From a bacterium (GTDB lineage: Bacteria > UBA9089 > CG2-30-40-21 > SBAY01): 6,553 bases of DNA. The stretch lies in assembly GCA_040757115.1 (NCBI GenBank), contig JBFLYA010000211.1, positions 1-6,553 on the forward strand, read 5' to 3'. The position numbers and the translations under genes are program-made. Below the pieces are notes generated by a model, which was not told the DNA's origin, ran no database searches, and was given only the letters and a program-made list of their open reading frames with translations. Shown here one piece after another: positions 1-6,553 of the stretch. How positions within the stretch are numbered: position 1 is the stretch's first letter; each line of letters begins with the position of its first letter.

Positions 1-125
1 ATAAACCATAAACCATAAACTATAAACTATAAACCATAAACCATAAACCATAAACCATAAACTATAAACCATAAACCATAAACTATAAACCATAAACTAT
101 AAACCATAAACTATAAACTATAAAC
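1..125. repeat. Tandem array of 7-bp repeats (ATAAACY)
   Basis: Seventeen complete heptamers ATAAACC or ATAAACT follow each other without a slip from position 1 to 119, then a partial unit ATAAAC ends at 125. Only the last base varies (C or T); the order is C C T T C C C C T C C T C T C T T. The array is cut by the left edge, so its true length is unknown. The 7-bp period gives a stop in every forward frame within about 21 bases, so it is not coding. It runs directly into the repeat arm at 129-213. A comparable position in the second copy of that arm is filled by a looser AT-rich repeat, so the array is probably the inner flank of a mobile cassette lying mostly upstream. Confidence 0.95.
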
Positions 126-128
126 GAG

Positions 129-213
129 TTTTGCTTTTTGGAGGAAATTGATAAAAATAGAGGTTTTAAATACCCGCTTAAAAACTACAGTTTCCTGGTT
201 TTGCAGAACTCTA
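129..213 (+). repeat. Dispersed repeat arm, copy A
   Basis: This stretch is nearly identical to 1538-1622, at a constant offset of 1409 bases. Both copies share a run from GGAGGAAATTGATAAAAATA through the TACCCGCTTAAAAACTA block to a TTTTGCA end sequence, with only a few substitutions (for example CTACAG against CTATAG, and CTGGTTTT against CTGATTTT). The last 20 or so bases are also related, in inverted orientation, to 1037-1058. It therefore looks like the right-hand end of a second member of the cassette seen at 1031-1629. Similarity stops just before TAGGAG at about 214-219, which is also where the ribosome binding site of the protease gene lies. Confidence 0.9.
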
Positions 214-229
214 ATAGGAGTGGGAGAAA

Positions 230-1021
230 ATGATTAAGCATATTTTGTTCGTTATCGTTATTTTAAGCCAATTTTTAGGTTGTGCCACGGTTCAAACAGG
301 ATTAGAACGGCAGGAAAGCATATTTATCTCCACACAACAAGAAATCGCAATTGGAGAGCAGGTCGTCCAACAGATAGAAAAAGAAAATAAACTTTTAGAT
401 AATCCGTCTTTAACCCAATATGTCCAGGCTGTTGGTCAAAAGTTAGCCGGGGTATGTTTTCGTAATGATATAGCCTATCATTTTAAGATAATAGATTCTG
501 ATGTAATTAATGCCTTTGCCCTGCCAGGTGGATATATTTATATTTATCGCGGGGCATTAGAATCTATGGATAATGAGGCGCAATTAGCCGCTGTGCTTGC
601 CCATGAAATAGGTCATATCGCCGCCAGACATTCGGTCAAACAAATACAAAAATATCAGACTTATGACATTTTAGCCAGTATCCTTTTAAAAGACCAAAAA
701 AAAGCCATTCAAGACCTTTCAAACATTGCCGCTAATCTTGTCTTTTTAGGATATAGCCGTGAGGCAGAATTTGAGGCCGATGACCTGGGGATTCATTTCC
801 TCTATCAAGCCGACTATGACCCAAAAGGAATGGTAGAATTCTTTAATAAACTAAAACAAAAAGAAAAAGAGAAATCCAGTAAAATAGAGATTATGTTAAG
901 AACTCATCCGCTGACTTCAGATAGGATAAGGCGAGTTGAAGAAAAAATCGCCTCATTACCACAAAAGCCCAATTTAATACGAAATGAGGCGAGATTCAGA
1001 AAGGAAATTGGTAATTTGTAA
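230..1021 (+). CDS. M48 family zinc metalloprotease, probable lipoprotein (BepA/LoiP type)
   Basis: This is a 263-residue periplasmic-type metalloprotease. The zinc site is HEIGH at residues 125-129 (H125, E126, H129), and the third ligand is probably E181 in the SREAEFEAD motif (177-185). Other family marks are NAFALPGG (94-101) before the catalytic helix and THPLTSDRI (225-233) near the end. Residues 1-17 are a hydrophobic signal segment followed by Cys18. The box is FLGC rather than the usual L-A/S-G-C, so lipidation is likely but not certain. Known relatives (BepA, LoiP) are envelope proteases that degrade or help assemble outer-membrane proteins; that role here is inferred. The length fits LoiP-like single-domain forms, with no TPR domain. 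AGGAG at 216-220 supports the ATG at 230. The gene sits between two copies of a repeat arm and may once have formed an operon with the gene at 1650. Confidence 0.93.
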   Translation: MIKHILFVIVILSQFLGCATVQTGLERQESIFISTQQEIAIGEQVVQQIEKENKLLDNPSLTQYVQAVGQKLAGVCFRNDIAYHFKIIDSDVINAFALPGGYIYIYRGALESMDNEAQLAAVLAHEIGHIAARHSVKQIQKYQTYDILASILLKDQKKAIQDLSNIAANLVFLGYSREAEFEADDLGIHFLYQADYDPKGMVEFFNKLKQKEKEKSSKIEIMLRTHPLTSDRIRRVEEKIASLPQKPNLIRNEARFRKEIGNL

Positions 1022-1036
1022 CCGGTATTGGGTACC

Positions 1037-1058
1037 AATAGGGTTCTGCAAAATAGGA
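1037..1058 (+). repeat. Left terminal inverted repeat of the cassette
   Basis: Read outward to inward it is AATAGGGTT then CTGCAAAATAGGA. The reverse complement of 1602-1623 reads ATAGGGTT then GTGCAAAATCAGGA, so the two ends match except for one substitution and small single-base gaps. The reverse complement of the end of copy A (about 192-213) reads TTAGAGTT then CTGCAAAACCAGGA, a third version of the same end. Confidence 0.85.
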
Positions 1059-1124
1059 TTTGGGAGAGATAACTGAGAGTTAGACCTGAAATTAGAGATA
1101 AAAATTCAAATATCAAATATCAAA

Positions 1125-1496
1125 ATGCAAAATTACAAATCAAATTTCAAAAAGGACTTCAAGAAAAGACTGTATAACTTTACTCTGCGACTTATAGAAC
1201 TCATCGATAAGTTGCCAAAGGATAGTGTTTCTCAAAGAATTGGTGATCAATTATTACGGAGTGGTACAAGCATCATTGGGAATTATATTGAAGGGCAGGC
1301 GGCGAGTAGTAAGAAAGATTTTACTAATTTCTTTAATACATCTTTAAAGTCAACTAACGAAAGTAAGTTATGGCTTGCATTACTTCGTGATAGTAAACGT
1401 GCTAAACCAGAGGAAGTAGCAGGGTTTCTCAAAGAGTTGGAGGAATTTGGTAATATCTTTGCTTCAAGTATTTTAACGCTGAAAGGAAAGAGATAA
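1125..1496 (+). CDS. Four-helix-bundle protein, 23S rRNA intervening-sequence protein family
   Basis: The product has 123 residues, the usual size for this family (S23/IVP, Pfam PF05635). The hallmark block is RIGDQLLRSGTSIIGNYIEG at 38-57, followed by A-SSKKDF (60-66) and a NESKLWLALLRD helix (78-89). Four amphipathic helices fit roughly 10-30, 35-60, 62-90 and 94-120. Family members form a pentameric basic bundle; Avd proteins of diversity-generating retroelements are relatives. The role of free-standing copies is unknown, though nucleic-acid binding is plausible. The ATG at 1125 is the only Met in the protein and lies inside an AT-rich repeat with no Shine-Dalgarno sequence nearby, so residues 2-10 (QNYKSNFKK) are effectively translated repeat. 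The gene is the only cargo of the 1031-1629 cassette. There is no reverse transcriptase or variable repeat nearby, so a retroelement accessory role is not supported. Confidence 0.92.
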   Translation: MQNYKSNFKKDFKKRLYNFTLRLIELIDKLPKDSVSQRIGDQLLRSGTSIIGNYIEGQAASSKKDFTNFFNTSLKSTNESKLWLALLRDSKRAKPEEVAGFLKELEEFGNIFASSILTLKGKR

Positions 1497-1537
1497 TTTT
1501 ACATTTTGATATGTAATTTTTATATTTGCTTTTTGCA

Positions 1538-1623
1538 TTTTGCTCTTTGGAGGAAATTGATAAAAATAGAGGTTTTAAATACCCGCTTAAAAACTATAGT
1601 TTCCTGATTTTGCACAACCCTAT
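1538..1623 (+). repeat. Dispersed repeat arm, copy B (right end of the cassette)
   Basis: This is the second copy of the arm at 129-213. It contains a perfect 12-bp palindrome, AAACTATAGTTT (1591-1602), which in copy A is AAACTACAGTTT. Its last 22 bases are the right terminal inverted repeat of the cassette. I see no convincing outward promoter: TTGATA at the start of the arm has no good -10 sequence at 16-18 bases. Confidence 0.92.
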
Positions 1624-1635
1624 GGTACCAAAATA

Positions 1636-1643
1636 AAGGAGGT
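1636..1643 (+). promoter_or_regulatory. Very strong Shine-Dalgarno for the 133-residue gene
   Basis: AAGGAGGT is a full-length match to the 16S rRNA anti-Shine-Dalgarno sequence. It ends 6 bases before the ATG at 1650, which fixes that start. It lies just outside the GGTACC border, so the cassette did not supply it. Confidence 0.9.
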
Positions 1644-1649
1644 AATCTT

Positions 1650-2051
1650 ATGGTCGGTTTTTTAGAAATAACTTTAGTCGTTCTTATGTTTGCAACGATA
1701 TTAGTCTGGGCAATTTTAATTACATTTCTCTGGTGGGAATTATTACAGTTGAAAAAGATAAGACAAGAAATGGAAGAATTACCAACTAAATTATCTGAGG
1801 CATTGAGATTTATGGAGGATGCAGATGGGATTTCCAATAATATGAAGGAAGAAGTTATGCCAATGATAATGGGAGCAAGTACTGATTTAAAAATCGTTGC
1901 GGATGATATGCGAACATCGATGGACACTATCGTAAAATCCTTAAAAGACCCACCTCCCTGGCTCAATCAATTAGTCGCCGCAATTGATATGAAACTTGAA
2001 AATAAACTGGGTAAAGTGGAAAAAGGTATTAGTGAGTTATTAAAAAGGTAG
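1650..2051 (+). CDS. Small single-span membrane protein with helical tail, unknown function
   Basis: I do not recognise a named family. The 133-residue product has one N-terminal membrane segment (about residues 7-29, ending FLWWELLQLKK). A long charged helical region follows (33-99), then a PPPW break (101-104) and a short C-terminal amphipathic helix (105-133) with alternating Lys and Glu. The topology recalls DUF948-like proteins (one membrane anchor plus coiled-coil tail), but I can claim only similar architecture. It has no visible catalytic motif. A strong ribosome binding site suggests abundant translation. Without the cassette at 1031-1629 it would start about 35 bases after the M48 protease stop, so the two may be a split operon and this protein may be a membrane partner of the protease; that is inference. 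A weak hairpin follows the gene (2056-2094) without a T-tract. Confidence 0.85.
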   Translation: MVGFLEITLVVLMFATILVWAILITFLWWELLQLKKIRQEMEELPTKLSEALRFMEDADGISNNMKEEVMPMIMGASTDLKIVADDMRTSMDTIVKSLKDPPPWLNQLVAAIDMKLENKLGKVEKGISELLKR

Positions 2052-2092
2052 AAATAAGGGAATAGGTCTTAACTTCTTCCTTGAAATTTCCC

Positions 2093-2121
2093 TTGACTAA
2101 ATTCAAATTATTTGCTATCAT
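2093..2121 (+). promoter_or_regulatory. Sigma70-type promoter with extended -10, driving the GAF/HD-GYP gene
   Basis: The -35 box is TTGACT at 2093-2098 and the -10 box is TATCAT at 2116-2121, separated by exactly 17 bases. TGC directly before the -10 (2113-2115) makes an extended -10. Transcription would be expected to begin near 2127-2129, only about 4-6 bases before the ATG at 2133. The region is AT-rich, so chance matches are possible, but spacing, extended -10 and position all agree. Confidence 0.62.
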
Positions 2122-2132
2122 AATTAATAACA

Positions 2133-5100
2133 ATGAAAAAAACAATAGATTTTGTCGTCAATAATTTAAAAATTCTCACTCATTATCTAAAAAGAACCGA
2201 AGGAAAAGATTCAATTCCTCTTGAACAAAATGACTTTGACAAACTACTTAATTGGGTTGTTGGGATAGTCGTCATTGGGTTTGTTATTTTAAGTTTCTTC
2301 TTCCTTCATAATGTTACTGTTTTATGGATGTCTGTTTTATTTCTGGTAATTCTTCTGGCGATGCATAATTTTATTCTCCTCAAGGCGCGAAGTGATGAAA
2401 AAATAAGTAACTATCGTGCCGAACAACTCGCTACCCTTCAACAAATATCCTTAGGACTAACCTCTACCCTTCATATGAATGAGATTCTGGAGTTAATTCC
2501 ATCGGCGGGTGTCAAATTAGCCCAGGTAGATGGTTGTTTAGTTAGTCTGGCAGGGAAGATGAAAGAAGACATAATCCCTAAGGCTAAAGAAGGCATTCAA
2601 ACAGACCTGGCACAAATGGAAACCAAAGGAAAGATAAGTAATTGGCTGGTTCAGCACAAAACATCCCTCGCTATCCAGGATTTATCTACAGACCCCAGAA
2701 TGCCTGACTGGGTAAAAAGTGAAGGATTCTCCTCATATCTTGGACTACCACTGAAAGTCAGGGATGAAATAATTGGTGTTTTAGAATTTTATTCTAAAAC
2801 CCATCGTAGTTTCACCACTGAAGAAATAGACTTACTTAATATATTTTCTGCCCAGGCCGCGACCGATTTAGAAAATGCCAGACTTTATGGAATCACTAAA
2901 GATGCTTTACAACGCGAAATTACCAGCTCTATGGCTTTACTCAAAATAGAACAAGCCATTACCACAAAATTCGACCTTAAAGAACAATTAAATTTAATTA
3001 TGGCTGGTGCGATTGACATAACTCTGGCAGAGAAATCTTCTCTCTGGTTAATTGATGAGATTTCAGGAGAGGTTATTTGCAAAGGCACATATCCTCTTGA
3101 GGAAAAATTAGCGAAATCAAGTGTCCGATTCGGTGAAGGAATTACAGGTTGGGTGGCTAAAGAAGGTAAATTACAAAATATACAGGATTTAAGTAAAGAT
3201 TCACGGTTTGTTAATCCATTAAAACAAGACCTTTATTCTCAACTCTCTGTTCCTCTAATGTATAAAGAAAAAACTATAGGTGTGCTCAATGTCTTCAATT
3301 CAAAGCGTGAAGAAGGATTTAATGAGGCAGATGAAAAAATACTTATGGTTTTAGCCTCACAAACCGCTGTCTCCTTGCAAACCATTAAATTATATACCGA
3401 ACTAAAAACCGCGGCTAATGCCCTGTCGGTATTATATGAAATAAGTAAAACTATTAGTGAGGGTAGAGAACTCCAGGAAGTATTAACCTTAATTCTGAAG
3501 AAAGGGAGTGAAATATTCCAGGCTCAACATGGCTCGATTATGTTATTAGATGAATCTTCAGGTGAACTGAGGATTAAAACCGCTGAAGGACTTTCTGAAG
3601 AAATTATTAAACATACAGTTAAAAAACCAGGAGATGGAAGTATCGCCGGTTGGGTGGCAGAGAAAAAAGAACCTCTATTACTTATTGGTAAAGTGGATGA
3701 TGTTCGATTCAAATCAAGCAAAGTAGAAACTGAGATTAAAGATGCTATGTGTGCCCCATTGATTCTTAAGGATAAATTAATTGGTGTTTTTAATATTAGC
3801 AATCGAGTTGGAGCGGGTGTATTTACAGAATCTGACCTGAATTTACTCTGCACTTTAGCCAATGAGGTCAGTATTGCCATTGAAACAGCAAGATTATATG
3901 AAATAATTACTCAACGGGTAACAGAATTATCAAGTTTTTATATTATCTCAACCGCTTTATCTTCTACACTCAGTCTTTCAGAAATCTTTAAAATCGTCAT
4001 GGAAAGAATAACGACAATATTCACAGAGTTTGCCATAAGTATCTCTCTTTATGAAAAGGATAAATTAAAGAGAATAGCCGAACGCGGCTTTGGAGAAGAT
4101 AAAACTTTAGACACAGAGTTAGAATTAGAAAAGGATGAATTAAAAGAAAAACTAAAACCTTTATTTGTTAGTAAAAGATACCTTTGTTTTAAAACAACAG
4201 AAGATATATCCAATTTGAAAATACTGGTTGGGACAGGCAAAATAGAGTATGCTTTATTATTCCCATTAGTGGCAAAAGATAAGGTCATTGGTATTTTAAC
4301 CTTTATCTCGCAAACTAAAGAAGAACTAACGAAAGAAGAGATAAGATTGCTTACTGCCCTTTCACAAGCTACTGCTTCCTCCATAGAAAATGCTAAACTA
4401 TACACTCAGACAACTCGACGATTGCAAGAATTATCAGGGCTACAACAAATAACCAATAAAATGGCATTAACGACAAATACAACCGAGCTTTTAGCCCTGG
4501 CGGTAAATATCATTAATGAAGTCATCGGTTCAGAATTGGGACTTGTATTTCTGTGGGATGAAGACCGTAAGGAGTATATCGTTAAGGTTGGTCAGGGTAA
4601 AAAGAGGGTAAGCGAAGGACTATTTAAAGCACTTAAATTTAAACTGGGTGAGGGTATAGTTGGCTGGGTAGGTGAAAAAGGAGAAGGTGTAATACTTGAT
4701 GATGCCCGCAAAGACCCAAGATTTAAACAAATAGGAGATTTATATATCCGAAGTGTCCTTGCTGTTCCAATCATTAAAGATAATAAACCAATAGGGGTTA
4801 TGGAATTTATAAATAAACTACCCGCAGGTGGAGGATTTTGTAGTGAAGATGAACGAATGGTTTCTATCATCGCTAATCAAACAGCCATTATTTTAAGTAA
4901 TGCTGATGCATTTGATGAAATAAAGCGTCGGGCATTACAACTATCTACGGTTCAAGCAGTGAATAAAATGATTACATCAGTATTTGGTGTGGAGGAACTG
5001 CTAACACAAATCGTCGAGTTGACGGCTAAGGTATTACGAGTTAAAAAGGCAAGTTTATCTTTATTAGAGCCAGATGGTCATGTTAAGTTAGAAGCGGCTT

Positions 5101-6095
5101 ATGGATTAACCTATATGGAACAAGAGCGAGAAGAAAAATTAACACCAGGATTTGGAATTGCCAGTAGGGTCATCCAAACCAATCATCCGTTCTTGATTAA
5201 TAATTTACCAGAAGATACAACCTTAAGCGAGGAGGAGAAAAATATTTATATTGAAAAATCATACCTGAGTGTGCCTCTTAATATTAGAAAAAAGACCGTT
5301 GGAGCATTGACTATTTCATCAAAACTTAATGAGTCTTTCTTTAATGAACAGGATATTGAAGTTTTAACTACTATTTCTGAACAATCATCAATTGTAATTG
5401 AATATGCAAAATTATACCAAAATCTGCAAAGACACAGTATGGATACTTTGCGGACCCTTTCATTGGTAATTGAAACAAGAGACCCGTTCACAAAGGGACA
5501 TTCAGAGGCTGTAGCAAAATATGCAGTCGCCATTGGTAAAGAATTGAATCTTTCTAATGATGCCCTTAAAACATTAGAAGTATCTGCCCTTTTACATGAT
5601 ATTGGGAAGATAGGCATAAAGGAGAGTATTTTACTCAAGACAGAAAAGGAATTGAGTATTGATGAACATCGGGAGATAAGGAATCATCCGTTCCTTGGTA
5701 GTCAAATTTTAAGACCACTGGAATTTTTGAAGGATGTTATTCCAATTGTTTATCATCATCATGAACGATATGATGGCACAGGTTATCTGGATGGATTAGC
5801 CGATGAAAAAATACCATTGTTAGCCAGAATCATTGCTGTGGCAGATACCTTTGATGCAATGACCTCAACACGGGCATTTCGGGAAAGTGTGTCTGATGAG
5901 GAAGCAATAGAGGAATTAAAAGACCAATCCGGGAAACAATTTGACCCAAAGGTAGTCGAGGCTTTCCTGAAAATACATCCCATCCTCCGCAAAGACGCCC
6001 TTGAAAAAGCAAGACGGGAAAAAGAGAAAAAGAAAAAAGAAGTCAAATCAACCACACCAGTAGGTGAACATAAGATTTGGGAAAGATATGAGTAG
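2133..6095 (+). CDS. Membrane-anchored sensor with six GAF domains and an HD-GYP phosphodiesterase domain
   Basis: This 1320-residue protein has two membrane spans (about 41-58 and 62-83) joined by a very short outer loop. Six GAF domains follow, at about 98-250, 272-422, 430-588, 598-757, 767-928 and 936-1096, then HD-GYP (about 1103-1290) and a Lys/Glu-rich tail. Most GAF units end in a helix of the ENARLY type, and most links begin with an LS-x-L-type segment. HD-GYP residues visible are GHS (H1123), HDIGK (1155-1159), NHPFLG (H1185), HHE (1209-1211) and ADTFDAMTS (1237-1245). The family hydrolyses c-di-GMP to pGpG or GMP, and some members act on cGAMP. The signature GYP reads GYL (1217-1219), but all metal-binding residues I can identify are kept, so activity is likely. 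No cyclic-nucleotide NKFDE motif is seen in the GAFs; their ligands are unknown. The ATG at 2133 has no Shine-Dalgarno sequence, but an in-frame stop at 2121 leaves no better start that retains the membrane spans. Confidence 0.95.
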   Translation: MKKTIDFVVNNLKILTHYLKRTEGKDSIPLEQNDFDKLLNWVVGIVVIGFVILSFFFLHNVTVLWMSVLFLVILLAMHNFILLKARSDEKISNYRAEQLATLQQISLGLTSTLHMNEILELIPSAGVKLAQVDGCLVSLAGKMKEDIIPKAKEGIQTDLAQMETKGKISNWLVQHKTSLAIQDLSTDPRMPDWVKSEGFSSYLGLPLKVRDEIIGVLEFYSKTHRSFTTEEIDLLNIFSAQAATDLENARLYGITKDALQREITSSMALLKIEQAITTKFDLKEQLNLIMAGAIDITLAEKSSLWLIDEISGEVICKGTYPLEEKLAKSSVRFGEGITGWVAKEGKLQNIQDLSKDSRFVNPLKQDLYSQLSVPLMYKEKTIGVLNVFNSKREEGFNEADEKILMVLASQTAVSLQTIKLYTELKTAANALSVLYEISKTISEGRELQEVLTLILKKGSEIFQAQHGSIMLLDESSGELRIKTAEGLSEEIIKHTVKKPGDGSIAGWVAEKKEPLLLIGKVDDVRFKSSKVETEIKDAMCAPLILKDKLIGVFNISNRVGAGVFTESDLNLLCTLANEVSIAIETARLYEIITQRVTELSSFYIISTALSSTLSLSEIFKIVMERITTIFTEFAISISLYEKDKLKRIAERGFGEDKTLDTELELEKDELKEKLKPLFVSKRYLCFKTTEDISNLKILVGTGKIEYALLFPLVAKDKVIGILTFISQTKEELTKEEIRLLTALSQATASSIENAKLYTQTTRRLQELSGLQQITNKMALTTNTTELLALAVNIINEVIGSELGLVFLWDEDRKEYIVKVGQGKKRVSEGLFKALKFKLGEGIVGWVGEKGEGVILDDARKDPRFKQIGDLYIRSVLAVPIIKDNKPIGVMEFINKLPAGGGFCSEDERMVSIIANQTAIILSNADAFDEIKRRALQLSTVQAVNKMITSVFGVEELLTQIVELTAKVLRVKKASLSLLEPDGHVKLEAAYGLTYMEQEREEKLTPGFGIASRVIQTNHPFLINNLPEDTTLSEEEKNIYIEKSYLSVPLNIRKKTVGALTISSKLNESFFNEQDIEVLTTISEQSSIVIEYAKLYQNLQRHSMDTLRTLSLVIETRDPFTKGHSEAVAKYAVAIGKELNLSNDALKTLEVSALLHDIGKIGIKESILLKTEKELSIDEHREIRNHPFLGSQILRPLEFLKDVIPIVYHHHERYDGTGYLDGLADEKIPLLARIIAVADTFDAMTSTRAFRESVSDEEAIEELKDQSGKQFDPKVVEAFLKIHPILRKDALEKARREKEKKKKEVKSTTPVGEHKIWERYE

Positions 6096-6107
6096 ACATC
6101 TCTTCCC

Positions 6108-6377
6108 GTAACCGTTCAGGTGGTAATTCACCGCAGAGACGCAGAGGAACAGAGAAGACATGGAAATAAATCAGATAACAGAAAAGATTATTGATGCAAT
6201 CATTATCCTACATAGGACATCAAAACCAAATTTGTTAATCAATCATGATATGTCGGTCCTCAAAAGCTTGCACTGATGAAAATCCGTGATGGAATTCTGC
6301 GTCTGGTAAATAGTTTTTAATTTTTTCTCTGCGTCTCTGTGTCTCTGCGGTGAACGGTTACCGTGGTGAATAGTTAC
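6108..6377. mobile_element. Relic cassette bounded by long imperfect inverted repeats (GTAACCGTTCACCGCAGAG type)
   Basis: The left arm (6108-6156) reads GTAACCGTTCA, then TTCACCGCAGAGACGCAGAG. The reverse complement of the right arm (6325-6377) reads GTAACTATTCACC, then GTAACCGTTCACCGCAGAG and ACACAGAGACGCAGAG. The arms share the same blocks with small insertions and partial duplications of the GTAAC-TTCACC unit, and both borders are GTAAC facing inward. Between them lies a broken GxxExxY gene (6160-6320). I recall such CACCGCAGAGACGCAGAG-type repeats beside GxxExxY genes in environmental bacteria, but cannot check this here. No target duplication is obvious and no recombinase is present. Confidence 0.7.
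6160..6320 (+). pseudogene. Remnant of a GxxExxY-family gene (PD-(D/E)XK-like), internally deleted and frameshifted
   Basis: The ATG at 6160 opens a 38-codon frame beginning MEINQITEKIIDAIIILHR, the typical start of GxxExxY proteins (about 125 residues, PD-(D/E)XK nuclease-like fold). It stops at TGA 6274-6276. In another frame, overlapping that stop, 6276-6320 encodes MKIRDGILRLVNSF, which resembles the usual family ending (K-DGI-R-VN). About 70-80 middle codons, including the expected nuclease core, are missing. The naming motif is also lost: the G-LL-E-Y positions read N, I and D in PNLLINHD. The two fragments in the right order and orientation between repeat arms make chance unlikely. Family assignment rests on memory of typical sequences, not a search. 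The product cannot be functional as a nuclease; a short peptide could still be made. Confidence 0.7.
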
Positions 6378-6383
6378 AAATTC

Positions 6384-6398
6384 GACGCTTTCAGCGTC
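6384..6398. other. Small perfect hairpin
   Basis: GACGCT (6384-6389) and AGCGTC (6393-6398) pair around a 3-base loop. No T-tract follows on the plus strand. It lies between the relic cassette and the long hairpin at 6412, in the space where the two flanking genes converge. It may contribute to termination or be a leftover repeat. Confidence 0.45.
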
Positions 6399-6411
6399 AA
6401 TAACCTAAAAC

Positions 6412-6457
6412 CTAATCGCACAGGTCGAAAAATTTCGACCTGTGCGGTTAGATTTTA
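6412..6457. terminator. Long hairpin, probable bidirectional terminator between converging genes
   Basis: The arms 6412-6430 and 6433-6451 pair over 19 positions, with one G-T wobble (6416-6447). The stem core is CGCACAGGTCG. On the plus strand it is followed by ATTTTA, and on the minus strand by GGTTTTAGG, so T-tracts are short on both sides. It starts 3 bases beyond the stop of the minus-strand gene, the expected place for that gene's terminator. The plus-strand sensor gene ends about 315 bases earlier, so it could also serve as a backstop there. Alternatively it may be the subterminal hairpin of a mobile element to the right. Confidence 0.65.
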
Positions 6458-6553
6458 TGCTGCCAATTTGAGTTCTATCTTACCCTCTTCAAACCATCTT
6501 TTAGTTTCATTGTTTCTTACCATAGCAGTTATTGAGGCAAGAGTTACTGAACC
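6455..6553 (-). CDS. C-terminal end of an unidentified protein, cut by the window edge
   Basis: Read on the minus strand from the right edge, an open frame gives 32 residues and stops at TAA (6457-6455). It includes SITAMVRNNETKRWFEEGK and ends IELKLAA. It is placed right before a terminator-like hairpin and converges with the sensor gene, which supports it being a true gene end rather than a random frame. The short basic/aromatic tail could suit a transposase C-terminus, but I cannot name a family from this piece and would not rely on that. The start and most of the gene lie beyond 6553. Confidence 0.5.
   Translation of the reverse strand, partial: GSVTLASITAMVRNNETKRWFEEGKIELKLAA

Follow-up and report, generated by a model that had tools for sequence, protein, structure and literature searches.

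The best-described relative of the element reported here lies in the 23S rRNA gene of Coxiella burnetii. It is an intervening sequence (IVS) of 428 nt with a 28-bp terminal stem and an S23p gene whose start codon is preceded by three tandem heptamers (GACAGAT). RNase III excises this element; the S23p open reading frame has been described as decaying (PMC4990558). Genes of this protein family, IVP, also occur in insertions in the 16S and 23S rRNA genes of CPR bacteria (PMC11270868). Orphan IVP genes (PF05635) are scattered in environmental genomes and have been unexplained since the family was discovered in 23S rRNA genes. A separate line of work describes tandem heptamers (TAACTGA) between genes in Beggiatoaceae, cyanobacteria and Bacteroidetes, mostly just 5' of start codons, for which horizontal spread is suspected and no mechanism given (PMC4679880); a search of that text by term found neither four-helix bundles nor 23S rRNA mentioned. 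In the literature that we could search, which covers few subscription journals, no paper ties non-rRNA IVP genes to inverted heptamer arms.

Here, we describe an IVP gene between two protein-coding genes in the window, by which we mean the whole stretch of 6,553 nucleotides analysed (contig C211 of a 4.3-Mb genome in 462 contigs). The gene is part of an insert of about 590 bases, the element proper running from about 1039 to 1622, that separates an M48 peptidase gene from a gene of 133 aa (1650-2051). Altogether our analysis supports a model, to which we assign a probability of roughly 0.7, in which the insert consists of two nested units: an outer mini-transposon and, within it, an rRNA-type IVS-like core in which the IVP gene lies between inverted heptamer arms. 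The features of the locus are as follows.

1..213, plus strand: remnant of another copy of the outer family, just 5' of the M48 peptidase gene
230-1021: M48 peptidase gene, upstream neighbour of the insert
1031..1038, no strand: left copy of the target duplication, GGTACCAA, 8 bp (9 bp allowing one mismatch)
1039..1061, plus strand: outer end A, TAGGGTTCTGCAAAATAGGATTT, common to dozens of copies
1102..1151, plus strand: left arm of the inner pair, AAATATC x7.4 repeated in tandem at period 7, overlapping the first IVP codons
1125..1496, plus strand: IVP/four-helix-bundle gene, 123 aa (PF05635, TIGR02436, selection, PDB 2rld)
1497..1549, plus strand: right arm of the inner pair, in inverted orientation to its left counterpart (the pairing with the left arm extends over 1494-1549), with period-7 TTTGCTT at 1525-1549
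1550..1622, minus strand: outer end B, reading inward TAGGGTTGTGCAAAATCAGGAAACTATAGTTTTTAAGCGGG..., one of 54 B ends in the genome
1624..1631, no strand: right copy of the target duplication, GGTACCAA, with the T at 1623 unpaired
1637..1652, plus strand: ribosome-binding site (GGAGG) with the beginning of the gene at 1650-2051, directly past end B

The remnant at 1..213 comprises a period-7 array, ATAAACC x17.9 (1-125), followed by an outer end B (about 137-213), as judged by Tandem Repeats Finder and end comparison; only its last ~40 bp are left in the sister species G001. Farther downstream the window encodes a large protein of 1320 aa (2133-6095) with repeated GAF domains and an HD domain at its C-terminus.

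The first-pass annotation had read this insert as a transposase-less cassette with 22-bp inverted ends and a possible 6-bp GGTACC target duplication. The list of open reading frames indeed holds no transposase gene inside the insert, and GGTACC stands at each border (1031-1036 and 1624-1629). The inverted ends are real (1038-1054 and 1607-1623; 17 bp, 94% complementarity), but they belong to the outer mini-transposon and not to the IVS-like core. The insert begins with TAGGGTTCTGCAAAAT at 1039 and, in reverse, with TAGGGTTGTGCAAAAT at 1622, the ends of the outer family being TAGGGTTCTGCAAAAT and TAGAGTTCTGCAAAAC. Since the direct repeats of this family measure 8-13 bp and lie immediately next to TAGGG/CTCTA, the duplication is better read as about 8 bp (GGTACCAA), and the repeats that flank the window insert, GGGTACCAA and TGGTACCAA, match at 8 of 9 bases.

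Copies of the outer family were counted by pattern searches and in sampled stretches of the genome. Allowing up to two mismatches, TAGGGTTNTGCAAAAT occurs at 164 genomic sites compared with 7 for a backward-read control pattern, a frequency far above chance. The ends are of two kinds, A (left in the window copy) and B (right), and in the sampled stretches A-B elements are 258-584 bp long and 20 of 28 distinct ones have abutting direct repeats of 8-13 bp, as against 4.1% with swapped flanks. Many further copies carry the same ends with differing flanking duplications, in keeping with the mobility that the first-pass annotation had suggested. A full IVP gene is present in only two of the copies seen, the window copy and C50, and most of the others are internal deletions that retain scraps of it. 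The shared terminal inverted repeats, the target-site duplication, the lack of an internal transposase and the existence of an orthologous site without the element are those of a MITE or mobile insertion cassette, and we take MIC231 of Bacillus cereus to be comparable to the outer unit. The duplication length roughly fits that of IS4/IS231-like elements (10-13 bp). A scan of 11 PF01609 loci in this fragmented assembly for the ends of the family (up to 4 mismatches) found no convincing parent transposase, and in 18 relatives the end pattern retrieved nothing but additional transposase-less copies.

A second mini-transposon family (L013, L023, L027, L028, L075) has the ends GGTGGTGTCT...AGACACCACC, with 8-bp duplications in some copies. 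It carries the A end of the first family and, in several copies, also the tail of its IVP gene. More inserts are nested within second-family elements at L030, L066 and L083 (CACAGAG-type; heptamer hairpins within hairpins).

The outer unit has a fixed orientation in gene leaders, since a ribosome-binding site lies within 32 nt past end B in 30 of 34 cases and past end A in 2 of 49, a bias that may reflect target choice or selection. It could also be taken to mean that the insert was recruited for regulation, with end B carrying a promoter or an RNA switch that acts on the gene behind it. However, no promoter or terminator in the insert exceeds shuffled expectation, and we rejected an internal promoter on that basis; the hairpin at end B, rejected as an RNA element, is not unusually stable (z 0.19). 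Copies precede unrelated genes, moreover, and the window copy is absent in the sister species. We consider recruitment for regulation quite unlikely.

At the orthologous locus of G001 the insert is absent and the flanks are 97-99% identical, which provides the unit-free site expected of a mobile element, and two additional relatives also lack the insert there. Because the spacer in G001 is a different heptamer array (ACC-ATT, with the end TTTACCAAAATAAAGGAGG), this locus is an imperfect pre-insertion site. The duplication argues for gain of the insert, although G001 may instead have lost it. A clean empty site in G001 (L291) was found for another IVP unit, L050, which reads GGTTAA, then the insert from CCCTACAACG to CGTTGTAGGG, then TTAAATAAG, as against GGTTAAATAAG in G001, with a 4-bp TTAA duplication. 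L050 and a further IVP unit, L051, share CCCTACAACG ends and TTAA/TTTA 4-bp duplications, ends that we take to be piggyBac/IS1380-like. Sister species also have unrelated IVP units, genes and arms alike, at matching intergenic sites (L045/L249, L052/L241), the first of which is flanked by a tRNA gene on one side and a gyrase-A-like gene on the other (names from sequence).

The single S23/IVP-family gene recognized in the first-pass annotation holds up. Its 123-aa product matches PF05635 (E 1.8e-18) and TIGR02436 (E 4e-23), and the closest solved structure is PDB 2rld, with five chains (E 3e-11). Between the window copy and C50, dS is 0.085 and dN 0.010; across the subfamily pS is 0.88, near saturation, pN is 0.13, and the median dN/dS is about 0.05 in 11 computable pairs. 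Judged from these substitution patterns, the IVP gene is under purifying selection. Relatives 46-85% identical occur in metagenome-assembled genomes (MAGs) of Stahlbacteria, WOR-3, Phycisphaerales, Omnitrophota, Patescibacteria, Actinomycetota, Ignavibacteriales and others. Most are flanked by AT-rich arms, the one in the leader mirroring the one in the trailer, and in many cases a stop codon borders the unit on one side and the following gene on the other. A differing arrangement was seen in G026 (C7, C2, C3, C12), with about 19 short IVP-like matches, several of them in head-to-head pairs ~200 bp apart.

A conserved protein in units of this kind could itself serve mobility, for example as a partner in recombination much like Avd beside a reverse transcriptase, with the heptamer arms as its substrate and the core moving without an outer transposon. 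Units from other phyla indeed adjoin host genes on both sides, and the flanks inspected show no outer ends of the window's family; the strong purifying selection fits such a role as well. Yet the two well-resolved insertions in this genome, those of the window and L050, have ordinary transposon ends, and the IVP family has, to our knowledge, no catalytic motif. Homology of IVP proteins to Avd, an accessory of diversity-generating retroelements (DGRs), is on record (PMC10053308), and points the same way, but overall we regard a mobility protein as unlikely.

The inner unit is defined by a second inverted repeat, missed in the first-pass annotation, that encloses the IVP gene (1102-1151 with 1497-1549). 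Tandem Repeats Finder gives period 7 for both arms, and folding of the 599-nt insert yields a z of -4.35. To determine how general such arms are, we assembled 127 IVP loci from the source genome, its relatives and MAG contigs, the genomes being drawn from 98 searched, and aligned each leader to the reverse-complemented trailer with swapped unrelated flanks as the null. These alignment scores took the place of raw duplex energies, which were dropped as a test of arm pairing because they track G+C, and distant control flanks even scored lower. The median complementarity score is 37 compared with 16 for swapped flanks, and 72 of the 127 loci exceed the swapped-flank 99th percentile, 55 falling below this arm threshold. 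A locus's own trailer beats every unrelated trailer in 57 of 92 non-redundant loci. When leaders and trailers are permuted over all loci, matched pairs score 40.4 and permuted pairs 18.4 (20000 permutations, maximum 21.4). For the subfamily of the window alone the values are 40.5 and 32.7 (maximum 37.6). Complementarity of the arms is thus kept while their sequence drifts. Wider windows of 320 nt weaken the signal (28 of 121 above a higher threshold).

These results bear on a competing account, that only the mini-transposon matters, the IVP gene being a chance passenger and the inner arms nothing other than the usual intergenic repeats of a genome in which repeats abound. Heptamer arrays free of IVP genes do abound in this genome (as at 1-125 in the window) and in the sister species (L288), and IVP genes or remnants of them occur in this genome within no fewer than four sets of outer ends (TAGGG.., GGTGGTGTCT.., GTAACTATTCACC.., CCCTACAACG..). 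In G003, the outer ends of the window's family enclose other, unrelated inner hairpins (L283, L277), and taken together these combinations show that outer and inner layers assort independently. Inverted period-7 arms, however, are specific to IVP genes: none of 92 other open reading frames of the same loci has arms above threshold, nor does any of 30 PIN-domain genes taken from this set of genomes. They also extend beyond the genus, where 27 of 58 IVP loci are armed; 19 of the armed loci show period 7, and 15 of 30 genomes are represented. A chance passenger is thus very unlikely in our view.

In the arms of 67 armed units the excess is +0.28 at period 7, +0.25 at 14 and at most 0.03 at every other period. 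Of 65 arms on each side, 51 on the left and 55 on the right have 7 as their best period, compared with 7 of 50 control segments and 5 of 65 shuffled arms. The heptamer itself varies by locus, with TTTAGTC, GGATAAG, AAGTCGT, TCGATGC, GTAGAGA and GCAGAGG among the examples. The inverted period-7 arm signature of IVP genes is common, not universal.

The main rival holds that the arms are mutational: slippage would create the heptamers, template switching would keep them complementary without any RNA function, and the IVP gene would merely tolerate or favour such sites. Arm sequences that vary by locus with complementarity kept are consistent with it, as are hairpins that lack an open reading frame and matching IVP units whose repeat number is altered between sister species (L043/L250, L044/L258). 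What it leaves unexplained is why PIN-domain genes are free of arms and why the period is 7 at IVP genes and 8-9 at genes of another family, GxxExxY (TIGR04256). We consider a purely mutational origin fairly unlikely.

GxxExxY genes (L316-L340) have at least 40 matches in the genome and inverted arms above threshold in 14 of 24 cases, with a repeat period of 8-9 in a small sample of 17; within the limits of that sample, the difference from IVP suggests that gene family and repeat period are linked. The window holds a decayed GxxExxY unit at 6111-6363, where a broken open reading frame beginning MEINQITEKIID is enclosed by inverted arms with 8-bp repeats (TCTCTGCG) and by outer ends of GTAACCGTTCA; each of the unit's two ends shares about 96% identity with a portion of intact GxxExxY units (L316, L318).

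We return to the two-layer model, and envision a scenario in which the outer unit, a mobile insertion cassette, is moved in trans by a transposase, yielding the 8-13 bp target duplications, while the inner unit presents the IVP gene as a loop between inverted tandem-heptamer arms, as in 23S rRNA intervening sequences. Transcribed in an operon leader, the arms should pair into an extended stem, a substrate that the RNase III of the host could cut, and we propose that such cutting would let the insert cost the host gene little. The IVP protein, kept by selection, probably acts either by binding to the stem or by aiding the spread of the unit. Capture of IVP units by ordinary mini-transposons offers a plausible means of spreading.

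The core thus looks like an rRNA-type intervening sequence outside rRNA, captured here by a mini-transposon. The first-pass annotation had proposed that an IVS-type unit lives here outside rRNA, and the idea is independently supported by the heptamer arms around many IVP genes and by the same parts in the Coxiella IVS (PMC4990558). The presence of IVS-like units outside rRNA in many lineages would explain the scattered orphan IVP genes. With arms described both within rRNA, in the published Coxiella case, and outside it, orphan IVP genes and intergenic heptamers become one testable system, and inverted heptamer arms provide a sequence signature for locating further members. More tentatively, at somewhat less than even odds, IVP genes with inverted tandem-heptamer arms could be a general, overlooked class of mobile elements in which the arm sequence is free and period 7 and complementarity are kept. 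The rRNA IVSs would then be the few members that landed in rRNA, the heptamer repeats of Beggiatoaceae and cyanobacteria would be members without an open reading frame, and GxxExxY units would form a parallel class of 8-9 nt, a parallel suggesting that repeat length is set by the encoded protein or by a partner of it.

How does the unit compare with the systems already described? DGR accessory Avd belongs to a homologous four-helix-bundle family (PMC10053308), but the IVP protein is a weak match to the Avd model NF033474, scoring 19 bits against a cut-off of 80, and the four window genes scanned include neither a reverse transcriptase nor template and variable repeats, so that the locus does not qualify as a DGR accessory. 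Like MITEs and mobile insertion cassettes such as the qnrD cassette (PMC3913671), the outer unit combines inverted ends, a target duplication, a passenger gene and many deleted copies with the lack of a transposase; it differs in that the passenger is an IVP gene within inverted heptamer arms of its own and in its strong orientation bias upstream of ribosome-binding sites. Unlike the heptamers of the Beggiatoaceae type (PMC4679880), those of the window type form inverted pairs around IVP genes. None of 20 IVP loci tested lies in rRNA, and we therefore rejected these loci as rRNA insertions; what connects them with rRNA IVSs is a common gene family and a common anatomy rather than an observed jump, and the window unit, lying between protein genes, is not a 23S IVS though it is built like one. 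The closest likeness in construction is to the Coxiella 23S IVS (PMC4990558). Both loop a gene for an S23p/IVP-family protein between terminal inverted repeats, complementary ends that form a stem around it, both place heptamers right before its start, and both are of similar size, whereas the window unit stands in the leader of a protein gene, uses another heptamer, is nested in a mini-transposon and carries an IVP gene under purifying selection.
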